DNA of 64,000 nt from Natronolimnohabitans innermongolicus JCM 12255 (GTDB taxonomy: Archaea; Halobacteriota; Halobacteria; Halobacteriales; Natrialbaceae). The position numbers and the translations under genes are program-made. The notes under the pieces are model-generated. The model was not told the DNA's origin and searched no databases. It was given only the letters and a program-made list of their open reading frames with translations. Shown one piece after another: positions 1 to 64,000 of this stretch. Numbering within the stretch: position 1 is the first letter of the stretch; every line of letters starts with the position of its first letter. The stretch lies in assembly GCF_000337215.1 (NCBI RefSeq), contig NZ_AOHZ01000031.1, positions 1 through 64,000 on the forward strand. Reading direction: 5' to 3'.

Positions 1-38
1 GCCTTGCCAGCCCGCTCAGAGATGTGTATAAGAGACAG
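1..38. other. Untrimmed sequencing adapter
   Basis: Bases 1-19 (GCCTTGCCAGCCCGCTCAG) equal the Roche 454 primer-B sequence, and bases 20-38 (AGATGTGTATAAGAGACAG) equal the 19-bp Tn5 mosaic end used in Nextera tagmentation. The two joined are the 454-compatible Nextera adapter. This is library DNA at a contig end, not archaeal sequence, and the genome proper begins at base 39. Confidence 0.96.
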
Positions 39-256
39 ACCGACGGTAGCGCGAGTCGTCCGTACCGACGGACCGCGTGATCGACAGCCGGAGCCGGCGG
101 TGACTCGAGCCGGAACGCGACAGTGACAGCTGAGCGTGGTTGCGATCGCACCGCTACTTACGCTCGGATACGTCCCGATTTCGTAGACGAGGGCGTCGAT
201 GGTCTACAGGCAGAGTGGGGCGAGTGGCTCGAACGGGTGTCCGGACCCGCGGACCG

Positions 257-430
257 TCACCACAGCTGTGCCTGCGGGGTGTCGCAGCTGTCACAGACGA
301 CTGCTTCGTTGCCCTTGTAGACGGCACGCTCGAGCGTTCCCGCCGAGCAGTACGAACAGGGGCGACCGTCGAGTGCCGCGAGTAACTGCCGATCTGCACC
401 GTCCGACGGAGACGACTGTGATTTCGCCAT
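257..430 (-). CDS. Small zinc-finger protein, HVO_A0556-like
   Basis: A 57-residue protein starting MAKSQSS. Its C-terminal half carries two CxxC knuckles (CSYC and CDSC) separated by about 16 residues, then the tail TPQAQLW. This layout matches the haloarchaeal HVO_A0556-type small zinc-finger family, which typically ends in a similar AQLW tail. It probably binds one zinc ion; its partner and role are unknown. The reading frame stays open upstream, but that extension is basic and unlike the acidic core, so the internal ATG at 430 was chosen. It stands alone between the contig end and trmY, on the opposite strand to trmY. Confidence 0.8.
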   Translation of the reverse strand: MAKSQSSPSDGADRQLLAALDGRPCSYCSAGTLERAVYKGNEAVVCDSCDTPQAQLW

Positions 431-699
431 ATAGGGAACCCATACCCGAGATACTCGAAACGGTTGGCCATGCCTATGCAATGTCATTGTCGACCGAACG
501 GCTACTATCAAACCACCTGACTGTCCGGCGAAGAGACACGTCAGCGGCGTTCGTTCGATGCGGCCGTTCTCGACCGCGGGCTCGAAACCGAGCGGAACGG
601 CGAACGCGGATCGAATCGATCACCGAACAATTCGTTGGGGCCCGCTACCCGGGCGGCGCGAACCGTGGGGGCTAACTCGATGCGCCACGCCGTACCGAT

Positions 700-1296
700 A
701 TGCGCCAGTTCGTCTGTCTCGGCCACGACGTGCCGCTCGACGCCGACTTCTCGCTCGACGACCTCGCCGGCGGAGCCGGTCGACTCGACGCCCTCTGTCG
801 ATCGATCACGTCGTCGTTCGTCACCTCCCACGGAATTCGTGAAGACGTTCGCACGCACCTCGTCGCCCAGGATACGTTCACGATCACGTTCGACGGAAGC
901 GAGCTTCGACGGCTAAATCCCGACGAGCGAAGCACCGCCGCGCTGATTCGCAACGCCCTCGAGCACCGCGACGAGGCCATCGGCGCGCTGCCGGCCGAAC
1001 CCAGTCCCGGCGTCTCCGTCTATCGCCGCGGTCTCGAGGCCACGCTCGAGGACGTTGCCGAAGCGGGGACGGTCGTCCAACTCCACGAAGACGGAGACGC
1101 CGTGACCGACGTCGACGGTCTCGACAATCCCGCGTTCGTACTCTCTGATCACCGTAATTTCACCGATGCGGAAGCGGCGACGGTGGCCGACGCCGCCGAC
1201 CGGCGCGTTCGACTCGGGCCGACGCGACTGCACGCCGACCAGGCAATTACGGTCGCCCACCACTACCTCGATACGGACGGCTACACTGAATTCTGA
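700..1296 (+). CDS. trmY: tRNA (pseudouridine(54)-N(1))-methyltransferase
   Basis: This 198-residue SPOUT-class methyltransferase uses S-adenosylmethionine to methylate N1 of pseudouridine-54 in the T-loop of archaeal tRNAs. The start MRQFVCLGHDVP, the middle segment with AFVLSDHRNFTD, and the C-terminal knot region RLGPTRLHADQAITVAHHYLD are characteristic of TrmY (DUF358), and the length is the family norm. The next feature on the same strand, about 100 nt away, is a tRNA gene, so a modification enzyme sits beside a possible substrate. Nothing looks truncated. Confidence 0.93.
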   Translation: MRQFVCLGHDVPLDADFSLDDLAGGAGRLDALCRSITSSFVTSHGIREDVRTHLVAQDTFTITFDGSELRRLNPDERSTAALIRNALEHRDEAIGALPAEPSPGVSVYRRGLEATLEDVAEAGTVVQLHEDGDAVTDVDGLDNPAFVLSDHRNFTDAEAATVADAADRRVRLGPTRLHADQAITVAHHYLDTDGYTEF

Positions 1297-1399
1297 GGCG
1301 GGGGCTCGAACGGGTGGCTCGAGGCTGAGAACTGCTTGCACACGACCACAGCACACCTTTCGCAAGCGTTAAACGAACGGACGCGCACTGTTCGAATGC

Positions 1400-1472
1400 G
1401 GGCCGGTGGGGTAGCTTGGTATCCTTCGGCCTTCGGGTGGCCGTAACCGCAGTTCGAATCTGCGCCGGCCCA
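1400..1472 (+). tRNA. tRNA-Pro (anticodon CGG)
   Basis: A 73-nt cloverleaf can be drawn. The acceptor stem GGGCCGG (1400-1406) pairs with CCGGCCC (1465-1471), with discriminator A at 1472. The anticodon stem CGGCC/GGCCG holds the loop TTCGGGT, which gives anticodon CGG (proline, codon CCG). The T-arm is CGCAG-TTCGAAT-CTGCG. No intron is seen, and CCA is not encoded, as usual in haloarchaea. Confidence 0.95.
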
Positions 1473-1477
1473 CTTTT

Positions 1478-1524
1478 CCCGCATCGCAAAATCCGCGAGC
1501 GCAGCGAGCGGTCTGCGATGCGGG
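1478..1524 (+). repeat. Inverted repeat directly 3' of tRNA-Pro
   Basis: An 11-bp perfect inverted repeat, CCCGCATCGCA (1478-1488) and TGCGATGCGGG (1514-1524), starts 6 nt after the tRNA. Its loop contains GAGCGCAGCGAGCGG, a short self-similar pattern that recurs in the next several hundred bases. It could act in tRNA 3' processing or termination, or be a scar of past integration at the tRNA. Confidence 0.7.
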
Positions 1525-1537
1525 GGAATGGACCCAA

Positions 1538-1612
1538 GCAGATTCGAAGTAGACCAGAGGCAGCCCGCGCAGCGAAGCGAGCAGGAACCTCTGGGCGTGG
1601 TTCGTAATCTGC
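1538..1612 (+). repeat. Second hairpin, arms derived from the tRNA T-arm
   Basis: The outer arm GCAGATTCGAA (1538-1548) is the reverse complement of the tRNA-Pro T-arm, and the other arm is TTCGTAATCTGC (1601-1612). An inner stem CCAGAGG/CCTCTGG lies inside. The right arm continues as GCGCCGGCC then ACTTCCCCCGCA, repeating the 3' end and immediate flank of the real tRNA (1452-1483) in degenerate form. Confidence 0.65.
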
Positions 1613-1640
1613 GCCGGCCAACTTCCCCCGCAACGAAATA
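1600..1640 (+). repeat. Degenerate copies of the tRNA-Pro 3' end
   Basis: The segment 1600-1640 repeats the tRNA 3' end plus its flank (TTCG-AATCTGCGCCGGCC followed by a pyrimidine-rich ACTTCCCCCGCA) with one insertion and a few changes. A third, weaker copy lies at 1746-1775 (TTCGAGATTTGCACCGATCC followed by AGTTTTCCC). Repeated tRNA 3' ends are a typical trace of integrase-mediated insertion at tRNA genes, but here no integrase or cargo remains between the copies. Confidence 0.55.
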
Positions 1641-1855
1641 CGAGGAGCGTCAGCGACGGGTATCTGATACCGAAACGTGGTCCCGCAGCTTCAAGCACGC
1701 GAGTCGCAGCGCGTGAACAAAGTGAGCGCGACCGTCTCGCATCTGTTCGAGATTTGCACCGATCCCAGTTTTCCCTCTCCTCTCTTCCCTTCCCCGTCAC
1801 CAGAGACAGAGTGTAGCGGCCGTCTGACTCGAGTCCGAGACGCGAGTGCGGCCGA

Positions 1856-2047
1856 TCACTCGGCGCCCGTTTCGCCCGCCGAAGACTCGTCGACCGTCTG
1901 TACGAGTTCGAAATCGGTCGATCCGCAACTGCAGCCGTCGTTGCCGATCGCCTGGATCTCGCCGTCTGGCCACTGTCGTGCGGCGTAGACGGAACTGCAC
2001 TCCACACACGACGCTAACACCCTATTGGCATCATCACTGTTCGCCAT
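1856..2047 (-). CDS. Small zinc-ribbon-like protein, unknown role
   Basis: A 63-residue protein starting MANSDDANRVL. It has one CVEC knuckle near residue 14 and a second CSCGS cluster near residue 39, followed by an acidic tail. The four-cysteine spacing suggests a single zinc site. I do not recognise a characterised homolog; small CxxC proteins of this kind are common in haloarchaea. It is transcribed alone, with a non-coding stretch of about 460 nt upstream. Confidence 0.65.
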   Translation of the reverse strand: MANSDDANRVLASCVECSSVYAARQWPDGEIQAIGNDGCSCGSTDFELVQTVDESSAGETGAE

Positions 2048-2510
2048 ACGTCACTGAAAGAGAGGTGGGCCACCTCGAATGACTGTTTCGATTCGAAGAA
2101 TGAGGGCGACGAACGACCGCGGCGCCGAAAGCGTGGCGGGACGTCCCTCCCTTATCGTCTCGAGTCCCAATCGAACTGGTGAAGGGGGTTATTATCTCGG
2201 CACCCCTCCCCCATCTCTCGTGTCGTCGTGTGTGCCGTTCAACGGCTAGACACGACGACCGAACGACGCTGAAGAGCCAGCAATACCCGAAGGTAGCTGC
2301 CGAAGGTATCGAGTACCGTCGATATGGGACTCTTATTTCGGTGCGTCGAGCGGTAATCCAACGGGGAAATTTGTACAGTCATCACTGCAGAACAGTCATC
2401 TCGTCCTGTTTCTTAGCGTAGGCTACAGCTACGGGATAACAATAGTCGGTGCGCTGTGAGTGTTCAGTGCCTGCGACGGTCACGACGGCCGGTCCGTGGG
2501 CGGACAGATC
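2048..2510. other. Non-coding stretch with one long hairpin
   Basis: No convincing gene is seen; the short open frames here lack haloarchaeal composition. The only clear structure is a two-part hairpin at 2222-2259: outer stem GTCGTCGTGT/ACACGACGAC (10 bp, perfect) and inner stem GCCGTT/AACGGC. The last 100 bases are relatively AT-rich and probably hold the promoter of the exported protein that begins at 2511. Confidence 0.5.
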
Positions 2511-3764
2511 ATGTCAGAGGAAAACCGACTTTCACGACGTCAGAGCTTGTTTGGAATCGGCGCTGCAGGGACTGCCCTCGGCGGGGCGGCGCTCGGGGTT
2601 TCGAACGTGTTCGCGGGCGACGACCAGTCCAAAGAGAAGGGAACGGACGACACGGATACCAAGGATAAGAAAAACGACGATCCCAAGGGGACGCTCACGC
2701 TCGAGCTCGTCTGTCACGGCAAGGGTGATGCCGAGTTCCGTGTCGTGAACGACGATACGAAGAACGCGAAGGTCGACTGGAAGGTCAGTATCGACGACTT
2801 CGACTTCGAGGATCTGGACGACCTCACCGACGCCAACGGGATCGAAGACATTCCGGACGACAACGGCTTCGAGGATATCGACGACCTCGATGATATCACC
2901 GACGCCAACGGAATCGAGGACGTTCCGGACGACAACGGCTTCGAAGACGCGTTCGACGTCGGCGACCTCGATCTCGAGGATCTCGAGGGCAAACAGGTCA
3001 CCCTCGAGGGAACCACGCTCGACGTGGGCAAGCGCATGTTCGACCTGCGCCAGGTCGTCAGCGAGAAGCGACTCAAAGAGATGGGGATCGACGTCGACAA
3101 GCTGAGCGGCACGCTCACCGTGCCGAAAAACGCCGACGAGACCTTCTGGGCCGGCATCATCTCCAAGGACAGTAACGTCGACCTCTACTACGACGGCAAA
3201 AAGGTCGACTCCGTGAAGGTCGACGAGGCCGACTGCAAGGGCGACGATTCGAAGAAAAAGAACGGCGACTACATCGAACTCGAGCCGGTCTGTTATAAGG
3301 ACGCGGAGACCGACATCGCCGACCTGGACGACACCACCGTCGGGAACACCGTCGGTAGCGACGTGACGGGTGTCGACGAGGACTTCGACCCCGACGGCGA
3401 GATGATCGTCGACGGCGAGGAAGTCGACGAGGACGATTACGACGGCGCCGTGGACGCCGAGAACAATGTCATCGACGACAGCGGGTTCTCGACGGACGAC
3501 CTCGATGGGCTCGAGGGAACCGCGACGGTCCGCGAAGCGAAGTTCCGGGTTCACAACCGCAGCAAGAAGGAGGTCAAAGTCAACTGGTCCGTCGAAGGCG
3601 ACGGCCAGGGTGGCAAGCTCTACCTCGACGGAAAGGAGTCGACGACGTTCCGCGTGACCGAGCACAACGACCGCAAGACGTACGTGACGCTCACCGACGA
3701 CGGCAAAGAAATCGCCTCGGAGAAGCCCGCGGATACCGAGTGCGACGACGACTGCAATACGTAA
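2511..3764 (+). CDS. Tat-exported acidic protein with duplicated domain
   Basis: A 417-residue protein. The start MSEENRLSRRQSLFGIG gives a twin-arginine signal (RRQSLFG, residues 9-15) followed by a hydrophobic stretch and a likely cleavage near residue 36. The mature part has two related units: LELVCHGKGDAEFRVVN...VDWKVS (residues 64-93) and LEPVCYKDAET...AKFRVHNRSKKEVKVNWSV in the C-terminal third. Each is interrupted by acidic low-complexity sequence. In the first unit this is an exact-style duplication, DANGIEDIPDDNGFED then DANGIEDVPDDNGFED (about residues 107-146). Function is unknown; it is probably a cell-surface or secreted protein. An upstream in-frame ATG at 2460 would bury the signal, so 2511 was chosen. 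A transposon sits directly downstream. Confidence 0.8.
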   Translation: MSEENRLSRRQSLFGIGAAGTALGGAALGVSNVFAGDDQSKEKGTDDTDTKDKKNDDPKGTLTLELVCHGKGDAEFRVVNDDTKNAKVDWKVSIDDFDFEDLDDLTDANGIEDIPDDNGFEDIDDLDDITDANGIEDVPDDNGFEDAFDVGDLDLEDLEGKQVTLEGTTLDVGKRMFDLRQVVSEKRLKEMGIDVDKLSGTLTVPKNADETFWAGIISKDSNVDLYYDGKKVDSVKVDEADCKGDDSKKKNGDYIELEPVCYKDAETDIADLDDTTVGNTVGSDVTGVDEDFDPDGEMIVDGEEVDEDDYDGAVDAENNVIDDSGFSTDDLDGLEGTATVREAKFRVHNRSKKEVKVNWSVEGDGQGGKLYLDGKESTTFRVTEHNDRKTYVTLTDDGKEIASEKPADTECDDDCNT

Positions 3765-3819
3765 CGATTCGACCGAACTGCTGACGATTCCCCTCGATCG
3801 CGTCGGTTATACGAAATCG

Positions 3820-3874
<55 letters not shown>

Positions 3875-3935
3875 CACGCTACAGTAGCAAGCCGACTCTC
3901 CAACGTTTAAGAAACACTAGTTATAGATATAACAT

Positions 3936-5187
<1,252 letters not shown>

Positions 5188-5354
5188 TATCTCAACGAGG
5201 AGCGACTCCCCGACGGAACGACGCGCGTACCGACAGCGCTCGAGTGGCGGACGTCGTTCGCGCCCGAACGAGTTCGGCATTGCCAGCCACGTACGCACCG
5301 TATACTCGCCGCGAGACCCGAAGATCCTTTATTTCCTGTTCGGATATCCCGTGT

Positions 5355-5831
5355 ATGGCTGCCGACGGACTCGACGAAATCGATTACGGGATCTTGCATC
5401 TCCTCCAGCAGAACGCGCGCTCGACGACGCCGGTCGACATGGCCGAACAACTCCCGGTGACGGACACGACGATCCGAAACCGAATCGACCGACTCGAGGA
5501 AGAGGGAGTCATCGAGGGGTACGTACCGATCGTCAACTACGAGAAGGCCGGGTTCCCGATTCGACTCCAGTTTTCCTGTACGGCTCCGACGAAAAAGCGC
5601 CACCAGGTTGCCGGCCAGGCGCTCGAGTTGCCACACGTCGTCAAAGTCGACGAGATGCTGAGTGCGCGTGAGAACGTCCAGGTGCTGGCGGTCGCCAAGA
5701 CTACCGAAGAGGTCAACGAGATTACTGCCGGGTTAGACGATCTGCCGCTGACGATCGAGCGGGAGAGCCTCCTCCGCGAGGAGCGGCGACGACCGTTCGG
5801 TCACTTTGGTCAGCACGTCGTCGACGACTGA
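5355..5831 (+). CDS. Lrp/AsnC-family transcriptional regulator
   Basis: A 158-residue regulator. The N-terminal winged helix-turn-helix spans about residues 5-60 (DEIDYGILHLLQQNAR...VTDTTIRNRIDRLEEEGVIEGY), followed by a RAM/AsnC ligand-binding half. It probably forms dimers or octamers and binds near promoters; its ligand is unknown. ATG 5355 lies about 25 nt after the TATA-like CTTTATTT at 5328, consistent with a leaderless transcript, so the longer frame from 5244 is rejected. A clear paralog lies at 24756-25229 in this window, sharing the HTH and the C-terminal RRPFGHFG / RQPFDHFG ending. Confidence 0.9.
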   Translation: MAADGLDEIDYGILHLLQQNARSTTPVDMAEQLPVTDTTIRNRIDRLEEEGVIEGYVPIVNYEKAGFPIRLQFSCTAPTKKRHQVAGQALELPHVVKVDEMLSARENVQVLAVAKTTEEVNEITAGLDDLPLTIERESLLREERRRPFGHFGQHVVDD

Positions 5832-6173
5832 ATCGCGCTTTGTCTGTGGTCAAATTCCATCTGATCACATTCGAAAATACAAGCGCCAATAAAGACCGCC
5901 TTTGTTTCCAAATAGCTTAGGTAGTGTGTTTTTGTATCCTCGAACGAGTCGTTCACGATGTCTACCGAGTCGAGTCGACTCGCACCGAGCAGTTGCCAGA
6001 GAGCAATCACCCAGAGACGCACTATATGTCCTTACGAACACGTGTATCATCTTTCGACGGTACCAGCACCGCACACCAAAGAGCCAGCATCGACACGCCC
6101 CTCTCGATCGTTACCAAACCAGCGGCTAGACGTAGCGGCCAACCACCACACCACACCCGACGATCGGCGAGCG
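5832..6173. other. Intergenic region, no gene seen
   Basis: About 340 nt. The first 120 nt are clearly more AT-rich than the surroundings (for example the segment around 5870-5930). The remainder has ordinary composition but no frame with haloarchaeal codon use. It presumably holds the 3' region of the Lrp gene and the promoter of the small gene at 6174. No repeat or RNA structure was recognised. Confidence 0.5.
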
Positions 6174-6377
6174 ATGAGTGACGACTGCTACAGGTGCGTC
6201 TGTCACACCTGTGGAATGGATCGACTCGTCGAGGGACTCGAGGACGCACAGGCGGTGTTCAACGATCACGCCGAACGTACCCACGAAGTAGAACTTCTCA
6301 ACCACCGGACGCGACGGTACGACCCGAGACCGTCTTACTCCAATTGGGCCGAGACGACCGACGGAGACGACGGGTGA
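6174..6377 (+). CDS. Small Cys/His protein, putative zinc finger
   Basis: A 67-residue protein starting MSDDCYRCVCHTCGMDRLVEG. Four cysteines are packed into residues 5-14 (CYRCVCHTCG), and HAERTHEVE adds two histidines about 25 residues later, so a C2H2-like or treble-clef metal site is plausible. The longer frame from 5958 has a basic, non-haloarchaeal composition and was rejected. Function unknown. It is convergent with the oxidoreductase gene at 6397, with only about 20 nt between the stops. Confidence 0.7.
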   Translation: MSDDCYRCVCHTCGMDRLVEGLEDAQAVFNDHAERTHEVELLNHRTRRYDPRPSYSNWAETTDGDDG

Positions 6378-6396
6378 ACCGAACCGCGAGCAGTTC

Positions 6397-6804
6397 TCAA
6401 CTCGTATCCTGGGCGTCGACGACGTCGTCGATTCGGATCCGGAGGAGGACCCGTTCGGTTTCGATCGGGGTCGTGTACTCGTCGTTGTCCGTGTATCGCC
6501 GCGCGAGTTCGTCGATGTGCGCTCGAGCGCCCTCGGTAGTGATTTCGTCGACCGTCCCGATGATCGAGAGCCGTCGATACGGGTTCTCGGGATCGATCAT
6601 GCTGACGCCGACCGAGGGATCTTCGCGGACGTTTCGCTCCTTGCGACGACCGCGCTCGGTGTTGATCAGGAGCCGCTCGTCGTCGGCGTCGTAGTCGACC
6701 CAGACCGGCGTGACGTGGGGGTCTGCGTCTCCAGTGAGCGTCGCGACGTGTGCGAACGTTTCCGTTTCGAACAGATCGTGGAACGACCCAGGAATCGAGG
6801 CCAT
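6397..6804 (-). CDS. Pyridoxamine 5'-phosphate oxidase-fold (PPOX, F420/FMN) protein
   Basis: A 135-residue split-barrel flavoprotein. The start MASIPGSFHDLFETETFAHVATL and the segment HVTPVWVDYDADDERLLINTERGRRKERNV are typical of PPOX-class F420- or FMN-dependent reductases (NTxxGRxKxRN cofactor-binding motif). It likely reduces a small molecule with F420 or flavin in the cytoplasm; the substrate is unknown. The family's usual length is 130-150 residues. The extension upstream to 6960 is not conserved-looking, so ATG 6804 is used. Confidence 0.85.
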   Translation of the reverse strand: MASIPGSFHDLFETETFAHVATLTGDADPHVTPVWVDYDADDERLLINTERGRRKERNVREDPSVGVSMIDPENPYRRLSIIGTVDEITTEGARAHIDELARRYTDNDEYTTPIETERVLLRIRIDDVVDAQDTS

Positions 6805-6928
6805 AGCCCACGGTTTGACGGCCCGTCGCTTCCGTCTACTGCCTCCATGTGGAGGGACGAAACGCGTGACCCGTTGTCCAATGTGGTCAGAAGATTGATG
6901 ACCGTCGTCCGGTATCGCCAGATAACGC

Positions 6929-7177
6929 ATGTACGCGCGCAATCCGGAGCGCGACGCCATCTGGAACGACGTCCTCGAATGGATGATCTGTCGCGGGCTC
7001 CCGCTTCGTCCCCGCGAGATCGACGGCTACGACCCCGGGCTCGTTCGTGACGTCCTCGAGACGATGGTTCTCGAGGGGTGGGTCGAGTACGACGCCCGCG
7101 GTGATTTTTTCGAACCGGGGCCGCGAGTCGAACGGTTCGATGCGAGCGGCCCCACGTCGCGTCGCGGTTACTGGTAA
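6929..7177 (+). CDS. Small hypothetical protein, winged-helix-like
   Basis: An 82-residue protein with no recognised family. The sequence ERDAIWNDVLEWMICRGLPLRPREIDGYDPGLVRDVLETMVLEGWVEYDARGDFFEPG reads as three helices and a short hairpin, as in a minimal winged helix. Acidic composition and codon use fit a real haloarchaeal gene. It is divergent from the PPOX gene (start-to-start 124 nt), so the two may share a promoter region. Confidence 0.6.
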   Translation: MYARNPERDAIWNDVLEWMICRGLPLRPREIDGYDPGLVRDVLETMVLEGWVEYDARGDFFEPGPRVERFDASGPTSRRGYW

Positions 7178-7251
7178 CCGCGTCGCCGTCGGGTCGACGC
7201 CGGCGAGTGTCGGCTATCGGCTTATCCGCCCGCGACGGCAACGAATTCGCC

Positions 7252-7515
7252 GTGAACCGAACACGGCGAACGCGACGGCGGCTGCTACAGGTATCGGGTG
7301 CAGCAGCTGCGGCCGCGCTGGTCGCCGGCTGTGGCGGACCTGGCGAGGAAGAAAACGGAGACGACGATGAGGGACCGCCGGACGGTCCCGAAGACGAAAC
7401 GGATCCCGACGCCGAAGAGGGGACCGGAAACGGACAGGACATGAAAGACGAGGGCGACGACCCCGACGAGCCAGAAGTCACAGACGACGAAGACGAAGGC
7501 GAAAACGGAGACTGA
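7252..7515 (+). CDS. Small Tat lipoprotein with acidic tail
   Basis: An 87-residue protein. Start GTG 7252 gives an RRR...LLQVSG twin-arginine-like region, a hydrophobic alanine stretch and lipobox LVAGC. The mature chain is almost entirely Asp/Glu/Gly/Pro with no visible domain. It should be anchored outside the membrane by a lipidated cysteine. An in-frame GTG at 7207 would add 15 residues before the signal and is less likely. Only the export signal can be interpreted. The polysaccharide-deacetylase-like lipoprotein gene follows about 95 nt downstream on the same strand. Confidence 0.65.
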   Translation: MNRTRRTRRRLLQVSGAAAAAALVAGCGGPGEEENGDDDEGPPDGPEDETDPDAEEGTGNGQDMKDEGDDPDEPEVTDDEDEGENGD

Positions 7516-7610
7516 CGAGCGGTATCGGTCGAGTCACTACCGAAAGCGGACACGTGTTCGGCCCGCTATCCATTCCATAACAAACTCGTTCGACGATAAA
7601 CTCGACCGGC

Positions 7611-8858
7611 ATGAGACGTCGGATCTATCTAGCGACGGCAGCAGCGGCCTCGATCGCCGGCTGCATGGACTTCGTCCGACCGGATGCCGAGGACGACGAA
7701 CCCGACGACGAACCCGACGACGGCGACGACCCGCCCGCACTCGAAGCCGCCGGCGACGACGGCACGATCGACGAGTTCGCGGATCTCGAGGCCTGGACGG
7801 TCGTCTCGGGGAACGCGTCGCTGGTCGACGAGGACGCGGGCGTCGGGGAGACGGCCGTCAGACTCGCGGCCGGTAGCGACGACGACGGAGCGCGAATGGT
7901 CCGGGAACTGCCCGAACCGCTCGACTGCTCGGAAGCGAGCCCCGGACTGGCAGTTGCGCCCGACGACACCGTCACGGTCCTCCTGCAGTTGTTCGACGAC
8001 AGTGGCAACGTCCTCGACTTTCGAACGACGGTCCACGAGGCCGACGAACCACGGCGGTGTAACTTCGGCATCGACACCGCCGCCGACGACGTCGATCCGA
8101 CCGACATTACGACGATCCACGTCGCCTTCTTCGCCGGCGAAGACGCCGAACAGGAACTCCTGCTCGACGATCTCCACCTCGTTCCCCGTCCCGAGACGGG
8201 GCTGGTGACGATCCAGTTCGACAACGGTCACGAATCCATCTACGACGAGGGATTTCCCGTCCTCGAGGAGTACGGCTACCCCGCTACGGCGTTCGTCCCG
8301 ACGGACCTGATTCGTGCCCTCGACGATCACGAGGGCGAGCGGTTTACCGAAGCACAGCTCGAGGAGCTGTCGGACGCCGGCTGGACGATCGCCAGCCACA
8401 CGGCAAACGCCCACCAGCTTCCGGACCTCGAGCCGGACGACCAGGCCGACCAGCTCGCGGAGGCTCGCGAGTGGCTCGAGGCGGAAGGGTACGACGACGG
8501 CGCCGGCTACGTCTCGTATCCGGTCGGTCGATACGACGGGAGCTCTCTCGAATACGCCGCCGAAACCTACGATCTGGGCTTCGAACTCGGCTACCCCGTC
8601 CAGGGCTACGTCGCCGATCCGGCCCGCTACCCACGCGTCGTCGACCCTGAGGTCGAGGACGCCGAGGAATTGCTCGAACGGACGGCCGAACTGGGTGGCA
8701 TCACCTCGCTTTGTTACTACGCGCTCGAGGGCGACGTCGTCGAGCGGTTCGAAGAAACGATGGCGCTGCTCGCCGACCACGTCGAGAACGGCGATCTCGA
8801 GGTCATCACGCTCGCCGACATCGAATCCGAGTACGTCTTCGACGCGGACGGGGAGTGA
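7611..8858 (+). CDS. Polysaccharide deacetylase-family lipoprotein
   Basis: A 415-residue protein. MRRRIYLATAAAASIAGC is a lipoprotein signal with Cys18, followed by an acidic spacer. A beta-rich region spans about residues 50-190. The C-terminal NodB-like fold begins at TIQFDNGHESIYDEGFPVLEEYGYPATAFVPTDLI and includes SHTANAHQ. In active enzymes the first motif is usually TFDDG; here it is QFDNG, so one metal/catalytic Asp is replaced by Asn, while the SHTxxxH-type metal pair is kept. It probably acts on a surface glycan, or has become a binding protein. Confidence 0.8.
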   Translation: MRRRIYLATAAAASIAGCMDFVRPDAEDDEPDDEPDDGDDPPALEAAGDDGTIDEFADLEAWTVVSGNASLVDEDAGVGETAVRLAAGSDDDGARMVRELPEPLDCSEASPGLAVAPDDTVTVLLQLFDDSGNVLDFRTTVHEADEPRRCNFGIDTAADDVDPTDITTIHVAFFAGEDAEQELLLDDLHLVPRPETGLVTIQFDNGHESIYDEGFPVLEEYGYPATAFVPTDLIRALDDHEGERFTEAQLEELSDAGWTIASHTANAHQLPDLEPDDQADQLAEAREWLEAEGYDDGAGYVSYPVGRYDGSSLEYAAETYDLGFELGYPVQGYVADPARYPRVVDPEVEDAEELLERTAELGGITSLCYYALEGDVVERFEETMALLADHVENGDLEVITLADIESEYVFDADGE

Positions 8859-8925
8859 CGCGTCCCCGACCGAGACGGCGGCCGCGAGCGCAACGGGTAT
8901 CGGTCTCGAGTCCCTCTCCCGACTG

Positions 8926-9657
8926 ATGACCGAGGGACTCGAAGCGGACGTCGAGGAGTTGGGCGACGTCGCGACGCGGCGCGACGAACTGGCGAGTCGC
9001 ATCCGCACCCACGCCGGCGAAATCGCGCGCGAACTGGCCGTCTTCCAGGGCGGAGACTACGGACAGGAGACCTTCGAGACCGAGGACGGCTCGTGGACGC
9101 TGAAGTACGAAGCCGGCGACGTTCAGTACCTCCGTTTCGATCCGCGATCGGGCGACGAAATCTACGTCGTCTCGAGCAAACACCCGCCCGAACCCGAGGC
9201 GCTCGAGACGGCGCTCGCCGACTACGGCGCGTTCGTCGCGGCCTACAACGCGTACGTTCGTTCGATGGACGGACTGCTCGTGGACGTCCCCGAGACGTTC
9301 CCCGAGATAGAGACGACGGCCGAACTGGTCGCCGAACGCGACCGCATCATCGAGCGGATTCGCGAGGTCGGAAACGCGATGGCGAGCGAACTCTACCGCT
9401 ACGAGGGAGAGTACGGCACGTACGCGACGACGATCGGCGGCACCCGCTGGGAGCTCAAGTACGACGGTGACGTCGCCTCCTACCTCCGGGTCGGCGGCTC
9501 GGACGGCACGTACCTCATCTCACAGTACGGTCCGCCCGCGGCGACCGAAGTCCGACGCCTCGCGGAGGACGTCCCGCTGTTCGTCGAGTCGTTCAACGAG
9601 CACGTCGACGAACTCGAGGCCGACCTCGCTACCGTTTCGTTCGCCGAGAACGAGTGA
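8926..9657 (+). CDS. Hypothetical protein with two internal repeats
   Basis: A 243-residue acidic protein starting MTEGLEADVEELGDV, with no signal or membrane segment. It is an internal duplication: GDYGQETFETEDGSWTLKYE...VQYLRFDPRSGDEIYVVSSKHPP in the first half parallels GEYGTYATTIGGTRWELKYD...ASYLRVGGSDGTYLISQYGPP in the second. Each copy is preceded by a helix (IARELAVF / MASELYRY) and followed by a helix ending in FVAAYNAYV / FVESFNEHV. No family is recognised. It lies 67 nt after the deacetylase-like gene, so they may be cotranscribed. The reading frame continues far upstream, but only by overlapping that gene. Confidence 0.75.
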   Translation: MTEGLEADVEELGDVATRRDELASRIRTHAGEIARELAVFQGGDYGQETFETEDGSWTLKYEAGDVQYLRFDPRSGDEIYVVSSKHPPEPEALETALADYGAFVAAYNAYVRSMDGLLVDVPETFPEIETTAELVAERDRIIERIREVGNAMASELYRYEGEYGTYATTIGGTRWELKYDGDVASYLRVGGSDGTYLISQYGPPAATEVRRLAEDVPLFVESFNEHVDELEADLATVSFAENE

Positions 9658-9969
9658 TACCGCCGACAAGTAGTCGATGCGACGTCGGTCGTGAACTCGC
9701 GGCCGTCGAGCGACTCGGGACGTTTCGATTCTCAGCGCGGACGCGTTTTGCAGTCGTCGACGCTGACGGTTCAGCGCAGCGACCGTTCCTCGCCGGCCCA
9801 CCAGCCGTCGGTATAAGCGACTCGGTGTTCGGCGTCCGTACCGGGCTGTAGGGTCGCGTTTCGAACGTTACGAGCGAACTACGCGAATCCGTTTCGAATA
9901 AACGCGACGACAATCAGGAGAACTGACTGAGCCGTTTTTCCCGATTTCGCCCCCCTTTCTGAACGTAGC
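9658..9969. other. Intergenic region, no gene seen
   Basis: About 310 nt. The last 40 nt contain T-rich and C-rich tracts (GCCGTTTTTCCCG near 9932) that could end the upstream transcript, followed immediately by the start region of the DUF4397 gene. A short repeat, GTTTCGAA, occurs near 9858 and 9891. No frame or RNA is supported. Confidence 0.5.
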
Positions 9970-11418
9970 ATGACTCTATCACGACGTTCGACGATCAAGG
10001 CGATCGGCGTAGTCGGTGCGGGAACAGCCGTCACCGGATCCGCACTGGCCGTCAACGAACACGAAGACGACGAGCGCGACGCCGACGAGGTCCCCGACGA
10101 CGAGGAGGTCGGCGCGATCCGCGTCGGACACTTCTCGCCCGACGCACCCGAGGTGGACGTCTACGTCGACGACCAGCAGATCCTCTCGGACGTCGGCTAC
10201 GACGAACTCTCGCCGTACCTCGAGATCGCACCCGGCACGTACACGCTGACGATTACGGCCGCCGGCGACGACGAACCGGTCTACGAGGACTCCCTCTCGG
10301 TCGACACGGACTTCTATACGGCCGCTGCGATCGGCGAGCTCGAAGCCGACGAAGACGATCCGGTCACCGGAGACGACGAGGACGTCGACGAGCCCGAAAC
10401 CGCGTCGGCCGTACAGGACGACGACCTCGAGAACGGCCTCGAAGACGACGACGATGACGACCTCGAGGACGACGACGATCTCGAAAACGGTCTCGAGGAC
10501 GATCCCGAGGACGACGACGACGACGAGCCCGACACGGGAACGTTCGACGTCCTGTTGCTGTACGACGCCCAGCCCGACGAGGTCGAAGAAGAAACCGCAC
10601 AGCTGCGGATCGTTCACGCGTCACCCGACGCACCGACGGTCGACATCGGCGTCGAAGAGGGACTCTCGCTGTTCGAGGACGTCGCCTTCGCCGAACCCTC
10701 CGGCTACGCTCCCGTCGGTCCCGGCGAGCAGACGCTCGACATCTTCGAAGCTGACGAAAACGATCTGGGCGCGGCACCCGACGGAGAGGGAGACGACGAG
10801 GACGCCGAGCCCGAAACCGCGTCGGCGATCCAGGACGACGACGATGACGACCTCGAGAACGGCCTCGAGGACGACGACGACCTCGAAGACGACGATGACG
10901 ACGAGGACGACGCCGAACTCGGAGACGACGAAGTAATCGATCAGCCAGACCCCCTCACGTCAGTCGACGTCGAGTTCGAGGAGGGAACGGCCTACACGGC
11001 GTTCGCGATCGGCTACTTCGAGCAGTTCGACGACGAGGATCTCGAAAACGGTCTCGAAGACGAAGACGAGGAGGAAGACGACGTCGACGAACCGGAGACC
11101 GGATCGCTCGTCCAGGACGACTACGACGACGACGATGACGAGGACGACCGACCGTTCGAAATCCGTCTCGTCGTCGACGGCACGGAAGAAGAAGAGGCCG
11201 ACGAGGAACCGGAGGAAGCCGATCCTGACGAGGAAGAAATCGAGGAACCGGACGACGAGGACGACGAGCTCGAGGATGACGATGACGAGGACGAGCTCGA
11301 TGACGACTACGACGATGACGACGACCTCGAAGACGACGACCTCGAAGACGACGACTACGATGAGGACGACGACTACGACGACGCCGAAGAGGAAGATCCG
11401 CTAACCGCGGACGACTGA
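9970..11418 (+). CDS. Exported DUF4397 protein with acidic inserts
   Basis: A 482-residue protein. SRRSTIKAIG (residues 4-13) is a Tat signal. Two DUF4397 units are visible: IRVGHFSPDAPEVDVYVD...LEIAPGTYTLTIT (50-96) and LRIVHASPDAPTVDIGV...APVGPGEQTLDIF (212-259). Three long acidic inserts interrupt loops (about 125-190, 262-327 and 353-394). Each carries a hydrophobic-Gln motif (ETASAVQDD, ETASAIQDD, ETGSLVQDD) and ENGLEDD/ENGLEDE. The C-terminal 75 residues are almost pure Asp/Glu. DUF4397 proteins are extracellular beta-sandwich proteins of unknown function. The insert motif recurs in the two secreted paralogs at 13037-16120. Confidence 0.85.
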   Translation: MTLSRRSTIKAIGVVGAGTAVTGSALAVNEHEDDERDADEVPDDEEVGAIRVGHFSPDAPEVDVYVDDQQILSDVGYDELSPYLEIAPGTYTLTITAAGDDEPVYEDSLSVDTDFYTAAAIGELEADEDDPVTGDDEDVDEPETASAVQDDDLENGLEDDDDDDLEDDDDLENGLEDDPEDDDDDEPDTGTFDVLLLYDAQPDEVEEETAQLRIVHASPDAPTVDIGVEEGLSLFEDVAFAEPSGYAPVGPGEQTLDIFEADENDLGAAPDGEGDDEDAEPETASAIQDDDDDDLENGLEDDDDLEDDDDDEDDAELGDDEVIDQPDPLTSVDVEFEEGTAYTAFAIGYFEQFDDEDLENGLEDEDEEEDDVDEPETGSLVQDDYDDDDDEDDRPFEIRLVVDGTEEEEADEEPEEADPDEEEIEEPDDEDDELEDDDDEDELDDDYDDDDDLEDDDLEDDDYDEDDDYDDAEEEDPLTADD

Positions 11419-11460
11419 TCGGCGACCGTCGACGCGCCATCCACCCGCCGATTCGAACGC

Positions 11461-11474
11461 CGCTTTTTTAGCGT
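11461..11474 (+). terminator. T-tract terminator
   Basis: CGCTTTTTTAGCG: a run of six T (11464-11469) inside a 4-bp inverted CGCT/AGCG, 45 nt after the DUF4397 stop codon. T-runs are the usual archaeal termination signal. Confidence 0.5.
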
Positions 11475-11568
11475 GATCGACGACGCGGAGCCGTCAGTTT
11501 CTCGATAGGACGACCTGGTCAGTGGGCCGTCGAGACCGTCTCGAGAGCGACACTCGTCGACCGAGAGC

Positions 11569-11658
11569 GCGATAGGAGCCACTGAAACGAACAGAAGATC
11601 CCGAGCGCAACGCAGTCCTGTGACCGGGCGTGCAGCGACTGTCAGTGGCTCCTATCGC
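11569..11658. repeat. 90-bp segment with perfect 17-bp terminal inverted repeats
   Basis: GCGATAGGAGCCACTGA (11569-11585) is the exact reverse complement of 11642-11658, with 56 nt between. It lies in the ~430-nt gap between two convergent genes (DUF4397 and padR), where no coding frame is supported. It could be a MITE-like remnant or a long-stem RNA structure; no clear target-site duplication is visible. Confidence 0.7.
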
Positions 11659-11852
11659 AATTCCGGAGACGCGCCCCTGACCGCAGTAGCCGTCGACTCG
11701 AGACCGTCGTTGTACGTCGGCGCGGATACTCGAGACGGCCCGTCGAAACGACGGACGTCGCTGATCGAGTGCGCTGCTCGTCGGTTCGACGCAGCGACTG
11801 GTAGGAGAGAGCGGACGGCGTCCGAGCGATGATGAGAGAACTGCCAGGGGTG

Positions 11853-12128
11853 TCAGACGTCGACGTACTGGTTAACCCACTCCTGGCGTCGTTGCAACGC
11901 TCGACGACCTTTCGGCGTCAGCGCGTAGTAATTCGTCCGTCGATCGAGCTGTCCCTTCTCGACGAGCTCTTTTTCGACGAGCGTATCGAGGTTGGGATAC
12001 AGCCGGCCGTGTGTGACCGGTTGATCGATGTAGTTGTTGATGTCGTCGAGAATCTCCTGTCCCGACGGTCGATCCTTCCCTGCAATTACGTACAGCAAGT
12101 CACGCTGAAATCCGGTTAGCTGATCCAT
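11853..12128 (-). CDS. PadR-family transcriptional regulator
   Basis: A 91-residue winged-helix protein: MDQLTGFQRDLLYVIAGKDRPSGQEILDDIN...VTHGRLYPNLDTLVEKELVEKG...NYYALTPKGRRAL. The HGRLYPNLDTLV recognition region and YxLTxxG wing are standard for PadR proteins of the short (about 90-110 residue) class. It likely represses its own promoter and perhaps a neighbour; the ligand is unknown. A palindrome between its TATA-like box and start codon (12141-12158) supports autoregulation. It is divergent from the NUDIX gene. Confidence 0.88.
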   Translation of the reverse strand: MDQLTGFQRDLLYVIAGKDRPSGQEILDDINNYIDQPVTHGRLYPNLDTLVEKELVEKGQLDRRTNYYALTPKGRRALQRRQEWVNQYVDV

Positions 12129-12140
12129 GGATCACCCTCT

Positions 12141-12178
12141 GAGTGACGACCTTCACTCATCTGTGACTTTGTTATAGA
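12141..12178 (-). promoter_or_regulatory. padR promoter with palindromic operator
   Basis: Reading towards padR, a TATA-like CTATAACAA (about 12170-12178) is followed by GAGTGA-AGGTCG-TCACTC (12141-12158), a 6+6 bp palindrome, then the ATG at 12128. An operator between TATA box and start is the expected layout for an autorepressor. Confidence 0.55.
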
Positions 12179-12304
12179 GCCGGTACGGACGTCCCGGAGC
12201 GCAGAACGCACGGCATAGGACGGGGTAACCCTCCCCATTATGGACCGCCGCGTTCGTGCGTCGGTGACGCGGCGTTTTTGACAGCAACCGCCGTACGACC
12301 CGAC

Positions 12305-12859
12305 ATGCCCACCGATCCGCTCGCCTGGGAGACGCTCGAGAGCGAAGTAGCCTACAGTTGTCCGGGCTTCAACGTCGTTAACGACCGCGTTCGGCTTCCC
12401 GACGGCACCGAGACCGAGTTCGATTACCTCTCCGAGCCCGCGAGCGTCTGCGTGCTTCCGTTTACCCCCAACGGCGACGTCGTCTGTATCGAGGAGTGGC
12501 GCCAGGCCGTCGACCGCGTCAACTACGGACTCCCGGTTGGCGGAACCGAACCCGAAGACGACGACCTCGAGGCGGCGGCCCGTCGCGAACTGGCCGAAGA
12601 AACGGGCCACGAGGCCGAGACGCTCGAGTCGCTGGTGACCGTGGAACCGGCGAACGGCCTCGCCGACTCGGTGATGCACTTCGTCGTCGCCCGCGGCTGT
12701 CGGCCGACCGCCGAACAACGACTCGATCACAACGAGAGCATCCGCGTGACGCCGACGGCGTTCGACGACCTCCTCGAGTCGGTCCGCGCGGGCGAGATTC
12801 GCGACGGCCGGACCGTGCTGGCCGTCTCCTACTATCAGCTGTTCGAAGCCGACTCGTAG
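12305..12859 (+). CDS. NUDIX hydrolase
   Basis: A 184-residue hydrolase of the ADP-sugar pyrophosphatase type. The Nudix box reads GGTEPEDDDLEAAARRELAE then ETGHE, keeping the REL-x-EE-TG core that binds divalent metal; the upstream box Glu is replaced by Asp. The N-terminal strand VCVLPFTPNGDVVCIEEWRQAVDRVNYGLPVGG resembles ADP-ribose pyrophosphatases. It probably hydrolyses a nucleoside diphosphate linked to another moiety. The start MPTDPLAWETL at 12305 is preferred over an in-frame upstream codon at 12278. Confidence 0.88.
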   Translation: MPTDPLAWETLESEVAYSCPGFNVVNDRVRLPDGTETEFDYLSEPASVCVLPFTPNGDVVCIEEWRQAVDRVNYGLPVGGTEPEDDDLEAAARRELAEETGHEAETLESLVTVEPANGLADSVMHFVVARGCRPTAEQRLDHNESIRVTPTAFDDLLESVRAGEIRDGRTVLAVSYYQLFEADS

Positions 12860-13036
12860 CGGCCCAACGGGTCGACGGGGCCGCTGCCACCAGTCTCGAC
12901 TCGGGTACTAAAAAATCGAACTGAGACGGGTGTGAGCCGGCTCGTTTTCGCTCTCGGTCGGTTGCCGGTCGGCACTCGACCGGACCGAGGGCCGAACGAG
13001 CGGTCGACTCGATCAGGCCGGCGCGCCGATCATCGA

Positions 13037-14332
13037 TTACTCGGCGTCTTCGTCTCCGTCAGCAGGGTCGTCGTCAGCGTCGGCGTTGTCGGCGTCGTCT
13101 TCGTCCTCGTCACCGTCGTCGGTGTCTTCCTCGATGTCCTCGAGGTCGCTCGCATCGGCGATCGTCATCGACTCGGCGTTCGCGGTGTCGATCGAGATCG
13201 CGGTTGCCGACGCCTGTGAGACGATTTCGGCGTCAGCATCGTCCTCGGCGTCCTCGTCGGGGTCGTCCTGCACGGCGGCCGCCTCGTCAGCGTCGTTTGC
13301 GTTCTCGTCCGCGTCTTCGTCGTCAGGCGCTTCGTCGTCCGCGTCTTCGTCGTCCGCGTCTTCGTCGTCAGCTTCCTCGAGTTCCTCGATCGTCATCGAA
13401 TCGATCGAGACCGCCTCGACGTCGAACTCCTCGATCGTGAGGTCGTCGATCTGTTGGGTCTGTGCCTCCTCGTCGTCGGCGTCAGCGTCTTCTTCGTCCT
13501 CGTCAGCGGCCTCGTCTTCAGGCTCTTCCTCTTCCTGGACGGCCGCCTCCTCGTCGGCCTCGTCGTTCTCATCGTCGTCGTTGAAGAGGCCGTCGAACCA
13601 GTCGCTGATGTCGTCGAGGAGCCCGCCGTCGTCGACCTCGAGATCGTCGATCGACAGCTGCTCGACGGTCATCGACTCGATGGTGAGGTTTTCGATGGTG
13701 AGTTCGTCAGCGTCCTCGTCGATCAGATCCTGCTCGCCGGCGTCGTCAGCGAGGCCGTTCTCCTCGTCGGCCTCGTCGTCAGCCATCTCGTCGTCGTCAG
13801 CGTCGTCCTGGATCACTGCGGCGGTTTCGGCCTCGTCGTCTTCGTCGTCAGCGAGGCCGTTCTCCTCGTCGGCCTCGTCGTCAGCCATCTCGTCATCCTC
13901 CTCTAGCTCGAGATCCTCGATCGAGACGGTCTCGAACTCGAGTTGTTCGATCTGGATGTCCGAGATCGTCACGTCACCGTCCGCCGTGTCGTCCATCGCG
14001 TCTTCGTCGTCGGCAGCATCGTCGTCAGCAGCGTCGCCATCGTTCGCGTCCTCGTCTTCGTCGTCCGTCTCAACGTCCTCGAGTTCCTCGTCGAGGTCCT
14101 CGTCGACGTCGAAGGTTTCGGCGTTCAGTTCCTCGATCGTCGCGTCCTCGATGGTGACGTCGTCGAGTTCGAGTTCACCGACCTGTACGTTTTCGAGTGT
14201 CGCTTCGCCCACGTCTCCGGCGTCGTCGTTCGCCCCGGTCGCGGTCGCGGCACCAGCGAGGGCGGGACCCCCCGAGAGCGCGACCAGCAGGGCGACGAGA
14301 ACGACGCCGCTTTGCTGCAGTCGTGAAACCAT
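13037..14332 (-). CDS. Secreted pentapeptide-like repeat protein with acidic linkers (paralog A)
   Basis: A 431-residue protein. MVSRLQQSGVVLVALLVALSGGPALAGA is a Sec signal. The mature chain alternates two elements. Five blocks (about residues 46-76, 121-144, 211-233, 298-319, 379-400) have a five-residue period [LM]-[TS]-[IV]-[ED]-x, for example LTIEN-LTIES-MTVEQ-LSIDD. Between them lie Asp/Glu/Ala linkers with ENGLADD and ETAAVIQDD motifs. The period suggests a right-handed beta-solenoid like pentapeptide-repeat proteins, though with Leu/Ile instead of Ala/Leu inward positions. No transmembrane anchor is seen at the C terminus. Function unknown. Its upstream neighbour on the same strand is paralog B. 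Confidence 0.8.
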   Translation of the reverse strand: MVSRLQQSGVVLVALLVALSGGPALAGAATATGANDDAGDVGEATLENVQVGELELDDVTIEDATIEELNAETFDVDEDLDEELEDVETDDEDEDANDGDAADDDAADDEDAMDDTADGDVTISDIQIEQLEFETVSIEDLELEEDDEMADDEADEENGLADDEDDEAETAAVIQDDADDDEMADDEADEENGLADDAGEQDLIDEDADELTIENLTIESMTVEQLSIDDLEVDDGGLLDDISDWFDGLFNDDDENDEADEEAAVQEEEEPEDEAADEDEEDADADDEEAQTQQIDDLTIEEFDVEAVSIDSMTIEELEEADDEDADDEDADDEAPDDEDADENANDADEAAAVQDDPDEDAEDDADAEIVSQASATAISIDTANAESMTIADASDLEDIEEDTDDGDEDEDDADNADADDDPADGDEDAE

Positions 14333-14701
14333 GCGGTCGACACTACCGGCGACACGGCGCTAAAGTGGGCCGACTGTTACAGCGTTGGGTTCGAGAAACG
14401 CACAGTTTGAAATCACGTCGCGTGCGCTAATCGAGCGTTCATCGTCTCCGAATCAGAGACCAGTACAGCGCCGAGTATTGAGCTCTGTCGGGCCAAAATA
14501 CGACTTGTGCCTGCGATCGCTGTTGACTTACTATCCGGCCCCGAGAACGCTTCGTTACTGGTCTCGGTGTTGAGACGTTCGGTCGCGGACCGTCAGGGGG
14601 TCACCGTGTTGGTACTCAGTGGCGCAGCAAAAAAGGATACGGCAGTGCGCGGCTGAATCGGGCGTCGTATCGCTCGACGCCGATCAGTTGTGGATCAGCG
14701 C
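14333..14701. other. Intergenic region between the secreted paralogs
   Basis: About 370 nt. The part next to 14332 holds the promoter of paralog A (see 14358-14380). The rest shows no coding frame with haloarchaeal character. A weak repeat of GTTGAGACGTTCGG-type sequence is not convincing. Paralog B ends at 14702 on the same strand, so this gap also carries its terminator. Confidence 0.5.
14358..14380 (-). promoter_or_regulatory. Promoter of paralog A, shared with paralog B
   Basis: Read on the minus strand: AACAGTCGGCCCACTTTAGC, with the TATA-like CTTTAG about 30 nt before ATG 14332. The same upstream block AACAGTCGGC followed 4 nt later by TTTAGC precedes paralog B at 16146-16168. This suggests leaderless transcription and a common activator or BRE context. 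Confidence 0.6.
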
Positions 14702-16120
14702 TTAGAAGAGGTCGGGGAGGAGTCCGTCGTCATCCTCCTCTTCCTCTTCGTCGTCAGCGTCGTCTTCAGCGTCTTCCTCGTCGTCGTCAGCCTCGTCGTC
14801 CTCGTCGTCATCCATCAGGCCGTCGTCGTCATCTGCTTCGTCTTCGTCATCCGTTTCGTCGGCTTCCTCATCCTCGACGTCCTCGAGGTCCTCGGCGTCA
14901 GCGATGGTCAGCGATTCGGCGGTTGCGTCACCGATGTCGATGGAGCTGGCAGAGGCCTGGGAGACGGTCTCCTCGTCGTCAGCCTCGTCGTCGTCCATCT
15001 CGTCATCGTTCATCTCGTCTTCGTCGTCAGCCTCGTCGTCTTCGTCGTCAGCGAGGCCGTTCTCTTCATCGTCGGCCTCGTCGTCATCCATTTCGTCGTC
15101 GTCAAGCTCCGCTTCCTCGACCTGCTCGACGGTCATCGAGTCGACGGTGATCTCGTCAACGTCGAACGTCTCGATGGTTAGCGACTCGATTTCTTGTTCT
15201 TCAGTTTCTTCGTCGTCAGCTTCGTCGTCCTCGAGGCCGTTCTCTTCGTCGGCCTCGTCGTCATCCATTTCGTCCTCGTCGTCAGCGTCGTCCTGGATCA
15301 CTGCGGCGGTCTCAGCCTCGTCGTCTTCGTCGTCAGCGAGGCCGTTCTCTTCGTCGTCAGTCTCGTCTTCGTCGTCAGCGTCGAGTGCGTCGTCGTCGTC
15401 AGCTTCGTCGTCCTCGACGGTCAGTTCGTCGATGGTCAGCGTCTCGACGTTCAGTTCTTCGATGGTGAGCTCCTCGACGGTGAGCTCGTCAGCGTCCTCG
15501 TCGATCAGATCCTGCTCGGCGGCGTCGTCATCTTCGAGGCCGTTCTCCTCGTCGTCGGCCTCGTCGTCATTCATTTCGTCTTCGTCGTCAGCGAGGCCGT
15601 TCTCTTCGTCGTCGGCCTCGTCGTCATCCATTTCGTCTTCGTCGTCAGCCTCGAGCTCGTCATCCTCCTCTAGCTCGAGGTCCTCGATCGAGACGTCCTC
15701 GAGTTCGAGGTGTTCGATCTGGATGTCGGAGATCGTCACTTCTTCTGCGTCAGCGTCGTCAGCGTCCTCCTCGTCCATCTCGTCGTCATCGGTCATCTCG
15801 TCGTCGTCAGCGTCGTCCTGGATGGCCGATGCGGTTTCAGCGTCGTCCTCGTCATCCGCATCCGCGTCTTCGTCAGCCTCGTCCAGTTCGTCCTGGAGTT
15901 CCTCGACGTCAGCGTCGAACTCCTCGACGTTCAGTTCCTCGATCGTCGCGTCTTCGACGGTAACGTTATCCAGTTCGAGTGTCTCTACATCTGCGTCTTG
16001 GATCGTTGCGCTCACGTCTCCATCGTCTGTCGCGCCGGCCGATGCGCTGGCGAGGGCGGGCCCTCCCGACATCGCAACCATTAGCGCGACGAATACGACT
16101 CCGAGCTTTCGTGACACCAT
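14702..16120 (-). CDS. Secreted pentapeptide-like repeat protein with acidic linkers (paralog B)
   Basis: A 472-residue protein starting MVSRKLGVVFVALMVAMSGGPALASA (Sec signal). It has the same architecture as paralog A: five blocks of period five (LELDNVTVEDATIEELNVEEF; VTISDIQIEHLELEDVSIED; LTVEELTIEELNVETLTIDE; LTIETFDVDEITVDSMTVEQ; IDIGDATAESLTIADAEDLE) joined by acidic linkers. ENGLADD/ENGLEDD occurs five times, and ETASAIQDD and ETAAVIQDD once each. The C terminus DDDGLLPDLF is hydrophobic and distinct from paralog A. An extension upstream to 16363 would run through the promoter, so ATG 16120 is chosen. Confidence 0.8.
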   Translation of the reverse strand: MVSRKLGVVFVALMVAMSGGPALASASAGATDDGDVSATIQDADVETLELDNVTVEDATIEELNVEEFDADVEELQDELDEADEDADADDEDDAETASAIQDDADDDEMTDDDEMDEEDADDADAEEVTISDIQIEHLELEDVSIEDLELEEDDELEADDEDEMDDDEADDEENGLADDEDEMNDDEADDEENGLEDDDAAEQDLIDEDADELTVEELTIEELNVETLTIDELTVEDDEADDDDALDADDEDETDDEENGLADDEDDEAETAAVIQDDADDEDEMDDDEADEENGLEDDEADDEETEEQEIESLTIETFDVDEITVDSMTVEQVEEAELDDDEMDDDEADDEENGLADDEDDEADDEDEMNDDEMDDDEADDEETVSQASASSIDIGDATAESLTIADAEDLEDVEDEEADETDDEDEADDDDGLMDDDEDDEADDDEEDAEDDADDEEEEEDDDGLLPDLF

Positions 16121-16145
16121 TGCACTCGACGCTTCTGACTCTGTC

Positions 16146-16168
16146 CGGCTAAAACGAGCCGACTGTTT
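16146..16168 (-). promoter_or_regulatory. Promoter of paralog B
   Basis: On the minus strand: AAACAGTCGGCTCGTTTTAGCC, with TTTTAG centred about 30 nt before ATG 16120. It matches the paralog A promoter block in sequence and in distance to the start codon. Confidence 0.6.
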
Positions 16169-16374
16169 CGAGATTATCTCGACGAAACCGACAGTTAGTA
16201 CTCGTGGAACAGTCCATAATCGCTGATTCATCGTATCGACGCCGATGACGGTCACGAGATCGGTTCTCGGGCCCGATTTCGGGAGAAATTCCCTTGTGCC
16301 TGCGATCGCTACCGCCTTATCCCACCCGGTGGAGAACGGAACGTTTACCGCCGCGCTCGCCAATGTCCGGCCGA

Positions 16375-17856
16375 ATGCGCGAGCACTTCGAACTCCGAGA
16401 CACCGACGCCGGCGGGCGAATCGGGGAACTCACCGTTCCGCGAGCGGGCGTCACCGTCGAGACGCCGGCGCTGTTGCCGGTGATCAACCCGAACCTCGAT
16501 ACGATCGCTCCCCGGCGGCTGGCCGAGGAGTTCGGCGCCGAGATCCTCATCACCAACTCCTACATCATCCACGGCACCGACGACGTCCGCGAGCGCGCCC
16601 TCGAGGACGGTCTCCACGAACTGCTCGAGTTCCCCGGCGCCATCATGACGGATTCCGGATCATTTCAGCTCTCCGAGTACGGCGACATCGACGTCACCAC
16701 CGAAGAGATCCTCGAGTTCCAGCGCGCGATCGGCTCCGACATCGCCACGCCGGTCGACATCCCGACGCCGCCGGACGTCTCCCGCGAGCGGGCGGAGCGG
16801 GAACTCGAGACGACTCAGGAGCGACTCGAACTCGCCGAAACCGTCGAGACGGGCGAGATGCTCGTCAGCGCGCCCGTCCAGGGTTCGACGTATCCGGACC
16901 TCCGCGAGGAGGCCGGCCGTCACGCCGACTCGACCGAACTCGACGTCTTCCCCGTCGGCGCGGTCGTCCCGTTGATGAACGACTACCGGTACGACGATAT
17001 GGTCGACGCCGTCGCCGGCGCCAAGCGCGGGCTGAGCGCCGACGCGCCGGTTCACCTCTTCGGCGCCGGCCACCCGATGATGTTCGCGCTGGGCGTCGCG
17101 ATGGGCTGCGATCTGTTCGATTCGGCCGCCTACGCGCTCTACGCGCGCGACGACCGCTACCTCACGGTTCGGGGGACCCGCAACCTCGAGGACCTCGAGT
17201 ACCTCCCGTGTTCGTGTCCCGTCTGTACGAGCCACTCGCCCGACGAGTTGCGTGCGCTGCCCGACGACGAACGCGAGACGGAACTCGGTGCGCACAACCT
17301 CCACGTCACCTTCGAGGAGATTCGCCGGATCAAACAGGCGATCCGCGCGGGCAACCTGCTCGAACTGGTCGAACAGCGCGCTCGCGCCCACCCGACGATG
17401 CTCGACGGCTACCGCACCCTGCTCGACCACGCCGCCCAACTCGAGCGCAGCGACCCCGTCTCGAAGGGCGCGTTCTTCTACACCTCCCACGAGAGCGCCC
17501 GTCGACCCGAAGTGTTGCGCCACCACCGGCGACTCGAGCGGCTGTCGGTTCCGGACTCGCTGTTTCTCACCGAAGGACAGCCGGCACGCGGCGACGAGTT
17601 CGACGACTCCTGGCGCGTCGAACCGCCGTTCGGACCGTTCCCGCGGGCGCTCTCGAAGAGCTATCCGCTCACCGCGGAAGTGCCGGCACGAACCGACAGG
17701 GCGGCACTCGAGGCGGCGGCCGACGGCGTCGCCCGCCTCGCCGAGGCGAATCCGGAGACGGATCTCACGCTTGGCCACCGTAGTTGGCCAGACGGGGTAC
17801 TCGAGCGACTCCCCGACGACGTGGCGCTGACCGACCTCTCGAGCGATCGGTCCTGA
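16375..17856 (+). CDS. tgtA: tRNA-guanine(15) transglycosylase
   Basis: A 493-residue enzyme that exchanges guanine-15 of tRNA for preQ0, the first tRNA-bound step of archaeosine synthesis. Seen: [13 protein letters not shown] with the active-site Asp93, [21 protein letters not shown] in the barrel, and the zinc site CSCPVC (Cys279, 281, 284) followed by TSHSPDEL. The C-terminal ~200 residues form the archaeal extension. ATG 16363 (MSGRMREHF) is an alternative start; MREHFELRD at 16375 matches the usual family beginning. arcS (27018) and the radical SAM partner (52614) lie elsewhere in the window. Confidence 0.94.
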
Positions 17857-17900
17857 TTGTACAGTGAGTCGACAACCGCCCCACATCCGCCTCGCTCAGA

Positions 17901-18018
17901 CGCGTTCTAGAGACGGACCAGACGATATATTCCGGCTTACCGTCAGTACCATTAGTTGTGCGCGTTCTAGAGACGGACCAGACGGTATATTCCGGCGTGC
18001 CGTCAACCACTAGTTGTG
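17901..18018 (+). promoter_or_regulatory. Tandemly duplicated nosD promoter
   Basis: Two ~60-bp direct repeats, 17901-17960 and 17961-18018, start CGCGTTCTAGAGACGGACCA and differ at only a handful of positions. Each contains ACCAGACG, then TATATT (17926-17931 and 17986-17991), then TAGTTGTG. In the second copy the final GTG (18016) is the nosD start, 28-30 nt after the TATA box. In the first copy the equivalent GTG (17958) opens a different frame. A related sequence precedes nosL. Confidence 0.85.
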
Positions 18019-19953
18019 CCCGCTCTCTCCACGACCAGGATCGCGCTGGGCGCGTTCGTCGTCATCGTCCTCGGCGCCGCCGGACTGTTCGTCGTCGATG
18101 CTGGATCGACAGCACCCGATCCCGTTGCGTTCGACGACACGGTTCACAGCGGAATTACGCTCGAAGCCGAACGTGAACTCGACGACGACGTCGAGTTGCC
18201 CCAAGCGCAGGTGTTCTATTCGCAGTATCAGTACGTCGTCGGCTACTACGGCGTCGAGACGTTCGCCCACGATCAACAACAACCCGAACACGAACAGCGG
18301 TTCGGCCATCCGCTGACGGTGTACGTCACCGACTACAGCGGGACCGGCGTCGAACTGAACGACGACGGGTATCCGACGACGGACAGCGCTCCGGAGTGGA
18401 CCGACGCCGAAACGGCGTGGTACGTCCTCGAGAGCGACGCGGAGACGCCGGCCGGAACGACCGTCGTTCCGTTTACCGACCGCGACGACGCCGACGCGTT
18501 CGCCGACGAACACGGCGGCGACGTTCGCGACTGGGAGGCGGTGCTCGAAGCCACGTACGACCGCGACGATGCGGCGGTCGCACGCGACCGCGTCGACGGC
18601 CACCAAGCGGTCGCCGACGATCGAGTCGAACAGACGGCAGACCTCACGGAGCGACCGACGTCGATGGTCGTCGGTTCCGACGCAGAGACGATTCAAGAGG
18701 CGGTCGACGAAGCACCAGCCGAGACGACGATCCGCGTCCCGAACGGAACGTACGAAGAAACCGTCGAGATCGACCGACCGATGACGATCGCCGGCGACGG
18801 GGACGTGACGATCCGTGGCGACGGAAACAGCTCGGTCGTCACCGTCACCACCGAGCGCGTCGCGGTCCGAAACGTCGCGATCGACGGCGTCGGCGAGACG
18901 ACGAGAGGCGACGGCGACGTCGACATCGGTGTCGACGACGAGGAGTTCGGCTCGACGTTCATGCGAAACTACGTCAGCACTGACGCAGGAATCACGGCCT
19001 ACAACGCCGACGAACTGCTCGTTCAGGACGTCCACATCGACACTCCGGCGAGCGGAATCCTCGAGTACGGAACCGACGACGCCGCCGTTCGAAACGCGAC
19101 GGTCATCGGCCCGGACGACCCGTCGGACGGTCTCGGCGGCGTGTTGTTGCTCCAGTCCAACGGCGTGATCGAACACTCCACGTTCGACGGCACACCCAAC
19201 GGCGTGTACCTGTTCCGGTCGCCGACGACGGTCGTCCGATCGAACACGGTTACGAACAACCAGCTAGGTATCCACCTGATGCACACGGACGATTCGCTTC
19301 TCGCGGACAACGAGGTACACGGCCAGGCCAACACCGGCGTGTACATCATGACGGGACCGGAGCGAAACGCGATCGTCGGAAACACGATTCGAGACACCGA
19401 CACCGGCCTCACTCCGGGCGGCAGCGACACCTACGTCGCGGACAACCGCATCGCGAACACGAGCGTCGGTCTTCGCATCGATACGGCCTCGTCGATCTAC
19501 GAGGGGAACGTCATCGTCGGCAACGAGGTCGGAGCGGACGTGACCGGGATGTTACCGACGAACCGCGTCATCGGGAACGACTTCGTCGGGAACGGCGAAC
19601 ACGCGACAACCGCCACCGGACCGCTGCGAATCTGGAGCGACGAGGGAGAAGGAAACTACTGGCAGGGCGCTGCTGGCGTCGCCAGCGGCGACTACGCCGA
19701 TCGATCGTACACCCCGACGGACGACGTCGACAAGCGACTCCACACGACCGACGGAACGCCGACGCTCGTTCGGGCGCCGGCCCTCGGCGCCCTCGCCGGA
19801 CTCGAGGGAACGGTCCCCGGAATGCGGACCGGCAGTATCGCCGACAACTACCCGGCCTGTGAACCGATCAACGCGGACCGACTCGAAGCGACCGGCTGGG
19901 ACGACCAAGCATGGACGTGCTACGAAACGACGCGCACACCGACCGATGACTGA
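18016..19953 (+). CDS. nosD: NosD copper-maturation protein with N-terminal NosL-like domain
   Basis: A 645-residue protein. A signal anchor (residues 8-28) is followed by a domain resembling the downstream NosL: VYVTDYS (102-108) and VPFTDRDDADAFADEHGGD (151-169) match NosL IYLTDYS and IPFGDGDDADAFADEYGGD. The NosL copper ligands (CxxCxM and the later cysteines) are missing here. From about residue 215 the NosD/CASH beta-helix begins (TIQEAVDEAPAETTIRVPNGTY), with repeated NxI/VxxN turns to about 570. NosD works with NosFY outside the membrane to mature nitrous oxide reductase. The GTG start is fixed by the promoter spacing. Confidence 0.9.
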   Translation: MPALSTTRIALGAFVVIVLGAAGLFVVDAGSTAPDPVAFDDTVHSGITLEAERELDDDVELPQAQVFYSQYQYVVGYYGVETFAHDQQQPEHEQRFGHPLTVYVTDYSGTGVELNDDGYPTTDSAPEWTDAETAWYVLESDAETPAGTTVVPFTDRDDADAFADEHGGDVRDWEAVLEATYDRDDAAVARDRVDGHQAVADDRVEQTADLTERPTSMVVGSDAETIQEAVDEAPAETTIRVPNGTYEETVEIDRPMTIAGDGDVTIRGDGNSSVVTVTTERVAVRNVAIDGVGETTRGDGDVDIGVDDEEFGSTFMRNYVSTDAGITAYNADELLVQDVHIDTPASGILEYGTDDAAVRNATVIGPDDPSDGLGGVLLLQSNGVIEHSTFDGTPNGVYLFRSPTTVVRSNTVTNNQLGIHLMHTDDSLLADNEVHGQANTGVYIMTGPERNAIVGNTIRDTDTGLTPGGSDTYVADNRIANTSVGLRIDTASSIYEGNVIVGNEVGADVTGMLPTNRVIGNDFVGNGEHATTATGPLRIWSDEGEGNYWQGAAGVASGDYADRSYTPTDDVDKRLHTTDGTPTLVRAPALGALAGLEGTVPGMRTGSIADNYPACEPINADRLEATGWDDQAWTCYETTRTPTDD

Positions 19954-20680
19954 GACACAACCGATACTCGAGGCGACGGGAATCGATCACGATTACGGGA
20001 CGGTCTCCGTCCTCCAGGACATTTCACTGACGGTTCCGCGGGGGAGCGTAACGGCGATCATCGGCCCGAACGGGGCCGGCAAGACGACGCTGATTCGCGC
20101 ACTCGCGGGACTCCACGAACCGACCGAAGGAGAGATCACGTACCACGGGCCCGAGACGGCCAGGCAGATCGGCTATTTGCCCCAACACCCCGCGTTTCGA
20201 CCCGGGTTCACGTGCCGCGAGACGCTCCAGTTCTACGCGTCGCTCGTCGGCGACGACGACGCCGCGATGGAGAAACTCGCTCGCGTCGGTCTCGAAGATG
20301 CGGCCGACCGGAACGTCGAAGCGCTCTCCGGCGGGATGACGCGACTGCTCGGAGTCGCCCAGGCGACGATCGGCGACCCGCCGATAATCGTCCTCGACGA
20401 ACCCGGAAGCGGTCTCGACCCGGGGATGAGCATGCACGTCTTCGACGTCGCGTCTGCGCTCGCCGACGAGGGGGTTTCGATTCTACTGACGTCTCACGAC
20501 CTCGAGTTAGTCGAGCGCATCGCCGACGAAGTGTTCGTGTTGTCCGACGGCCAGTTCGTCCAGCACGGATCGACGGCCGAACTCCGGGCGCGCTTCAACG
20601 CCGACTCGCTGTGGTCGGTCTACGAAAACGCGATCGAAGGCGACCTCGATACCGTCCGCGTTCAGGGTGAGCACGCATGA
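19946..20680 (+). CDS. nosF: ABC transporter ATP-binding protein NosF
   Basis: A 244-residue ATPase: Walker A GPNGAGKTT, signature LSGGMTR, Walker B IIVLDEPGSGLDPG, and the switch His in LTSHDLELV. Together with NosY and NosD it forms the transporter complex that supplies sulfur or a maturation factor for the copper sites of nitrous oxide reductase. Its ATG overlaps the nosD stop by 8 nt and its end overlaps nosY by 4 nt, so the three genes form one operon. Confidence 0.92.
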   Translation: MTETQPILEATGIDHDYGTVSVLQDISLTVPRGSVTAIIGPNGAGKTTLIRALAGLHEPTEGEITYHGPETARQIGYLPQHPAFRPGFTCRETLQFYASLVGDDDAAMEKLARVGLEDAADRNVEALSGGMTRLLGVAQATIGDPPIIVLDEPGSGLDPGMSMHVFDVASALADEGVSILLTSHDLELVERIADEVFVLSDGQFVQHGSTAELRARFNADSLWSVYENAIEGDLDTVRVQGEHA

Positions 20681-21555
20681 GTGACGAACTCTCGACGTCG
20701 AGTCGATCGACACCGGTACAGGAAGCCGAGACGCGGACAGCGCCGGATTCGAGACACCGCCTCAAAACGATCGTCGGGCGGGAACTGCGGACGGTCGTTC
20801 GAACGCGGACGTTTTTCGTGCTGGCGCTGGCGTTCGCCGCCGTCGTCCTCGGGATCGCCGCGGTCGGAGAGAGCATCCAGGCGGGCTACGTGCCGACGCT
20901 CGTCGACCTCCTCACGCCGCTCGAGTTGCTCGTTCCCGTACTCGCCGTCGCGTTCGGCTATCGCGCGATCCTCGGCGACGAGCAGCGAGGCGAACTCGAC
21001 GTCCTCGAGACGTACCCCGTTTCGAGCCGCGAACTCGTCCTCGGGGTCTATCTGGGTCGCGCGATCGGACTCGTCGTCACGGTTGTCGTGCCGCTTGCGA
21101 TCGTCGCGGTCGCGGTCGCCGTGACCGAAGGCAGTTGGCTGTCCATCTACGCGACACACTCCGGAGCCGATTCTCCGGTGCTGTTCGGCCGGTTCGTCGT
21201 GCTAACGGCGTTGTTCGCGCTCTCGGTCCTCGCGGTCGCGATCGCGATTTCGTCGGTCGTCAGCGGGACCCGCAGCGCGCTCGCGCTCGCCGTCGTCGCC
21301 CTCGTAGTCTTGCTCGTCGGGATCGATCTGGCGATCGCGTACGGCTTCTCGATCGGCGTTATCGGCGACTCGGAACTCGTCTACACACTCGCGGTCAGTC
21401 CGCTCAGTGCGTTTCGCGGCCTCGTCTTCGAAAGCGCCGTCGTCGTCGCTTCCGGCACCGGGCCGGACGTCGCCGCGCCACTCTCGAGTCTGGTGAGTCT
21501 CGTGGGCTGGACGGTCGGATCGCTCGCCCTCGCGACGTGGGCGCTGGATCGGTAG
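20677..21555 (+). CDS. nosY: ABC-2 type permease NosY
   Basis: A 292-residue membrane protein. A cytoplasmic start with TIVGRELRTVVRTRTFFVLALAFAAVVLGI is followed by about six hydrophobic segments. The loop GDEQRGELDVLETYPVSSRELVLGVYLGRAIGL is typical of ABC-2 permeases. It is the membrane partner of NosF. The start ATGA overlaps the nosF stop. No gene follows on this strand; nosL converges about 145 nt downstream. Confidence 0.9.
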   Translation: MSDELSTSSRSTPVQEAETRTAPDSRHRLKTIVGRELRTVVRTRTFFVLALAFAAVVLGIAAVGESIQAGYVPTLVDLLTPLELLVPVLAVAFGYRAILGDEQRGELDVLETYPVSSRELVLGVYLGRAIGLVVTVVVPLAIVAVAVAVTEGSWLSIYATHSGADSPVLFGRFVVLTALFALSVLAVAIAISSVVSGTRSALALAVVALVVLLVGIDLAIAYGFSIGVIGDSELVYTLAVSPLSAFRGLVFESAVVVASGTGPDVAAPLSSLVSLVGWTVGSLALATWALDR

Positions 21556-21700
21556 TGATCAGACCCAGTCGCGGCGACGAACCGGGATGGCAGAGAACGG
21601 AATCGTCGCTCGAATCTGTCCGATAGTGAGCGACTGATTATTGGGGTAAAACGGGAGCCGAGCCGAAATCAAGTTGGAACTGAACGGACCGGAGAGTCGG

Positions 21701-22300
21701 TTAACTCTGCATCAACGACATCACCAGTTCCTGTGTAATGTCGTCGTGTTCTTCCCTGTCGCCGCCGTACTCGTCGGCGAACGCGTCGGCGTCGTCGCCG
21801 TCACCGAATGGAATAATCGACGCACCCATCGCGCCTTCGACATCGCTATCGACCACCATCGTGAGCCCCGTCGCATCTTCGAACGCGTCGGCCTCGAGGT
21901 GGCGGCTGATGACGAGCGAGTCGTCGCCTTGCTCGACCGTCTCGTCGACGGCCGAGTAGTCGGTCAGGTAGATCACGTCGGGTTCAGCGTCGTCTTCGTT
22001 GGTGAACGTGAACGCGTACGCACAGAGCGAACTGCAGAACAGCGCCGGTCGATCCTCGATTTCGACGTCCGACGGGTCCTCGTAGTGAGCCTGTCCGGCG
22101 GGTCCGGGATGGTCGACGATACGCATCGAACACTGGTCGCAGTCCTGGTCGTCCTCGATTTCGATCGCTTCGGGGACGTCCTCGTCGTCGCCGTCGAGAC
22201 ACCCCGCGATCGCGCCGAGGGAAACGGTTGCGACGCCGCCGAGGACGACTCGACGGGAAACGAGCGATTCGGGAACGGTCGATGAAGTCGACTGGTCCAT
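21701..22300 (-). CDS. nosL: NosL copper-binding lipoprotein
   Basis: A 199-residue lipoprotein. SRR (15-17) and SLGAIAGC give a Tat-lipoprotein signal with Cys34. The copper site motif is CDQCSM (Cys54, Cys57, Met59), and FCSSLC adds Cys89 and Cys93. NosL delivers Cu(I) to apo-NosZ. The sequences IYLTDYS (110-116) and IIPFGDGDDADAFADEYGGD (162-181) are also found in the N-terminal domain of NosD in this window. It is convergent with nosDFY but has a matching promoter. No nosZ is present in the window. Confidence 0.92.
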   Translation of the reverse strand: MDQSTSSTVPESLVSRRVVLGGVATVSLGAIAGCLDGDDEDVPEAIEIEDDQDCDQCSMRIVDHPGPAGQAHYEDPSDVEIEDRPALFCSSLCAYAFTFTNEDDAEPDVIYLTDYSAVDETVEQGDDSLVISRHLEADAFEDATGLTMVVDSDVEGAMGASIIPFGDGDDADAFADEYGGDREEHDDITQELVMSLMQS

Positions 22301-22309
22301 ATGTACTAG

Positions 22310-22353
22310 TGGGCGGTCGACAATATACTCGGTCTGGTACAGTTCACGAACGC
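22310..22353 (-). promoter_or_regulatory. nosL promoter, related to the nosD promoter
   Basis: On the minus strand the order is GCGTTC, then GTACCAGAC, then GTATATT (22320-22327), then ACTAGT, then ATG 22300. The same four blocks in the same order, with similar spacing, make up both copies of the nosD promoter. TATA to ATG is about 24-27 nt, so the transcript is probably leaderless. Confidence 0.75.
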
Positions 22354-22421
22354 TCGGAGTGAACGGACGCGTACGTGGCCCATCGTGCAGCGACCGTACC
22401 GACCCGCCGAAAAGTAAACAA

Positions 22422-22443
22422 CCTCGGGCGCGGTGGCCCGAGG
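22422..22443. repeat. Right-end hairpin of the IS605-type element
   Basis: CCTCGGGC (22422-22429), six-base loop, GCCCGAGG (22436-22443): a perfect 8-bp stem just beyond the tnpB 3' end. This is where the end-recognition hairpin and the guide-RNA scaffold are expected. Confidence 0.7.
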
Positions 22444-22457
22444 CTTTTCTAATTCCC

Positions 22458-23762
22458 TCAGCCGTGCGCTAGCACTCCCTGCTCGGCAAGCGAGCGGGAT
22501 GAGGTTGGGCGGCTTACACGCCCCGACCCGGACAAACGCACCAACCGAACCTGAGGTTGGGTTTTGTGAGTCCGGTAATTCGATTCGTTACCGTCAAGCT
22601 TCGCCTTCTCGCGCCACGCGATGTTCACCGACGCATTCCGGTCAGCGTGGTCTTGCACCACATCACACTCGTCGTTCGTACACCGAAACCGCCGCCCCTG
22701 CCGACTGCCACGTTCACCACAGCACGAACACGTCTTCGAGTTGTAGTACGCGTCTACCGTATCCGTAGGAATCTCTCGCCACGTCGCCTTGTACGAGACG
22801 AACTTCTCGAACTTGTGGAACGGCAGTTTGTGCAACCGACGGTTCATATACGATCCATACTTAATTTCGTCGCGGATACCGCTCATATTCTCGAACACGA
22901 TAACCGGGTTCGAGAACTGCTCTGCAAACTCCACGACAGCACGGGAAAGCCGATGCAACACCCACTCGGTGAACCGCTCCTCCTTGTCACCGAGTCTGTG
23001 GTGGATGCTCGTTTTGCCGTGTTCTTGACAGCGAGTGGTGATAGTGTGGTAGCGTTGGCGTTCCTGCTTGACTCGTCCGTAGTCGAGGACGAGTGTCCCT
23101 TTCGTCTGCATCGTGTCGCGGTCGAGGGCGGTGAAAGCAACGTTGCGCTCGTTGATGTCCACGCCAATCACAGTATCGGCGGTGTCAGGTTCGGGGACGT
23201 CGAACTCGCGTGTGACCGTGACGTGTAGGTAGTACACGCCATCGCGGTACAGGAGTTCGGCCTGCCCAATATCCACTTCTTCAGACGTGAGGGCGTCTCG
23301 CAGTTCGTCCATTGCGTCCGGTTCGCCGCGCAGGTGTCCTTTCACCTTCTTGTAGGGTTTCGGGCTGATGCGGAACTGGACGCGGTTCGTGTCGTCATCT
23401 ACGGTGAGGCGGTACCCTTCTGTGTGCGCCATCACAAGCGGATACGCACCAGATTTGTCCGTACTCGGCGGAGTCGGCTTCCCTCCGTCAGGCTCGTCTT
23501 GGTTCTCCCACCAGTCTTTGAGTGATTGGTAGGAGTCCCATGTTTGGAGGGCTTTGCCGACGACCGCGCACTTGTTGTTCCGTAGGAAGTCGTCGCGGTC
23601 AACCTCCTTCTGTATCTCGGTGCGATTGTACCCTTGTTGTTTGAGGCGGATGGTTTGGTTGAATATTTCGCGTGAGGCGAGGCGGGCATTGTGAAGCCAC
23701 GATCGTTCACCAGACGCTATGTGGAGGCGCGTCCGGATCGTCTTCGTGGCTTCTTCACCCAT
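22458..23762 (-). CDS. tnpB: TnpB RNA-guided endonuclease
   Basis: A 434-residue TnpB of a subgroup different from the one at 3936. RuvC residues are all present: Asp202 in GVDINERNVAF, Glu291 in VFENMSGIRDE and Asp374 in DHADRNASVNI. The zinc ribbon uses Cys345/348 and Cys361/366. The N-terminal domain has RSWLHNARLASREIFNQTIRL. It should act as an RNA-guided nuclease that cuts the empty donor site and helps retain the element. The low similarity between the two TnpBs shows two separate insertion histories. Confidence 0.92.
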   Translation of the reverse strand: MGEEATKTIRTRLHIASGERSWLHNARLASREIFNQTIRLKQQGYNRTEIQKEVDRDDFLRNNKCAVVGKALQTWDSYQSLKDWWENQDEPDGGKPTPPSTDKSGAYPLVMAHTEGYRLTVDDDTNRVQFRISPKPYKKVKGHLRGEPDAMDELRDALTSEEVDIGQAELLYRDGVYYLHVTVTREFDVPEPDTADTVIGVDINERNVAFTALDRDTMQTKGTLVLDYGRVKQERQRYHTITTRCQEHGKTSIHHRLGDKEERFTEWVLHRLSRAVVEFAEQFSNPVIVFENMSGIRDEIKYGSYMNRRLHKLPFHKFEKFVSYKATWREIPTDTVDAYYNSKTCSCCGERGSRQGRRFRCTNDECDVVQDHADRNASVNIAWREKAKLDGNESNYRTHKTQPQVRLVRLSGSGRVSRPTSSRSLAEQGVLAHG

Positions 23763-23806
23763 GCTTTGACACTCGTTCTAACTCATCATAAATATAGGGA
23801 TTAGGG

Positions 23807-24214
23807 ATGGAAGAGTACCGCAGTCATGCACATTCGGTTAGTTCCTGTAAGTGTTATTTTGTCTGGTGTCCCAAGTACCGCCACCCGATTCTCAACGTGG
23901 TTGAAGACGATGTGCGAGAGTTGTTTGGTGAGACCTCCGACCACTTCGGGCATAAAATTCTGGCGTTGGAGATTGCAGACGACCACGTACACCTGTTCGT
24001 CCAGTGCGACCCAAAACACAGTCCAGCCGACCTCGCCCGGCAGTTCAAGTCGTACTCGGGTAAGCACTTGCTGGAGCGGTATCCCGAGATTCGGGAGTCG
24101 TATTTCTGGGGCGGTGGATTCTGGAAGGTTGGGTACTACGTGGGAACGACAGGTGCGGTATCGGAGGAAGTGGTTGAGCGGTATACAGAAGAGACGGAAC
24201 ACGCGCTGGAGTGA
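23807..24214 (+). CDS. tnpA: IS200/IS605 Y1 transposase TnpA
   Basis: A 135-residue HUH single-strand transposase. The metal-binding HUH motif is His60-Val-His62 (ADDHVHLFVQ), and the catalytic tyrosine lies in WKVGYYVGTTG (Tyr110 or 111). The length equals that of the family, and the open frame is intact, so the element may be autonomous. TnpA excises and inserts the element as single-stranded circles by recognising the subterminal hairpins. It could also mobilise the solo-tnpB element at 3829-5187 if its ends are recognised. Confidence 0.93.
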   Translation: MEEYRSHAHSVSSCKCYFVWCPKYRHPILNVVEDDVRELFGETSDHFGHKILALEIADDHVHLFVQCDPKHSPADLARQFKSYSGKHLLERYPEIRESYFWGGGFWKVGYYVGTTGAVSEEVVERYTEETEHALE

Positions 24215-24224
24215 CGCGCTTCAC

Positions 24225-24296
24225 CCCCGCCCACGGTGTTGACGCAAATCGAAGATTTGCGAAAGCCGAAAACCGCAGGTTTTCGGAAGGGCGGGG
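24225..24296 (+). repeat. Three-way-junction structure at the tnpA end
   Basis: An outer stem CCCCGCCC (24225-24232)/GGGCGGGG (24289-24296) encloses two perfect hairpins, CGCAAATC-GAA-GATTTGCG (24243-24261) and CCGAAAACC-GCA-GGTTTTCGG (24266-24286). This is more elaborate than a simple IS hairpin. It could be the left-end recognition structure or a structured RNA at the end of the tnpA transcript. Confidence 0.7.
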
Positions 24297-24315
24297 AACT
24301 CGCGCTGTTTTTCGT

Positions 24316-24645
24316 TTAGACGTCGATTCGAGCACCGTCGCGTGACTCGGTGCGAGCGCCCGTCGATTCAGAGACCGACGTTCCGTCGACCGTCAGCTCG
24401 AGCGTCTCGTCTCGCTCGACGACGATCTCGTGTCCGGCGTAGACGAACTCCAGTCGTCCGCATCGCGGACCGGCGGTCCGGGTCGGTTCGAACAGCGAAT
24501 CGAGCGCGTCGGGCTCGATCCACTCGTACAGCGGCGGCAGGTCGGTCGGTTCGACGCCGCGTTTCGTCGCGACGGCCGTGACGACGGCGACGCTGACGTC
24601 TCCGTCGGGGCTGTCGGTGGTCGAACCGATAGATGAATTACTCAC
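24316..24645 (-). CDS. HalOD1 output-domain protein
   Basis: A 109-residue protein starting at GTG 24645 (MSNSSIGSTTDS), which lies about 25 nt after a TATA-like TTTTAT. The single HalOD1 domain is seen in SVAVVTAVATKRGVEPTDLPPLYEWIEPDALDSLFEP...GRLEFVYAGHEIVVERD. HalOD1 (halobacterial output domain 1) occurs alone or attached to receiver domains and is thought to be a signalling output; its molecular role is unknown. Two further HalOD1 genes lie at 52177 and 61269, but this one lacks the HTH_10 neighbour those have. It is convergent with tnpA. Confidence 0.85.
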   Translation of the reverse strand: MSNSSIGSTTDSPDGDVSVAVVTAVATKRGVEPTDLPPLYEWIEPDALDSLFEPTRTAGPRCGRLEFVYAGHEIVVERDETLELTVDGTSVSESTGARTESRDGARIDV

Positions 24646-24755
24646 ACTAGACGCCAACGGTCGAGCACATAAAAGGGTAGCGGCAAATGCAGCTTCGGCG
24701 AAGTAAAGCAGTTATTTATTTCGGTTTCCGAAATGAACTTCGTCTTTAGTGACGT

Positions 24756-25229
24756 TCAGGAGGACGTCTCTGTCGTCCCGAAGTGATCGAACGGCTGGCG
24801 GTACTCCGTTTTGACGAGTTCCTCCCGTTCGATCTCGAGACCGTGTGCCGCGAGCTGGCTCACGGTCGCCGTAATTTCGTCGGTGTCGGCGGCGACGACG
24901 TCGATTCGGAGGTTCCCGCGACCGGTAACGAGTTCGCGAACGAGGACGACACCACCCGTCTCGAGTGCAGCCTCCGCCAACGTTTCGCGCTCGTCGACCG
25001 GTGCCGTACACTCGACGACGACGCGCATCGGCCGCTCGGTTCGCTCGTACTCGAGTAGCGGCACGTAGCCCGTGATCACGCCGGCCTCCTCGAGTCTGTC
25101 GATGCGGTTGCGGACGGTGTTGGCCGTGACGCCGACCTCGCCGGCGATGTCCGTCGCCGTCGTGTGTCTGGCGTCGTCCTGTAGTCGATGGAGGATCCCC
25201 CTGTCGATATCGTCGAATTCGAACCCCAT
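24756..25229 (-). CDS. Lrp/AsnC-family transcriptional regulator
   Basis: A 157-residue regulator: MGFEFDDIDRGILHRLQDDARHTTATDIAGEVGVTANTVRNRIDRLEEAGVITGYVPLLEYERTERPMRVVVEC. The winged HTH (about 5-60) is followed by the AsnC ligand domain. It is a close paralog of the regulator at 5355-5831; both keep NRIDRLEE-GVI-GYVP and similar C termini. The long upstream frame is an overlap with the opposite-strand TRAM gene, so the start is ATG 25229, divergent from that gene by 96 nt. Confidence 0.9.
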   Translation of the reverse strand: MGFEFDDIDRGILHRLQDDARHTTATDIAGEVGVTANTVRNRIDRLEEAGVITGYVPLLEYERTERPMRVVVECTAPVDERETLAEAALETGGVVLVRELVTGRGNLRIDVVAADTDEITATVSQLAAHGLEIEREELVKTEYRQPFDHFGTTETSS

Positions 25230-25325
25230 ACCGTTCGTTTCGCTGGCACAACCAAGCCGCTTTGGGTCGGCGCCACCGCTCTGGAAAACAGAACAGCAAA
25301 GGTCCGCGCCCGGCCAGAGTCGACC

Positions 25326-25688
25326 ATGCTCGGGGCGACCTCGCTCGTACTTGGACTGATCGTCTTCGTCGTCTTCACGTCGTGGCTCGTCAGGCGGTTT
25401 CGCGGCGGGGACGAACGCGGAGACCGTCGGGAGTCCTACGAGCGCCATCAGGAAGCACAGGGGCGGGAGCCACCGGTCGGGATCGGCGACAGCGTAACGG
25501 CCGGGGTTCACGAGTTTACCGAACACCACACGGGCGAGCGACAGGCCGTCTGCAAGATCGAGGGGTTCGTCGTCTTCGTCGAGGATATTCCGGCCGGCCT
25601 CGAGGTCGGCGATGCGATCGAGTTCACGATCCTCTCGTTCAACCGCGGACACACCTCCGCGACGGGTACCTACGACGGGCGAGTCTGA
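25326..25688 (+). CDS. Membrane-anchored TRAM-domain protein
   Basis: A 120-residue protein. MLGATSLVLGLIVFVVFTSWLVRRFR is an N-terminal membrane helix with a positive cytoplasmic flank. After a charged linker, a TRAM-like OB fold follows (VGIGDSVTAGVHEFTEHHTGERQAVCKIEGFVVFVEDIPAGLEVGDAIEFTILSFNRGHTSATGTY). Stand-alone TRAM proteins bind RNA and act as RNA chaperones in archaea; a membrane-tethered version is unusual in layout, though the same form occurs in other haloarchaea as far as I recall. It is divergent from the Lrp gene. Confidence 0.8.
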   Translation: MLGATSLVLGLIVFVVFTSWLVRRFRGGDERGDRRESYERHQEAQGREPPVGIGDSVTAGVHEFTEHHTGERQAVCKIEGFVVFVEDIPAGLEVGDAIEFTILSFNRGHTSATGTYDGRV

Positions 25689-25715
25689 CACCGGCGATTT
25701 TTCGCTGCCACCGCG

Positions 25716-26633
25716 TCACCCCGATACCGAGACGAGCGTCGCACCGGCCACGACGACCAGCGCCGCGGCGCCGACGCGCCAGGTGACGCGCTCGAGTCGC
25801 CGCGGCAAGAACAGTGCGGAGCAGACGACGACGATCAGCGGCGTCAGTTGTAACAGCGGCATGACGACGACTACGGGCGCGACCTCGAGAGCCGCGAAGT
25901 AGGCGACGAACGCGACCGTCGTCGAGACGCCGCCGGCGACGAACCAGCCGGTCGAGGCGCGGCGAAGCGGAATCGACCGCAGCGAGCCGGTCCAGCGGAG
26001 GTAGCCCACGAACGCTACCGTTGCGGTGGTCGCCATGACGACGATACCGGGCAGCGTCGGCGTCCCCGCGGCGAGCCCGATCGAGATGAAGATCGGTTCG
26101 ATGCCGATCGCGGCGGCCGCAGCCAGCGGCACGGCGAGCAACGCGCCGGTCTCGCGCAGCGACGTCTCTCCGCTCGAGTCGGCCGCGGTCTCCCACGAGA
26201 CGACGGCGATCCCGGCGACGACCAGGACGATCCCCGCGAGGTGAAGCGCCGTCAGTCGCTCCTCGAGGAAGACGATCGCGAACACCGTCGCAAAGAAGAC
26301 GTTCGAGGCGATCACGGGCGAGGAGAGGTTCGCCCCGATTTCTTCGACGCTTTTGAACGTCAACAGCCGAGCGACGAACATCCCGGCGAGGCCCGCAGCG
26401 CCGAAGGCGGCGACCGAGACGGGAGTGAACAGGTCGACGTAGGGCGGCGAATACAACACCAGCGCGGGCGGCGCCAGCAAGGCGACGTTACAACACAGTA
26501 CGATGAGAACGCCGTCGGTGACCTTGCCGGATTCCGTACCGAGACGAACGAATAGAAACTGCCCCGCGAAGCCGACGGCGGCGACGCTCGCCAGGAGGAC
26601 GCCCAGCAGCGAGTCCGAAACCTCGAGAACCAT
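25716..26633 (-). CDS. EamA/DMT-family transporter
   Basis: A 305-residue polytopic membrane protein with about ten hydrophobic helices arranged as two EamA halves. The first ends VFFATVFAIVFLEERLTALHLAGIVLVVAGIAVVS and the second ends LQLTPLIVVVCSALFLPRRLERVTWRVGAAALVVVAGATLVS. This is the standard drug/metabolite transporter layout (ten TM). The substrate cannot be predicted. It is convergent with the TRAM gene (27 nt apart). A tiny zinc-finger gene lies 66 nt upstream on the same strand. Confidence 0.88.
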   Translation of the reverse strand: MVLEVSDSLLGVLLASVAAVGFAGQFLFVRLGTESGKVTDGVLIVLCCNVALLAPPALVLYSPPYVDLFTPVSVAAFGAAGLAGMFVARLLTFKSVEEIGANLSSPVIASNVFFATVFAIVFLEERLTALHLAGIVLVVAGIAVVSWETAADSSGETSLRETGALLAVPLAAAAAIGIEPIFISIGLAAGTPTLPGIVVMATTATVAFVGYLRWTGSLRSIPLRRASTGWFVAGGVSTTVAFVAYFAALEVAPVVVVMPLLQLTPLIVVVCSALFLPRRLERVTWRVGAAALVVVAGATLVSVSG

Positions 26634-26699
26634 ACGGTCCGTTTCGTTCGTCAGCGGATAACCGCGGCGAAAATACGCGACAGAGAGACGAAAACCGGT

Positions 26700-26813
26700 T
26701 CAGTCGGCGCTGTGGAACGGAACGCGTCCGCAGCTGGGACAGCCGTTGTGCTTGGTCGTTCGGTAGTGCAGTGCTGAGCCGCAATCGGTACACGTGTAGT
26801 GGGACTCCGTCAT
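26700..26813 (-). CDS. 37-residue zinc-finger microprotein
   Basis: The minus strand encodes MTESHYTCTDCGSALHYRTT followed by KHNGCPSCGRVPFHSAD and a stop. Two CxxCG knuckles (CTDCG and CPSCG) 13 residues apart form a rubredoxin/rubrerythrin-like metal knuckle. Proteins of this size and pattern are common in haloarchaea and are sometimes annotated as rubrerythrin-like. It precedes the EamA gene on the same strand and may share its transcript. Confidence 0.75.
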   Translation of the reverse strand: MTESHYTCTDCGSALHYRTTKHNGCPSCGRVPFHSAD

Positions 26814-27017
26814 CGATTCGATTCAGGTCTGAGACGCTGATATGCCTTTCGTGAGGGGTATTCACGAGCATAGTAACGAATTTATAACAATCGTAGTAAC
26901 CGCATACAGGATCGCTCTCACCCTCGGCACGCTCGCGGCGAATCGCCGCGTCCGCCTGCGTGACCCGCTCGGCCCGCGACCGACAGCCTCTTTCGCGCTC
27001 CCCCACCCAGTTGGGGT

Positions 27018-28775
27018 ATGACCGACTACTTCGAAGTTCACGAGCGCGACGGGGCCGCGCGCGTGGGCGAACTCCGCCTCGAGTCGCCCGTGGCGACCCC
27101 CGCGCTCGTCGACGACGTCCTCGAGGACGCGGGGTCGCTGTGGAGCGCCGATCGAGAACTCCCCGAGGGAGACGAATCGACGCTCACCGTCCTCCCGCAC
27201 CGATCGTTCCCCGGCGGCACCGCCGCGGAAGTCCAGGACTCGTTCGCGGTCGACCATCCCGACGTCGAGTATCCGAGCGTCGCGGTCGTCTCGAGCGAGA
27301 CCGCAACGGACCACGGAAGCGACGCCTACGCCGTCTCGGACGTCCAGTCGATCCGGGGCCACGGCGCGGCGCTCGTCGAGGCTGTCGTTTCCGTCCGCGA
27401 GACGATTCCGGCCGACACCGCCCTCCTCTTTTCGGGCGTCGCGACCCCCCGTAACGTCGCCCTGTTGGCCTACGCCGGCGTCGATCTCTTCGACGAGACC
27501 GCGGCCGTCGTGAAAGGCACCGAAGGACGATATCTGACGACCGACGAGGCCTACTTCCTCGAGGACCTCGAAGAGCTGCCCTGTTCCTGTTCGGCCTGTC
27601 AACAGCCCCGCGAGGAGTTCACCCGCGAGGACTGCGCCGAACACAACCGAAACGCCCTCGAAGCGGAACTCGGCATCGTCCGCCGGCGAATCCGCGACGG
27701 CCGTCTCCGCGATTACGTCGAGGGACAGGCCCGCCACGACCAGTGGCTCACCGCCGCGATGCGGGAACTCGATTCGCAATGGGGCTACCTCGAGGAACGC
27801 ACGCCGATCCTGCGGGACGCCCAGATCAACGCGGCGACCGAGGACACCCTTCGTCGCGTCGAGATTCAACGGTACGCCGACCGCGTGACGACGCGCTACC
27901 GCAACCGGTTTAAGAACCCGCTCGTCCTGGTGCCGTGTTCGGCGACGAAACCCTACAGCGAGTCCCAGAGCCACCGCCAGTTCCACGACGTCATCCAGTG
28001 GCGCGCCCACCTCGTCTCGATGACCTCGCCGATCGGCGTCGTCCCCCAGGAACTCGAGACGACCTATCCGGCCCAACACTACGACACCGTCGTCACGGGC
28101 CGCTGGTCGGAAGACGAGAAGGAGTTCGTCGCCGAGGTGCTCCAGCGCTACCTCGAGCGCAACGAGTACCCGAAAATCGTCGCCCACGTCCCCGACGAAG
28201 GCTACCGCGACATCGTCGGCCGCGTCGAGGACGCGCTCGACCTCGAGATCACCTACACCGTTCCGGCGGGCGGCCACCCGACCGACGACGAGTCCCTCGC
28301 AAACCTCGGTTCGGCGCTCTCGGGCGAACTGAAGTACTCTAAACGCGAGCGCGAACACAACACCGTCCGGGCCATCGCGGACTACCTGCTCGGCGACGGC
28401 GCGGGCGACGACCTCTTCGAGGACATTCAGACCACCAGCCGGTATCCGAAGATCCAGGTCCGCGACGGCGAGGAGACGCAGCTGGCGACGATGGTCCCCC
28501 AGTACGGGACGCTTTCGTTCACGCTCGAGGGGGCCCGTCGCTGGGTCGACAGCGACGCTCCCACCAAGCGCGTCGAAATCGACGGTTTCGTTCCCCACGG
28601 GAGCGTGCTCGCACCGGGCGTCGTCGACGCCGACGAGGACATCCGCGTGGGCGACGAGGTCGTCGTCGAAGGGCCGAACGCCTTCGCGGTCGGCCGCGCG
28701 GAGATGTTCGGACGCGAGATGCACGAGAGCACTCGCGGCGTGGCCTGCGAGGTCCGCCACGTCGAAGAGAAGTAG
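27018..28775 (+). CDS. arcS: Archaeosine synthase subunit alpha (ArcS / TgtA2)
   Basis: A 585-residue paralog of TGT that adds lysine to preQ0-tRNA at position 15; the radical SAM partner then yields archaeosine. Seen: a TGT-like barrel lacking the DSGSFQ catalytic motif, a zinc site CSCSAC (Cys189, 191, 194), and the ArcS-specific motif PCSATKPY followed by SESQSH (306-319). The C-terminal PUA domain is TKRVEIDGFVPHGSVLAPGVVDADEDIRVGDEVVVEG. The length is the family norm. It follows a 200-nt gap after the zinc-finger gene and reads alone. Confidence 0.95.
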   Translation: MTDYFEVHERDGAARVGELRLESPVATPALVDDVLEDAGSLWSADRELPEGDESTLTVLPHRSFPGGTAAEVQDSFAVDHPDVEYPSVAVVSSETATDHGSDAYAVSDVQSIRGHGAALVEAVVSVRETIPADTALLFSGVATPRNVALLAYAGVDLFDETAAVVKGTEGRYLTTDEAYFLEDLEELPCSCSACQQPREEFTREDCAEHNRNALEAELGIVRRRIRDGRLRDYVEGQARHDQWLTAAMRELDSQWGYLEERTPILRDAQINAATEDTLRRVEIQRYADRVTTRYRNRFKNPLVLVPCSATKPYSESQSHRQFHDVIQWRAHLVSMTSPIGVVPQELETTYPAQHYDTVVTGRWSEDEKEFVAEVLQRYLERNEYPKIVAHVPDEGYRDIVGRVEDALDLEITYTVPAGGHPTDDESLANLGSALSGELKYSKREREHNTVRAIADYLLGDGAGDDLFEDIQTTSRYPKIQVRDGEETQLATMVPQYGTLSFTLEGARRWVDSDAPTKRVEIDGFVPHGSVLAPGVVDADEDIRVGDEVVVEGPNAFAVGRAEMFGREMHESTRGVACEVRHVEEK

Positions 28776-28826
28776 CTGACTCGACTCGCGAGTCCCCGTT
28801 CCGTCCCGTCGACCGAGCCCCCGCGT

Positions 28827-28943
28827 TCACCGACCCGGACACGATTTCAGCAGATGTTCTCGGTAGACAGCCGCCGGAACGGTCACACCGCAGAGCGAAC
28901 AGGTTTCCTGTTTGACGGTATTACCGCGGCTCCCATCGGACAC
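28827..28943 (-). CDS. 38-residue C2HC zinc-finger microprotein
   Basis: The minus strand from GTG 28943 encodes MSDGSRGNTVKQETCSLCGV then TVPAAVYREHLLKSCPGR and a stop. The CSLC pair with EHLLKSC gives a Cys2-His-Cys finger. I recall similar short C2HC proteins in other haloarchaea, but no role is known. It is convergent with arcS, with about 50 nt between stops. The start codon is inferred from frame limits; the promoter is not obvious. Confidence 0.6.
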   Translation of the reverse strand: MSDGSRGNTVKQETCSLCGVTVPAAVYREHLLKSCPGR

Positions 28944-29157
28944 AATCACGGATTCACACGACGGGGGCCTCGCTCTTTCGGTGGTAATCCGGCGTGTCGA
29001 ATCCCGTTCGGGGACGCTATTACCCCCTCGAACGCCTATCTGTTAGTGTTCTATCACGCTAAGACCACCCGACGGAGCGGCTACGTTCCGTTTCCACGCC
29101 GTACCGAAGTCAAACGATGTCGGTAACTAAGGACCACTACCGCGAGAGTCGCCAGTC

Positions 29158-30075
29158 ATGAGCGTGGACGAACCGGCGACCGTCGGACTCCTGACCGAGC
29201 CCTACCTCCTCGAGTGGCAGGTGCGGGCGATCGAACGACTGCAGCGAGAGACGGACGTCTCGATACCGCTCGTCGTCACCAACACGAGCGACACCGACTA
29301 TCAGGCCGAATCGTGGAACGACAGGGATCGAGTCGGCCTCGAGGACCTCCGGCAGTTCGTCGACCTCCTCGGGACGGAGAGGGCTTGGACGTTCGTCCTC
29401 GCAGAGCGAAATCTCGGACGACTGTTCGGCGACGAACGGGAGTTCTGGCGGCGCCACTCCGTGGAGAACGTCGACGCCATCGCCGACGCCGACCACCTCG
29501 AGTGCGTCCCGCAGACGGACGGGAACTGGAACGAACTGCCGGCCGCGGTCGTCGACGAACTCGGCGAGCGCTGTGACGTCGTGATTCGCTTCGGATTCGG
29601 ACTCGTCCGCGGTGACGTGCTGACGGCCCCGGAGCACGGCGTCTTGAGCTTTCACCCGGCCGATATCCGTCGGTACCGGGGGATGGGTCCGCCCGCGATC
29701 TTTCACGACGGCCGCGACCGCGCCGGCTCGACCCTCCAGCGGCTCGACGAATCGATCGACGGCGGCGAGATCGTCGCCTCTGATGACGTCTCACTGGCCG
29801 GCTGTCACACGCTCTGGGAGGTCTTCGACCGCGTCGCCGAACGCCAGATCGGACTGTTGACCGAGGGAATCACCGCGCTGCAGGATCCGTCGTTCGAGCC
29901 GCAGTCGATCCCCGACGAGCAACTCGGCGAGTTTTACTACCGTCGGGAGCGCCGCACGGCTACGTTCGCGGGCCGCGTCCTGGCGAAGAACGTCGCCGGC
30001 CGCCTCCGGCGGCGCATCGGTCGACGCCGGTCGACTGGCGACCACGTCGAGTCGACTCACGACTCGGCCGACTGA
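29158..30075 (+). CDS. Formyltransferase-fold protein
   Basis: A 305-residue protein whose middle part (about 95-210) resembles the Rossmann formyltransferase domain of methionyl-tRNA and sugar formyltransferases: VVIRFGFGLVRGDVLTAPEHGVLSFHPADIRRYRG, then AIFHDGRDRAGSTLQRLDESIDGGEIV. The catalytic set is normally Asn-His-Asp. Here the His (FHP) and the late Asp (DGGEI) are present, but Ser stands where Asn is usual (LSFHP instead of INIHP). The C terminus is basic (RRRIGRRRS). The substrate is unknown; it may act on an amino sugar or be a diverged relative. Confidence 0.7.
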   Translation: MSVDEPATVGLLTEPYLLEWQVRAIERLQRETDVSIPLVVTNTSDTDYQAESWNDRDRVGLEDLRQFVDLLGTERAWTFVLAERNLGRLFGDEREFWRRHSVENVDAIADADHLECVPQTDGNWNELPAAVVDELGERCDVVIRFGFGLVRGDVLTAPEHGVLSFHPADIRRYRGMGPPAIFHDGRDRAGSTLQRLDESIDGGEIVASDDVSLAGCHTLWEVFDRVAERQIGLLTEGITALQDPSFEPQSIPDEQLGEFYYRRERRTATFAGRVLAKNVAGRLRRRIGRRRSTGDHVESTHDSAD

Positions 30076-30144
30076 TAGTCGGCGTCTCACCTCGAGTGCG
30101 AGCGAGCGAAAAACGGGCACGCATCGAGTGCTCGCCCGGACGAA

Positions 30145-31824
30145 TCACTGCTCGCCGAGTACGGAGTCGAAGAACTTTCGCTCGGCCGTCCGGAGGTGCT
30201 GGTTGAACGTCGCCGGGGCGATTCCGAGTCGGTCGGAAATCTCCTCGCCGGTGCTCTCGCGCGGCCAGTCGAAGTAGCCCGCGAAGTACGCCGTCTCCAG
30301 CGCCGCCCGCTGTTTCTCGGTGAGTTCGTCCTCGAGGACGGAACTGGAGTTCGAGTCGCTGCGCTCGCTGCGCTCGCGGGTGCGCTGTGCGAGGTACGTG
30401 ACGTCGTCGCGCTGTTCTCTGATGAGTTCGATCATCTGTCGCGTGTCCCGACCGCGGGGGAGTTCGACGACGAAGCGGAACTCGCCGTCGTCGATCGTCG
30501 CGGATTTGACCCGCCCGCCGTGGGTCGCGATGGTTTCGAACAGCGAGACGGCCGCCGGGGCGACGAGCTCGAACTCGAAGGCGTTGCGGCGGACGGCGAG
30601 GAATCGAACGTCGCCGAACCCGTCGGTCTTCTCGACCGCCTCGCTGAACGCCTCCTGGTCGACGCCTTCGGCGGATCCGTACGCGAGCAGCGTCTCGTCG
30701 CCGCGGATCAGTTGCTCGAACTCGATCGTACACTCCTCCTCGGTCGAGAGGCCGATCAGCGGCGGCGCCAGCTCGCCGACGCGGAACTCGAGTTCGATGA
30801 CGGCGTCGCTGACCAGGGCGTCCTTGCGTTCGATGGCCGTGATCGCGTGGGCGATGACGTCACCGATCCGAGCGAGGATCGTCGTCTCCGGACCCTCGAA
30901 GGCCCGCGGAGACGCCGAGTAGATGTTCAACACGCCGTAGACGAGGTCCTCGTGGACGATCGGCACCGCAGCCGAGGAGCGATACCCTCGCTCGAGGGCG
31001 TCCTCGCGCCACGGCTCGAACTCAGGGCTGTCCAGCACGTCGTTTGCGACCTGTACCGATCCGGTACGGATCGCCGTTCCGGACGGCCCCTGTCCGCTAT
31101 CGTCGTCTTCGACGGCAGAAACTTCGATGGCGTCGAGGTAGCCGTCCTCGACGCCGGCCGCCGCCTTCGGAACGACCCGATCGCTGCCGGGGTTGACGCC
31201 GCCGATCCAGGCGAACCGATAGGCGTCTGATTCCGCGAGACGCTCACAGACGCGCTGTTCCAGGTCGGCCCGCGTCTCCGTGGTGATCACCGCGTGCGTG
31301 ATGTCGTGTCCGATTCGGTTGAGTCGGTTGAGCGACTCGAGTCGTTCGCGCTGGCGGCGGCGTTCGCGCTCCTGTCGGGCGCGCTCGATCGCGTGGTGGA
31401 TCGTTCGGACGAGCAACTCGCTGGTCACCTCGTCTTTCACGAGGAAGTCCTGTGCACCTCGCTGGATCGCCTGAACGCCGACCTGCTGGTCGCGAACGCC
31501 GGTCAGGACAACGATCGGCGTCGCGTCGCTTTCGGCGTGGACCGTCTCGAGCGTCTCGAGGCCCTCGCTGTCGGGTAAGTTCAGGTCGAGCAAGACGACG
31601 TCCGCCGAGAGCTGCTCGAGCGTCTCGAGGCCGTCCTCGAGACGGTTTGCGCGGGTGATCTCCGGGGTGCGTCCCGCCGAGTCGTCGGGGCTGACTCGCT
31701 GTGCGAGCTCCTCGGTGCCACGTAGCATCTCCTGGATCAGGCGTGCGTCTCCCGGATTGTCCTCGATCAGGACGATCTCCAGTACGTTCGCGTCGGTTTC
31801 GGACTGCGCGTCCATCTCGCTCAT
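30145..31824 (-). CDS. Receiver-GAF-HTH_10 regulator (Bat-like)
   Basis: A 559-residue protein. The receiver domain (about 15-140) has phospho-acceptor Asp80 in VVLLDLNLPDSEG and Lys in DFLVKDE. A GAF domain (about 170-330) follows, then the Bat-associated beta domain (about 335-490), and the HTH_10 motif at the C terminus (LTEKQRAALETAYFAGYFDWPRESTGEEISDRLGIAPATFNQHLRTAERKF). It should be phosphorylated by the upstream kinase and activate transcription. It is the last gene of a three-gene operon; its ATG overlaps the previous stop by 4 nt. Confidence 0.9.
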   Translation of the reverse strand: MSEMDAQSETDANVLEIVLIEDNPGDARLIQEMLRGTEELAQRVSPDDSAGRTPEITRANRLEDGLETLEQLSADVVLLDLNLPDSEGLETLETVHAESDATPIVVLTGVRDQQVGVQAIQRGAQDFLVKDEVTSELLVRTIHHAIERARQERERRRQRERLESLNRLNRIGHDITHAVITTETRADLEQRVCERLAESDAYRFAWIGGVNPGSDRVVPKAAAGVEDGYLDAIEVSAVEDDDSGQGPSGTAIRTGSVQVANDVLDSPEFEPWREDALERGYRSSAAVPIVHEDLVYGVLNIYSASPRAFEGPETTILARIGDVIAHAITAIERKDALVSDAVIELEFRVGELAPPLIGLSTEEECTIEFEQLIRGDETLLAYGSAEGVDQEAFSEAVEKTDGFGDVRFLAVRRNAFEFELVAPAAVSLFETIATHGGRVKSATIDDGEFRFVVELPRGRDTRQMIELIREQRDDVTYLAQRTRERSERSDSNSSSVLEDELTEKQRAALETAYFAGYFDWPRESTGEEISDRLGIAPATFNQHLRTAERKFFDSVLGEQ

Positions 31825-32282
31825 TGTTCATCCTCCGGCGGCAGTCGAACGACCGAGAACCAGAACTTCTCGAACGCGCGAACCGTCTCGATGAAGTCGT
31901 CCGGGTCGACCGGTTTCGTGAGGTAGGCGTTGGCGTGCAACTCGTACGAGCGGACGACATCCTCTTCGGCGCGCGAACTCGTGAGCACGATGACCGGGAT
32001 CGAGCGGAGCTCCGAATCGCCCTTGAGCTCCTCTAAGACGTCCTCCCCGTCCTTTCGCGGCAGGTTGAGATCGAGCAAAATGAGATCCGGACGCGGGACG
32101 TCCTCGTACTGGCCGCGTTGATACAGGAACTCGAGGGCTTCGTTGCCGTCGGAGACGACGTGGAGGTCGTTCTCGATTCGGCCCTGTTTGAACGCTTCTT
32201 CGGTCAGCCGGACGTCTCCCGGATTGTCCTCGACTAACAGGATCTGTGCTGGTTCGGGTCTGAACTGTCTCGAATTACTCAT
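31821..32282 (-). CDS. Single-domain response regulator
   Basis: A 153-residue CheY-like receiver (Rcp1 type): acidic pair ILLVEDNPGD, phospho-acceptor Asp71 in LILLDLNLPRKDG, Thr/Ser in VIVLTSS and Lys in AYLTKPVDPDDF. No output domain, so it probably relays phosphate between the upstream histidine kinase and another partner. It overlaps the kinase gene by 8 nt and the receiver-HTH gene by 4 nt, implying translational coupling. Confidence 0.92.
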   Translation of the reverse strand: MSNSRQFRPEPAQILLVEDNPGDVRLTEEAFKQGRIENDLHVVSDGNEALEFLYQRGQYEDVPRPDLILLDLNLPRKDGEDVLEELKGDSELRSIPVIVLTSSRAEEDVVRSYELHANAYLTKPVDPDDFIETVRAFEKFWFSVVRLPPEDEQ

Positions 32283-34833
32283 TGCTAGGGTCGCTGGCGT
32301 CGGTCGTGCGAGCGGTCGCGATGTCGGTGTTGGTCGTCGGTGGCGCCGGCAGCGTTACGGTAAACGTCGAGCCCTCGCCGGGCGCCGATTCGACGTCGAT
32401 CTCGCCGTCGTGACGTTCGATGATCCGCTGGCAGAGTGCGAGACCGATCCCCGTTCCGTCGTACTCGTCGATGCTGTGAAGGCGGTCGAACACCTGAAAG
32501 ATCCGTTCTGACTCGGCCGGATCGATTCCGATTCCCCGATCGCGAACTGCGATACGCCACTCGTCTCCCTCGTTCTCCGCGGACACTGATATACGTGGGG
32601 CATCGGTCCCGGCGTACGTGAGTGCGTTATCGAGCAGGTTCTGAAACAGCTGTCGGAGTTGGCCCGGATCGCCGTAGACCGCCGGTAACGGACCGACGTC
32701 GACCTCGGCGTCCGTCTCCTCGATGTGAACCTGCAGATCCTCGCGGACGTCGTCGAGTACGCACTCGAGGTCGACGGTTCGGAGCGGCGTCCCCTGGGTG
32801 TCGACGCGGGAGTACGCGAGCAGGCCGTCGATCATCTGTTGCATTCGCGTCGCGCCGTCGACGGCGTAGGCGATAAACTCCTCGGCGTCGTCGTCGAGTT
32901 CGTCGGCGTACCGGCGCTCGACGAGCGTCAGGTAGCTCGCAACCATTCGCAACGGCTCCTGGAGGTCGTGACTCGCCGCGTAGGCGAACTGTTCTAACCG
33001 TTCGTTCGACGACTCCAGATCGGAGATCAGTTCCTCGAGACGGCGCTGCTGGCGTCGGCGTTCGGTGATATCGCGGCCGATACCGGCCAGAACGGGCGTT
33101 CCGGAAGGGTCCTCGAGCAAACTCGCGGCGAACTCGTAGGGAATCGTGTCGCCGTCTCGAGTCCTGACGTCGGCTTCGACGTGCGCCTGACCGGTCTCGA
33201 AGACCTCGGCGATCGCGTCGCCGATCCGCTTTCGGTCGTCTCCCGCGAAGAAGTCCGCCGGGGACATCGATTCGATCTCCGCGCCGGCGTATCCGGTTAC
33301 GTCCTCCATCGTTTCGTTCCACCGCCGGAAGGTCCCCTCGGCGTCGACGACGTAGAAGATGTCGTCGACCGCGTCCAGTATGGCGTCGGTGTAGGCGGTG
33401 ACTCGCTCGAGTTTCCGCTGGCGCCGCTGGCGCTCGAGTTCGTAACTGAGCCACTGCGTACTGAGTTCGACGAAGCTGCGCTCCGCGGGCGTAAACGACC
33501 GTTCGCTGGGATTTTCGTCGGCGAAACAGAGCGTCCCGAAGAGATCGCCGTCGACGCGGATCTGCCCGCCGACGTAGCTGTCGAAGTCCCACGTCTCGTA
33601 GGCGTGATCGTCGATCTCGTCGGCGACCGGACCGTCCGTGAGCACGAGCAGTTCGTCGGACTCGATCGTCCGCCGACAGTAGGTATCAGAAAGCGGCGTC
33701 ACCGACCCCGGCCGCAGTCGTTCGTCCGGCCCCTTCGAGTGGACGATCTCGAACCGGTTTCCCTCCCGGTCGATATCGGCGACGAACCCGATCTCGAGTC
33801 CCAGCCGTTCGCGGCCGAGATCGAGCAGTTCGTCGACCTTTTCGTCGAAGCGCAACTCGGGGTCAGCGGTGATCGCGTACAGCCGCGCTAACGTGTGGTT
33901 GTTCTCCCGGAGTTCCGCTTCGACCCGCTTTCGCTCGGTTACGTCGCGAACGTACACCGAGAGCCCCGACTCCGACGGATACGCGCGGACCTCGAGCCAG
34001 GTCGAGTGCGGTTCGAAGTACGCCTCGAACGCGGTCGGTTCCTGCCGGTCGACCGCGTGTCGGAACTCCCTGTCGAACTCGGTGCCGGTGATCGACGGGA
34101 AGGCCTCCCAGAAGGAGGTTCCGACCAGCGTCGCGGCGTCGATGTCGAACAACCGCTGTGCTCGCTCGTTGACGTACGTAACTCGCCAGTCGTCGTCGAG
34201 TCCGAAGACGGCGTCCGTGATTCGATCGACGGTCGTCTCGAGGTCAGTTTCGGGACGCATGCGTCCGGCGCTTCGCTCGGCTTTGCCGTTCCGGCGAGTG
34301 CGATAGTTCTCGATCGCGCCGTCGATAACGTCGGCGACGCTCGCGACGAACGAGACGTCGTGGTCCGTAAACTCGCGGGAGTCATCGGTGTAGACGCCCA
34401 GGACGCCCCAGATATCGTCCGCCGATCCGATCGGTGCGACGATTTCGCTCGTCGCTCCAAGATCGTCCGATTTCGTCCCCGTCGACCGATCGTCCGGGAT
34501 CGGCGCCGCCTCGAGATTGGTACCGCTCGTCGGCTCTCTCGTCCGGATCACCGTCCGCGTCGACTCGCCGGCGTTCTCGAGGGAGATTACCGAACCACCA
34601 GCGCCAGCACTCCAGTTACTTCCGTTTCGGAACGCCACCACATCCGCTTCGGGGCGGTACTCGAGAACGTGACCACGGTCCGCCTCGAGCGTCTCGATAA
34701 CGGCGGAGACTGCGTCGTCGAGCAGTTGACCGAGGTCGGCGGACTCGAGGGCCTGCTGGCCGAGTTTGGCGACGACCTCCTGTTGCCGGATACGAGATCG
34801 AAGCCGTCCGATCGGCGGGTCGGAGGTAGCCAT
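32275..34833 (-). CDS. Multi-sensor histidine kinase (GAF-PAS-GAF-PAS)
   Basis: An 852-residue soluble kinase. In order: GAF (about 20-175), PAS (about 205-310; FGLDDDWRVTYVNERAQRLF), GAF (about 335-485; DTYCRRTIESDELLVLTDGPV), PAS with PAC (about 500-610), HisKA with the phospho-His in YAASHDLQEPLRMVASYL, and HATPase with DNAL, DRGIGIDPAE and GTGIGLALCQ. No transmembrane helix, so it senses cytoplasmic signals. It heads the operon with two receivers. Its start MATSDPPIGRLRSR is preceded by an AT-rich promoter around 34850-34930. Confidence 0.92.
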   Translation of the reverse strand: MATSDPPIGRLRSRIRQQEVVAKLGQQALESADLGQLLDDAVSAVIETLEADRGHVLEYRPEADVVAFRNGSNWSAGAGGSVISLENAGESTRTVIRTREPTSGTNLEAAPIPDDRSTGTKSDDLGATSEIVAPIGSADDIWGVLGVYTDDSREFTDHDVSFVASVADVIDGAIENYRTRRNGKAERSAGRMRPETDLETTVDRITDAVFGLDDDWRVTYVNERAQRLFDIDAATLVGTSFWEAFPSITGTEFDREFRHAVDRQEPTAFEAYFEPHSTWLEVRAYPSESGLSVYVRDVTERKRVEAELRENNHTLARLYAITADPELRFDEKVDELLDLGRERLGLEIGFVADIDREGNRFEIVHSKGPDERLRPGSVTPLSDTYCRRTIESDELLVLTDGPVADEIDDHAYETWDFDSYVGGQIRVDGDLFGTLCFADENPSERSFTPAERSFVELSTQWLSYELERQRRQRKLERVTAYTDAILDAVDDIFYVVDAEGTFRRWNETMEDVTGYAGAEIESMSPADFFAGDDRKRIGDAIAEVFETGQAHVEADVRTRDGDTIPYEFAASLLEDPSGTPVLAGIGRDITERRRQQRRLEELISDLESSNERLEQFAYAASHDLQEPLRMVASYLTLVERRYADELDDDAEEFIAYAVDGATRMQQMIDGLLAYSRVDTQGTPLRTVDLECVLDDVREDLQVHIEETDAEVDVGPLPAVYGDPGQLRQLFQNLLDNALTYAGTDAPRISVSAENEGDEWRIAVRDRGIGIDPAESERIFQVFDRLHSIDEYDGTGIGLALCQRIIERHDGEIDVESAPGEGSTFTVTLPAPPTTNTDIATARTTDASDPSNE

Positions 34834-35003
34834 AGTCGATTGCTATTCACAAATGGAGTGGCGTGTATAAATGTAGTGTTCGATAGCACCACTGGAACAC
34901 AGTGTACTAATTTTCATACTTTCTGAACTCGAATAGCGATGGAGAATGGACGAACGTTCGCACGCAGTGACCGGCAGTGCGGCAAGCGCGCGGGGAAGGG
35001 CCC

Positions 35004-36032
35004 TCACGCCTGGTCGTGTTCGACCACAGCGTCTCCAACCGGGCGATACGTCCGACCGCGGCGCTTGCCGACCGCCTCGATCAGGTCGTAGTGGACCATC
35101 TTCGTCAGGTAGTTTCGGAGCGTCCGTTTGGTCTTGGGGTTGTCGACGCGACGCTCGTACGTCTCGTAGAGCTCTCCGGGTTCGATCTCACCGGTTTCGG
35201 CGATGACGTCGTACAGCACCCGCTGGTGTTCGATCAGCCCCTCGACCGTTTTCCGCCGAATCGCCGTTCGCGCGTCCGGAATCGCGTCCGCGAGAACGTC
35301 GTCGGTGATCGAATCGTGGTTTTGCTGGGTCGCTCGACGGGCGGCCGACCGGAGGATTCCGAGCCCCACGCGGGCATCGCCTGAGGCCGCGTCGGCGATC
35401 GTCCGCAACTGGCCGTCGCTGACGGTACCGGGCTCGAGCGCGTTGTCGGCTCGCTCGGCGAGGATCGCTTCGAGTTCGTCGGTCCCGTACCGGTCGAACC
35501 GAACCCGGGTTCCGGCCCGGAGTCGCGAGCGAACGCGGTCGTCGAGCCCCGCGAACAGTTCCTCCTCGCGGTTGGCGATCAACACGAGCGAGACGTGTCC
35601 GAGCCGGTAGAGGTCGTACAGCGCGGCGGTCTCTTCCAGCTGATCGACCTCGTCGAGAATCGCGACGATCGGTCGGTCGTCGGTCTCGCCGAGCCGGCCG
35701 AACAGTTCGTCTTTCGGCGTCGAGCGGTGGATGTCGAACGTGTGGCCCACGTCCTCGAGGATGCTGTAGAGCACGCGAAACCGAGTGTACTCCTGCCAGC
35801 AGTTGACGTAGGCGACGCCGACCGACGGCTCCTGCTCGCGGAGTCGAGCAAGCGTGTATCGCGCGATGCAGGTCTTGCCGACGCCCGTCGGTCCGAACAG
35901 AAACGCCGGGTCGGCCCGCCGGTCGTACAGCAGCGGCTCGAGGGACTCCGAGAGGAGGTTCACCTCGTCGTGGCGGTGGACCACCTCGCTTGGCACGAAA
36001 TCCTCGCGCAGGACGCGGCCGTCGACGATCAC
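35004..36032 (-). CDS. Orc1/Cdc6-type AAA+ protein
   Basis: A 342-residue initiator-family ATPase: Walker A GPTGVGKT (47-54), Walker B VAILDEVDQLE, sensor region SLVLIANREE, arginine-containing RVRSRL, and a C-terminal winged helix (TKRTLRNYLTKMVHYDLIEAV). Haloarchaea encode many orc paralogs; only some sit at active origins. This one is shorter than the usual ~400-residue origin-linked forms and may be an accessory paralog. The TATA-like TTTATAAC at about 36055-36062 is 25 nt from the start. No convincing origin recognition boxes are seen next to it. Confidence 0.85.
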   Translation of the reverse strand: MIVDGRVLREDFVPSEVVHRHDEVNLLSESLEPLLYDRRADPAFLFGPTGVGKTCIARYTLARLREQEPSVGVAYVNCWQEYTRFRVLYSILEDVGHTFDIHRSTPKDELFGRLGETDDRPIVAILDEVDQLEETAALYDLYRLGHVSLVLIANREEELFAGLDDRVRSRLRAGTRVRFDRYGTDELEAILAERADNALEPGTVSDGQLRTIADAASGDARVGLGILRSAARRATQQNHDSITDDVLADAIPDARTAIRRKTVEGLIEHQRVLYDVIAETGEIEPGELYETYERRVDNPKTKRTLRNYLTKMVHYDLIEAVGKRRGRTYRPVGDAVVEHDQA

Positions 36033-37121
36033 ACCGACTGGGTTCTACGCCCCCCGTTATAAACGATGGCGTCCCGGTTCCGAAACTTCCGAAAATTCTG
36101 TATCGTAGATATTGGTTTATCGGCTGCAGTTCTCCGGACACGTAGACGACGTCGTTCGACGGGAAGCTGGCGTCTCTGGCCAGATTTGTCGATCGCTCGC
36201 GCTCGCTCGAGAGTCGGGTCGTCGAACGCGCGAGAACGGGTTCGGACCGTGCCGATGAGAGATCGTCGTAACCGACCGTCGGATCGCGCCCGTCGCACGA
36301 CTGCCACGCGATCGGTGTTCGAACCGGTTTGGTCGGGACACTCGCGTGGCAGTACCCACCGAAGACGGCAAACCGACCGTCGGTGAAACGAGCGCGCGAA
36401 GCGATCCTCGGCCATCGAGCTGTAAGAGAAATTGGCGATGACGTACTCGAGGCCGGCACTGGGCTGGCGTCGACGGCGTTCGATCGCACAACCGGGATTC
36501 CCCGGAAACGCGATTCGAGTCCGTCGTCAGCGTCCGGGCTGGGGCCGGGTTGCGGACCGTCACACAGTATCGGAACCACCCTCGTCGGCGGTGTCGAACC
36601 CTGGCGTCCGACGGTGAGGCCACCTCTCTCCTCGGTCGACGTGTGTCGCCCTCGCCAGTCTCCGCTGGTCCGGTTTCTGTACTGTCGCGTATCGACGCCC
36701 CTACTGCTCTTTGCTGGCTGCTTTCCGTACTCCCGTTGCTGGACCGCCCGTTGCTTCACGCGCGTATCACCACCCGGAACGGTGGCGCAGTGTCGACTGC
36801 GACCGATACCGACCTCGAGCGTCGAAAACGCTCACTCGAGAAGGACGTTCCGACTGGCACCACGCGAGCAGCGCCGAGACACGTGCAACCGCATCGGTAG
36901 CCGGCGACGTTGTCCCCTGCAGGGCGAAATCAGGGGGCTCGAGAGACCACGATGCGATCGATTCCGTCCCACGTAAACCACATATTGCAATATAGAATGT
37001 GTTGGCACGACGGGCAAAGCAACACTTCCGAATACGAATACCGACGCCAGCTCTCGAGTCCTCGCGCCGACCGGACGATACAGGCAACATACTAATGACC
37101 GCACCCGGTGCGCGTGGCGGT
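36033..37121. other. About 1.1 kb without a convincing gene
   Basis: Frames of up to 215 codons exist, but they are basic and Cys/Arg-rich, unlike this proteome. Features seen: the orc1/cdc6 TATA box near 36055; a palindrome ATATTGCAATAT at 36982-36993 inside an AT-rich patch; and CCACC-CGGAAC-GGTGG near 36770-36790. The stretch may be a decayed gene, a regulatory region or an inactive origin. The far end holds the promoter of the GNAT gene. Confidence 0.55.
36982..36993. repeat. Perfect palindrome ATATTGCAATAT
   Basis: A 12-bp perfect palindrome in a locally AT-rich stretch, flanked by CAC and GTG-like outer bases (CACATATTGCAATATAGAATGTG). It is about 130 nt before the GNAT gene start. It could be an operator. 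Confidence 0.45.
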
Positions 37122-37982
37122 ATGAGCGTCCACCCGACGTTGTCGTTCGACGACGAACTTCACCGGCGAATCTACGAGTACGTCGAGCGAAACGGAGCCG
37201 TCAGCGCCGACGAACTGATGCGATCGATCCGGGTCGAATCGGACGCACCGCAGTCGAAGCCCGCTCGATCCGGAACGTACACCGAGTCGGTCTGTCCGCC
37301 GTCGGCGGACGTCGAAGCCTGCCTCGAGACGCTGCGAGAGCGCGGCTATCTAACGGGCCCGGACGAGGAGATTCGGATCGCCCTCTCAGCACTCGAGACG
37401 GAGTTCGAGTGCGACGACGGCACCGTCCGGATCCGGCCGGCACGAGAGGCAGACCGCGACGGGCTGCTCGAGACGATGCGCGGGGTCGCCGACGAGAGCA
37501 CGTACATCGTCGCCGAAAACGTCGCGACGCAACTCGAGCGCGATTCGGCGCTCGTACGGGCGAACGAGGAACGCTCCCGGGTCTGTTTCGTAGCGAGTCT
37601 CGAGCGCGATGCCGAGTCGGAGACGGACGAAGGTGACGGCGACGATCCGGCGACCGAAGCTGCCGTCGACGATTCCGAAATCGTCGGCTGGCTTCACCTC
37701 GACGTCCACGAACTCCCCTCGCTTTCACACACCGCCGAACTGACCGTCGGCGTCGACCCCGGCTATCGACGGCAGGGGATCGGCTCGAGCCTCCTCGAGT
37801 ACGGCCTCGAGTGGGCGGCCCGAACGGGGTATCACAAGGTCTACCAGAGCCTGCCCGCGACTAACGAGGGAGCGATCGCGTTCCTCGAGGACGAGGGATG
37901 GGAGCGTGAGGGCGTTCGCACGGAACAGTATCGGATCGACGGCGAGTTCGTCGACGAAGTAACGCTCGCGGCGTGGCCGTAA
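37122..37982 (+). CDS. GNAT acetyltransferase with N-terminal winged-helix-like region
   Basis: A 286-residue protein. Residues 5-95 (DDELHRRIYEYVERNGAVSADELMRSI...CLETLRERGYLTG) look like a winged helix. The remainder is a GNAT domain from VRIRPAREADRDGLLETM to the C terminus, with the acetyl-CoA loop VDPGYRRQGIGSSLLEYGLEWA and YQSLPATNEGAIAFLEDEGWEREGV. It has an acidic insert of about 30 residues before the CoA loop. The start at 37122 lies about 28 nt after CATACTAA; ATG 37095 is an alternative. The substrate is unknown. Confidence 0.8.
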   Translation: MSVHPTLSFDDELHRRIYEYVERNGAVSADELMRSIRVESDAPQSKPARSGTYTESVCPPSADVEACLETLRERGYLTGPDEEIRIALSALETEFECDDGTVRIRPAREADRDGLLETMRGVADESTYIVAENVATQLERDSALVRANEERSRVCFVASLERDAESETDEGDGDDPATEAAVDDSEIVGWLHLDVHELPSLSHTAELTVGVDPGYRRQGIGSSLLEYGLEWAARTGYHKVYQSLPATNEGAIAFLEDEGWEREGVRTEQYRIDGEFVDEVTLAAWP

Positions 37983-38077
37983 TCGGCTCGCCGCGGTGTC
38001 GCCGTTGCAGTGGTGTCGCCCCGGCGAGGCGGCCGCGAGCCCGTAGTTTCTTGCGCCGGTGACGCATACTCGATGGT

Positions 38078-38464
38078 ATGGACGAAATCTCGCTCGGCGT
38101 ACCAAAACCGGTACTCGAACGGCTTCCCGAGGACGACGACGCCGCGGCCTCGGACATGCAACAGGCCGTCGCCGGTTGGGAACGGCGGCTGAACCAGGCG
38201 ATCGCGGACGCCGACGACGACCGGGAGGCCGCCGGCTCGGTGCTCGAGGCGATCGAGCGCTTCGAGGAGCGGTACCAGACTTACGACGACCTCGTGCCGG
38301 AGCTTCGCGCCTGGGGACAGTCGCCGATCTACGCCATCGCCTGGCGGACGCTCTACGCCGACGTGATCGCACAGCTCTACGAACACGACGACCTCGCCGA
38401 GCACCTGGAGCGGGAGCGAAACGCGCGGCTGGTCGAGGACGGAATTCGGCTGCGGGATCTGTAG
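38078..38464 (+). CDS. Conserved-looking helical hypothetical protein
   Basis: A 128-residue acidic protein starting MDEISLGVPKPVLERLPEDD. Predicted mostly helical (VAGWERRLNQAIADADDDREAAGSVLEAIERFEERYQTYDDL, then AIAWRTLYADVIAQLYEHDDLAEHLERERNARLVEDGIRLRDL). No signal or membrane segment, and no family recognised. It lies about 100 nt after the GNAT gene on the same strand. Confidence 0.7.
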   Translation: MDEISLGVPKPVLERLPEDDDAAASDMQQAVAGWERRLNQAIADADDDREAAGSVLEAIERFEERYQTYDDLVPELRAWGQSPIYAIAWRTLYADVIAQLYEHDDLAEHLERERNARLVEDGIRLRDL

Positions 38465-38555
38465 CGTCCCGACCGGACGCAGACGGTCGGACGTCTGCCC
38501 GCCAGCGCAGCGAAAGGGCCAATGGTAATGGCGACGTACCCCGGAGCGATCACGC

Positions 38556-38717
38556 GTGGCAACGATCGACGACCGCGACGAGCACGCGATCGGACGCGCG
38601 CTCGCCGAGAACGACCGGTTGTCGGCGCTCTGTCGACGCCGTCGACGGATGCTCTCGGTCGAGCACTCCCTCGAGCGGTTACAGGGAATCTACGGCGACG
38701 TTCGAGGCGAGACGTAG
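38556..38717 (+). CDS. 53-residue hypothetical protein
   Basis: From GTG 38556: MATIDDRDEHAIGRALAEND followed by RLSALCRRRRRMLSVEHSLERLQGIYGDVRGET and a stop. One or two amphipathic helices with a central Arg cluster. It lies 92 nt after the previous gene on the same strand, in an otherwise open gap. Composition supports coding weakly; no family is recognised. Confidence 0.45.
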   Translation: MATIDDRDEHAIGRALAENDRLSALCRRRRRMLSVEHSLERLQGIYGDVRGET

Positions 38718-38792
38718 GCGCCGTGCTCCCGCGCGTCTCCGAATGCGAATATAACCCAAGCGTTCAACTCGCCGCGGTCGATACCTACTGGC

Positions 38793-39140
38793 ATGGAGTT
38801 TGCAGTCTCGCGAGACGGAACGACGCACGTCACGCTTCACGGCGGCAGCGACACGACGGCCTGCGACGAGGCGACCGACCAGGTCGCCGCGAGCCTCGAG
38901 TCGCTCGGGGACGATGTCGTCGCCGAGTGGGAACTCGACGGCGCGGAGGTGTACGAACACCCGACGGCGCCGTTCGACCCGTACACGATCACCGTCGCCT
39001 TCGCCGTCACCGTCACCGTCGAGGCCGACGACGCCGACGACGCCGCCGACCGCGGCGCCGAGCTCATCGACGAGGCGCTCGAGGCTGCCGACGTGGGAAC
39101 GGTCACCTACACCTCCGCGCCGACGGCGGCCGCCGCCTGA
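38793..39140 (+). CDS. Hypothetical alpha/beta protein
   Basis: A 115-residue acidic protein, MEFAVSRDGTTHVTLHGGSDTTACDEATDQVAASLESLGDDVVAEWELDGAEVYEHPTAPFDPYTITVAFAVTVTVEADDADDAADRGAELIDEALEAADVG. The strand-helix-strand pattern resembles a small ferredoxin-like fold. No catalytic motif or signal is visible and no family is recognised. A long open frame on the opposite strand is only its shadow. Confidence 0.7.
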   Translation: MEFAVSRDGTTHVTLHGGSDTTACDEATDQVAASLESLGDDVVAEWELDGAEVYEHPTAPFDPYTITVAFAVTVTVEADDADDAADRGAELIDEALEAADVGTVTYTSAPTAAAA

Positions 39141-39251
39141 ATTCGCGGCGACGATCGCCCAGCGGTCGACCGACGCTGCCGGACGGTCCGCGCGACTCCG
39201 CGGAACCCGAGGACACCCGGAGTTAAGCGCCTGCGCGAGGAGTGATCGAGT

Positions 39252-39557
39252 ATGGAACTCGAGTTGCGGTTTTTCGCGACCTTTCGGGATGCCGTCGGAG
39301 AGAAAGAGCGGGTCGAGACGTTCGACGACGGCTCGACCGTCGGCGACGTTCTCGCCGCTCTCGAGGATCGGTACGAGGGCCTCGAGGGCCAGTTGCTCAC
39401 CGACGAGGACGATCGGGTAACGATCCGCAGTCAGTTGAGCGTACTCAAAAACGGTCGGGACGTGACCCACATGGAGGGTCCCGAAACGGAACTCGACGGC
39501 GGCGACCGGCTATCCGTGTTTCCGCCGGTTGCGGGCGGCGGCGAACGTCCGGAGTAG
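39252..39557 (+). CDS. Ubiquitin-like small modifier / MoaD-family protein
   Basis: A 101-residue beta-grasp protein: MELELRFFATFRDAVGEKERVETFDDGSTVGDVLAALEDRYEGLEGQLL...SVLKNGRDVTHMEGPETELDGGDRLSVFPPVAGGGERPE. The FPPVAGG ending is the adenylation site in MoaD/SAMP proteins, which serve in sulfur transfer for molybdopterin and tRNA or are attached to other proteins. Here the glycine run (95-97) is followed by ERPE, so the di-glycine is not terminal. Either the tail is removed by a protease or this copy cannot be activated. Confidence 0.88.
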   Translation: MELELRFFATFRDAVGEKERVETFDDGSTVGDVLAALEDRYEGLEGQLLTDEDDRVTIRSQLSVLKNGRDVTHMEGPETELDGGDRLSVFPPVAGGGERPE

Positions 39558-39618
39558 CTCTCCGCCGAAACGCGTCGGAAGAAACCCTTACTTGCGAGAC
39601 CGTCGTAGCTCGCGAAAA

Positions 39619-39843
39619 ATGGTCCTCGACCTGTTCGTCGACGCCCTTCACGCCGTGTACGACCGCCCGGAACACCGAACGCGGTTCCAGCAGTGTTGTC
39701 TCTTCGTCGGGCTCATCGCGCTGTTGGTCGGCGTGTGGATCACGATCACGCTGGCGTGGTACGGGCCAGTCGTCGCGATTCTGGGCGGCGTTCTGATACT
39801 GTACGGCCGGGATCGAGGCCGGATCCGTTCCGTCGGCAAGTAG
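39619..39843 (+). CDS. Small two-helix membrane protein
   Basis: A 74-residue protein, MVLDLFVDALHAVYDRPEHRTRFQQCCLFVGLIALLVGVWITITLAWYGPVVAILGGVLILYGRDRGRIRSVGK. Two adjacent hydrophobic segments (about 27-47 and 48-63) with a basic C terminus suggest both ends in the cytoplasm. Function unknown. It follows the SAMP-like gene by 60 nt on the same strand. Confidence 0.7.
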   Translation: MVLDLFVDALHAVYDRPEHRTRFQQCCLFVGLIALLVGVWITITLAWYGPVVAILGGVLILYGRDRGRIRSVGK

Positions 39844-40022
39844 ATCGACTCGAGCGAGAAGCGAGTCGGGAGAAACCGATTCGGAACGACTCGAGCGAGC
39901 GCTCCCAGTCGAAACTCGAGTGAGTTTCCCGCCGCGTCGAAAACCGTGCGACAGCGTAGCCATCCCGCGTCGGTTCCGAGAACGATTTACGCTGCGGTCG
40001 TCCGAATTCCACTAGAGTTGCA

Positions 40023-40859
40023 ATGAGAAACGACTCCGAGTCCGACGAGCCGGCCGCTCGAGCGGCGAGCACTGCGGTCGAAGACGGGTCGGAGCCGCCG
40101 AGCGCGGCGGTCTCAGCGTCGAAATCGGAGTCGCAGTCGGGGCCGGGATCGGGATCGGAACCGCCGGCCGACGAGGACGTTTCCTTCGGATGGGAAGGCG
40201 TCCGAACCGGCTTTCTCACCGGGATTCCGATCGCGATCGGCGTCGGCGGCTACGGGATCGCCTTCGGCGTGCTCGCGGCCCAGGCCGGGCTGAGCGTCGC
40301 GGAGGCGGCGCTGATGAGCGCGACCGTCCTCGCCGGGGCCTCTCAGATCATCGCGGTCGAACTCTGGGCGGATCCGATCCCGATCGCCGCGATCGTCGCG
40401 ACCACGTTCGCCGTCAACCTGCGCTACTCGTTGATGGGAGCGGCGCTCCAGCCGTGGTTTCGCCACCTCGAGCCGCGCCAGATCTACGCCAGCCTGCTGG
40501 TGATGGCCGACGAGAACTGGGCGCTGACGATGCGCGAGCTGAAATCGGGCAGCGGCTACGGAGCGTTCTTACTCGGCAGCGGGATCGTCCTCTGGCTGCT
40601 CTGGGTGGGCTCGACGGTCGTGGGCGTCCTCGCCGGCGACGTCGTCGGCGAGCCGGCGCAGTACGGCTTCGACTTCATCCTCGCGGCGGTGTTCGTCGCC
40701 CTCGCGGTCGAACTCTGGGACGGTGCCTCGACGCTTGTTCCGTGGCTCGTCGCGCTGGGGACCAGCGTCGTCGCCGCGACCGTCCTGCCGGGTCGGTGGT
40801 ATATCTTGATCGGCGGGCTCGCCGCCGCCGCGGTGGAGGTGGTTCGGTATGATCGGTGA
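40023..40859 (+). CDS. azlC: AzlC-family branched-chain amino acid exporter, large subunit
   Basis: A 278-residue membrane protein. A hydrophilic, Ser/Glu-rich N-terminal tail (about 50 residues) is followed by the AzlC fold: GFLTGIPIAIGVGGYGIAFGVLAAQAGLSVAEAALMSATVLAGASQIIAVELWA and FAVNLRYSLMGAALQPWFRHL, with about seven to eight helices. AzlCD pairs export branched-chain amino acids or analogues. The long polar tail is longer than in bacterial members. azlD overlaps its end by 11 nt. Confidence 0.9.
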   Translation: MRNDSESDEPAARAASTAVEDGSEPPSAAVSASKSESQSGPGSGSEPPADEDVSFGWEGVRTGFLTGIPIAIGVGGYGIAFGVLAAQAGLSVAEAALMSATVLAGASQIIAVELWADPIPIAAIVATTFAVNLRYSLMGAALQPWFRHLEPRQIYASLLVMADENWALTMRELKSGSGYGAFLLGSGIVLWLLWVGSTVVGVLAGDVVGEPAQYGFDFILAAVFVALAVELWDGASTLVPWLVALGTSVVAATVLPGRWYILIGGLAAAAVEVVRYDR

Positions 40860-41193
40860 GCCGACCGTGCCGGGATTTCTCGGGGGCGCGCTCTCGCTCG
40901 ACCCCGTCGTCGTTGGCGTCATCCTCGCGATGACCGTCGTCACCGTGATCGCGAAGGTCGGCGGCATCTGGCTGATTCGCCACGTCGAACTGAGCGAGCG
41001 CCTCGAGGCCGGACTGGACGTCCTGCCGGGAGCGATCATGATCGCCGTTCTCGCGCCGGAGCTCGCGTCCGGCGGGCCGGCCGAGTGGGGCGCCGCGGCG
41101 GTCGTCGTCGCGGTGATGTGGCGCACCGAGAGCATCCTGCTGGCGTTGATCGCCGGCGTCGTCGGCGTCGTCGGATTCAGGGCGCTGCTCTGA
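40849..41193 (+). CDS. azlD: AzlD-family exporter, small subunit
   Basis: A 114-residue protein with four hydrophobic segments, typical of AzlD: VVGVILAMTVVTVIAKVGGIWLIRHVELSERLEAGLDVLPGAIMIAVLAPELASGGPAEWGAAAVVVAVMWRTESILLALIAGVVGVVGF. It forms the membrane complex with AzlC. The overlapping start codon indicates coupled translation. Confidence 0.9.
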   Translation: MIGEPTVPGFLGGALSLDPVVVGVILAMTVVTVIAKVGGIWLIRHVELSERLEAGLDVLPGAIMIAVLAPELASGGPAEWGAAAVVVAVMWRTESILLALIAGVVGVVGFRALL

Positions 41194-41253
41194 CGCGGTG
41201 ACGACAGCAACCGCTACGCTCGAGTTTATCGGCGTGGAACCCGAAACCAAGGT

Positions 41254-41520
41254 ATGGCGACGCGCGTCGAACGCTCCTTTCGCGGCATCTCCGAACGACT
41301 CGTCGTGCGATACCTGACGAACCTCGGCGGCGAGCAGGTCGCCGAGGACACGGTCGAGGGCGACGACTGGACGGCGACGCTCTCCTCGGAGTCGGTCGGC
41401 ATCGGACCCACGCTGACGCTCACCGAGGTGACGATCGTCTTCGAGACCGACGGCGACGAGGCGCAACTCGAGGAGCTGATCGAGCGGTTCGCACAGAAGG
41501 CGATGCGCGCGGGCGGGTAG
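41254..41520 (+). CDS. Small hypothetical protein
   Basis: An 88-residue protein, MATRVERSFRGISERLVVRYLTNLGGEQVAEDTVEGDDWTATLSSESVGIGPTLTLTEVTIVFETDGDEAQLEELIERFAQKAMRAGG. A helix, a beta sheet and a C-terminal helix are apparent. No motif of known function and no family I can name with certainty. Its stop is immediately followed by the ATG of the next gene, so the two are cotranscribed. Confidence 0.75.
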   Translation: MATRVERSFRGISERLVVRYLTNLGGEQVAEDTVEGDDWTATLSSESVGIGPTLTLTEVTIVFETDGDEAQLEELIERFAQKAMRAGG

Positions 41521-41895
41521 ATGGCGGGCGATCCGATCGACGGACAGGTGCTCCTGTTGACGGCTGCAAAGGCGAGCGTCCCGCCGAACCGGTTGCCGGG
41601 ACTCGTCGACCGCGCCCAGAAGGCGCTGGCCTCAGAGCACGAGCGCTACCGCCGCGAGTACGAGCGCGTTCACGCGGACGACGAGCGCGAGGCGTTTCTG
41701 GTCGAGTGGGGCCACTGGGAAGCCGTTGGCGACGAACTGGGGCTCACCGATCGCGAGTGTACGGCGGTCAGACGCGCCCACGAGGAACAACTGCTGCGGA
41801 TCGGCCGGCGGACCGACCGCGAAGGGGAGTTCGAGACGGCTCTCGAGATCAGGGAACCGGTCTGTCTCGGAGCAGAAACGGCGGCGACTCGCTGA
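41521..41895 (+). CDS. Hypothetical helical protein
   Basis: A 124-residue protein that begins on the base after the previous stop. The core VPPNRLPGLVDRAQKALASEHERYRREYERVHADDEREAFLVEWGHWEAVGDELGLTDRECTAVRRAHEEQLLRIGRR is helical and charged. No signal peptide or membrane segment. I do not recognise the family. Coupling to the preceding gene suggests a shared, unknown role. Confidence 0.7.
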   Translation: MAGDPIDGQVLLLTAAKASVPPNRLPGLVDRAQKALASEHERYRREYERVHADDEREAFLVEWGHWEAVGDELGLTDRECTAVRRAHEEQLLRIGRRTDREGEFETALEIREPVCLGAETAATR

Positions 41896-41993
41896 GACCG
41901 TCCCTGTACCGACGTCCCGGCGAACCACGGACGAGACGGGATTCGATGGCAACTATAAAGAGCGTGTTGTCCCTTGCTTACAGCACTGAGACG

Positions 41994-42446
41994 ATGGCTA
42001 TCGACCAGGAGTCCGATATGACGGATGCGGAGATCGACGAGTTCCTCCGCCAGCGTGAGACCGGGGTGTTGTCACTGGCCCGTACCGACGATCCCTACGC
42101 GATTCCGATCTCGTACGGCTACGACGACGCCGAGCAGGTGTTCTACATGCGGCTGGTGTCGACGCCCGAAAGCGAGAAGCGGGAGTTCCTCGAGTCCTCG
42201 CCGGCGGCGCGACTCGTCATTTATGACGAAGCGGACTCGACCTACCGGAGCGTCATCGCGTCGGGGACGCTCGAGGACATTCCGCCGGCGGAGTTAACGC
42301 CGGATCAGATCGCACAGTACGGCGAGGCAAAGCGACCGCTGTTCGAAATCTGGGCGCAAGGGAAACAGGATCTCGACATCGAACTCTACCAGCTCGATCC
42401 GGAATCGCTCAGCGGGCGGCGGACGGAAGTCGATCGAGCAGAGTAA
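41994..42446 (+). CDS. Pyridoxamine 5'-phosphate oxidase-family protein
   Basis: A 150-residue split-barrel flavoprotein: MAIDQESDMTDAEIDEFLRQRETGVLSLARTDDPYAIPISYGYDDAEQVFYMRLVSTPESEKREFLESSPAARLVIYDEADSTYRSVIASGTLEDI. The strand order and the GVLSL...PYAIPISYGYD segment are typical of PPOX/FMN-binding proteins. The substrate is unknown. TATAAAG lies about 42 nt upstream. A longer in-frame form starting 41946 (MATIKSVLS) is possible but would place the TATA box inside the gene. Confidence 0.85.
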   Translation: MAIDQESDMTDAEIDEFLRQRETGVLSLARTDDPYAIPISYGYDDAEQVFYMRLVSTPESEKREFLESSPAARLVIYDEADSTYRSVIASGTLEDIPPAELTPDQIAQYGEAKRPLFEIWAQGKQDLDIELYQLDPESLSGRRTEVDRAE

Positions 42447-42482
42447 CGAGTGCAGCCATCGCACGGTCGCACGGGCGGGCTA

Positions 42483-42632
42483 TCAGTTCGTCGGCTGTTC
42501 GGCCGCGAAATCAGCCGCCGTAACGGCGGCCCCACAGACCGGACAGCCGTGTTCGATCGTGGCCTCGCGCATCTCCTCGTTGACCTCGATTTCCTGGCCG
42601 CACTCGGGACAGGTGAATTCGTATCTGCTCAT
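42483..42632 (-). CDS. 49-residue zinc-ribbon microprotein
   Basis: The minus strand from ATG 42632 reads MSRYEFTCPECGQEIEVNEE then MREATIEHGCPVCGAAVTAADFAAEQPTN. Two CxxCG knuckles (CPECG, CPVCG) 18 residues apart form a zinc ribbon, as in the haloarchaeal DUF7560-type family. Role unknown. It is convergent with the PPOX gene, about 36 nt apart. Confidence 0.82.
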   Translation of the reverse strand: MSRYEFTCPECGQEIEVNEEMREATIEHGCPVCGAAVTAADFAAEQPTN

Positions 42633-42760
42633 GAGAGGGTCGTAGTTCGTCTATTCGATATGTCGTCTACGTTCATAGCTGTGCATCCAGTACATATAGG
42701 GTTGCGGTTCGAAACCGAGTTCCAGTAGTAGTCGAAGCTTTCTTGGGGTATGAGCGAAGT

Positions 42761-43423
42761 TCAGTCATCGTACTCGAGGATCGCGTCCAGCAGCTTCCGC
42801 TGTGCGGCCGCGAGGTGTTCGGTGAACGTCGTGGTCGTGATGTCGAGCGCCGCAGCGACCTCGCCGGCGTTGGCCCGCTTCGGGTGCTCGAAGTAGCCCA
42901 TCCGGTGGGCCGTCTCGAGCACTTCGAGCTGGCGTGCGGTCAGCGTGCTTCGGTCGACGAAGACGAGGTTCTGTTCGGCGTGGTCCTGTTGGGACTGGAG
43001 CAGGCGCTGAACGTCGAGGTTCGAACACCGCTCTTTCAGCGAACCGATGATCGCCTGCAAGCCCTGCATGTCCGGCGCGTGGAACGTGAGGTACAGCGCC
43101 GAGCCCTTCGTGCGGACGTCGGTGACGGGCGAGTCGTGGCGCTCGATACACTCGCAGGGACAGCCACGGCCGAGCTCGCGACTGAACCGGTAGACCTCGC
43201 TCGAGCCGTAGGAAAACACCGGCGAGAGGTCGACGTCGGCGTCGAACGAGTCGGGATAGGACTCGGCCTCGAGCATGAACTCCTCGGTGACCCGCTCGGG
43301 TGCCTCGGGGTTCGTGCTCTTCGAAACCGATGGAACCGTTCCGCTCGCCGTCCCGGCGGCCGACGTTACGACGCAGCCGTCCGGATCGTCGATCTTTACC
43401 TCCGCGCGAATCCCCGAAGCCAT
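42761..43423 (-). CDS. HTH_10 (Bat-type) transcriptional regulator
   Basis: A 220-residue regulator. The N-terminal sensor-like half includes a Cys pair in GRGCPCECIERHDSP, followed by a beta domain (KGSALYLTFHAPDMQGLQAIIGSLKERCSNLDVQRLLQS). The C-terminal HTH_10 is LTARQLEVLETAHRMGYFEHPKRANAGEVAAALDITTTTFTEHLAAAQRKLLDAI. The CPCEC cluster could bind metal or sense redox, as in DmsR/NarO-type haloarchaeal regulators that carry Cys-rich motifs. It is divergent from a winged-helix regulator, with 204 nt between starts. Confidence 0.85.
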   Translation of the reverse strand: MASGIRAEVKIDDPDGCVVTSAAGTASGTVPSVSKSTNPEAPERVTEEFMLEAESYPDSFDADVDLSPVFSYGSSEVYRFSRELGRGCPCECIERHDSPVTDVRTKGSALYLTFHAPDMQGLQAIIGSLKERCSNLDVQRLLQSQQDHAEQNLVFVDRSTLTARQLEVLETAHRMGYFEHPKRANAGEVAAALDITTTTFTEHLAAAQRKLLDAILEYDD

Positions 43424-43627
43424 TGGCTTCCTCTGGGAGCGCCGGCCACCTAAACGCTGTGCACGCGCGACGATCAGCGAGCGGACGACGATACCACGTA
43501 ACACGGAAGGTTCGATTGCGCGTCTTCTGAGCGTCTCGAGCGCTGGATTTCGAAACCACATATAAAGGACCCAGATTTAGTGGGAGTCATTTGGAGGGGG
43601 TCGGGTTTGTAGGTAGAAATGAAGACG

Positions 43628-44017
43628 ATGTCCGCTACGAACTCTCCCAAGCGAGGATGGCCCGCAACCGAAAACGCAGTCGACGCGCAGGCGGTGCTGT
43701 CCGCGCTGGACGACGACGCCTGCCGAGCCATCCTCGAGGCGACGACCGAGGAGTCGCTGACGGCGACGGAAGTATCCGAGCAGTGTAATATCCCGATGTC
43801 GACGGCCTACCGAAAAGTCGAGATGCTGACCGAGGCCGATCTCGTGGAAGAGCGCGTCCGCATCAACACGTCCGGCAAGCACGCCACCGAGTACCGCAAG
43901 TGCTTCGAGGACGTGCGCGTCTCGATCGAGGACGGCGACGTCGCGATCGAGATGACCGCGCCCGAGGCCGACGGCGAGCCGGCCGCCGGCGCCTCCTACG
44001 CTGTCGCCGACGACTGA
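43628..44017 (+). CDS. ArsR-like winged-helix regulator
   Basis: A 129-residue protein from ATG 43628 (MSATNSPKRGW); ATG 43619 is an alternative. The winged helix is SALDDDACRAILEATTEESLTATEVSEQCNIPMSTAYRKVEMLTEADLVEERVRINTSGKHATEYRKCFEDVRV. The rest is acidic. No metal-binding Cys cluster is seen, so it is a general ArsR/TrmB-like HTH. TATATAAAG lies near 43560 in the shared divergent region. Confidence 0.85.
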   Translation: MSATNSPKRGWPATENAVDAQAVLSALDDDACRAILEATTEESLTATEVSEQCNIPMSTAYRKVEMLTEADLVEERVRINTSGKHATEYRKCFEDVRVSIEDGDVAIEMTAPEADGEPAAGASYAVADD

Positions 44018-44155
44018 GCGACGACAGCCGTCCACGAGACCGAACTGCTCGGGGCGGCTCGTAGCGGACGACAGCGAGACCGCGGACGTCACACCGTTTC
44101 TCTCGAGCGAACTGACGACCGTTTTTCTGTATTCGACTCAGCGCCGAGTTCGCCG

Positions 44156-44812
44156 TTAGTCGCCGTCGCCGTTTTTGCGGCGATCTCGAGCGCGCTCGGA
44201 CTCGTCCTCGATCGGGAGCAACGCGGACGGAACGACCGACAGAACGGACGCCGGTAGGCGGTCGATCAGCCACTCGCCGAGGCTGACGATCGGTTTTCGA
44301 ACGATCGCGTAGCCGAGCGAGACCGCGAGCATGGCGAGCACCGCCGTCTGAACCACGCCATCGAAGACGAGCAGGGCAGGTATCGCCAGCACGACCGCGA
44401 GCGCGAGGTCCTCCGGCGCGCCGTCGTACCGGATCCAGCGCCGCGGCGCGAGCCAGCGGCCGTGGTAGTGGCTGAACACCGCCCGTTCGGAGGTTTCGCG
44501 CCACGGTTTCGGCTCGAGGCCGCCGCCGAACCGATCAGAGATCGAGTGGAGGCCGGCAGCGCCGAGAAAGACCGCGACGCCGACGGTGAGGTCGGTCGGA
44601 ACGATCGCGGCGACCAGACCGGCGGGAACAGCGAACGCGCCGTAGTAGACGGGAAAGTGAAGCGTTCGTCGGTGGGACGCGAGGAGGTCGAAATCGGGGA
44701 CGAGTCCGCCGGCGATCGCGGCGACCGCGACGACGGCGGCGAACTGCGGGGCGATGAAGACGAGAGCGGCGGCCAGCGCGAGCCCCGCGAGGGCGTGGGT
44801 CGTGGCCATCAT
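44156..44812 (-). CDS. Membrane-bound metal-dependent hydrolase family (DUF457/YdjM)
   Basis: A 218-residue membrane protein, MMATTHALAGLALAAALVFIAPQFAAVVAVAAIAGGLVPDFDLLASHRRTLHFPVYYGAFAVPAGLVAAIV. The THALAG start, the GGLVPDFD motif and the SHRRTLHFP motif carry the conserved His/Asp residues of YdjM-type putative phosphohydrolases. Five or six hydrophobic helices. The C terminus is charged and cytoplasmic. The upstream extension is basic and not accepted. Confidence 0.85.
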   Translation of the reverse strand: MMATTHALAGLALAAALVFIAPQFAAVVAVAAIAGGLVPDFDLLASHRRTLHFPVYYGAFAVPAGLVAAIVPTDLTVGVAVFLGAAGLHSISDRFGGGLEPKPWRETSERAVFSHYHGRWLAPRRWIRYDGAPEDLALAVVLAIPALLVFDGVVQTAVLAMLAVSLGYAIVRKPIVSLGEWLIDRLPASVLSVVPSALLPIEDESERARDRRKNGDGD

Positions 44813-45030
44813 GACGTCGGGACTAGCCGCGCCGCCCGGATATGGGCGACGGCGGCATGTGACGGGTGCTGAGGGACGTGACGGCGCTATCTGCGGTCTC
44901 GGACCGGTCCACTGCAAGCCCGTCGTTTTAGCGGCATTCGATAGAAGGAGAAGGTGGATACCCCCACACCGGACCGCGGCTCGCTTCGTGCCGCGGAATC
45001 GGCGAGAACGAGGGTCGAGAGAGATCGACG

Positions 45031-46380
45031 ATGTCACGGACACCAACTCGCGCGTTTCACGGCGAGCGAACCAACGCCGCCCTCTCGTGGGTCACCGTCG
45101 CCGTCGCGATAGCCGTCGGCGCGTGGGCGCTCGGGGAGGGACTCGTCCACGAAGTACTGTTCGCGGCGACCGCGGTGACGATCGCGCTCGTTCCCGCGAT
45201 CGCCCTCGAGTCGACGCGCGCCGCGCTCCCGTGGGAGGTGACGGCCGCGGCGATCGCGGCGCTGGTCGCGGCGCTCGCCGCGCCTGACCTCTGGAGCAGG
45301 CAGGTCGTTCTCTACGGCGGAGCCGGTGTACTGGCGCTCGCGTTGACCCTCGAGTTGAACGCGCTGACCGAAGTGCGACTCGAGCGGTGGCTCGCCGTCG
45401 CGTTCGTGGCGATGCTCGCGGCGGCGATCGCGGCGACGTGGGCGACGCTTACCTGGGTACAGGACGGGATCGCCGGAACGGACGTCATCGCGACGAACGC
45501 CGAGGTCATGTGGCTGCTGATCGCCGCGACCACCGTCGGGCTGTTCGCGGGCGTCTGTTTCGACCTCTACTACCGGCAGTTTCCCGGCGAGGAACTCGTC
45601 TCGGCGCCGGTCGACGGCGTCGACGAGGAACTGTTCGCCGTCAAAGCGGACATCGACGGCGCGCCGTCACTCGAGGAGCGACTGCCGCTCTCCGGATCGG
45701 TCCAGGGATGGGCCGTCCACGCGATGCGGGTCGCGATGGCGGCGATGATCGCGTACGGCGTGCTGACGGTCGACACCGGTATCGTCACCAACGTCGGCGC
45801 GATGCTCGCGATCACGTTCGTTCCGACGCTGCTTCGCCGGCGGTACGATCTTCCCTTCGACGCGGGGCTCGTACTCTGGATCACGCTGGTCGTCTTCCTC
45901 CACGCGCTCGGCTCGGCGTACATCTACGAGCGGTCGTTCTGGTGGCACAACGTCACCCACCCGCTGTCGGCGACGCTCGTCGGCGCGGTCGGCTACGTCG
46001 CGATCCGAACGCTCGACGAGCACCGCGACGAGATCCACCTCCCGCCCGAACTCATCCCGAGTTTCGTCGTCCTGTTCGTGATCTCGGCCGGCGTCTTCTG
46101 GGAGATCGGCGAGTTCGCACAGGACGCCATTGCCGCCGCGACCGGCCTCCAGATGCCCCTGGCCCAGCACGGCCTCGACGACACGATGACCGACATCGTC
46201 TTCAACACGATCGGCGGCACGATCACCGCGCTGTGGGGACTGCCGTATCTCACCGAACTCACCGACGACATTACCGACTCGCTCGAGGGCTGGCGCGTCC
46301 TCGAGTACGGCTCGTCGACCGCCTCCGACGCCGGCGACGGCGGGTCGAGCGACTCGAGCGAAGCCGAGTCGACGGACTGA
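45031..46380 (+). CDS. Polytopic membrane protein, unknown function
   Basis: A 449-residue protein with about ten hydrophobic helices and a hydrophilic loop near 195-225 (APVDGVDEELFAVKADIDGAPSLEERLPL). The C-terminal part (VSAGVFWEIGEFAQDAIAAATG...HGLDDTMTDIVFNTIGGTITALWG) resembles DUF2238/YjdF-like proteins, where an Asp-x-x-x-D-x-x-x-N pattern is conserved. It starts divergently from the YdjM-like gene. No substrate can be inferred. Confidence 0.75.
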   Translation: MSRTPTRAFHGERTNAALSWVTVAVAIAVGAWALGEGLVHEVLFAATAVTIALVPAIALESTRAALPWEVTAAAIAALVAALAAPDLWSRQVVLYGGAGVLALALTLELNALTEVRLERWLAVAFVAMLAAAIAATWATLTWVQDGIAGTDVIATNAEVMWLLIAATTVGLFAGVCFDLYYRQFPGEELVSAPVDGVDEELFAVKADIDGAPSLEERLPLSGSVQGWAVHAMRVAMAAMIAYGVLTVDTGIVTNVGAMLAITFVPTLLRRRYDLPFDAGLVLWITLVVFLHALGSAYIYERSFWWHNVTHPLSATLVGAVGYVAIRTLDEHRDEIHLPPELIPSFVVLFVISAGVFWEIGEFAQDAIAAATGLQMPLAQHGLDDTMTDIVFNTIGGTITALWGLPYLTELTDDITDSLEGWRVLEYGSSTASDAGDGGSSDSSEAESTD

Positions 46381-46441
46381 GCGGATTCGACGGCGCGTTT
46401 GCAAAAAATCAGTCGGTTCGGGAGTCGGTACGGCCGGCGGC

Positions 46442-48361
46442 TCAGTCGTCGGCCGGGGCCGCCGAGTCGCCCGCGGAGACGCCCGTACCGGGGCCGAGGT
46501 CGATGCCGAGTTCGTCTAGCTTCTCGTCCGGCACCACGCCGTCGACCCAGCCGCGGTAGTCGTAGTACTCGTCTTTCATCTCCTCGAGCTCGCAGTACTC
46601 GCCTTCGCTCGCTCCCTGTCCGGGGATGCCGTCTTCCAGGAAGCGCTCTGGCAGCGAGTCGTCGGCGCCGTCGAAGCCGGCGAGGTTGTTGTAGTAGCGC
46701 TCTAAGTTGTAGATCCGTTCGCCGGCCTCGAGCAGTTCGTCCTCGGAGACGTCGAGGCCAGTCATCCCGTTGTACTGGAGGACGTACTCCTCGATCCCCT
46801 CCGCGAAGGCGTTGAACTTGCAGATGTCGAAGCTGTCGGAGATGGCGTGGAGGTCCTGGAAGGTAGCGGTGAGTTCGCCTTTCCCCTCGTACTCGTAGGG
46901 GTCGACCTTCTCGGGAACGCCGAGGATCTCCGCCGAGGGCGTGTAGCCACGCAGGTGGCAGGCGCCGCGGTTCGAGGTGGCGTAGCCGATGCCCATTCCC
47001 TTCATGCAGCGGGGATCGTAGGCGGCGATGGTCTGGCCCTTGACGGCCAGGGAGTTGTCCCGTGCGTCTTTCGCCTCCGCGACGCGGCGCGGTCCGTCGG
47101 CGAGGAGGTCCGCGAGGTCGTCCTCGCGGCGGGCGATGCGCTCGATCATGTCGATCATCGTCTCGTAGTCGCCCCACTCGAGGTCGCCCTCCTCGAGTTT
47201 GCCTTCCTCGGACATCTCCATCGCCATCGCCATCATGTTCCCCGTCTCGATGGTGTCGACGCCCATGTCGTTACAGCGCTCGATCATGACGGCGACGGCG
47301 TCGCGGTCGGTGTGACCGGAGTTCGGACCGAGGGCGTAGGCCGATTCGTACTCGTAGGACTCCGTGCGGACGTTCAGCTCCTCGCCCTTGTGCTGGTGTT
47401 GGACCTCGACTTCTTTCTTGCAGGCGACGGGACAGGAGTGACAGGTCGGTTCGTCGACGAGGATGTTCTCGCGGACGTTCTCGCCCGAGACGCGCTCAGC
47501 GTCGACGTCCGCGCCCTCGGCGTCGCGCATGGCCTCGGTCGAGGTGTAGCGGCCGTTTTTCGTCGGGAGCCCGTCCATCTCTTCGCCGACGTTCATCAGG
47601 ACGTTCGTCCCGTACATCGAGAGCCCGCCCTCGTTGGGCGCGGTGACCTCCGACTCCTGGATGGCCTGCATGGCCTGCTGGTGACCCTCCATGAACGTCT
47701 CCTTGTCGGCGGGCTGGGGCATCTTCGTCCCCGATTTCACGACGACGGCCTTGAGATTCTTCGACCCCATGACACAGCCCGTGCCGCCGCGGCCGGAGGC
47801 TCGGTCGTCCTCGTTCATAATGCAGGCGTACTTCACGCCGTTTTCGCCGCCTGGGCCGATTCCCATGATCGAGAGGTTCTTCCCGTACGCACCGTCTACC
47901 TCGTCTTCGATGGCGTCTCGAGCGGCGTGGAAGCCCTCGCCCCAGAGCTCCGAAGCGTCCCGGAGTTCGACCTCGCCGTCCTCGACGTAGGCGTAGACGG
48001 GGTCGTCGGCCTGTCCCTCGAACAGCAGGCCGTCGAAGCCGGCCCACTTCAGCCGCGCGCCCGACCAGCCGCCGTGGTGGCTGTCGGTGACGGTGCCTGT
48101 CAGCGGCGACTTCGTACAGACCGCGATCCGACCGCTCATCGTCGTCTGCGTCCCCGACAGCGGTCCGTTCATGAACGCGAGCAGGTTGTCCGGGCCGACC
48201 GGATCGACGTCGACGCCCTGTTCGAAGACGTACTTGACGCCGAGTCCGCGCGCGCCGATATACTTCTTCGCGTCCTCCTCGTCGATCGACTCGTAGTCGA
48301 CCGTCCCCTCCGAAAGATCGACACGAGCGATCCGGTCCTGAAATCCGCCAAGTTCAGTCAT
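46442..48361 (-). CDS. Aldehyde:ferredoxin oxidoreductase family protein
   Basis: A 639-residue tungsten enzyme. Seen: the N-terminal barrel GARGLGVKYVFEQGVDVDPVGPDNLLAFMNGPLSGT, pterin region HHGGWSGARLKWAGFDGLLFEG, GRGGTGCVMGSKNLKAVVV, and the [4Fe-4S] ligands CHSCPVACKK with a distal Cys in SFDICKFNAF. Such enzymes oxidise aldehydes to acids and pass electrons to ferredoxin. The length and motifs are complete. It stands alone, convergent with the membrane protein gene. Confidence 0.93.
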   Translation of the reverse strand: MTELGGFQDRIARVDLSEGTVDYESIDEEDAKKYIGARGLGVKYVFEQGVDVDPVGPDNLLAFMNGPLSGTQTTMSGRIAVCTKSPLTGTVTDSHHGGWSGARLKWAGFDGLLFEGQADDPVYAYVEDGEVELRDASELWGEGFHAARDAIEDEVDGAYGKNLSIMGIGPGGENGVKYACIMNEDDRASGRGGTGCVMGSKNLKAVVVKSGTKMPQPADKETFMEGHQQAMQAIQESEVTAPNEGGLSMYGTNVLMNVGEEMDGLPTKNGRYTSTEAMRDAEGADVDAERVSGENVRENILVDEPTCHSCPVACKKEVEVQHQHKGEELNVRTESYEYESAYALGPNSGHTDRDAVAVMIERCNDMGVDTIETGNMMAMAMEMSEEGKLEEGDLEWGDYETMIDMIERIARREDDLADLLADGPRRVAEAKDARDNSLAVKGQTIAAYDPRCMKGMGIGYATSNRGACHLRGYTPSAEILGVPEKVDPYEYEGKGELTATFQDLHAISDSFDICKFNAFAEGIEEYVLQYNGMTGLDVSEDELLEAGERIYNLERYYNNLAGFDGADDSLPERFLEDGIPGQGASEGEYCELEEMKDEYYDYRGWVDGVVPDEKLDELGIDLGPGTGVSAGDSAAPADD

Positions 48362-48674
48362 GATAACTCCTCACCCATACCTTCGGCCTCTGTCCTGTTA
48401 GTCGTTCTCACGCGTACGAAACCGAACGTGGTTACGTTGCGGGGGACTCGAGCGGACGCGAGGCAGTCGACGGACGGCAGTGGGAGAGGCGACGATCGGC
48501 GGGGAGACACGGACGAGAGCGGGCTCCGGTTGAACGAACCGGTCGCGACGAGCGAACGACGTCACAAACACTGCCAGATTGTAACTGATTTCAGTCGCGA
48601 CTCGGCCGTCGAGTGGATCGAAAACGAGGTAACCGCTCGGTTTCGACGCCGATACCGACGACGACCGCCGACCG
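48362..48674. other. Intergenic region, no gene seen
   Basis: About 310 nt between the start of the oxidoreductase gene and the end of the next gene on the same strand. The palindrome CCGGTT-GAACG-AACCGG lies at about 48525-48541. Otherwise nothing beyond a probable promoter for the oxidoreductase near 48370-48420. Confidence 0.5.
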
Positions 48675-48869
48675 CTACAGTAGCAAGGCGACGACCGCGA
48701 GGATGATGAAGATGAGCACGAAGATGCGTGCGATCTCCATCGAGATCCCGGCGACGCCGCGGGCCCCGACGGCTGCGGCGACGATCGCGAGCACGAAGAA
48801 GATTAGCGCCCAGTACAGAAAGCCGCCGCCGCCCATCTGGAGTGGAACCGCTGCTGTGAGATCGAGCAT
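48675..48869 (-). CDS. DUF1328-family small membrane protein
   Basis: A 64-residue protein, MLDLTAAVPLQMGGGGFLYWALIFFVLAIVAAAVGARGVAGISMEIARIFVLIFIILAVVALLL. Two transmembrane helices around GARGVAGISMEIARIF match the DUF1328 (YtjA-like) pattern of a WALIFFVLA start, a GAxG turn and a second helix ending in hydrophobics. Function unknown. Confidence 0.85.
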   Translation of the reverse strand: MLDLTAAVPLQMGGGGFLYWALIFFVLAIVAAAVGARGVAGISMEIARIFVLIFIILAVVALLL

Positions 48870-48965
48870 ACGACGGGCTATCACGACCGGATAGATAAAC
48901 CTCGGCGACCGTCCAACGTCTAATTCCGGGCTACAGTCCGTTAAGCCGACCGTTCCCCGGCAGTG

Positions 48966-50912
48966 TCAACCCGAATTCTCAGGACCCCCGAAGAAGGCCC
49001 GACAGAGTTTGGCCTCCGCCGATCGCAGATGCTCGTGAAACGTCGGTCGCGAGACGTCCATCGACCGGGCCAGTTCCTCGCCCGTCGTCGGCCGCGGCCA
49101 CTCGAAGTAGCCGCTCAGGTACGCCCGCTGGAGTGCAACGAACTGACGCTCGGTGAGGTCGTCCTCGAGTCGCGCGGCGAACTCTTGACGGGTCTCGCCG
49201 TCGCGTTCTCGCTGCTGGAAGGAGATGACGTCGAAGCCGTCGTAGCGGTCTTCGACGGCCTCGACGATCGAGCGGACGTTCGCCGATCGGGGAATTTCGA
49301 GGGTGATGCGTGCGCGGCCGCCCTCGCTCTCGATCGTCTGCGTGCGAACGCCGCGCTCGGAGAGCCAGCCGACGAGGTCGTCGCCGCCGGAGAGTTCGAT
49401 CAGACACTCGTCGTCGCGTTCGACGACGACGCGACAGTCGAACCCGGCGTCCTCGGCGGCCGCAGTGAGCGCCTCGCTCGTGGCGTCGGCTCCGGTCGCG
49501 GTGAACAGCGACGCCGTCTCGTCGCCGGTTCGATGCACCGACCGTCGGTACGCGAGTCGGCAGTCGACGGCTGCAGTGAGCGCAACGGGGGCGACGGATC
49601 GATCGGACAGCGCGAGATCGACGGCGACGACGGCGTCGGTCTCGAGGACGCGGCTCGTCTCGCGGGCGTTGACGCCGCTTGCGACCGCGCGGGCCAGCGC
49701 CGAGAGAACGACCGCTTCGCGGTCGTCGATCCCGCGATCGTCGCCGAGTCGGACGGTGAGGACGCCGTACTCGATGCCGTTGTACGTGAGCGGAAACGCC
49801 GCGCGGGTGGTACCCTCGACCGTCGCGGTCGCGGCGTCGTCGGCGGCGAGGGCCGCGGCTGCGGGGTGGTCACCGGACATCGCGACCGGCTCGGCGGGCG
49901 TCTCGCCGGTGGCCGCTCGGACGCCGATCGTTCCCGTGGCGGGGTTTCGCTCGCCGATCCACGCGCCGTCGTAGGTCGCTTCGTCGACGATCCGATCGCA
50001 GACGGCCGCCTCGAGCGCGGATCGATCCGTCGATCCCGCGACGGCGTCGGTCACGTCGCCGATCAGCCCCTCGACCCGATCGAGGGTGTACTCGAGTTCC
50101 TCGGTTCGAGCCTCGAGTTCGAGTTCGGCCTCCTTGCGGGCGGTGACGTCGTTCTGGAAGCCGACGTAGTGGGTCACCGTTCCCGTTTCGTCGCGAACGG
50201 GCGCGATGGTGACCTCGTTCCAGAACTCGGTGCCGTCCTTGCGGTAGTTCTTCAACTCGACCGTAACGGGGCGATCTTCGTCGATCGCCGCCGCCATCTC
50301 GGCGATCGCCGCCTCGCTCGAGTCCTCCCCCTGGAGGAACCGGCAGTTTCGGCCGACGACCTCGTCGTAGCCGTAGCCGGTGATCTCCTGGTAGGCGTCG
50401 TTGATGTACACCAGCGGATTGTCCTCGAGTGCGGGATCGGAGATGGTGATTCCAACCGGCGCTTCGTTGATCGTGCGTTCTTTGACCGCACGGTCTCGCG
50501 CGCCGAGAACGCTCGCACCGCCACCCGAAACGGCGCCCTCGGTCTCCCCGCGGGCCGGTTCGAACGTGATCGTCGCGCCCTCGGTCGACCGATGGACCCG
50601 CGCTTCGTACTGGTCCCAATCGCCCGGAAACGAAACGCGACGAGCGGTGCCGACCGTCGTCTCGCCGATCGCCGTCTCGAGTCGCGGCCAGGACTGGAGG
50701 TGTGCAGCCGCGTCCCACGTTTCGCCGCGGTCTTCACCGTCACTCGATTCCACCGGGAGATCGAACGCGTCCCGCGCCGCCCCGTTGGCGTACGTGATCG
50801 TTCCCTCGCTGATCGCGACGATGGGGTCGACCACGGCCTCGAGTGCGGCGGCTGCCGGCGACCTCACGCCCTCGTCGCTATCCCTCGCATCGCCAGTGTT
50901 CATAGTCGTCAT
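48966..50912 (-). CDS. Bat-type regulator with LOV-like PAS, GAF and HTH_10
   Basis: A 648-residue regulator. A degenerate PAS (about 15-120) is followed by a PAS/LOV domain (about 140-255) carrying GRNCRFLQGEDS. Cys190 in this motif is the residue that forms the flavin adduct in LOV photoreceptors. A GAF-like domain follows (about 285-430), then the Bat beta domain and the C-terminal HTH_10 (LTERQFVALQRAYLSGYFEWPRPTTGEELARSMDVSRPTFHEHLRSAEAKL). This is the layout of bacterio-opsin activator (Bat) proteins. No opsin gene is in the window. Start MTTMNTGD at 50912 is chosen. Confidence 0.9.
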   Translation of the reverse strand: MTTMNTGDARDSDEGVRSPAAAALEAVVDPIVAISEGTITYANGAARDAFDLPVESSDGEDRGETWDAAAHLQSWPRLETAIGETTVGTARRVSFPGDWDQYEARVHRSTEGATITFEPARGETEGAVSGGGASVLGARDRAVKERTINEAPVGITISDPALEDNPLVYINDAYQEITGYGYDEVVGRNCRFLQGEDSSEAAIAEMAAAIDEDRPVTVELKNYRKDGTEFWNEVTIAPVRDETGTVTHYVGFQNDVTARKEAELELEARTEELEYTLDRVEGLIGDVTDAVAGSTDRSALEAAVCDRIVDEATYDGAWIGERNPATGTIGVRAATGETPAEPVAMSGDHPAAAALAADDAATATVEGTTRAAFPLTYNGIEYGVLTVRLGDDRGIDDREAVVLSALARAVASGVNARETSRVLETDAVVAVDLALSDRSVAPVALTAAVDCRLAYRRSVHRTGDETASLFTATGADATSEALTAAAEDAGFDCRVVVERDDECLIELSGGDDLVGWLSERGVRTQTIESEGGRARITLEIPRSANVRSIVEAVEDRYDGFDVISFQQRERDGETRQEFAARLEDDLTERQFVALQRAYLSGYFEWPRPTTGEELARSMDVSRPTFHEHLRSAEAKLCRAFFGGPENSG

Positions 50913-51005
50913 TGGCTGCCGATGCCCTAAGAACCACGGTGATCGAACGGACGGTTCAACTGGCCCACAGTGAATGTTATTGTCTGCCATGCTGTATAGT
51001 GTCAT

Positions 51006-51197
51006 ATGAGTGCGTACCGCTCACCGTTCGAACAGCTCCGGGAGAAATTCGACGAATCGGAGGCCGTCTGTCGAGCCTGTGGCTACGTCGACGCCGATGG
51101 GGGATGGCGCGTCACGACGACCGGCGGTCGCGTCACGTACCAGTTCGTCTGTCCCGCCTGCGACGCCGTCGAAACGCGGGAGATGCGACTCGAGTAG
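51006..51197 (+). CDS. HVO_0649-type small zinc-finger protein
   Basis: A 63-residue protein, MSAYRSPFEQLREKFDESEAVCRACGYVDADGGWRVTTTGGRVTYQFVCPACDAVETREMRLE. The CRACG and CPAC knuckles, 27 residues apart, surround a beta hairpin, matching the haloarchaeal HVO_0649 zinc-finger family. Role unknown. It is divergent from the LOV/Bat gene (about 90 nt), with AT-rich TATA-like sequence between them. Confidence 0.85.
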   Translation: MSAYRSPFEQLREKFDESEAVCRACGYVDADGGWRVTTTGGRVTYQFVCPACDAVETREMRLE

Positions 51198-51402
51198 CCC
51201 CCACGGTTATTATCGTGTCGTGTAACCCCGAGAAGCAACGCGTTCGTCGGCTCGTACCGGTAGCGCGGACCCAGCCGTTCGATCGGTCAGCCGATCCGAG
51301 AGCCGAACCGGAATCGAGCGAGGACCCTCGAGCGTCGCGGTCGGTGCGTTTCGGACCCGTCGGGACCGTTTCCCGCGCGATCGCTACCTCGAGGTGGGAG
51401 TA

Positions 51403-52071
51403 GTGGCGCAGAATTTCATCGCTGAGATGACTATTTCTCATCCCAATCTCTCGCTGACTCCGACGATTCGGACCGCTTCGGACGCGGATATAACGATCGA
51501 ATCGCAACCGCTACCGTTCCACGAACGAGCCGGACCGATCATGTTCTACTCGATATCTGACTGTAGTTACCAGACGATCGAATCCGCGCTCGCGACCGAT
51601 CACACCGTCGACGAGTGGCAAGTGACGATGGAATTTGCGGACTGTCGCTTGTATCAGGTATACCATAGCTCGGCCACGAAATTCACCTACCCGAAAATGG
51701 CCGACATCGGTCTGCAGGTGCTCTCGATTCAGAACGCCGAACGAGGTTGGACGATACGACTTCACGCGGCCGACAGGGAACACCTCGGTGACTACTGGCA
51801 GTACTGCCGCGAGGAGGACGTCCGGTGGAATCTCAAGAAACTGTACAGCACCGGACCGCAAGCGCGCACTAGCTACGGTGACGGCGACGAGTTCTCCCTG
51901 ACCGAACGCCAGCGGGAGGTCGCCCGCACCGCGGCTCGAATGGGGTACTACGAGCGGGACGGAGCCAGCGCGCAAGCGGTCGCCGACGAACTCGGAATCT
52001 CCTCGTCGACGCTGTCGACGCATCTGCGGCGGATTCTGGCCGAAGTGTTCGCGCAAGTATTCGACGAGTGA
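51403..52071 (+). CDS. HTH_10 (Bat-type) transcriptional regulator
   Basis: A 222-residue protein. N-terminal beta-rich sensor (MTISHPNLSLTPTIRTASDADITIES...PIMFYSISDCSY) and C-terminal HTH_10 (LTERQREVARTAARMGYYERDGASAQAVADELGISSSTLSTHLRRILAEVFAQ). Clear paralog of the regulator at 61721: both start with IAE-T-xHPxLxLTPTI. GTG 51403 is the preferred start; GTG 51394 and ATG 51427 are alternatives. A HalOD1 gene follows after 105 nt. Confidence 0.85.
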   Translation: MAQNFIAEMTISHPNLSLTPTIRTASDADITIESQPLPFHERAGPIMFYSISDCSYQTIESALATDHTVDEWQVTMEFADCRLYQVYHSSATKFTYPKMADIGLQVLSIQNAERGWTIRLHAADREHLGDYWQYCREEDVRWNLKKLYSTGPQARTSYGDGDEFSLTERQREVARTAARMGYYERDGASAQAVADELGISSSTLSTHLRRILAEVFAQVFDE

Positions 52072-52176
52072 GATCGGCGTTCGACACCGACGGCGGCCGT
52101 TCGATTCCCGACCCGATATAAACGGAAGAAGAATACGACGACAGATTCGAGGACCGCAAGGCCGATTCGTCCAGTA

Positions 52177-52446
52177 ATGAGTGACGCGAACTTCGCTCCG
52201 AGTCTTTCCGATCAACCGACGAGTCTGGCCGTCGTCGAACGGGTCGCCGACCTCGAGGGAACGGACCCGCTATCGCTCCCCCCGCTATACGACGCCATCG
52301 ATCCGGAAGCGTTGGATTCGATCAGTCAGTCGACGGCCGGCGGCACGCAGACCGGAGCGGCGGTTCGGTTTACGTACTGCGGGTACGACGTTCGCGTCGG
52401 AGACGACGGCGCGATCGACGTCTCCGAAACGTGTAGTAGCCACTGA
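52177..52446 (+). CDS. HalOD1 output-domain protein
   Basis: An 89-residue protein consisting of one HalOD1 domain: SLAVVERVADLEGTDPLSLPPLYDAIDPEALDSISQST...AAVRFTYCGYDVRVGDDGAIDV. It ends with Cys-Ser-Ser-His. The TATA-like GATATAAAC at 52115 gives a leader of roughly 35-50 nt, so it has its own promoter although it follows the HTH_10 gene closely. The same order and spacing occur at 61269-62383. Confidence 0.85.
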   Translation: MSDANFAPSLSDQPTSLAVVERVADLEGTDPLSLPPLYDAIDPEALDSISQSTAGGTQTGAAVRFTYCGYDVRVGDDGAIDVSETCSSH

Positions 52447-52613
52447 AAGTAAATGCACAACTGATCGCAGGACAGCGTCGCGGTCAGTGTGTAAATTGTT
52501 TCGGTGGCTACGATAGTCAAAGGCGACCCCATCGACCGAACGCGAACGGAATGCCGCTGGTCGCGAGCCTCCAGACGAAGGCGCTTTACGCGCTGGACCG
52601 CTTTCCCCTCCCA

Positions 52614-53714
52614 ATGAGTAAACCCACGCCCGAGGTCTACGAGCAGGGCAAGGGCATGGACGCCCACAATCAGGTGATGCGGGAGATCCGCTCGCGCAAG
52701 GAAGCGAGCTACGACCCCCACGAACCGACGCGCGTCTGGCTCGACGAGGACAACACCCCAACCGGAGTCAAAAACAGCCTGACGATCATCCTCAATACCG
52801 GCGGCTGTCGCTGGGCCCGCGCCGGCGGCTGTACGATGTGCGGGTACGTCGCCGAGAGCGTCGACGGCGGCTCCGTCTCCCACGAGGCGCTGATGAACCA
52901 GATCGACGTCTGCCTCGAGCACGAGTCAGAAAACGCCGACGAGCCGGCCGAACTCATCAAGATCTACACCTCCGGCTCGTTCTTAGACGAGCGCGAGGTC
53001 GACGCCGAGAGTCGCCGCGCCATCGCCGAGACCTTCGCCGACCGCGAGCGCATCGTCTTAGAGTCCCTGCCGGATTTCGTCGACCGCGAGAAGATCGGCG
53101 ACTTCACGCAGTACGGGATCGATACCGACATCGCGATCGGCCTCGAGACGGCCACGGACCGCGTCCGTCACGACTGCGTGAACAAGTACTTCGACTTCGC
53201 GGACTTCGAGGACGCCTGCGCCGAGGCCGCGACGGCCGACGCCGAGGCAGGCGACGACGCGGACGCCGGCATCAAGGCGTATCTGCTGATGAAGCCGCCG
53301 TTTCTGACGGAGTCGGAGGCCGTCGAGGACATGATCGCCTCGATCGAGCGCTGTGCCGACGTCGACGGCTGTCACACCGTCTCGATGAACCCGTGTAACG
53401 TCCAGCGCTACACGATGGTCGACGAACTCTACTTCAACGACGGCTACCGCCCGCCGTGGCTCTGGTCGGTCGCCCACGTCTTAGAGGAGACCGCCGACAT
53501 CGACGCCATCGTCGTCTCAGATCCCGTCGGCCACGGCTCCGACCGCGGCCCGCACAACTGCCAGGAGTGTGACGACCTGGTCCAGAAGGCGATCAAGGAC
53601 TTCGGCCTCCGGCAGGATCCAACCGTCTTCGAACAAGTCTCCTGTGAGTGCGAACTGACCTGGGAAACCGTAATGGAGCGCGAGCGAAGCTTCAACCAGC
53701 CGCTGACGCGATAG
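52614..53714 (+). CDS. raSEA: Archaeosine biosynthesis radical SAM protein RaSEA
   Basis: A 366-residue radical SAM enzyme. The iron-sulfur cluster Cys lie in GGCRWARAGGCTMCGYVAES (Cys65, Cys73, Cys76). The following IKIYTSGSFLDEREV, VLESLPDF, IAIGLETATDRVRHDCVNKYF and AYLLMKPPFLTESEAVEDM are typical of the archaeal Elp3-like group identified as RaSEA. With ArcS it converts preQ0-lysine tRNA to archaeosine-15. The start MSKPTPEVYEQGKGMD is supported by a TATA-like CTTTACG about 30 nt upstream. Neighbours are unrelated. Confidence 0.93.
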   Translation: MSKPTPEVYEQGKGMDAHNQVMREIRSRKEASYDPHEPTRVWLDEDNTPTGVKNSLTIILNTGGCRWARAGGCTMCGYVAESVDGGSVSHEALMNQIDVCLEHESENADEPAELIKIYTSGSFLDEREVDAESRRAIAETFADRERIVLESLPDFVDREKIGDFTQYGIDTDIAIGLETATDRVRHDCVNKYFDFADFEDACAEAATADAEAGDDADAGIKAYLLMKPPFLTESEAVEDMIASIERCADVDGCHTVSMNPCNVQRYTMVDELYFNDGYRPPWLWSVAHVLEETADIDAIVVSDPVGHGSDRGPHNCQECDDLVQKAIKDFGLRQDPTVFEQVSCECELTWETVMERERSFNQPLTR

Positions 53715-53764
53715 TGCGAGCTACTGCGGGAAGTGATCGAGCTGACACCTTCCAGTGGACGGAA

Positions 53765-54019
53765 TTAGCGTTCCTGTTCTTCGGTTTGCTTTTTTACGCA
53801 CCACTCGAAGAGTTCCTGACGCAGGTCATCATCGGTTTCGCCGAACAGGCTTCCGAGACGATAGCCGAGATTGTCCCACGTCAGCTCCTCCGGTGGCGGA
53901 CCGTCGGAGTACTTCGATGACTCCTCTCCGTCGTTGAGGTCCTTGACGGCAGCCGTCCACCCTCGTTTGAACGCCCCCTGACGGTCACTCCCGGGATCCG
54001 CCTGCCGAACGTCACCCAT
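53765..54019 (-). CDS. Small conserved-looking hypothetical protein
   Basis: From ATG 54019, 84 residues: MGDVRQADPGSDRQGAFKRG followed by a linker and LTWDNLGYRLGSLFGETDDDLRQELFEWCVKKQTEEQ. The pattern of an Arg/Gly-rich start, then W-x-N-L-GYR-G-LFG, then a helix EEL-x-E-W-CV is seen in short haloarchaeal proteins of unknown function. The reading frame is open far upstream through nadB, and coding character seems to extend about 27 residues before the ATG, so the true start may be earlier. It lies directly after nadB, where nadC would be expected. Confidence 0.6.
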   Translation of the reverse strand: MGDVRQADPGSDRQGAFKRGWTAAVKDLNDGEESSKYSDGPPPEELTWDNLGYRLGSLFGETDDDLRQELFEWCVKKQTEEQER

Positions 54020-54096
54020 CGGAATCGTCGGATCAGTCGTCACGATACCCGTGTGGTCGGCCAGCACCAAAAATTCCGCCTCCGGAACGTCGTTGG

Positions 54097-55626
54097 CTAC
54101 CGCGACGCTCGAGTCGCTTTTTCTTCGTCTCCCTCGCCGACGTAATGACACCCGGTCGACTCCGCGTTCTCGCTCGCGGCGCGGGCGATCAACAGCGCGG
54201 TGACGCAGGCGTTGCGGAGTTCGTAGAGGTCTCGAGCCGTCCGCGTGCGAATATAGGCGTCGATCTCGCCCTTGAGTCGCCGGAGGACGGCGCTGGCACG
54301 GGCGATCTCGTCGGGATCTCGCTCGAGACCCAGATACTCGTCCATCGTGCGCTTCAACCGGATCGACTTCTCGGCGGCGAAGCGCTCGGGCAGGTCGGGG
54401 TCGCTGTTTCGGAGGTCGGGTGCCTCGACGATTTCCGCCTCGACGTCGAACTCTGCGGCGTCTTCTCCCGCTCGCAGCCCCCAGACCAGCCCCTCGAGCA
54501 GGCTCGTGCTCGCCAGCCGGTTCGCGCCGTGGACACCCGTGCGGGCGCACTCGCCGACAGCGTAGAGCCGATCCAGGGTGGTCCGTCCGCGGTCGTCGAC
54601 GTCGATCCCGCCACAGAGGAAGTGCTCGCAGGGCGCGACGGGGATCTCTTCGCCCTCGATTCCGCGGTCGCGGCACTTCTCGGCGATGGCCGGGTACTCT
54701 TCGGCGAACTCGCCCTCGAGGGTGCGCACGTCGAGGACGACGTCGCCGGTTTCCTCGCGTTCGGTTTCGACGGCGCGGGCGACGACGTCTCGCGGGGCGA
54801 GGTCGCCCAGCGGGTGGTAGTCGTCCATGAAGCGCTCGCCGTCCCCGTTTCGCAGGACCGCACCCTCGCCGCGCAGGGCTTCGGAGAGCAAGAACGGATC
54901 GTCACCCGCGTACGCCGTCGGATGGAACTGGACGTACTCGAGGTCGGCCACGTCGGCGCCCGCGAGCGCGGCCATGGCGATCCCGTCGCCGGTCGCGTCG
55001 TCGGGGTTGGTCGAGCGCGTGTAGAGCGCGCCGACCCCTCCGGTCGCGAGGACGGTCGCGCCGGCGAAGATCGGGTGGCCGGTCGGCTCCTCGTCGGTGA
55101 GGACGCCGTGAACCCGCCCCTCGTGTGTAACGAGATCCAGTGCGGCCGTATCCTGGCGCACGTCGATGTTCTCGTGGCCGTCGACGTGGTTCAGGAACGG
55201 CCGCAGGATGTGGGTTCCCGTCGCGGCGTCGACGTGGAGGATGCGGTACGCTGAGTGGGCCGCCTCGCGCGTGTAGTCGAACTCGCCGTCGTCGGTCTCG
55301 TCGAACTCGATCTCGAGCGTCTCGAGGAGGACGTCTTCGACGGCGTCGTCGGCGTTTTCGACGAGAACGTCGACGGCCGACGGATCGGCCGTGCCGTCGC
55401 TCGCCTCGAGGATGTCCGCTTTGAGGCTCTCGGGTTCGTCTCGGGTGGTCGAGATGCCGCCCTGGGCCCAGTCGGTGCTGGCGTCGTCGGGGCGCTCGGC
55501 TTTCGTCACCAACAGTACGTCGCTGCCCTCGCGGGCGGCCTGAAGGGCGGCCGCACAGCCGGCGATACCGCTGCCGACGACGAGGACGTCCGCGGTTTCG
55601 GGGTCGGTGGGTGCTGTAGCAGACAT
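54097..55626 (-). CDS. nadB: L-aspartate oxidase
   Basis: A 509-residue flavoenzyme that oxidises L-aspartate to iminoaspartate for NAD synthesis. Seen: FAD motif VLVVGSGIAGCAAALQAA, VLVTKAERPDDASTDWAQGG, substrate region HSAYRILHVDAATGTHIL, and LEYVQFHPTAYAGDDPFLLSEALRGEGAVLRN. The C-terminal helical domain is complete and ends ESTGCHYVGEGDEE. It starts 8 nt after the nadA stop, so they form an operon. nadC, the usual third gene in haloarchaeal clusters, is absent. Confidence 0.94.
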   Translation of the reverse strand: MSATAPTDPETADVLVVGSGIAGCAAALQAAREGSDVLLVTKAERPDDASTDWAQGGISTTRDEPESLKADILEASDGTADPSAVDVLVENADDAVEDVLLETLEIEFDETDDGEFDYTREAAHSAYRILHVDAATGTHILRPFLNHVDGHENIDVRQDTAALDLVTHEGRVHGVLTDEEPTGHPIFAGATVLATGGVGALYTRSTNPDDATGDGIAMAALAGADVADLEYVQFHPTAYAGDDPFLLSEALRGEGAVLRNGDGERFMDDYHPLGDLAPRDVVARAVETEREETGDVVLDVRTLEGEFAEEYPAIAEKCRDRGIEGEEIPVAPCEHFLCGGIDVDDRGRTTLDRLYAVGECARTGVHGANRLASTSLLEGLVWGLRAGEDAAEFDVEAEIVEAPDLRNSDPDLPERFAAEKSIRLKRTMDEYLGLERDPDEIARASAVLRRLKGEIDAYIRTRTARDLYELRNACVTALLIARAASENAESTGCHYVGEGDEEKATRASR

Positions 55627-55634
55627 GGCTTGAG

Positions 55635-56768
55635 TTAGATCTCGAGCATGCGGTCGAGCGCGACGCCCGCGAGTTCCTTCTCCTCGGGGGCGACCTCGAT
55701 GACGTTGCGTTCTCGCCCCTCGACGAGCTCCTCTAACACCCAGGTGAGATAGTTGGGGTCGATCTGGCGCATGGCGTTGCAGTCCATGCAGGCGTCGCCA
55801 CACAGCGGGAGGACGTTCACCTCGGGGTGCCAGCGCTGGAGGTGATTCGTGAGGTGGATCTCGGTGCCGATCGCCCACGTCTCGCCGGGGTCGGCGTTCG
55901 CGACCGTCTCGCAGATCGTCGCCGTCGAACCCGCCTTGTCGGCGGCCTCGACGACCTCGCGGCGGCACTCGGGGTGGACGATCACGTTGGCGTCCGGATG
56001 GTCGTCGCGGATCTGCTCGATGTGGTCCGTCCGGAAGCGTTCGTGGACCTGACAGTAGCCGTCCCAGAGGATGATGTCGCTCTCGGCGACCTCTGCGGCG
56101 TCTTTGCCCTCGGGGTCCCACGGATCCCACTCGGCGATCTGGTCCTCCATACCCAGCCTGTGGGCGGTGTTCTCCCCGAGGTGCTTGTCGGGCAGAAAGA
56201 GCACCTTGTCGCCGCGTTCGAAGGCGTACTCGAACGCCTTGTGCGCGTTCGAGGAGGTACAGACGAGTCCGCCCTGGCTCGCACAGAACGCCTTCAGGTC
56301 CGCATAGGAGTTCATGTACGTGATCGGAATGATGTTCTCGTCGGGCGCGGCCGCCGTGATCTCGGCCCACGCGCTGTCGACCTGCAGCGCTTCGGCCATC
56401 CCGGCCATCGGGCAGGAGGCCTCCATCGACGGGAGGATCACCGTCTGGTCGTCGTCGGTGATGATGTCCGCGCTCTCGGCCATGAACGTGACGCCGCCGA
56501 AGATCACGTACTCCGCGTCGGCCGCTGCGGCCTCCTTCGAGAGCTGGTAGGAGTCACCGATGAAGTCGGCGTGCTCGACGATCTCCCGGCGCTGATAGTT
56601 GTGCCCCAGAATAACGACGTCGTCCCCGAGTGCGTCGAGGGCCGCCTCGATGCGCTCGGTTCGATCGTCCTCGCTCAGTTCCCGGTATCGTGGCGGCAGC
56701 TGCTCGAGGTTGTCGTATTTGAACAGACTCAAATCGGTTTCCAGCTCTGCCGTTTCCATTTTCACCAT
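55635..56768 (-). CDS. nadA: Quinolinate synthase A
   Basis: A 377-residue [4Fe-4S] enzyme that condenses iminoaspartate with dihydroxyacetone phosphate. Motifs: VVILGHNYQRREIVEHADFIGDSYQLS, VIFGGVTFMAESADI, cysteine ligands in ASCPMAGMA and GLVCTSSNA, and LPLCGDACMDCNAM near the C terminus. Start ATG 56768 (MVKMETAELET) is used; ATG 56759 is an alternative. First gene of nadA-nadB. Confidence 0.94.
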   Translation of the reverse strand: MVKMETAELETDLSLFKYDNLEQLPPRYRELSEDDRTERIEAALDALGDDVVILGHNYQRREIVEHADFIGDSYQLSKEAAAADAEYVIFGGVTFMAESADIITDDDQTVILPSMEASCPMAGMAEALQVDSAWAEITAAAPDENIIPITYMNSYADLKAFCASQGGLVCTSSNAHKAFEYAFERGDKVLFLPDKHLGENTAHRLGMEDQIAEWDPWDPEGKDAAEVAESDIILWDGYCQVHERFRTDHIEQIRDDHPDANVIVHPECRREVVEAADKAGSTATICETVANADPGETWAIGTEIHLTNHLQRWHPEVNVLPLCGDACMDCNAMRQIDPNYLTWVLEELVEGRERNVIEVAPEEKELAGVALDRMLEI

Positions 56769-56960
56769 TTTGCGTCACCTGTGATTGGTCATACGTCACA
56801 GCGGCGTATTGAATAACTTTTTCCTTCGATACCGCACACTGGGTGGAAACCATCGACTGATACAACGGCGGAAAGTTCTCAGGCACCCGAACTGACGGTT
56901 CGAGAAGCGTATCAATTGCGTCGACGCTGGGCTCTTGCCGCCTGACTCCCTAGCGACGGT

Positions 56961-58019
56961 ATGACACTCGAGGGTGCCTTCGCGGACTTCACGCGGCGGG
57001 ACTGGGAACGGGACCCGCCGGACGATACCGTCCGCCTCGCCGTCGTGGGAACCGGCGGCTTCGCCCGGAACCGCGCCCTCCCGGCAATCGCCGACGGCAA
57101 TCACTGCGAAACGACCGCGCTGGTAACGGAGTCACCCGACCGCGTCCGGTCGCTGGCCGCCCAGTTCGACGTCAACCACGTGGTCGATTACGACGGCTTT
57201 CTCGCGGGGAATCACACGGCCGTCTACGACGCGGTGTACGTCGCGACGCCCAACGCGACCCACGGCGAGTACGCCGTCGCGGCCGCCGAGCACGGCAAAC
57301 ACGTCATCTGCGAGAAACCGCTTGACGCCTCGCTCGAGCGCGCTCGCGAGGTCGTCGACGCCTGCGAGGACGCCGGAGTAACGCTGATGACCGCCTATCG
57401 ACTCCAGGTCGAACCGACGGTTCGTCGGACGCGCGAACTGGTCCGCGACGGCGTCGTCAGTGACGTCGTCCAGATCCACGGCGGCTTCTCGCACCCACTG
57501 CTCGAGGACGCCGACCCCGACGCGTGGCAACTCGACCCCGACCTCGCCGGCGGCGGCGCGCTGATCGACCCGCTCAATACGGTCCGCTACGTCCTCGACG
57601 ACGATCCCGCAGGCGTCTACGCGAGCACTCACTCGAGTGGCCCCCCGTTCGACGCCGTCGACGAACACGTCGCGTTCCAGCTCGAGTTCGAAAACGGAGC
57701 GACGGCCGCCTGTACGGCGAGTTTCGACGCCCACGCGAGCAGTCGCCTCGAGTTGATCGGCAGCGACGGCATGATCCGAATTAAATCGCCCTTCGGGGGC
57801 GTCGTTCCCCAGGAGATGGTCGTCGAGAGCGGCGACGTCCGCATGGAGTACACCGGTCCGCCGGTCGACGAGGTCCGCGAGGAGTTCGACTACTTCGGCT
57901 ACTGCGTGCTAACCGGAACGGATCCCGAGCCCGACGTCGAGGATGGACTGGCCGATCTGCGCGCGATCGAAGCGGCCTACGAGTCCGCCGAGACGGCGTG
58001 TCGGGTCGACCTCGAGTGA
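56961..58019 (+). CDS. gfo6: Gfo/Idh/MocA oxidoreductase, D-xylose 1-dehydrogenase-like
   Basis: A 352-residue NAD(P)-dependent sugar dehydrogenase. N-terminal Rossmann motif LAVVGTGGFARNRALPAI, the family motif CEKPLDAS (EKP), then a substrate domain with GGGALIDPLNTVRYVL. The start MTLEGAFADFTRRDWERDPPDDTVRLAVVG matches the haloarchaeal Gfo6/xylose dehydrogenase group. No other pentose-degradation gene is nearby. It is divergent from nadA. Confidence 0.88.
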   Translation: MTLEGAFADFTRRDWERDPPDDTVRLAVVGTGGFARNRALPAIADGNHCETTALVTESPDRVRSLAAQFDVNHVVDYDGFLAGNHTAVYDAVYVATPNATHGEYAVAAAEHGKHVICEKPLDASLERAREVVDACEDAGVTLMTAYRLQVEPTVRRTRELVRDGVVSDVVQIHGGFSHPLLEDADPDAWQLDPDLAGGGALIDPLNTVRYVLDDDPAGVYASTHSSGPPFDAVDEHVAFQLEFENGATAACTASFDAHASSRLELIGSDGMIRIKSPFGGVVPQEMVVESGDVRMEYTGPPVDEVREEFDYFGYCVLTGTDPEPDVEDGLADLRAIEAAYESAETACRVDLE

Positions 58020-58158
58020 ACGAGGGCCGAGGCGGCGGGCCGTTCGGACGGGGCTGCTCCCGACGACTGATACGGATTGCTGTCCCGATGTCCCGGCGCA
58101 ACCGCGACCCGGGCGACGGTTGCGCCGGAACTGACGGACAGTAAACCGTATGAACGTG

Positions 58159-59439
58159 CTACCGGCGAACGCGAGCGTCGGCCCGCTCGTCATCGGTCTG
58201 GTCACGCCGCGACGCCGGCGCGGTCCACGACGCCGGGAGCTCGACGACGGCGGAGAACAGTTCGCTCGCGACGTTACGCGCGTCGCGAACGAACGGTCTG
58301 GGGTCGTCGCGGCTGAGGTGATCGAAGTTGGGCTGCCGGACGGTCGAGGCGGCAATCTCCAGCGCGGCGGCCGGCAGCGACGGTGGCTCGACGATCGGGT
58401 TCTCCTCTCGGAGGACGCTCAGGACGTAGAGCATCTCGCCTCGCAGCAGGTGCGTCGCGACGCCGGTCTCGTACGTCTCGGACGTCCGCACCGGCTCGCC
58501 GCGAGCGAGTTGCCAGAAGTAGTACGGAAAGTCGACGCCGGCCTCGATGGGACACGACACAGACACCCAGAACCGCGGATTGACTTCCAGAAGCGTGAAC
58601 TCACCGGTCGCCGCGTCCCTGACGAACTGGACCGAGGCCGGTCCGTGCCAGTCGAGGGCGTCGAGCACCGCCCGACCCGCCCGCTCGAGGGCGGGAATCG
58701 ACGTCGTTCGGCGGGCGATGCTCGTGTTGCCTGCGTACGAGTAGCCCCGGAGCTGGTGTTTCTGACACGTTGCAACGGGCTCGCCGCGATCGTAGAGCGC
58801 CCAGAGCGCGTACTCCTCGCCCGGAACGTACTCCTGAACGATCGGCGTGTGCCCCATCTCCTCGCGGATCGATTCGCGGTCGGGTTCCTGACCTGGTTCG
58901 AGGTACCGCACCGAGCCCGGGTGGACGATCGTCGACGACGAGACAGTGTCGACGAACTCGTCGGTGACGACCGCGTACCGCGGCTTGACGATCGCTTTCC
59001 GTCCCCAGTCATCGACCGCGTCGAGCGGCCGCGTCTCCGGCACCGCAACGTCCGCCGCCGCGGCGGTCTCGACGAGCCGAACCCGATCGTAGACGGTGCG
59101 CAGCGTCTCGAGGCTCGGCCACAGCGGCGCGACGCGGTCCGCGAACGCGGACCGGTACCGCGAGAGCGTCCACACGTCCTCGTCCCGGATCGGCGCGATT
59201 GTCTCGACGTCGGATCGCGTCGCCAACTCGAGCAGCGCGTCCCTGTAGCCGAGAACGTCTTCGGTCGGATCCGGGACGACATGCGATTCGTCACAGTATC
59301 GGGAGGCGAACGCCGGGGCGGTCTCAGACTCGGAGACCGCGATGGTCCCGACGCCGCGACGGCCGAGCGACCGGACGCAGGCGACCGAACTCGGGGCAAC
59401 CGCCGGGATGACCACGCTCCCCTGACCGCGCTTGTGCAT
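58159..59439 (-). CDS. ATP-grasp carboxylate-amine ligase family protein
   Basis: A 426-residue ATP-grasp protein: N-terminal pre-ATP-grasp region VVIPAVAPSSVACVRSLGRRGVGTIAVSE, ATP-binding KAIVKPRYAVV and QEYVPGEEYALWALYDRGE, and metal-binding FTLLEVNPRFWVS (Glu and Asn). It ligates a carboxylate to an amine using ATP; the substrate is not predictable. Similar haloarchaeal genes occur in cell-surface or small-peptide contexts. It is single, and preceded by an AT-rich promoter region at about 59440-59500. Confidence 0.85.
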   Translation of the reverse strand: MHKRGQGSVVIPAVAPSSVACVRSLGRRGVGTIAVSESETAPAFASRYCDESHVVPDPTEDVLGYRDALLELATRSDVETIAPIRDEDVWTLSRYRSAFADRVAPLWPSLETLRTVYDRVRLVETAAAADVAVPETRPLDAVDDWGRKAIVKPRYAVVTDEFVDTVSSSTIVHPGSVRYLEPGQEPDRESIREEMGHTPIVQEYVPGEEYALWALYDRGEPVATCQKHQLRGYSYAGNTSIARRTTSIPALERAGRAVLDALDWHGPASVQFVRDAATGEFTLLEVNPRFWVSVSCPIEAGVDFPYYFWQLARGEPVRTSETYETGVATHLLRGEMLYVLSVLREENPIVEPPSLPAAALEIAASTVRQPNFDHLSRDDPRPFVRDARNVASELFSAVVELPASWTAPASRRDQTDDERADARVRR

Positions 59440-59623
59440 ACGGGCTATACACTATCCAGTACAAAATAAAACTAACAGTATAAACATTTTCAATTAATAC
59501 CTTCAGTGAAGGGGAGAACGTGTAAGACCGTAGGACGGTATCGCCGACCGAGGCCCGTGCGGGAGACCGGAGCGGAGCCGTCGAATCGACACCGATCCAC
59601 GGTGGGCGGTCGGCCGCGGCCGA

Positions 59624-60106
59624 TCAGGTCTGTCGCTGTTCCCAGGGCGTGGTCTCGACGCCTACCAGTTCGAACATCTCCTCGTAATCCTCGGGGAACT
59701 GTTCCTCGACGTTGGCGATCTGGCCGCCCGGGACCGTCTCGCTCAGCAGCGCGGTGATCGCCTTGATTCTGAATACGGTGTCGGACTCGTCGACGCCCGA
59801 CGGCTGTCCGTACGAGGTGTCGAGATCGAGATCCTCGTAGTTCATCCGCTCGTGTACCCGCTGGACGAACTCGTCGAAGTCGTACTGGTGGCCGTGATCG
59901 ACCTCGAGCAGGTAGCGGTCGATCTCCATCGGCAGCGGGCTGGCGATGTCTGTCGCTCCGCCTTCGTCGACGCGCTCGCCGATGGTGTTGAGGACGGCGC
60001 GCGTCGCCCGGACGGCCTCGGCCTGGCGGCCGGCCTCGATTCGATGCTGTACCTCGCCGATGAAGTCCACGTAGTTCGTCTTCTCCTCGGTCAGGTCTTC
60101 GGACAT
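59624..60106 (-). CDS. DUF2267-family protein
   Basis: A 160-residue protein, starting MSEDLTEEKTNYVDFIGEVQHRIEAGRQAEAVRATRAVLNTIGERVDEGGATDIASPLPMEIDRYLL. Two copies of a helical unit (VQHRIEAGRQAEAVRATRAVLNTIGERV, then VHERMNYEDLD...RIKAITALLSETVPGGQIANVEEQFPEDYEEMF) are the DUF2267 pattern. Cytoplasmic, role unknown. Confidence 0.88.
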   Translation of the reverse strand: MSEDLTEEKTNYVDFIGEVQHRIEAGRQAEAVRATRAVLNTIGERVDEGGATDIASPLPMEIDRYLLEVDHGHQYDFDEFVQRVHERMNYEDLDLDTSYGQPSGVDESDTVFRIKAITALLSETVPGGQIANVEEQFPEDYEEMFELVGVETTPWEQRQT

Positions 60107-60125
60107 GGGGAATCAGAGGATGGGA

Positions 60126-60143
60126 CCTCACTCGGCAGTGAGG
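60126..60143. terminator. Hairpin between luciferase-like gene and DUF2267 gene
   Basis: CCTCACT-CGGC-AGTGAGG, a perfect 7-bp stem with a tetraloop. It lies downstream of the luciferase-like stop codon (60231) and just before the DUF2267 start (60106) on the minus strand. It may end one transcript or affect initiation of the next. Confidence 0.4.
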
Positions 60144-60230
60144 AGAGATCGCTCCAAAAGCGTCATACCGGGATTGGCAAGGTCCCGAACCCGTCCCTCG
60201 AGCGTCTCGATCGACGGAGCGAGCAGCGGC

Positions 60231-61208
60231 TCACTCGGGGGCCAGCGCCTCGATCGTCGCCTCGATCGTCTCGCTCGAGGCCGGTTCCGGCAGGACGACG
60301 ATCGGGTGGTCGATCCCCGTCTCGTCGACGAGCGTCCGCAGCCGCTGGCGCGCCTCGTCGGGCGTCCCCGCGACGCCGAGGTCGTCGACCATCTCGTCGG
60401 TGACCGCCTCGGCCGCGGCGCGCTTCTCGCCGTCGCGCCAGGCCTCGGCGATGCGGTCCGCGCGCTCCGGATACGCCATCGCCACGGCGCGGCGATACCC
60501 CTCGCCGCTGCCGACGTAGTAGGCGACGTGGCGGCGCAGCGTCTCGCGAGCCTCGTCCGCGTCCTCGCTGACGGCCGACGGGACGTACGGTGCGACGGTG
60601 ATCTCATCGGGGTCCCGGTCGCGCTCTCGAGCCGCGTCCGCGACCTCCTCGAAGGCGTCCTCGAGTCGCGAGAAGGGGATGTTGTGCGGGATCCAGCCGT
60701 CGCAGAGCCGGCCGACGACGCGGCGGTTGGCGGGGCCGAGTCCAGCGTGGTAGATCGGCAGGGGGACCGAGAGGGACGGGAAGTCCGCGGCCTCGAGCAA
60801 CTGTCCCTCGTAGTCGACCCGGCCGCCGTCGTCGGCCGTGAACTCGCGGACGAGTTCGATCGTCTCGTGGGCCCGACGAACCGGCCGGTCGAAGGCCATG
60901 CCGTGGAGGTCTTCGACGGCTTTCGCCGTGCTGGTCCCGACCCCGAGGGTGAACCGGCCGTCCGAAGCGCGCTGGAGCGACGCGGCGGTCATCGAGAGGA
61001 CCGCGGGCGAGCGCGAGTAGACGTTCAGGATCGCGCTCCCGATGTCGATCTCGTCGGTACGAGTCGCCATCTCGGTCAGCTGGACGACGCCGCTCTCGCC
61101 CCAGAGTTCGCCGACCCAGACGGCGTCGTAGTGCAGTTGTTCCGCCCGTACCGCGACGTCCGCGAGGTCGACGTCACCGAACGACGCGACCATGAGTCCG
61201 ACGTCCAT
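60231..61208 (-). CDS. LLM-class F420/flavin-dependent oxidoreductase
   Basis: A 325-residue luciferase-like (bacterial luciferase/methylene-H4MPT reductase fold) enzyme: MDVGLMVASFGDVDLADVAVRAEQLHYDAVWVGELWGESG, RFTLGVGTSTAKAVEDLHGMAFDRP, and LPIYHAGLGPANRRVVGRLCDGWIPHNIP. In archaea this group usually uses F420. The substrate is unknown. The start at ATG 61208 begins directly with the first beta strand; the upstream in-frame ATG (61229) adds seven residues. Confidence 0.88.
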   Translation of the reverse strand: MDVGLMVASFGDVDLADVAVRAEQLHYDAVWVGELWGESGVVQLTEMATRTDEIDIGSAILNVYSRSPAVLSMTAASLQRASDGRFTLGVGTSTAKAVEDLHGMAFDRPVRRAHETIELVREFTADDGGRVDYEGQLLEAADFPSLSVPLPIYHAGLGPANRRVVGRLCDGWIPHNIPFSRLEDAFEEVADAARERDRDPDEITVAPYVPSAVSEDADEARETLRRHVAYYVGSGEGYRRAVAMAYPERADRIAEAWRDGEKRAAAEAVTDEMVDDLGVAGTPDEARQRLRTLVDETGIDHPIVVLPEPASSETIEATIEALAPE

Positions 61209-61268
61209 ACCCCCGTCGACGGGCTCCACCGAGAAAAATCGGGGCGGTCAGCGGGACGGACGGGAACG

Positions 61269-61619
61269 CTACTCCCGACCGCGACCGCAGTCGGCCCGCT
61301 CTTCGAGCGCACACCCGACGCCACAGCTACAGACGAGCACGCAACCGTCGCTCCCGACGGTGATCGTCCACCCGCCGAGCGTGAACTCGAGGCCGACCGA
61401 AGCGCCGTCGGAACTGGCGGCCGCGTGGGTCAGTAGTCGCTCGAGGGAAGTCGGGTCGAACGTCTCGGCCAGCGGTTCGATTTCGTCTACGGGACAGTCG
61501 GTAACGGTCGAAAGCGAGTTGATAATTTCGCCGACGGGCTGGTCCGGCGCGCTCGGGTCGAAGTACGCCCGATGGGCGGGCCGGCAGTCGGCGTCGTGAT
61601 CGGAAAGGCGTGTGCCCAT
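61269..61619 (-). CDS. HalOD1 output-domain protein, Cys-rich tail
   Basis: A 116-residue protein. HalOD1 domain: PVGEIINSLSTVTDCPVDEIEPLAETFDPTSLERLLTHAAASSDGASVGLEFTLGGWTITVGSDGCVLV. It ends with a cluster of cysteines (VCSCGVGC), unlike the other two HalOD1 proteins here, which suggests metal or redox sensing. Its TATA-like TTATAATATC near 61675 gives a ~35-50-nt leader. It follows the HTH_10 gene at 61721 after 101 nt. Confidence 0.8.
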   Translation of the reverse strand: MGTRLSDHDADCRPAHRAYFDPSAPDQPVGEIINSLSTVTDCPVDEIEPLAETFDPTSLERLLTHAAASSDGASVGLEFTLGGWTITVGSDGCVLVCSCGVGCALEERADCGRGRE

Positions 61620-61720
61620 TGGTACCGTACGGTAGGTGTGAGTGCGGTTGAGCCGTCGGACGGCATATGCCCGATATTATAAGGGCTGCTCCCTCGAGCC
61701 GATCGGCCGGCGAATTCGGC

Positions 61721-62383
61721 TCAACGGGCGATTGTCTGCTCGACGAGTGTCGCCATCGCTCGACGGAGCCGATCGCTCGCCGCCGATGACGAAATCTCGA
61801 GTTCGTCGGCGAGTTCCGCCACCGAGACGCCCCGCGGGTTCTCGAAGTAACCCAGATCGGCGGCGGTCAGCAGCGTCTCGCGCTGGATCGGCGTCAGCCC
61901 GTAGACATCGGTTGTTCCCGCCGTTTCGTCGCCGTCGGCGTGATAGAGCCGATCGACGGTGAACCCGACGTCGTTCTCGCGGCAGTGGGTCCGAAACGCC
62001 TGCAACGCTTCGAGGTCGGGCACCTCGAGGGTGGCGATCCAGCCGTCGCGGCCGCTGGCCGCCCGGAGGACGCGCATACCGAGTTCCGCCGCGTAGGGCA
62101 GTACCAGCCGCTCGGTCGAGTTCAGACGCATCCGATAGACGCGGAAGTCGTCCCCGTCGATGATGACCCGCGGCTCGGAAACCGTCGGATCGTCGGCGAC
62201 GAGTCGGTCGAACTGGTCGAAATCACCGCCCGAGGCCTCGAAGAAGAGATAGTACGCGTCGGGGCCGGCGATCGTCTGGTACTCGAGTTCGGCGACCATC
62301 TCCGGCATCGCCTCGATCGTCGGCGTGAGCACCAGCTCCGGGTGGACCAGCGTGAGCTCGGCGATCACCCTCGAGTCGGTCAC
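61721..62383 (-). CDS. HTH_10 (Bat-type) transcriptional regulator
   Basis: A 220-residue protein from GTG 62383: MTDSRVIAELTLVHPELVLTPTIEAMPEMVAELEYQTIAGPDAYYLFFEASG, then a beta-rich sensor domain and HTH_10 (LTPIQRETLLTAADLGYFENPRGVSVAELADELEISSSAASDRLRRAMATLVEQ). Paralog of the regulator at 51403. The HalOD1 gene lies just downstream. A TTG 62413 start is possible but weaker. Confidence 0.85.
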   Translation of the reverse strand: MTDSRVIAELTLVHPELVLTPTIEAMPEMVAELEYQTIAGPDAYYLFFEASGGDFDQFDRLVADDPTVSEPRVIIDGDDFRVYRMRLNSTERLVLPYAAELGMRVLRAASGRDGWIATLEVPDLEALQAFRTHCRENDVGFTVDRLYHADGDETAGTTDVYGLTPIQRETLLTAADLGYFENPRGVSVAELADELEISSSAASDRLRRAMATLVEQTIAR

Positions 62384-62480
62384 GCGTGGACGTTCGCGCT
62401 CCGGAACAATCAATCGGGGAGGAAGCCGTCAGCGGCCGTGACTGTCTCGACGCCAAACGGACAGCCGTACGACGGTGCGA

Positions 62481-64000
62481 TCAGCACTCGAAATCGGACG
62501 CCGTAAAGACGATCTCGCCGTCGACGAGCGTCGCCGTCACGTCGATCTCGTCGATCCGCTCTCGCTGCTCCCACGGCGATTCCTCGAGCACCACCAGATC
62601 CGCCCGTTTGCCGACCGCGAGCGTCCCGAGTCGGTCCTCGTCGAAGCCGGCGTAGGCCGCACCACGGGTATAGGCTCGCAGCGCCGCCGTCACTGACAGT
62701 CGCTGGGCCTCGGTCGGCGCGTTGGCGGCGTGGTGGACTCCCAACAGCGGATCCAGGGGCATGCAGTCCGAGCCGAACGCGAGCGGGACGCCCGCCTCGA
62801 GGACGCGCCGGAACCGATTCGTCCGATCGCGCCGCTCGCGTCCGAGTCGTCGGTCGTAGAGCCCGCCGTCGTCCGCCCAGCGGTGGAAGTTCGGCTGCAT
62901 CGAGGCGACGATCCCCGCCTCGGCCATCCGCGCGATATGGTCGTCCGTCGCCAGTTCTGCGTGCTCGATCCGGTGGCGCCGGCCGCCGGGGTCAGGCGTG
63001 GCCTCGAGCGCCGCAAGCGTCTCCTCGACGGCTTCGTCGCCGATCGCGTGGACGCAGATCTGGTAGCCCGCGCCGTCGGCGCGCTCGACGAGCGCCGCGA
63101 GGTCGTCGGGGTCGACGACCCACTGGCCGCGGTCGCCGTCGGTGTCCGGGTCGTCGTCGCCGGGTTCGCGGTCGCCGCCGTCGCGCCCCTCGGCGTCCGC
63201 GTACGGTTCCGTCAGCCGCGCCGTTCGACTGCCGAAACTCCCGTCCGAGAACGACTTGATCGCGCCCGTCCGCACGCGGTCGTCGCCGTCGTTCGTCGAC
63301 AGTCCGACTTCGGACAGGGCCTCGAGGTGGTCGCTCCAGTAGTCGATCCGCACGCGAAGCGGGAGGTCGCCGTCGGCGGCCAGCTCGCGGTAGACTCGCG
63401 GCGCCGCGGAGCCGCGGACCTTGTCGTGGACGCACGTCACGCCGAGTTCGACGGCGCGTTCCGACGCCGCAGCGAGAACCTCGCGTAGCTCTTCGCGGTC
63501 GCTCGTCAGTCGCCGCCTGACGGCCTCGGCGGCGTCCTCGACGGCGACGCCGGTCGGCTCGCCGGCCGCCGTTCGGAGATCGTCGGCGGGAAGGTCGTCG
63601 GCGAGACGCGCTACCGCGACCGAGTTCAGCGACGCGGTGTGGAGGTCGACGCGCATCGCGACGACCGGGCGCACCTCGCTGACCCGATCGAGATCCGCGC
63701 GCGTGAGCGGCTCCGTTCGCGCGTCGGCACCCGTCCACGCGCTCTCGTCGTACCCGAAGCCGAGGATCCACTCGCGGTCCGGTTCGGCGTCGGCGTGCGC
63801 TCGCAGGATCTCGAGACAGTCCGCGGCGGAGTCGGCCGCGGAGAGGTCGGCGTGGACGAGGTGCTGTCCGAGCTGTTCCATATGCGTGTGGGCGTCGACG
63901 AAGCCGGGCAGAACGGGTCGTCCGCCGCAGTCTACGACGTCGGTCCCGACGCCTTCGAGGAACCGCATCTCGTACTCGTCGCCGAGTCGGACGATCTCGC
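62481..64000 (-). CDS. YtcJ-like amidohydrolase (5' end beyond the window)
   Basis: The visible part has about 506 codons and is open through the window edge; the residues before the internal Met (EIVRLGDEYE) match a normal amidohydrolase N-terminal domain, so the start lies beyond 64000. Motifs: metal-binding HTH in LPGFVDAHTHMEQLGQHLV, ICVHAIGDEAVEETL, HRIEHAEL, and FGSDCMPLDPLLGVHHAAN. This is the Amidohydro_3 (YtcJ) family of metal-dependent hydrolases. An acidic insert of about 25 residues (DGGDREPGDDDPDTDGDRG) interrupts a loop. The substrate is unknown. Confidence 0.9.
   Translation of the reverse strand, partial: EIVRLGDEYEMRFLEGVGTDVVDCGGRPVLPGFVDAHTHMEQLGQHLVHADLSAADSAADCLEILRAHADAEPDREWILGFGYDESAWTGADARTEPLTRADLDRVSEVRPVVAMRVDLHTASLNSVAVARLADDLPADDLRTAAGEPTGVAVEDAAEAVRRRLTSDREELREVLAAASERAVELGVTCVHDKVRGSAAPRVYRELAADGDLPLRVRIDYWSDHLEALSEVGLSTNDGDDRVRTGAIKSFSDGSFGSRTARLTEPYADAEGRDGGDREPGDDDPDTDGDRGQWVVDPDDLAALVERADGAGYQICVHAIGDEAVEETLAALEATPDPGGRRHRIEHAELATDDHIARMAEAGIVASMQPNFHRWADDGGLYDRRLGRERRDRTNRFRRVLEAGVPLAFGSDCMPLDPLLGVHHAANAPTEAQRLSVTAALRAYTRGAAYAGFDEDRLGTLAVGKRADLVVLEESPWEQRERIDEIDVTATLVDGEIVFTASDFEC

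Follow-up and report, generated by a model that had tools for sequence, protein, structure and literature searches.

What makes exported proteins of unrelated fold share the same short words? The question is raised by the window analysed here, 64,000 nucleotides of contig C31 in the haloarchaeal genome (4.59 Mb) of Natronolimnohabitans innermongolicus JCM 12255. It holds a DUF4397 protein (D) and two adjacent paralogs (P1 and P2), all with acidic inserts that contain two kinds of word, ENGLxDD and ETx[AS]x[IV]Q[DE]D, the latter called here the IQ motif. The features concerned are as follows.

9970..11418, plus strand: D, probably Tat-exported, with two DUF4397 (PF14344) domains (Pfam) interrupted by acidic inserts
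10336..10551, plus strand: D insert 1 (residues 123-194), with TASAVQDD and two ENGLEDD; predicted coil between strands, alignment gap region
10399..10422, plus strand: IQ motif TASAVQDD in D
10429..10449, plus strand: ENGLEDD word in D
10483..10503, plus strand: ENGLEDD word in D
10750..10956, plus strand: D insert 2 (residues 261-329), with TASAIQDD and one ENGLEDD; from alignment and predicted coil
10816..10839, plus strand: IQ motif TASAIQDD in D
10855..10875, plus strand: ENGLEDD word in D
11008..11166, plus strand: D insert 3 (residues 347-399), with ENGLEDE and TGSLVQDD; from alignment and predicted coil
11044..11064, plus strand: ENGLEDE word in D, read from the sequence
11098..11121, plus strand: IQ motif TGSLVQDD in D
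11185..11415, plus strand: acidic C-terminal tail of D, without IQ or ENGL word
13037..14332, minus strand: P2, signal peptide and period-5 [LV]-[TN]-[IV]-[ED]-x modules with acidic inserts between them
13742..13762, minus strand: ENGLADD word in P2
13802..13825, minus strand: IQ motif TAAVIQDD in P2
13844..13864, minus strand: ENGLADD word in P2
14702..16120, minus strand: P1, adjacent paralog of P2, with signal peptide and period-5 pattern
15044..15604, minus strand: span of five ENGL[EA]DD words in P1, at 15044-15064, 15224-15244, 15329-15349, 15527-15547 and 15584-15604
15287..15310, minus strand: IQ motif TAAVIQDD in P1
15812..15835, minus strand: IQ motif TASAIQDD in P1

P2 also carries the weaker forms EEAAVQEE and EAAAVQDD. 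In a Pfam profile search D matched PF14344 over two stretches with 117.6 bits, above the curated cut-off of 30.6 bits; its signal is Tat-like, the TAT_signal match of 15.5 bits lying under the cut-off of that model. D therefore matches the DUF4397 family twice, but three long inserts interrupt the domain, unlike the situation in the paralog L039 of the same genome (contig C68), whose two domains are without such inserts. For P1 and P2 no Pfam family scored above its curated cut-off. They had been called pentapeptide-like in the preliminary description, and the period-5 pattern is indeed there, but the pentapeptide repeat family (A[DN]Lxx) must be set aside, as Pfam gave no match at E<=0.1 with P1 and P2, nor at E<=10 with the P protein of genome G317. 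An NCBIfam search yielded nothing useful, a PDB profile search with P had no match, and the low-confidence P model found no PDB match in a fold search; for the D model, matches to beta sandwiches were weak (best E 5e-4, the PepT1 extracellular domain) and were not used. The predicted structures, with a mean pLDDT of 46 each, are indicative only: residues 123-194, 261-329 and 347-399 of D appear as coil between strands, and P1 is predicted to hold beta modules at residues 206-238, 305-337 and 383-403, the rest being mostly disordered. AlphaFold gave pLDDT <50 for most insert residues, with low confidence in the scaffold too. The statement that inserts interrupt D at three loops agrees with the ortholog alignment and, at this low model confidence, with the predicted coil segments.

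How restricted are these words? Searched as a degenerate DNA pattern, ENGLxDD has 21 matches genome-wide, all in five exported ORFs, and the same pattern reversed as a control has 0. Ten of the 21 are in D, P1 and P2, and eleven are in two lipoprotein genes, LA (contig C3) and LB (contig C47), which are unlinked to the window and were outside the view of the preliminary description. The words quoted there for D, P1 and P2 are thus present and beyond chance, and the sharing among exported proteins of unrelated fold is borne out and extends to LA and LB. A pattern search for the IQ motif returned 6 matches in this genome, every one of them in D, P1, P2 or LA. In LA, which also has ETESAIQEDD, the insert splits a CarboxypepD_reg domain (PF13620, 37.5 bits over two stretches against a cut-off of 32.3), and the best stretch follows the insert. 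LB contains, beyond its lipobox, almost nothing except ENGLEDDDEDD, encoded by an array of 8.6 copies of a 33-nt unit (TRF). Of 394 genomes of the order, only four have more than two matches to the ENGL pattern, namely G000, G190, G233 and G346 (21, 10, 9 and 4 in all), and the same gene set is present in each of them. As a control set, every run of ten acidic residues in the genome was located and the remaining genes were read. They encode ribosomal stalk proteins, a HEAT-repeat protein and others without evident signal. Also among them are three exported polyacidic lipoproteins, two of them from C62 and the third from C107, and a C18 membrane protein in which two stretches resemble CarboxypepD_reg. 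Both ENGL and the IQ motif are absent from all these other acidic-run genes. The words are thus not the general wording of acidic proteins here, or even of the exported ones among them, and a wording shared by every acidic protein of the genome was ruled out by reading these genes.

Syntenic relatives of the DUF4397 gene exist in Natrialbaceae, the nearest being those of Natronorubrum texcoconense and Natronolimnohabitans sp. A-GB9. D, P and LA were found in relatives by regular expressions, and since some P genes were missed, the counts refer to genes found. The D orthologs (nine to eleven genomes) align well save for three loops and the tail, with inserts at matching loops; insert 3 shrinks to 8-13 residues in some genomes and is then nearly absent. 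In the P orthologs, the inserts separate modules that correspond to each other across genomes. The wording at these places is another matter, ENGL being replaced elsewhere by ENGM, ENGV, NGY, SESDGYTD or DNET. N. halalkaliphilum (G233) has ENGVDDADD, ENGMDDD and EYGEED, N. thiooxidans (G364) SESDGYTD, G331 SNGYDNGN, G317 DNAT, DNET and NETNET, and Haloterrigena salina (G379) EDNATEDNET and DGIGLED.

These observations bear on the idea, put forward in the preliminary description, of a spreading cassette, that is, a mobile in-frame DNA element, or else frequent gene conversion, carrying words among exported genes. We consider it very unlikely. In those syntenic orthologs of D and P that were examined, the inserts sit at conserved, ancestral positions, and as DUF4397 relatives carry inserts at matching loops, the cassette is unsupported. 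At the DNA level, the codons of identical motif residues agree to 0.650 between unrelated families of the same genome and to 0.630 between genomes (p=0.30); agreement within genomes being about that between them, recent DNA copying is not supported. The codon identity of shared words falls below a codon-shuffled null in G317, G349 and G370. However, it is modestly above the null in G000 and G233, a 21-nt ENGLADD word with a GCA codon is identical in D and P1 of G233, and D and P2 share a 60-nt stretch that is 83% alike. Some local DNA exchange is therefore possible in some genomes. Among the longest inverted-repeat pairs listed, only matches of D with the oppositely oriented P genes were found, not element ends. 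Rickettsia palindromic elements are reportedly mobile palindromic DNA inserted in protein-coding genes; the present inserts resemble them in being similar in unrelated genes, but their positions are ancestral and their codons are not shared. Since the inserts hold tandem repeats of 12-57 nt (TRF), repeat slippage would be a likely source of their turnover.

If words are not copied between genes, do they nevertheless change together? We compared 5-mers between unrelated families, excluding pure D/E words. Sharing within a genome was 1.8 times that between genomes for D and P (p 0.0007), 2.2 times for D and LA (p 0.0006) and 2.3 times for P and LA (p <0.0001), in a permutation test that ignores phylogeny; it was highest in the same genome, lower in the same genus and lowest in another genus. 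The density of N-glycosylation sequons also varies in parallel, with Spearman coefficients, phylogeny again ignored, of 0.89 for P and LA (n=18), 0.82 for D and LA (n=11) and 0.66 for D and P (n=13), whereas the RpoB control shows no correlation (-0.17). The sequon-rich genomes, namely G317, genus g19, G311 with G337, and G209 with G293, are not one group on an RpoB tree, and this scatter suggests several switches from acid to sequon. The tree is that of one gene, its nodes are weak and G218 is misplaced in it; the counts of motif gain and loss rest on it. Both acidic adaptation of proteins and N-glycosylation are established in haloarchaea, and the loops described here are likewise polyacidic or rich in N-x-S/T sequons. 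Unlike in general haloarchaeal adaptation, both states alternate here in homologous loops of unrelated proteins, in a coordinated manner. Neither this coordinated difference nor the IQ motif was described in the titles and abstracts of the limited open-access literature that we consulted.

The fate of the NG words also bears on a cation-binding explanation, in which they would form loops of the EF-hand or TSP3 kind (D-x-D-x-[DN]-G-[LIV]-x-D-x-x-[DE]), which take up Ca2+ or Mg2+ and make surface proteins stiffer or cross-link them. Indeed, DDDENGLEDDDE matches the spacing of such a loop, with a hydrophobic residue after the glycine, but where nearly all residues are D or E every NG can match the loop pattern, so the fit says little. 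Moreover, relatives replace the NG words by sequons or by NGD, NGY or NGN. TSP3, EF-hand and dockerin profiles had no match even at E<=10 with LA, LB and the P of a relative, and TSP3/EF-hand repeats were rejected as a family for want of a profile match. Altogether, cation-binding loops seem quite unlikely.

The IQ motif behaves differently from the words around it. In IQ-positive genomes and with relaxed counting, exactly one motif is found in 10 of 11 LA inserts, while P inserts have one motif in 32 cases, none in 19 and two in a single case; the Poisson probability of so few double-motif P inserts is 0.0037, uncorrected for shared ancestry. In IQ-negative genomes, 0 of 83 inserts have it, and in genus g19 it is absent from D and present in P and LA. 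The LA motif holds its place while its flanks pass from DDDEDD to NETNET, and in G317 it is retained within a run of NET repeats. It also occurs in a fourth unrelated fold, an exported ferredoxin (PF16947, Fer4) of G190 and a paralog in G305, within an acidic or sequon-rich insert that carries the vocabulary of its own genome; the best-matching ferredoxins read from 25 other genomes have no IQ motif. It is thus conserved in flanks that cannot be aligned and recurs across unrelated proteins, as is expected of a short linear motif. The preliminary description offered a selected binding element as its other explanation. For the IQ motif this is plausible, judging from sequence comparison, since it is kept through the rewriting of its flanks, is fixed in LA, occurs about once per insert and extends to a fourth fold; ENGL, by contrast, is the present vocabulary of one lineage. 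The IQ motif gives the impression of a signal for docking or processing that is under selection, and not of a DNA cassette that jumps.

Could the inserts be neutral acidic spacers instead, with slippage and the codon or mutation bias of each genome producing the words independently and the IQ motif an old remnant? The tandem arrays and the highly labile wording would fit, and the codon bias that the genes of a genome share favours matching words made of GAC, GAG, CTC and AAC. But other acidic exported proteins of the genome are without these words, and the motif, which unlike products of slippage has residues that are not acidic, stays at about one per insert despite complete turnover of its flanks and is also found in the unrelated ferredoxin. 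We therefore regard neutral spacers as an unlikely explanation.

The reading to which we give an even chance is that this exported set bears fast-evolving disordered surface loops, shaped by slippage and selection, each with one short linear motif for a putative common partner. The set in Natrialbaceae would comprise D, P1/P2 and LA, joined in some genomes by LB and the ferredoxin. In unrelated folds, old disordered loops would sit as inserts at fixed turns of the surface, and in-frame repeat slippage would lengthen and rewrite them. Selection on the extracellular face would then set loop composition in each lineage. Loops would be polyacidic in some, with a few scattered hydrophobic words (ENGL, ENGM, ENGV, DLMDD), and in others dense in N-glycosylation sequons; such lineage-wise selection on composition, we propose, makes the wording change in step across all members of the set. 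We infer that the loops act as disordered hydration bristles whose type, charge or glycan, is set by the lineage. In one clade each loop usually keeps a single E-T-x-[AS]-x-[IV]-Q-[DE]-D; docking to one common putative extracytoplasmic partner, or processing by it, would be the most likely role of this motif. Going further, ETx[AS]x[IV]Q[DE]D might be a new archaeal extracytoplasmic SLiM, about one per loop, with a putative dedicated receptor, protease or cross-linking enzyme, and the exported proteins a co-evolving module whose loops are switched together between acidic and glycosylated; this extension, drawn from sequence patterns, is tentative and on the doubtful side.

To our knowledge, few short-motif systems outside the archaeal cell have been recognized, and the preferred reading, if true, points to one. 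It would also provide a natural comparative experiment, with homologous loops that are acidic in some lineages and rich in N-glycan sites in others, in step, and would allow a test of whether charge and glycans at the surface can replace each other for life in saturated brine. The closest phenomenon that we found described is that of the amino-acid tandem repeats (aaTRs) of Borgs. These in-frame repeats give rise to new regions of disorder, are enriched in extracellular proteins, evolve fast, are alike in functionally similar proteins and resemble short linear motifs (PMC9879509). In-frame tandem repeats are likewise found here (12-57 nt; 33 nt x 8.6 in LB). The present case differs in its haloarchaeal genomes, in its acidic or sequon-rich loops and in using the same words for folds that are unrelated within a genome; instead of the perfect repeat units of Borg aaTRs, a conserved motif is present about once per loop.

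Finally, a related repeat had been noted in another protein of the window.

2835..2942, plus strand: NGIED/NGFED words at residues 109-144 of the exported protein encoded at 2511-3764

The NG[IF]ED words are there, in a different vocabulary and with a looser relation to those of D, P1 and P2; its orthologs mostly use other words, and NGI/NGF is common only with G233.

The IQ-type motif, here worded ETxSF[IV]Q[DE]D, lies within an insert of two ferredoxins from relatives' genomes (G190 and G305), and in most relatives this insert is missing or otherwise worded:
Stretch L134, 1765-3630: 4Fe-4S ferredoxin with a Tat-like stretch
Stretch L138, 2917-4653: 4Fe-4S ferredoxin with a Tat-like stretch

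On contig C62 of the window's genome, a lipoprotein gene (L294, 1606-2280) encodes almost exclusively Asp, Glu and Gly downstream of the lipobox, and it adjoins a second lipoprotein with an acidic tail. Reading of the L294 1606-2280 gene revealed neither ENGL nor IQ words.

At the terminus of contig C12 of the window's genome, the Illumina Nextera adapter CTGTCTCTTATACACATCT (L041, 6093-6127) forms a fusion with the truncated gene of a DUF4397 lipoprotein. This fusion is an assembly artefact. Contig C13 starts in the interior of a DUF4397 gene and may carry the missing half.

Two genes of the window were named from their sequence alone:
3936-5165: stand-alone gene resembling TnpB (OrfB, zinc ribbon), flanked by the gene of the 2511 protein and by the regulator gene at 5244
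7611-8858: polysaccharide deacetylase-like lipoprotein

Follow-up and report, generated by a model that had tools for sequence, protein, structure and literature searches.

The locus raises a simple question: what, if anything, does a second copy of a promoter do when it carries its own start codon in front of the gene? The window analyzed here (64,000 nucleotides of Natronolimnohabitans innermongolicus JCM 12255, referred to as G000) belongs to a draft assembly of 121 contigs that totals 4.59 Mb and is 99.78% complete. Upstream of nosD, two copies lie head-to-tail on the plus strand, copy 1 at 17901-17960 (60 nt, the last codon being an extra GTG) and copy 2 at 17961-18018 (58 nt, ending with the nosD start codon). 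Positions 17901-17945 match 17961-18005 at 93% identity over 45 nt with a spacing of 60 nt, and beyond this block the repeat runs on, through a 2-nt indel, up to GTG 17958 and GTG 18016, respectively. Each copy contains the same box, TTCTAGAGACGGACCAGA (17905-17922 in copy 1 and 17965-17982 in copy 2, identified by pattern match and core score), followed by a TATATT element (17926-17931, with an A directly 5', and 17986-17991) that lies 26 nt from the GTG in copy 1 and 24 nt in copy 2. The copies differ by four substitutions (A17925/G17985, T17937/G17997, A17939/G17999 and T17952/C18010) and by the dinucleotide GT at 17946-17947, which is found in copy 1 only and falls, in alignment with relatives, at the promoter-proximal CCWA element. 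The repeat pattern, with up to three mismatches allowed, did not occur in any of 100 shuffles, and an assembly artefact is unlikely, because the two copies are distinct at four bases and one indel. An earlier sequence-only reading, which described a tandem 60-bp repeat placing two TATA boxes and two GTG codons before nosD, was thus correct on these points, the exact lengths being 60 and 58 bp.

We compared the locus with its counterparts in related genomes, including Natronolimnohabitans sp. A-GB9 (G001), the sole other species of the genus in the comparison. The interval between the aligned blocks of tgtA and nosD is 108 nt here versus approximately 41 nt in G001, with flanking sequence alignable at 87% and 82%, indicating a single promoter copy in G001. 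Upstream regions of the NosD family (approximately 45 loci from many genera, orthologues and paralogues together) contain one promoter with a rigid layout, namely TTC[G/T]A - N7 - ACCAR - N4/5 - TATA - CCWA element - GTG (sometimes ATG). The distance from the first T of the box to the start codon is 50 or 51 nt in 44 of the 45 loci, a pyrimidine immediately precedes the start codon in 43 of 43, and the position of the nosD start is kept in relatives. This fixed spacing, together with the pyrimidine, argues strongly, if indirectly, that initiation at that codon is leaderless. Among the NosD-family loci scanned, a second site scoring above 8 bits within approximately 400 nt upstream was found at the window locus only; copy 1 has no counterpart in the sister species or at any related locus. 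Of 125 genomes of the family, 3 have tandem boxes separated by 20 to 50 nt, the two besides this one being arranged differently, and the duplication is restricted to this species among the genomes compared.

Compared with relatives, the two copies are not equivalent. Copy 2 has the geometry of haloarchaeal leaderless promoters (51 nt from box to GTG and a pyrimidine before the GTG, with the 5' end predicted at that codon), and it has the consensus base at both positions where copy 1 departs. In copy 1 the GTG lies at 53 nt, as against 50 to 51 nt in the nosD family and 50 to 52 nt among members of the box family, where the SCO1 genes go up to 52 nt, so that 53 nt is barely beyond the observed range and fits a leader of 0 to 5 nt. 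Position 20 of its core, 5' of the TATA box, is A, the base found in only 1 of 44 relatives (G in 32 of 44), and position 41 is G owing to the GT insertion (A in 40 of 44 relatives, G in none of the 44). Both departures at conserved positions, as well as the indel, therefore sit in copy 1, and none sits in copy 2. Because the family geometry is found in copy 2, and copy 1 is at 53 nt with two conserved positions altered, we infer that copy 2 is the native, ancestral promoter, from which nosD would start leaderless at GTG 18016, and that copy 1 is the extra one. The earlier proposal that a whole promoter had been duplicated, start codon included, holds, and GTG 18016 does have leaderless geometry. 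The 33-nt cores of the two copies differ at a single position and score 31.5 bits (copy 1) and 35.0 bits (copy 2), both within the family range of 27.3 to 45.1; the box of copy 1 is intact by this measure, and copy 1 is probably a weaker derivative rather than a dead promoter.

The box itself is not confined to this gene. In its own genome the pattern TTCKA-N7-ACCARA has 14 matches versus 1 for the reversed pattern, and in ten relatives it has 95 versus 16. The genes found 50 to 52 nt 3' of the box are mostly NosD fusions, SCO1/SenC chaperones (eight box sites at 51 to 52 nt from the start codon of SCO1 genes) and NosL lipoproteins, and copy 2, whose box stands 51 nt ahead of the nosD start, belongs to the box family as we define it here. 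In three genomes from other families of the order, the box lies 60 to 130 nt upstream of a NosD match. Sites in the same genome include C75:21544-21561, C75:23204-23221, C84:140642-140659, C84:146388-146459 and C50:28587-28604; the box, whose position is mostly locked at 50 to 52 nt, is also seen upstream of a gene for a DUF7475 membrane protein. Other arrangements were encountered as well. In G001 two boxes 40 bp apart (C1:9138-9195) precede a TrmO/TsaA-like gene, and a similar arrangement exists in the present genome (C2:62515-62532), at a distance from the TrmO/TsaA-like start that is not the usual 50 to 52 nt; in another genus of the family, box-like repeats are arrayed approximately 20 nt apart (G125 C1:1114270-1114350, locus L142). 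Our search of the literature for haloarchaeal copper regulons, for tandem promoters and for upstream open reading frames (ORFs) found no description of the box.

These gene associations bear on what the operon is for. Downstream of the repeat, all on the plus strand, are a gene for a NosL-NosD fusion with a predicted leaderless GTG start (18016-19953; Pfam NosL at 62-178 and NosD at 382-552), a nosF-like ABC ATPase (19946-20680; ABC_tran) and a nosY-like ABC-2 permease (20677-21555; ABC2_membrane_2). An amino-terminal NosL domain is typical of NosD in this family, and most members, distant paralogues included, start with GTG. Together with a separate NosL, the nos accessory set (nosD, nosF, nosY and nosL) is thus present. 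In the draft genome (99.78% complete), nos_propeller (PF18764), searched for as a marker of NosZ, had no match, as compared with matches in 5 of the 10 genomes searched; the NosZ model TIGR04246 gave matches below cut-off only, and NirK gave none above cut-off. The NarO or denitrification box of haloarchaea (CGAA-N4-TTCG, given as CGAAYATDKTYG in PMC10062603) was not found at 17600-18020, and none of the five nosZ-containing regions that we examined has the box described here. Like the NarO system (PMC10062603), the present one has a short box 5' of the promoters of nos-type genes; it differs in that the NarO box is missing at 17600-18020 and the element present, TTC[G/T]A-N7-ACCAR, adjoins the TATA box. 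The sequence-only reading had spoken of a nos promoter and of denitrifying conditions. Given that nosZ and nirK were not found, that the NarO box is missing, and that the box is common to SCO1 and NosL genes, the label of nos or denitrification is misleading, and the operon looks like one for copper-enzyme assembly; TTC[G/T]A-N7-ACCAR would then be the mark of a candidate haloarchaeal copper-enzyme assembly regulon.

Several features of the neighborhood deserve mention in their own right. A putative IS200/IS605-type element occupies 22395-24214, with a TnpB-like ORF (22458-23762) and a TnpA-like ORF (23807-24214), both named from their sequences, and a match to the sot2652 RNA on the minus strand (22395-22579). 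A search of 17800-25500 against Rfam returned insertion-element RNA only, and no tRNA was found at 16000-20000. At the site of this element, the sister species and another relative have a box-preceded SCO1 gene beside the operon. The window locus appears to lack SCO1, and a SCO1 gene of this genome sits on contig C75 instead. Near the copper operon, an ORF on the minus strand with an AsnC-type helix-turn-helix domain (24756-25691) is a possible candidate for the regulator that binds the box. Upstream, at 13037-16363 on the minus strand, are two adjacent, very acidic, repeat-rich proteins of secreted type (431 and approximately 550 amino acids) that look like tandem paralogues.

We then come to the consequences of the extra start codon. 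Much as had been claimed from the sequence, GTG 17958 opens a frame of 72 codons (17958-18176, plus strand) that is out of phase with nosD (GTG 18016) and overlaps its first 161 nt, ending at 18176. Frames of this length are common in this genome: when the equivalent relative frame is entered at random in 28 long acidic ORFs from the window, a stop is reached after a median of 63 codons, and the probability that the frame stays open for 53 or more codons (53 being the portion within nosD) is 0.54. The product is rich in arginine, contrary to the acidic proteins of haloarchaea, and a Pfam search matched it to no family. Because its length is ordinary for the genome and its product is Arg-rich and unmatched in Pfam, the existence of this ORF is no evidence of function; a coding role was rejected on the ordinary length and the absence of a Pfam match, and the ORF is probably a by-product of the duplication. 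No purpose for the extra, out-of-frame GTG is apparent from the letters.

The reading that we favor, with a probability of about 0.62, is that a complete, regulated, leaderless promoter of the copper-assembly regulon was recently duplicated in this species, with copy 2 ancestral and any effect of copy 1 transcriptional. The unit duplicated would comprise the box TTC[G/T]A-N7-ACCAR, the TATA box, the promoter-proximal element and the start codon, so that the out-of-frame GTG was carried along with it. From copy 2, leaderless transcription of the nosDFY-type operon would begin at GTG 18016. Copy 1, with its regulator box and TATA box intact, is probably still bound by the regulator and by TBP/TFB, and may fire weakly to give a transcript 58 to 62 nt longer. 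Because its box and TATA box are intact and drift has affected its proximal element and start spacing, whatever influence it may have is expected to be mainly transcriptional: it could supply one more binding site or a second, weak start, or two initiation complexes could compete, being only 60 bp apart, a distance at which general footprint sizes imply that they would probably overlap. Initiation could increase, a weak leadered transcript could arise, or the two copies could interfere mildly with one another. RNA structure in the extended leader was considered as a separate explanation and rejected, in that the RNA of 17955-18075 folds no better than shuffled sequences (z 0.18).

Against this stands the proposal that copy 1 dampens or tunes translation of nosD, its transcript starting at or a few nucleotides from GTG 17958, so that ribosomes read the 72-codon ORF and make little NosD. 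The intact box and TATA box (31.5 bits) and the pyrimidine-purine steps of copy 1 at 49 and 53 nt, one of which is T17957-G17958, mean that copy 1 could act as a full promoter with a start at or near that GTG; transcription could conceivably begin at 17954 or 17958, and the GTG behind a leader of 0 to 4 nt would still qualify as leaderless by the Haloferax volcanii definition. Initiation at GTG 17958 is conceivable because, in Haloferax volcanii, leaders of 0 to 5 nt are classed as leaderless and act accordingly (PMC4983044), and the resulting frame does stop 161 nt inside nosD. The same GTG, however, lies at 53 nt rather than at 50 to 52 nt, behind a degraded promoter-proximal element, and it opens a frame of expected length (probability 0.54 for at least 53 codons) whose Arg-rich product has no family match and is without conservation. 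Leaderless GUG initiation, moreover, was very poor in the reporter studies that PMC4983044 cites; ribosomes on a transcript from copy 1 could pass over its first GUG and so escape capture, just as they could initiate there, and the direction of a translational effect is therefore unpredictable. We regard this proposal as quite unlikely: translational damping is possible but unsupported, the overlapping frame being ordinary in length and composition and seen in one species only, and, since the duplication is known from one species, selection is not demonstrable by conservation. A stronger version, in which copy 1 responds to the same copper signal as a decoy, its leaderless transcript being read out of frame across the nosD start to make the operon self-limiting, strikes us as very improbable.

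A more prosaic account, to which we give some weight while doubting it, is that copy 1 is a neutral slippage product, bound and used at levels too low to have an effect and in the process of decay. Replication slippage is a source of short tandem repeats of this kind, the duplication is found in one species only, and the two conserved-position departures and the indel are all in copy 1, with none in copy 2. Yet strong decay is not what the 33-nt cores indicate, differing as they do at a single position, and the duplication may be young.

The arrangement has partial counterparts elsewhere. In Haloferax volcanii, two start sites were found for 139 of 1851 expressed genes (7.5%), and 111 of the 139 produce one leaderless and one leadered transcript, the leadered one usually being the weaker (PMC4983044). 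The pair predicted here, leaderless and leadered, is of the same kind; the difference is that the two promoters are tandem copies, the upstream one with its own start codon, and that both start sites are predicted. The arrangement is in this sense a variant of the leaderless genes with two start sites, and its interest in itself is modest. The long undecoded transcript isoforms (LUTI) of yeast (PMC8153250) are similar in that a longer transcript from an upstream promoter could block the main frame and disturb the proximal promoter; the parallel is an analogy only, the duplication here being known from sequence alone. Were the decoy reading true, one 60-bp duplication would have made a simple promoter self-limiting, a LUTI-like device gained in a single step.

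Whatever copy 1 does, the duplication offers a natural one-step test of a second leaderless promoter that carries its own start codon. The conserved, position-locked box is a more useful result than the duplication; it provides a handle on how haloarchaea regulate the delivery of copper to their enzymes, and it argues that annotations of nos genes in genomes that lack nosZ are better read as copper assembly.
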